NCBI GenBank assembly: GCA_021795535.1
Contig: JAJYPG010000068.1
Span: 1 to 6,798 of the forward strand
Length of the DNA stretch: 6,798 bases
DNA from: Planctomycetota bacterium
GTDB lineage: Bacteria > Planctomycetota > Phycisphaerae > WQYP01
Reading direction: 5' to 3'
Part shown: piece by piece, positions 1 through 6,798 of the stretch
Layout of the letters: each line of letters starts with the position of its first letter
Numbering within the stretch: position 1 is the first letter of the stretch
Program-made: the position numbers and the translations under genes
Notes under the pieces: generated by a model
Told to the model about the DNA's origin: nothing
The model's database searches: none
The model's input: only the letters and a program-made list of their open reading frames with translations

Positions 1-1
1 C

Positions 2-841
2 GGTGTGGTGGAGCGCATTGTGGAAAAAGTGGTGCATCGACCGCTGCGGCGCCGCCTGCCGGACACACGCAACAGCATTACGCACAAGTTTGATATCGCC
101 GGCCATGAAGGGTACATCACCTGCGGACTGTTTGATGACAACAGCCCGGGCGAAGTATTCATTACCATGGCCAAGCAGGGCAGCACGGTGGGTGGGCTGA
201 TGGATACCATTGCCACGCTTATTTCGCTGAATTTGCAGTATGGCGTTCCGCTGGAAGCCATTGTCCGAAAGTTTGAACACATGCGGTTTGAACCCGCCGG
301 CATGACCACTAATTCGGATATTCCCATTGCCAAAAGCATGATGGATTATCTGGTGCGGTGGATGGGGATGAAGTTCATTCCCGGCTATCATGCGGCCAAT
401 GCTCCGCAACGCCACCATGGCGAGGCAAGAAACGATGGATACATCGGCCATCCCGATCAGCCACGGGACCCTTTTGACCACACGTCGGCAGTCAAACCCG
501 CCTCCGCAGCGGATGAACTCGCCGCGACCAATCTTTCCCATAACAGCGACGCTAATGGCTCTGCGGCAAAAGCCCGACTTGAGCACAGCGGAAATGGGAA
601 TGGCAACGGCAATTCCCGCAAGAGCGATTTGGCTCCCGCGACAACTGGAGCCGCAACACTGATCGCTTCCGACCGTTTTGCCCAACTGCAATCAAGCGGG
701 CAATCCGCTGCTTCGGCACTTTCACAGCAAATGGCAACTCTTATGGGTGACGCCCCGGTCTGCACCTGCGGCAGCATTACGGTGCGCAACGGCAGTTGCT
801 ACAAATGCCTGAACTGCGGCAATTCGCTCGGTTGCTCATAA
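2..841 (+). CDS. nrdJ: Adenosylcobalamin-dependent (class II) ribonucleotide reductase, C-terminal part, 5'-truncated by the window
   Basis: The reading frame is already open at the first base, so the start and catalytic barrel lie upstream. NrdJ reduces ribonucleotides to deoxyribonucleotides using coenzyme B12, in the cytosol. The visible part begins with the conserved stretch RRRLPDTRNSITHKF, then GHEGYITCGLF, PGEVFITMAKQGSTVGGLMD, LQYGVPLEAIVRKFEHMRFEP and DYLVRWMGMKF. These are the hallmarks of the TSCPD-type C-terminal region of large NrdJ proteins. About 110 residues of Ala/Ser/Asn/Gly-rich linker follow, including a GNGNGNGN run. The protein ends in a compact Cys motif (CTCG, then CYKCLNCG, ending GCS). 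In class II enzymes, C-terminal cysteines of this sort re-reduce the active-site disulfide or bind zinc; which applies here is inferred. The stop is TAA at 839-841. The GTG codons at positions 5 and 8 are internal Val codons, not starts. Family assignment is very secure. Confidence 0.95.
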   Translation, partial: GVVERIVEKVVHRPLRRRLPDTRNSITHKFDIAGHEGYITCGLFDDNSPGEVFITMAKQGSTVGGLMDTIATLISLNLQYGVPLEAIVRKFEHMRFEPAGMTTNSDIPIAKSMMDYLVRWMGMKFIPGYHAANAPQRHHGEARNDGYIGHPDQPRDPFDHTSAVKPASAADELAATNLSHNSDANGSAAKARLEHSGNGNGNGNSRKSDLAPATTGAATLIASDRFAQLQSSGQSAASALSQQMATLMGDAPVCTCGSITVRNGSCYKCLNCGNSLGCS

Positions 842-932
842 GTCCGCGGCATATTTATGGTAAATAGGCCTCCACTATGGCCAGGAATTACGGCGCAGGC
901 GGCAAGACTTTCCCCGGCAATGGATGATATGG

Positions 933-988
933 GCGCCGGTCTGACGATGGGATACAAACCGGTGCGATAGAAGGTAGCGCGAACGTCA
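933..988 (+). other. Hairpin with possible pseudoknot
   Basis: GCGCCGGT (933-940) pairs with ACCGGTGC (958-965) with one G-U wobble, giving an 8-bp stem and a 17-base loop. Inside the loop, TGACG (942-946) is complementary to CGTCA at 984-988, just downstream of the stem. This arrangement would allow an H-type pseudoknot. The 5-bp second helix is short enough to occur by chance, so only the hairpin is reasonably supported. Confidence 0.3.
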
Positions 989-1067
989 AGGCCGGAAATA
1001 TCGGTGGGGAATCAGGCTCCGCTGTTTTTTTTATTTGTGCAGACTGCAAGGAATTATTTTCCGGCCT
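989..1067. repeat. 10-bp perfect inverted repeat enclosing the terminator
   Basis: AGGCCGGAAA at 989-998 is the exact reverse complement of TTTCCGGCCT at 1058-1067. The 59 bases between them contain the whole terminator stem and T-run. Nesting rather than overlap means both structures could form at once. The right arm can alternatively pair locally (CCGG 1061-1064 with CCGG 1077-1080). This may be a second, longer processing or termination structure. Confidence 0.5.
1002..1032 (+). terminator. Intrinsic (Rho-independent) terminator downstream of nrdJ
   Basis: Bases 1002-1009 (CGGTGGGG) pair with 1017-1024 (CTCCGCTG). This gives an 8-bp stem with three G-U wobbles and a 7-base loop (1010-1016). 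The stem is followed directly by eight T residues at 1025-1032. The stem-loop and adjoining T-run are the classic form. It lies about 160 bases after the nrdJ stop, so it may end a long nrdJ 3' UTR or a separate small RNA encoded in 842-1024. Confidence 0.65.
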
Positions 1068-1091
1068 CAACAGGAACCGGATCACTGGCAT

Positions 1092-1140
1092 TGCGGTAAT
1101 CCGCATGTAAAGTTTAACGGCCTCGACGGCGGTTATCGCC
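1092..1140. repeat. Two small GC hairpins in tandem
   Basis: TGCGG (1092-1096, really T then GCGG) pairs with CCGCA (1101-1105) around a TAAT loop, and CA/TG can extend it across one bulged base. GGCG (1128-1131) pairs with CGCC (1137-1140) around GTTAT. Neither is followed by a T-run, so they are not obvious terminators. Confidence 0.3.
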
Positions 1141-1210
1141 CAACAGATTCCGTTCCGCGGCCAGAAGGCAGCTCACCACTCCAAAACCACGAAATTGTTT
1201 TCTGAACGGC

Positions 1211-1225
1211 TTAGCGCATTGCTAA
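1211..1225. promoter_or_regulatory. Dyad TTAGC-N5-GCTAA, possible operator
   Basis: TTAGC (1211-1215) and GCTAA (1221-1225) form a perfect 5+5 dyad whose right end is 10 bases upstream of the proposed -35 box. Its half-sites resemble the TAGC...GCTA cores of DtxR/MntR-family metal-regulator boxes. Together with a metal-transporter gene downstream, this makes an operator plausible. No regulator gene is in the window, and a 5+5 dyad can arise by chance. Confidence 0.3.
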
Positions 1226-1235
1226 TACTTTCCGC

Positions 1236-1264
1236 GTGACAATTTATTACGATACCGGCATAAT
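1236..1264 (+). promoter_or_regulatory. Sigma70-like promoter for the transporter operon
   Basis: GTGACA at 1236-1241 (5 of 6 matches to TTGACA) is followed after exactly 17 bases by CATAAT at 1259-1264 (5 of 6 matches to TATAAT). Transcription would start near 1271, leaving a leader of about 137 bases before the GTG at 1408. Spacing and orientation fit well. The reservation is that the housekeeping promoter consensus of this organism is unknown. Confidence 0.55.
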
Positions 1265-1275
1265 GTAGCCCTCCG

Positions 1276-1289
1276 GGCATCCGAATGCC
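1276..1289 (+). other. Leader hairpin just after the predicted transcription start
   Basis: GGCAT (1276-1280) pairs with ATGCC (1285-1289) around a CCGA loop. It sits a few bases inside the predicted 5' end of the transporter mRNA, where such a stem could protect the end of the transcript. A second weak pairing (CCGG 1303-1306 with 1313-1316) follows. No riboswitch consensus was recognised. Confidence 0.35.
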
Positions 1290-1407
1290 GCGTAATGTTA
1301 TACCGGGCTATTCCGGGGTGCGATGATCTGTAATTCCTTGGACGAACCGCGAGAGGGATTATTGTGCATCAATTGTTTAGTTTGGTATTTCTACAATCGG
1401 GTGAAGG

Positions 1408-2778
1408 GTGTATTGGATCAGCAAGAGTATTCATTGGCTGGGAAGATCGAAGCGGCGGCTTCTGCTGCTGGCCGCGGTTATTGGCCCGGGCATGATTACC
1501 ATGATTGCCGATAATGATGCCGGTGGAATTTCCACCTACGTTCAGACGGGAGCCCTGACCGGATTTAATCTGCTTTGGGCCTTCATTATCCTGGTGCCGA
1601 TGGCCTATTATGTGCAGGAGATGACGGTTCGGCTTGGCGCCGTGACGAAGCGCGGTCATGCGGAAGCCATTTTCGATTCCTTTGGTCCATTCTGGGGATG
1701 TTTTTCAATTTTTGACCTGGCGGTGGTTAATTGGCTCACGCTGGTCACCGAATATATCGGCATGACCCAGGCCATGAGCATCTTTAACATTCCCGCGTGG
1801 GTTACATTTATAGGTGTCACCCTTCTGCTTTTCATGATAGTGGTAACGGGAAAGTATTGGACGTTTGAAAAGCTGACAATGCTTTTCTGCGTCTTCAATT
1901 TTGTCTATATTCCAGCCGCGTTCTGGGCCATGCAAACCGGGAATGTCAAGGAGGGCTGGCTGGCTGTGGGAAAAGGATTTTACGCTCCCACACTGGTTGG
2001 AATTTTGCCGATGTCGGCGATGATTACGCTCATCATGGCCAATATTGGCACAACCATTACACCGTGGCAGATTTTTTTTCAACAATCAGCCGTTGTGGAC
2101 AAGGGCATGGATGTTCATGATATAAAGGCGGGGAAAATTGATACGTTTGCCGGATCGCTTTTAACGTGCATCGTGGCGGCGTTTATCATTGTGGCGTCGG
2201 CGGGCGTATTTTACTTCAATCCGCATGGACATATCGTGGTGACCTCCGCGTTGGAGGCGGCCAACAAAATGCCGGCCGTAATGCCGCATAACACCGATTG
2301 GGGGCAATGGGCCAAAGTTCTTTTCGCCATTGGTCTGTTTGATGCCGGACTGCTTGGCGCGCTGTGTGTATCCCTTTCCACAAGTTGGGCCTTGGGGGAG
2401 CTGTTCGGCTGGGCGCATTCGTTGAATAAATCGGTACGCGACGCTCCGTGGTTCTATGTTGTCTATGTGGTGATGCTGGCGGCATCGGGCCTGGTTTCAG
2501 TCATTGCGAGCGTTGATGTGCAAAATGCCATTACGATTTTTGTTCAGGTGGTTGCCGTAACGCTATTGCCGTCGAGCCTCTTTTTCCTGATACTGATACT
2601 TAATGACAAGGATGTCATGGGGAAATATGTGAACACCCGGTGGCAGAACATAGCCAACTGGTCCATCGCGTTGTTTGTCATTCTTGTTTCTACGCTGTAT
2701 GGCGTAACCCAGATATTTCCCGATGTGATGGAACCGGGTTTCTGGCGGCATGCCGGTCGCTTTTTCCATTGGCTTTAA
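1408..2778 (+). CDS. Nramp/SLC11-family divalent metal transporter of the Mg-type (NRMT-like)
   Basis: This 456-residue polytopic membrane protein has about 11-12 hydrophobic segments, the usual Nramp length. The helix 1 motif is GPGMITMIADNDAGG (residues 26-40). The DPGN signature of Mn/Fe Nramps appears as D37-A-G-G40, so the metal-binding Asp is kept and the Asn is lost. In helix 6, ANIGTTITPWQ (211-221) replaces the canonical ATVMPHN-type stretch, so Met becomes Thr218 and His becomes Trp220. Loss of the soft-ligand Met, with the GTTI-T/S-P-aromatic form, is typical of Nramp-related magnesium transporters. Mg2+ uptake is therefore inferred, although Mn2+ or a broader range cannot be excluded. 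The start is GTG 1408: the frame is closed by TGA at 1402-1404, and the next ATG (1492) lies inside helix 1. A purine-rich GAAGG abuts the GTG, so no well-spaced SD exists. The MgtE-like gene begins 13 bases after the stop. Confidence 0.9.
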   Translation: MYWISKSIHWLGRSKRRLLLLAAVIGPGMITMIADNDAGGISTYVQTGALTGFNLLWAFIILVPMAYYVQEMTVRLGAVTKRGHAEAIFDSFGPFWGCFSIFDLAVVNWLTLVTEYIGMTQAMSIFNIPAWVTFIGVTLLLFMIVVTGKYWTFEKLTMLFCVFNFVYIPAAFWAMQTGNVKEGWLAVGKGFYAPTLVGILPMSAMITLIMANIGTTITPWQIFFQQSAVVDKGMDVHDIKAGKIDTFAGSLLTCIVAAFIIVASAGVFYFNPHGHIVVTSALEAANKMPAVMPHNTDWGQWAKVLFAIGLFDAGLLGALCVSLSTSWALGELFGWAHSLNKSVRDAPWFYVVYVVMLAASGLVSVIASVDVQNAITIFVQVVAVTLLPSSLFFLILILNDKDVMGKYVNTRWQNIANWSIALFVILVSTLYGVTQIFPDVMEPGFWRHAGRFFHWL

Positions 2779-2791
2779 CAGGCGGGGTCGC

Positions 2792-4126
2792 ATGATGCCC
2801 ACATCATTTCCAGGCTCTTCACCGCATCCGGCACCGTCCGGTACGGGCGTCGCTGTCCGGGACTACCGGGCGTTTTATTTTTCCGAATTGCGTGGCCGCC
2901 GACTATGCCTGAACAAGGTATCCAACCGCGTGGGAAGAATATCTGATATAGCGTTTAAGATCACAGAGGCCTACCCGGACGCCGTTGGGATAGTGGTCGA
3001 ACATGGATGGGGAAAACCCGTGGAGCTGATTCCGTGGTCCAAGGTAACACGCATAGATGATGATTATGTATTTGTCTCGGCACCGGATCAACCCGACCCG
3101 GTCACGATCAAACACGGAAGTGGATTTCCATGTTTCGTGGACCAACCCGGTTGGATATTGCTTGAATCACATCTTATGGGCAAAACAATTTTTGACATGG
3201 ATGGCCGTCGCACCGAGGTGGTCAACGACGTTCATCTGCTGGCCTCGCAGGCCCGCATGATTCTGGTTCACGTCGATATTTCATTTAATGGTTTTCTTCG
3301 TCGCTGGGGCCTGGCGCGCATGTTTCATGCCAGGGAACACCTTATCAGTTGGAAATATGTTCAGCCGCTATCTCTGGAGGACGCGGTGGCCAGGGATGCG
3401 GTGAGCTTATCGATTACGCGCAAGCAGATCGAAGAACTTCCGCCGGAGGACCTTGCCGATACCCTTGAGGAACTCACGGGCAAGGAACAACAGGCTCTGT
3501 TCTCCGCACTGAAACCGGAAACTGCCGCGGAAACCCTGGTGGAGGCCGAGCCGCGTACCCAGCGACAGCTCATAGCGGATTTACGTTTGGAACGTGCCAC
3601 AAAGATATTACAGGAAATGTCGATTCCCCAACTGGCAGACCTGTTTTCCGTGTTGCCGCACGAGGATGCGACGAAAATGATGCGGCTGCTGCCGTCGGAC
3701 CAGGCATCGCGAATTGGGGAGTTGCTCTCGCAAAGAGAATCGGTGGCCCAATCCATGCTCAGCCAGGATTATCTGGCATTGCCACGGGAGACCCGGATTG
3801 GTGCAACGCTCTCGTCAATTCGCGGGTCGGGAAAGCCGCATGAGGCAATTTCCTATATCTACGTGATTCAGCCTGAAGAAAAAACACTGCTCGGTGTGGC
3901 GGACCTGCGCGATCTGGTACTGGCACGGGACGACCAGACACTGGGTGAAATTATGATATCCCCGGTGGTCGCCGCCGAAGCCGATGACACGCGCGACGAT
4001 TTGGCGGAACTGTTCCTGAAGTATCATTTCCGGATGCTCCCGGTTGTGGACCGCCAGGACCATCTTCTGGGGGTTATCCATTACAATGATATTACCAAGG
4101 GGTTGATGAGCCGATTGCGAGTTTGA
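2792..4126 (+). CDS. Soluble PRC-barrel-like / MgtE N-domain / tandem CBS protein (stand-alone Mg2+ sensor module)
   Basis: From ATG 2792 the protein has 444 residues. Residues about 29-95 resemble a PRC-barrel (SELRGRRL, VGRISDIAF, PVELIPWSKV). A related segment follows at about 123-174 (GKTIFDMDGRR, VNDVHLL). Residues about 208-325 are an MgtE N-terminal helical superhelix (LPPEDLADTLEEL, LRLERATKILQEM, LLPSDQASRIGELL). Two CBS motifs follow at about 326-385 and 386-438 (LPVVDRQDHLLGVIHYNDI). In MgtE channels these domains bind Mg2+ in the cytosol and close the pore. Here the protein ends a few residues after CBS2, with no membrane domain. It probably senses Mg2+ and regulates the upstream Nramp-like carrier in trans (inference). 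I chose ATG 2792, preceded by a GGCGGGG purine run, over ATG 2750, which would overlap the transporter by 29 bases. ATG 2795 is also possible. Confidence 0.88.
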   Translation: MMPTSFPGSSPHPAPSGTGVAVRDYRAFYFSELRGRRLCLNKVSNRVGRISDIAFKITEAYPDAVGIVVEHGWGKPVELIPWSKVTRIDDDYVFVSAPDQPDPVTIKHGSGFPCFVDQPGWILLESHLMGKTIFDMDGRRTEVVNDVHLLASQARMILVHVDISFNGFLRRWGLARMFHAREHLISWKYVQPLSLEDAVARDAVSLSITRKQIEELPPEDLADTLEELTGKEQQALFSALKPETAAETLVEAEPRTQRQLIADLRLERATKILQEMSIPQLADLFSVLPHEDATKMMRLLPSDQASRIGELLSQRESVAQSMLSQDYLALPRETRIGATLSSIRGSGKPHEAISYIYVIQPEEKTLLGVADLRDLVLARDDQTLGEIMISPVVAAEADDTRDDLAELFLKYHFRMLPVVDRQDHLLGVIHYNDITKGLMSRLRV

Positions 4127-4150
4127 CCCCTCCAGCCAACAAGGTGCCGA

Positions 4151-4357
4151 ATGCCACGTATGAAAATGACGCCGCTGGTCAAAGTATCACTGCTGGTTCT
4201 GCGGATTTATCTGTTGATCCTTCTGACTCTTATTATTATCAGCTTTGTCCGCGTGGCACGCACCGGCAAGTCAGCCACAGCGCCCGCAGCGTCTCAACCG
4301 GCAACCAGTACACAACCCGCGCATCCCGGCGGCGCTTCGGCGAAAATGAAACCTTGA
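4151..4357 (+). CDS. Small single-span membrane protein, unknown function
   Basis: This is a 68-residue protein with a short basic N-terminus, one strong transmembrane segment (about residues 12-33; core IYLLILLTLIIISFV at 19-33), a basic RVARTGK flank, and an Ala/Pro/Ser/Thr-rich hydrophilic tail. The likely orientation is uncertain. AAGGTG at 4140-4145 ends 5 bases before the ATG and makes a reasonable SD. The gap to the MgtE-like gene is 24 bases, so it is probably the third gene of the transporter operon. I know of no named family. Reality as a gene rests on the coherent membrane segment, the SD and the position. A frame starting with TTG at 4123 overlaps it but has Ser/Thr/Arg-rich composition typical of an out-of-frame reading. 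A role as accessory subunit of the transporter is speculation. Confidence 0.65.
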   Translation: MPRMKMTPLVKVSLLVLRIYLLILLTLIIISFVRVARTGKSATAPAASQPATSTQPAHPGGASAKMKP

Positions 4358-4380
4358 TCCGGAACCAACCGATTCAGGCC

Positions 4381-4399
4381 AAGGAGGAGGCCAATGTAG
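4381..4399 (+). promoter_or_regulatory. Strong SD followed by a start-stop pair (ATG-TAG)
   Basis: AAGGAGGAGG (4381-4390) contains two overlapping perfect AGGAGG cores. The first ends 6 bases before ATG 4394-4396, which is followed immediately by TAG 4397-4399. GGCC at 4377-4380 and 4389-4392 can pair and place part of the SD in a loop. It looks like a good ribosome-binding site with no protein behind it. It could be a ribosome-loading or stalling element, the relic of a lost gene, or chance. Confidence 0.3.
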
Positions 4400-4588
4400 C
4401 AATTGCCTTAGTCTTCCGCGAGAAATGGAAAAAGATGGTCCGCCCGTTTTGTCGAGGTTAGACACTTTTTCTTGCTGGGCGGAAAGCGGTTTTTTTCAGC
4501 CTGAAATACATGCCAATAATGCTTTGATGAAAAAGCGAAAGCGGCTTACCGATGAATCGGAATCCGGCGGGTGAACTCAAGGCTGTGT

Positions 4589-4621
4589 GCGGGGACCGCG
4601 CCCGCGATCGGCTTTAGCCGA
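4589..4621 (+). terminator. Adjacent GC hairpins, weak terminator candidate
   Basis: GCGGG (4589-4593) pairs with CCCGC (4601-4605) around 7 bases. Then TCGGC (4608-4612) pairs with GCCGA (4617-4621) around TTTA. A T6 run follows only at 4639-4644, about 17 bases beyond the second stem, which is too far for a standard intrinsic terminator. They may end the transporter operon or be leader structures of the HAD gene. Confidence 0.25.
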
Positions 4622-4680
4622 AAGTGTCTGGCAACTCGTTTTTTCGGGGTTGATAAGGCGCAACGGGTGGGCAGATACGC

Positions 4681-4686
4681 TACAAT
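4681..4686 (+). promoter_or_regulatory. Possible -10 box for the HAD gene
   Basis: TACAAT matches TATAAT at 5 of 6 positions. No -35 box is found at the normal distance: TTGATA at 4650-4655 is 25 bases upstream, and there is no extended TGN motif. A start near 4692 would give a leader of about 100 bases to ATG 4792. Alternatively it would give a leaderless message beginning at GTG 4693, which is in frame with the HAD gene. Confidence 0.25.
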
Positions 4687-4791
4687 TAGTCAGTGCCTGC
4701 GGGTGGCAACATTGTGGCAGACTCACATCCGGTGACGCACCTTTCCGATGAGCCTGCCGCGGACTATGACAACAAGGAGTTTGAACCACGT

Positions 4792-5541
4792 ATGCTGCGA
4801 GCAGTTCTATTTGATTTCGCCAACACTCTGGTGAGCTTCGGAAAAATTCGACCACTGGCGCTGTTTCCAGTGGCCGCCAAGGATACTTATCAGTATCTGC
4901 GCGGACGGAAGCACTCCGTGCCCGAATTCCAGGAATATGCGACCACCCACTTTCGGGCATTTCGTCGACGGTATATCTGGTCAGCCATAAGGCAGCGCGA
5001 TTTTGACGCGATGGATATGGTGGCCGGTGTTCTGGAGAAATTTGATATTCATATTCCAGCGGCGGAGCGCCGGGCGTTGGCGTGGCTGTGGTACAGGCCG
5101 GTGCTTCGGCAAACGCATGTGGAACCGGGCACATTGGAAATGCTGCGGGAATTGCGCGGCCGTGGTTTGAAGTTAGCGATAGTATCCAACACCTGCGCAC
5201 CGGGGATTTGCCTGGACCGCCATCTGGCCGAGGAGCATCTGCTGGAATTTTTTCCAACGCGCATTTATTCATCCAACACCATTTATCGCAAACCGCACCC
5301 GCATATTTTCCGCGCTGCGCTGCATGAGATGGGAGTTTCACCCGATCAGGCGATATTTGTTGGGGATCTGATTCGTGCCGATATTAAAGGTGGCCGCCGC
5401 ATGGGAATGACCACAGTGTGGAAACCCGCCAGCGCAGCCAAAAATCCCGCCAAACGTCATCAGCCGGACCACATTATTCGGAAAATAACGGACCTGCCAC
5501 GGGTAATTGATGGGCTGATGGAAATTCAGCCGCAATCGTAA
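4792..5541 (+). CDS. HAD-superfamily hydrolase with variant motif I (DFANT)
   Basis: The protein has 249 residues from ATG 4792. HAD motifs in order are: motif I LFDFANTL with nucleophile D8; motif II IVSNT with S132; motif III Lys K167 in YRKPHPHIF; motif IV FVGDLIRADIKGG with D192 and D197. The helical stretch between motifs I and II fits a C1 cap (about residues 18-105). The second motif I Asp, the general acid/base of phosphatases, is Ala10 here, so ordinary phosphatase chemistry is doubtful. Phosphonatases and dehalogenases also deviate at this place. The substrate is unknown. AAGGAG at 4774-4779 lies 12 bases before the ATG, somewhat far but usable. In-frame GTG 4693 would add 33 poorly structured residues before the first beta strand. 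The gene stands alone between a non-coding gap and convergent mutM. Confidence 0.85.
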   Translation: MLRAVLFDFANTLVSFGKIRPLALFPVAAKDTYQYLRGRKHSVPEFQEYATTHFRAFRRRYIWSAIRQRDFDAMDMVAGVLEKFDIHIPAAERRALAWLWYRPVLRQTHVEPGTLEMLRELRGRGLKLAIVSNTCAPGICLDRHLAEEHLLEFFPTRIYSSNTIYRKPHPHIFRAALHEMGVSPDQAIFVGDLIRADIKGGRRMGMTTVWKPASAAKNPAKRHQPDHIIRKITDLPRVIDGLMEIQPQS

Positions 5542-5572
5542 AGCATTTCGCGAATCAAGACAGATGACGCCT

Positions 5573-5632
5573 GACCTCAAGACCCAAAGCTGTAAAAAAT
5601 CCACAGAATCCCAGTGGGAAATTGTTGAGGTC
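5573..5632. repeat. 8-bp inverted repeat spanning the convergent HAD/mutM gap
   Basis: GACCTCAA (5573-5580) is the exact reverse complement of TTGAGGTC (5625-5632), with 44 bases between that include an inner hairpin (TCCC 5609-5612 with GGGA 5616-5619). Placement between two convergent stop codons suggests a shared 3'-end structure for both transcripts. Confidence 0.4.
5594..5617 (-). terminator. Probable terminator for mutM
   Basis: Read on the minus strand, CCAC (5617-5614) pairs with GTGG (5604-5601) around a 9-base loop. One A (5600) and then six T residues (5599-5594) follow. It begins 18 bases past the mutM stop. The stem is only 4 bp, and a competing TCCC/GGGA stem exists in the same place. 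On the plus strand there is no T-run, so the HAD gene would have to use the larger inverted repeat around it. Confidence 0.4.
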
Positions 5633-5634
5633 GA

Positions 5635-6471
5635 TCATTTTCCCTGGAGTGTGACACGACGTTTCTGGCAAAAGGGGCAAAAGACGGTGGTACGCGCGCT
5701 GACCAGAATGGATTTAAGAGGCCGACCACAACGTTGGCAGGGAAGTCCGCCGCGACCATAAACTTTCAGCCGTTTGGCGAAGCGTCCCTCCCGCATGGAG
5801 ACATTGCGATAATCACGCAGGGTGGTTCCTCCCATGCTCATGGATTGAGCCAGGACGGTTCCAATACACTTGACAAGCCGAGCTATTTGTTCCGTGGACA
5901 AGCGGTTGAGCATCTGCAGCGGATGAAGGTTCGCCATCCAGAGAGCTTCATCAATATAAATATTTCCCAGCCCGGCGACATCACGCTGCGAGAGCAGCGT
6001 GGCTTTGAGACGTCCGCCGGCGCGGTGCCAGCGGTGTAAATCCGCCGGGCCAAGGGCCAGGGCATCAACCCCAATACCCTTGTGAATATGTTTGTCGCGG
6101 GCCTGATCCATGGAGTCATGCAACCAGACTCCGCCAAAACGCCGTGGGTCCCGCACGCGAATTTGCCGCTGGGAATCAAGGGTGAAAATCAGATGGGTGT
6201 GTTTTTCACGGCCTCCGCCGGTTGGCTCGGCGGTAATCCGTCCGCTCATGCCCAAATGCAACACCAGTGTTTTTTCGTGGTCGAATCGGCAAAAAAGCCA
6301 TTTGCCATGGCGGTCGATGGCGATAACCTTGTGGCCCAGCAGATGGGGCATGGCATGAAGCCCTTCGCGGATATAATCTGGGCGCAAAATATCAATATGC
6401 GTAATTTTCGCCCCGACGAAAACGGGTATAAGCGTGCGACGCACTTCCTCAACTTCGGGTAGCTCAGGCAT
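5635..6471 (-). CDS. mutM: Formamidopyrimidine-DNA glycosylase / AP lyase
   Basis: MutM (Fpg) excises oxidised purines such as 8-oxoguanine and nicks the resulting abasic site in base-excision repair. The 278-residue protein begins MPELPEVEEV. Mature Pro2 is the Schiff-base nucleophile and Glu3 the acid, which fixes the start at 6471. A frame open 16 codons further upstream would mask Pro2 and is rejected. Lys57 (RHGKW), Met75 (HLGMSG), the DPRRFG loop at 108-113, GLGNIYIDEAL (167-177, Asn170) and a C-terminal zinc finger (C245, C248, C265, C268, with the conserved Arg260) are all present, so it should be active. No SD is visible before the start. The response-regulator gene ends 106 bases upstream on the same strand, so co-transcription is possible. 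The gene converges on the HAD gene. Confidence 0.97.
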   Translation of the reverse strand: MPELPEVEEVRRTLIPVFVGAKITHIDILRPDYIREGLHAMPHLLGHKVIAIDRHGKWLFCRFDHEKTLVLHLGMSGRITAEPTGGGREKHTHLIFTLDSQRQIRVRDPRRFGGVWLHDSMDQARDKHIHKGIGVDALALGPADLHRWHRAGGRLKATLLSQRDVAGLGNIYIDEALWMANLHPLQMLNRLSTEQIARLVKCIGTVLAQSMSMGGTTLRDYRNVSMREGRFAKRLKVYGRGGLPCQRCGRPLKSILVSARTTVFCPFCQKRRVTLQGK

Positions 6472-6577
6472 TTTTAACAACCAGAAGCAGCACGCTCCGG
6501 ACGTACCGTAAGCGGGCAATCACCATGACCTATTGGTTCTATAGCCGGCTGACCCGTGTGGGTGTCACCGGTGTGTC
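6472..6577. other. Gap between the response-regulator gene and mutM
   Basis: The 106 bases contain short palindromes: AGCCGGCT (6543-6550), ACCC-GTGT-GGGT (6552-6563), GGTG-T-CACC (6561-6569) and CACCGGTG (6566-6573). They cluster just past the response-regulator stop. No T-run follows on the minus strand, so termination there is not evident. No clear mutM promoter was found. Confidence 0.4.
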
Positions 6578-6798
6578 TCATGTGGTCGGCGCGGGCGCAG
6601 TATCCGGGGCCTCGGCCTTTGGTGGCGGATTAAGCAGCCGTTCCATGGAGGCCAGCAACCGATCCATGCGGAACGGCTTGTTCAGATAATCATCCACACC
6701 CAGAGATTCCGCATAAGTTTTATGCCGTGTTCCCAGATTACCGGTAATCATGATGACGTGGGGCTTGGTTCCCTTGGGTTTACGAGCCTTAATGCGTT
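6578..6798 (-). CDS. Response-regulator receiver domain protein, C-terminal part (5' end outside the window)
   Basis: Read on the minus strand, 73 codons are open from the window edge to TGA at 6580-6578. The peptide has PHVIMITG (beta-4 with the conserved switch Thr), YAESLGVDDYLNKPF (alpha-4/beta-5 with the conserved Lys-Pro), and a last helix MDRLLASMERLLN. This is the second half of a CheY-like receiver domain, and the phospho-acceptor Asp would lie outside the window. The chain ends in a Pro/Ala-rich tail of about 18 residues with no DNA-binding or enzymatic output domain after the receiver. It is therefore either a single-domain regulator or a protein whose receiver is C-terminal. The partner kinase and the process controlled are unknown. 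Confidence 0.88.
   Translation of the reverse strand, partial: RIKARKPKGTKPHVIMITGNLGTRHKTYAESLGVDDYLNKPFRMDRLLASMERLLNPPPKAEAPDTAPAPTT

Follow-up and report, generated by a model that had tools for sequence, protein, structure and literature searches.

Why should a gene for a metal carrier of the Nramp type be followed, after only 13 bases, by a gene for a protein that resembles the sensory part of the MgtE channel? This arrangement lies within the window, by which we mean the whole 6,798-nucleotide stretch of DNA analyzed, and an earlier note had read it as a split Mg2+ transport system in which an MgtE gate acts in trans on an unrelated carrier. The features relevant to this question are as follows.

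1237..1264, + strand: promoter-like TGACAA - 16 nt - CATAAT upstream of the carrier, recognized by eye and by alignment with loci L007 (CATACT there) and L008
1408..2778, + strand: Nramp-related (NRMT-clade) carrier, 456 aa (PF01566 E 2.9e-67; 7qia E 8e-57; NRMT clade in the tree)
1516..1527, + strand: codons of D37-A-G-G40, the DxxG motif in the helix 1 half of the ion site (alignment; motif as described in PMC8806188)
2050..2061, + strand: codons of T215-T-I-T218, the TxxA/T motif in the helix 6 half of the ion site, replacing AxxM (alignment)
2792..4126, + strand: soluble MgtE-derived regulator, 444 aa, with PRC barrel, MgtE_N domain and CBS pair and without membrane domain (domain and structure matches)
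2870..3361, + strand: N-terminal beta-rich part of the regulator, about residues 27-190, in part a PRC barrel (PF05239 E 3.2e-6 over part of it; strands in the model)
3437..3739, + strand: MgtE_N domain of the regulator (PF03448 E 4.9e-21)
3737..4123, + strand: CBS pair of the regulator (PF00571 for the second repeat; CBS-pair structures align at about residues 316-444)
4151..4357, + strand: unannotated ORF for a 68-aa small protein with a single transmembrane segment, matched core residues 2-35 (profile match)

The carrier is, by sequence, a member of the Nramp-related magnesium transporter (NRMT) clade. Its closest solved structure is that of EleNRMT (7qia), which is also the best structural match of the carrier model (pLDDT 90.8). 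The signature of the NRMT ion site is DxxG - TxxA/T (PMC8806188), and the window carrier bears it. Specifically, D37 and G40 are kept in all 80 aligned sequences and T215 of helix 6 is likewise invariant (80/80). At position 218, the first 58 rows have T (51 rows) or A (7 rows), and the 22 long-gap rows all have A. The helix 6 Met, whose absence the earlier note had linked to Mg2+ transport by Nramp relatives, is lacking. In the tree, the carrier groups with EleNRMT relatives, and 115 NRMT rows stand apart from 12 canonical Nramp rows with an SH-aLRT support of 100, although it is a quick tree that offers SH-aLRT values only and warns of long branches. Ten loci lie outside this tree (cut or broken carriers L026, L034, L080, L081, L083 and L085; duplicates L087, L088, L093 and L133), and the cut loci L010, L016, L024 and L060 are labeled in it by their clade.

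The same kind of evidence identifies the regulator, whose start is backed by P0001, as a relative of the cytosolic domain of MgtE that lacks the pore. The MgtE pore domain (PF01769) was not found in the window regulator at E values up to 1. The earlier description of an Nramp-like carrier next to a protein with MgtE_N and CBS domains but no pore is thus accurate, but it missed the N-terminal PRC-barrel part. This part is absent among the structural matches listed for the regulator, where the domain was compared within the whole protein only. Among the Mg2+ ligands of MgtE, the equivalents of E59, D95 and D247 are kept in the window regulator and those of D91, D226 and D250 are changed; the D91 and D250 equivalents are lost in the soluble regulators, and the D226 equivalent is lost in the window's relatives. 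The plug helix, which carries E258 and D259 in MgtE, is missing from the soluble regulators. Four ATP-pocket residues were examined, and MgtE Y170, R187, D188 and F227 correspond to Y355, R373, D374 and F413 of the window protein, and 17 of the 33 long-gap rows have K at the R187 position. Viral contigs yielded no relative of the regulator.

How closely are these genes tied together? We compared the loci of the best 80 of at least 582 confirmed matches, a set that leans toward near relatives because only these best matches were used, and one that includes many metagenome bins whose taxon labels may err. Among these best 80 loci, the regulator lies directly downstream of the carrier in 76 and the contig ends in the other 4, which is the conserved adjacency that the earlier note had proposed to look for. 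Three genes, a few of them cut or broken (the carrier frame is broken in L081 and L085, the regulator frame in L016 and L057), are present in 75 of the best 80, and in the other 5 the contig ends first. The third gene encodes the one-helix protein. Within the 75, the window's order of carrier, regulator and helix occurs 27 times, with the helix homologue right behind the regulator, and the order of carrier, helix and regulator occurs 48 times (44 loci plus L036, L037, L057 and L081, which our script labeled 'other' owing to a short regulator ORF). The six architectures correspond to six clades in the tree and require only 5 changes, the smallest number possible. A full fusion of carrier and regulator, sought among candidates up to 1.75 times the query length, appears neither among 120 listed of 2009 matches and 120 listed of 6109 matches nor in the loci; the long regulator frames in L014, L018 and L082 overlap the carrier gene as open frames and do not represent fusions. 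That unrelated genes merely lie together by chance seems scarcely credible, even with the usual caution about gene order in uncultured genomes. Linkage in several gene orders, together with fusion, spans bacterial and archaeal phyla, and, once an antisense-frame artefact seen in 18 loci is set aside, no other neighbor family occurs in more than 8 loci (two families).

The conserved linkage upholds the split-system reading in part, but that reading overlooked the third conserved component. In the genomes searched, members of this helix family are nearly confined to two places, next to an NRMT carrier or joined to its C-terminus. A profile made solely from 40 ORFs in the gap between carrier and regulator of the other gene order detects the ORF at 4151..4357 with an E value of 3.5e-9 among 10,043 ORFs, and a hydrophobic stretch of 19 residues is present in all 35 aligned members (hydropathy at least 1.9, with a mean of 2.5). 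Of 200 genomes sampled from one phylum, 7 encode the small protein, each of them once and 11-25 nt behind an NRMT match of at least 511 bits; five further carrier matches in these genomes, at 233-314 bits (G206, G178 twice, G074 and G019), are without a helix match. All 15 whole genomes with such loci have the helix, and 14 of them have exactly one copy. In another clade, the small-protein profile recognizes the C-terminal tails of 7 long NRMTs at P 9e-9. Among the controls, P was no better than 0.19 for 22 slices taken outside the tail of these proteins and no better than 0.15 for 22 slices from 11 canonical Nramps, and the best of 100 column shuffles reached 0.0085. Matches away from NRMT genes comprise one in G013 (E 3.3e-4) and, in 246 genomes of a second phylum, 3 of 10 weak matches (E 0.0035-0.006).

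What might this helix do? A role as a mere anchor for the regulator is disfavored because four genomes (G178, G018, G019 and G074) have an NRMT with a fused or weakly matching helix and lack any match to the regulator or to MgtE at E 1e-10. A descent of the helix from a membrane anchor of the regulator was also considered, and the match between the anchors of L113-L116, from the E. lenta branch, and the small-protein profile (P 0.0021, probability 13) is insufficient. Alternatively, the helix might stabilize the carrier or govern its turnover without any connection to the regulator, as MgtS or MgtU does for MgtA or MgtB. The tiny proteins MgtS, MgtR and MgtU are described as acting on Mg2+ transporters by protecting or degrading them (PMC10710835), and both the four genomes noted above and the fusion to the carrier fit such a role. 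Nevertheless, in the two clades that have separate genes for both, helix and regulator occur together in 75 of the best 80 loci, the rest being cut, and do so in two gene orders.

The branch of EleNRMT also bears on this point. In the second phylum, 70 genomes have an EleNRMT match at E 1e-40, and the carrier loci of the best 20 of them were examined along with 4 reached through the helix search. Among the 20 nearest EleNRMT relatives, the regulator gene is upstream of the carrier, no locus has a recognizable helix gene (0/20), and 19 of the 20 regulators have membrane segments. This pattern suggests a link between helix and regulator, and we regard an unconnected stability or turnover factor as doubtful. 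At locus L131, the partner is still a recognizable MgtE. Its alignment extends across the membrane domain of that channel (PF01769 E 4.6e-17; 2yvx E 1e-73), with the pore residue Asp432 replaced by Gly, and L117-L131 have retained the two acidic residues of the plug helix. We infer that the ancestor of the regulator was a full MgtE channel and that the pore decayed once the protein had become tied to the carrier. A relative with a lost pore residue and retained plug-helix acids fits a preserved gate better than the other role suggested for the MgtE-like protein (Shin et al., 2014; PMC4072509), namely that of a metal- or nucleotide-binding partner such as a buffer or chaperone. This role, which agrees with the missing plug helix of the soluble form and with the single co-expression test told in that account, where adding the MgtE-like protein showed no effect and gave no further rescue, seems improbable to us.

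Which ion, then, is transported? The M-box riboswitch marks Mg2+ specificity in a subset of NRMTs. Rfam was scanned for 58 of the 80 loci (29 per gene order), and an M-box was found upstream of 4 of the 29 scanned loci with the window's gene order (L030, L031, L033 and L056) and of none of the 29 with the order carrier, helix, regulator. An M-box also precedes 5 of the 20 EleNRMT-branch operons. The window has no Rfam match at E up to 1, hence no M-box, and upstream of its carrier only the promoter-like site and a small inverted repeat were seen, with no shared riboswitch. Taken together, the NRMT ion site and the M-box at 4 of the 29 scanned same-order loci make Mg2+ a plausible cargo. It is also possible, albeit unlikely in our judgment, that the true cargo is Mn2+ or another transition metal, that the regulator reads this metal or the nucleotide state, and that Mg2+ is carried with low affinity at most. 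The window's lack of an M-box would agree with this, and the plasmid copies L001 and L004 adjoin ArsR/SmtB and heavy-metal ATPase genes, neighbors that hint at other metals. Relatives are described in similar terms: the NrmT of Acidobacterium capsulatum looked like a Mn transporter, with full rescue of a Mn-transport defect and with Mg2+ rescue at low millimolar Mg2+ only (PMC4072509), and EleNRMT is reported to transport Mn2+ as well. Set against these points are the four M-boxes of the window's gene order and the invariant helix 6 Thr, whose loss is reported to have abolished detectable Mg2+ transport in EleNRMT.

Given about an even chance, our best explanation as a whole is a three-gene NRMT operon for a feedback-controlled Mg2+ carrier with a regulator and a helix subunit. 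The carrier would take up Mg2+, and probably Mn2+ too. With its MgtE_N and CBS parts, the regulator would bind a nucleotide and cytosolic Mg2+, and it would slow the carrier at high Mg2+. The helix may lie against the carrier as its subunit, with its conserved N-terminal segment in the cytosol, and may pass the state of the regulator to the carrier, replacing the plug helix and membrane domain of MgtE. Counting against this explanation are the co-expression result of Shin et al., the C. acetobutylicum carriers that worked by themselves, the Mn-transporter-like behavior of one NrmT, the lost Mg2+ ligands and plug helix, the rarity of the M-box, the heavy-metal neighbors of the plasmid copies, the few helix matches away from NRMT genes, and the genomes in which helix and regulator occur one without the other. 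More tentatively, and with somewhat less than even confidence, we propose that NRMTs are three-subunit feedback-controlled transporters composed of a carrier, a hitherto unrecognized one-helix coupling subunit and a tamed MgtE, whose gate passed to a carrier of another fold before the pore died. Intermediates that still exist would mark this path, from a recognizable MgtE pore without Asp432 through a worn membrane domain and a single anchor to the soluble form with a separate helix. If true, a regulatory module has switched transporters, such that a channel gate controls a carrier of a different fold in trans. Structural work and uptake assays on NRMTs from these clades could then include the helix as a missing subunit, and the series of decaying MgtE pores would make this evolution testable. 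An absent helix might also be one possible reason why the published co-expression of carrier and MgtE-like protein alone gave a null result.

The pairing of carrier and MgtE-derived regulator, and its reading as feedback, have been in the literature since 2014, when an MgtE-fragment neighbor of NrmT genes was described and such feedback was speculated upon (Shin et al., 2014; PMC4072509); the idea in the earlier note was therefore not new. The NrmT operons of that account (Ca_c0685 of Clostridium acetobutylicum; Acp2976-2977 of A. capsulatum) likewise place a carrier beside a pore-less MgtE-like gene. In A. capsulatum this gene precedes that of the carrier, and in C. acetobutylicum, whose carriers worked without the MgtE-like protein, it is said to be divided between two smaller genes, whereas in the window it is one gene and downstream. 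Compared by description only, the available text of PMC4072509 makes no mention of a one-helix protein at NrmT loci. EleNRMT of Eggerthella lenta (7qia; PMC8806188) shares its fold, its DxxG - TxxA/T site and the NRMT clade with the window carrier; its structure comprises the carrier with nanobodies, and its nearest relatives differ from the window in the upstream place of the regulator gene and in having no recognizable helix gene. Like MgtE (2yvx, 2zy9, 5x9h), the regulator has the N domain, the CBS pair, the examined ATP-pocket residues and three acidic Mg2+ ligands. Unlike MgtE, it has no pore or plug helix, carries an additional N-terminal PRC barrel, and has as its supposed target a carrier of another fold. 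The NCBIfam MgtR model matched only 1 of 35 members of the small-protein family (E 0.055), no clear sequence relation, and unlike MgtS, MgtR and MgtU, the small protein described here is an operon member or a carrier fusion. New relative to these systems are the one-helix third member, which accompanies the pair or is fused to the carrier in many bacteria and archaea; the membrane segments in most EleNRMT-branch regulators, including the MgtE in which Asp432 has become Gly; and the M-box at 4 of the 29 scanned loci that share the gene order of the window.

The window's Nramp-related (NRMT) carrier is followed by a pore-less MgtE-like protein (the regulator) and by a 68-aa one-span protein (the helix), within this gene order:
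5-841, end part of a B12-dependent ribonucleotide reductase gene
1408-2778, carrier
2792-4126, regulator
4151-4357, 68-aa ORF (helix)
4693-5541, HAD hydrolase
5635-6519, minus strand, formamidopyrimidine-DNA glycosylase
6578-6796, minus strand, open ORF

The nearest relatives of the carrier among the matches listed are 91% identical and lie on the Planctomycetota contigs L007 and L008, which makes an uncultured planctomycete the most likely source of the window. By eye, a small inverted repeat, GGCAT-CCGA-ATGCC, is found at 1276-1289, directly past a promoter-like site; aligned by eye, it reads GGTAT..ATACC in L008 and GGTA..TACC in L007. The change is a paired one and preserves the repeat, a candidate operator or leader hairpin.

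The pairing of carrier and regulator that the earlier note had drawn from the window alone proves to be a conserved adjacency. Specifically, one genome-contig scan with a 13-sequence carrier alignment supplied the best 80 of 582 confirmed matches, and in 76 of these loci the regulator lies on the same strand, directly 3′ of the carrier; the remaining four contigs stop 2, 2, 122 and 144 nt past the carrier. All three genes are present in 75 of the 80 loci, the other five being cut. A script rule assigns 27 loci to the order carrier-regulator-helix, that of the window, and 44 to carrier-helix-regulator. Four more of the latter (L036, L037, L057, L081) were scored 'other' on account of a short regulator ORF, which reaches the contig end in L036, L037 and L081 and forms a 174-aa frame with its stop 135 nt short of that end in L057. 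Contig L060 ends after carrier and helix, and four loci lack a helix match on contigs that end early, either after the carrier (L010, L024, L080) or inside a broken regulator (L016). Gaps between the carrier and the next gene fall into two classes, of about 0-20 nt (some overlapping) and about 190-330 nt, with outliers such as L042, L075 and L081. We regard the linkage of the three genes as close to certain.

Other neighbors recur as well. A porin-like family is present in eight loci (L011, L019, L042, L043, L060, L061, L075, L076) at a median of 19 nt upstream of the carrier, the L043 member being an OprB-family porin by Pfam, and may provide the passage across the outer membrane for the same uptake. 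A response-regulator-like family also occurs in eight loci, on both strands.

The long gap of the carrier-helix-regulator loci encodes a protein of about 57 aa with one hydrophobic span and the motif KIREINxRYxxPxIxMSxxVKxxLLxLRxYL. A profile built from 40 such long-gap ORFs only, and searched with all filters off against 10,043 ORFs of 87 sequences, matches the short ORF directly past the regulator in short-gap loci (E 2e-11 to 9e-5; window ORF 4151-4357, E 3.5e-9), and its best match away from such places has E 1.7e-3. Lys and Arg are richer before the span than behind it in 32 of 35 aligned members and equal in three, the window's included, which suggests, weakly for the window, that the N-terminus is inside. 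The family has no convincing match in Pfam (best E 0.037) or NCBIfam (best E 0.0029, between the window ORF and an FHA protein model and well under the cut-off of that model), and none in the PDB at E up to 1. At E up to 0.001 it matches 1,439 database proteins, and the names given among the 120 listed are all 'hypothetical protein'.

In the genomes searched, the helix family is seen almost exclusively next to NRMT carriers or fused to them. It occurs in all 15 whole genomes with such loci, in 14 as a single copy; G013 has a second, weak match elsewhere (E 3.3e-4). Among 200 genomes of one phylum it is found in seven, each time once and 11-25 nt past an NRMT match. These 200 genomes hold 12 NRMT-like carriers of at least 429 bits: seven have a separate helix and regulator; two lack a regulator and are followed by an ORF that weakly resembles the helix (E 6e-4, 0.037); and three are long, with a helix-like C-terminal tail and no regulator in the flank. 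The single-sequence E values of these tails are 0.0011, 0.005 and 0.45, and their likeness to the helix rests on a profile-profile test. Five further carrier matches of 233-314 bits have no helix match, and 12 canonical Nramps (150-180 bits) have neither helix nor regulator. A second phylum, sampled with 246 genomes, gives ten helix matches at E up to 0.01: three are separate genes behind an NRMT, four (E 1.1e-5 to 0.0044) fall within the C-terminal part of an NRMT frame of 570-596 aa, and three (E 0.0035-0.006) lie away from any NRMT.

In the profile-profile comparison, the C-terminal 85 residues from seven long NRMTs match the helix family at P 9.3e-9, and the two are in register across P-x-x-[ST]-x-x-x-[RK]-x6-LR-x-YL. 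Four end slices with growing tail overlap give P 0.053, 0.0022, 6.9e-9 and 1.3e-9. In the controls, P is no better than 0.19 for 22 tail-free slices of those NRMTs, 0.15 for 22 slices taken from 11 canonical Nramps and 0.0085 for 100 column shuffles. Counting 11 core helices and one further hydrophobic stretch before the tail, the fused motif would be cytosolic, the same side as proposed for the free helix. The helix is probably a subunit of the carrier; a role in coupling the regulator to it is a tentative proposal, which we lean slightly against.

A quick tree of 127 carriers (SH-aLRT support, with a warning of long branches), in which a few cut loci were given the label of their clade, separates six architectures into one clade each, with five changes in total, the minimum possible. 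Ten loci were left out as cut or broken carriers (L026, L034, L080, L081, L083, L085) or duplicates (L087, L088, L093, L133).

Architectures in the carrier tree
carrier-regulator-helix, 28 carriers
carrier-helix-regulator, 56 carriers
helix fused to carrier, 7 carriers
weak helix, no regulator nearby, 4 carriers
regulator-carrier, 20 carriers (clade support 93)
canonical Nramp, 12 carriers

In genomes of the fused clade the regulator can still be a neighbor, lying upstream in G228 and G434, downstream in plasmid L004 and in convergent orientation in G294. At E 1e-10, neither a regulator nor an MgtE-type protein is matched in G178, G018, G019 and G074.

The regulator of the window has MgtE_N (E 4.9e-21), CBS and PRC-barrel (E 3.2e-6) domains, and a Pfam search of the protein finds no MgtE pore domain. 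Its structure model (pLDDT 87.7, pTM 0.49) best matches MgtE cytosolic domains; the N domain and the CBS pair are placed differently than in MgtE, hence TM-scores of only 0.26-0.28 (by query) and a high rmsd. The Mg2+ ligands of MgtE (named in PMC5882242) and four ATP-pocket residues (named in PMC5529423) were mapped on 87 regulators: 54 of the window's kind (the window, 37 database proteins of unknown gene context and 16 short-gap loci) and 33 long-gap rows. Among the ligands, equivalents are kept for E59 (E in 50 and D in 3 of 54; D in 29 and E in 2 of 33), D95 (45/54 and 29/33) and D247 (54/54 and 31/33). Lost are D91 (0/87), D226 (H in 52/54, yet D in 8/33 long-gap rows) and D250 (K in 44/54; D in 2/33 long-gap rows), and the plug helix (E258, D259) is absent from the mapped regulators. 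The pocket residues are kept: Y170 (53/54 and 33/33), R187 (R in 54/54; K in 17 and R in 12 of 33), D188 (D or E, 51/54 and 31/33) and F227 (F or Y, 54/54 and 31/33). Judged by these alignments, the nucleotide pocket is thus better preserved than the Mg2+ sites. We moderately favor an action of the regulator on the carrier.

The carrier itself (PF01566, E 2.9e-67) is almost certainly of the NRMT kind. Its closest solved structure, by sequence and by fold, is the Eggerthella lenta NRMT (EleNRMT, 7qia; E 8e-57), by far ahead in sequence of a plant aluminium transporter (E 1.5e-12). The ion site fits the NRMT signature DxxG-TxxA/T as described in PMC8806188; all 80 aligned relatives share D37, G40 and T215, and position 218 is Thr or Ala. 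W220 and Q225, also invariant in the 80 rows, stand where proton-coupled Nramps have two helix-6 histidines, positions given as W and N in EleNRMT. We read the model (pLDDT 90.8) as having 11 transmembrane segments.

M-box riboswitches precede the carrier on the same strand in four loci, at a distance of 507-521 nt from its reading frame in L030, L031 and L033 and of 731 nt in L056, and no intervening ORF exceeds 122 aa. Of the loci scanned that share the gene order of the window, this makes 4 of 29, several contigs starting too near the carrier to show one; all four fall in one tree clade, so they may represent a single event. None is found in 29 scanned carrier-helix-regulator loci. In the EleNRMT branch (its nearest relatives, with the regulator upstream), an M-box precedes the regulator in 5 of 20 loci. 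For part of the clade, the M-box speaks for Mg2+. At L030:5493-6001, L031:5375-6001 and L033:675-1197, the M-box and its terminator-like hairpin are separated from the carrier by some 500 more leader bases that hold no long ORF, and a cobalamin riboswitch lies downstream of the operon at L058:9103-9297.

Carrier-regulator pairs also occur on plasmids, at L001:4306-7713 (Citrobacter pPSV, conjugative by PLSDB typing), with a helix gene between the two, and at L004:3210-6839 (Cellulomonas p110066). On both plasmids the pair diverges from genes for an ArsR/SmtB regulator and for a heavy-metal P-type ATPase. These neighbors, together with the A. capsulatum carrier that Shin et al. (2014; PMC4072509) judged a likely Mn transporter, argue for other metals elsewhere in the clade. 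For the window's organism we moderately favor Mg2+ as main cargo. Whether the whole is a three-gene operon in which the regulator, through the helix, slows Mg2+ uptake at high Mg2+ we judge evenly balanced, although it is our best explanation.

According to Shin et al. (2014; PMC4072509), most NrmT genes have beside them a gene for a homolog of the cytoplasmic domain of MgtE, for which these authors offer, as speculation, feedback regulation or a function as chaperone; in their account, rescue by the A. capsulatum carrier showed no further gain on co-expression with the MgtE-like protein. A literature search, mostly of titles and without subscription papers, found by title no later publication on the pair or the third gene, which is not proof of absence.

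In the EleNRMT branch, represented by the best 20 of 70 genomes matched, the regulator is directly upstream of the carrier in all 20 loci, and none has a helix match. Most regulators of this branch are not soluble: a single C-terminal span is seen in L113-L116, four to six span-like segments in L117-L131, and none in L132. The 3′ parts of the L117-L131 genes look like worn membrane segments, of which, among those tested, only that of L131 is recognized by the Pfam MgtE pore model. PF01769 is absent from the L113, L117 and L128 regulators (E up to 0.01) and from L115, L118 and L132 (E up to 10); genome-wide, it is missing in 11 of 12 genomes searched (E 0.001), so most of the branch seems to be without a classical MgtE. 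By eye, L117-L131 retain the plug-helix acidic pair. The L130 alignment with MgtE extends into the membrane part (PF01769 match only 0.41), and the L131 regulator, in which the membrane domain is still recognized (PF01769, E 4.6e-17), aligns with MgtE right to the end (E 1e-73), with Gly at Asp432 (numbering offset 23 from chain index), the pore site called Mg1 in PMC5882242. We read these proteins as a decaying MgtE channel tied to an NRMT carrier, the direction of change being the one we infer.
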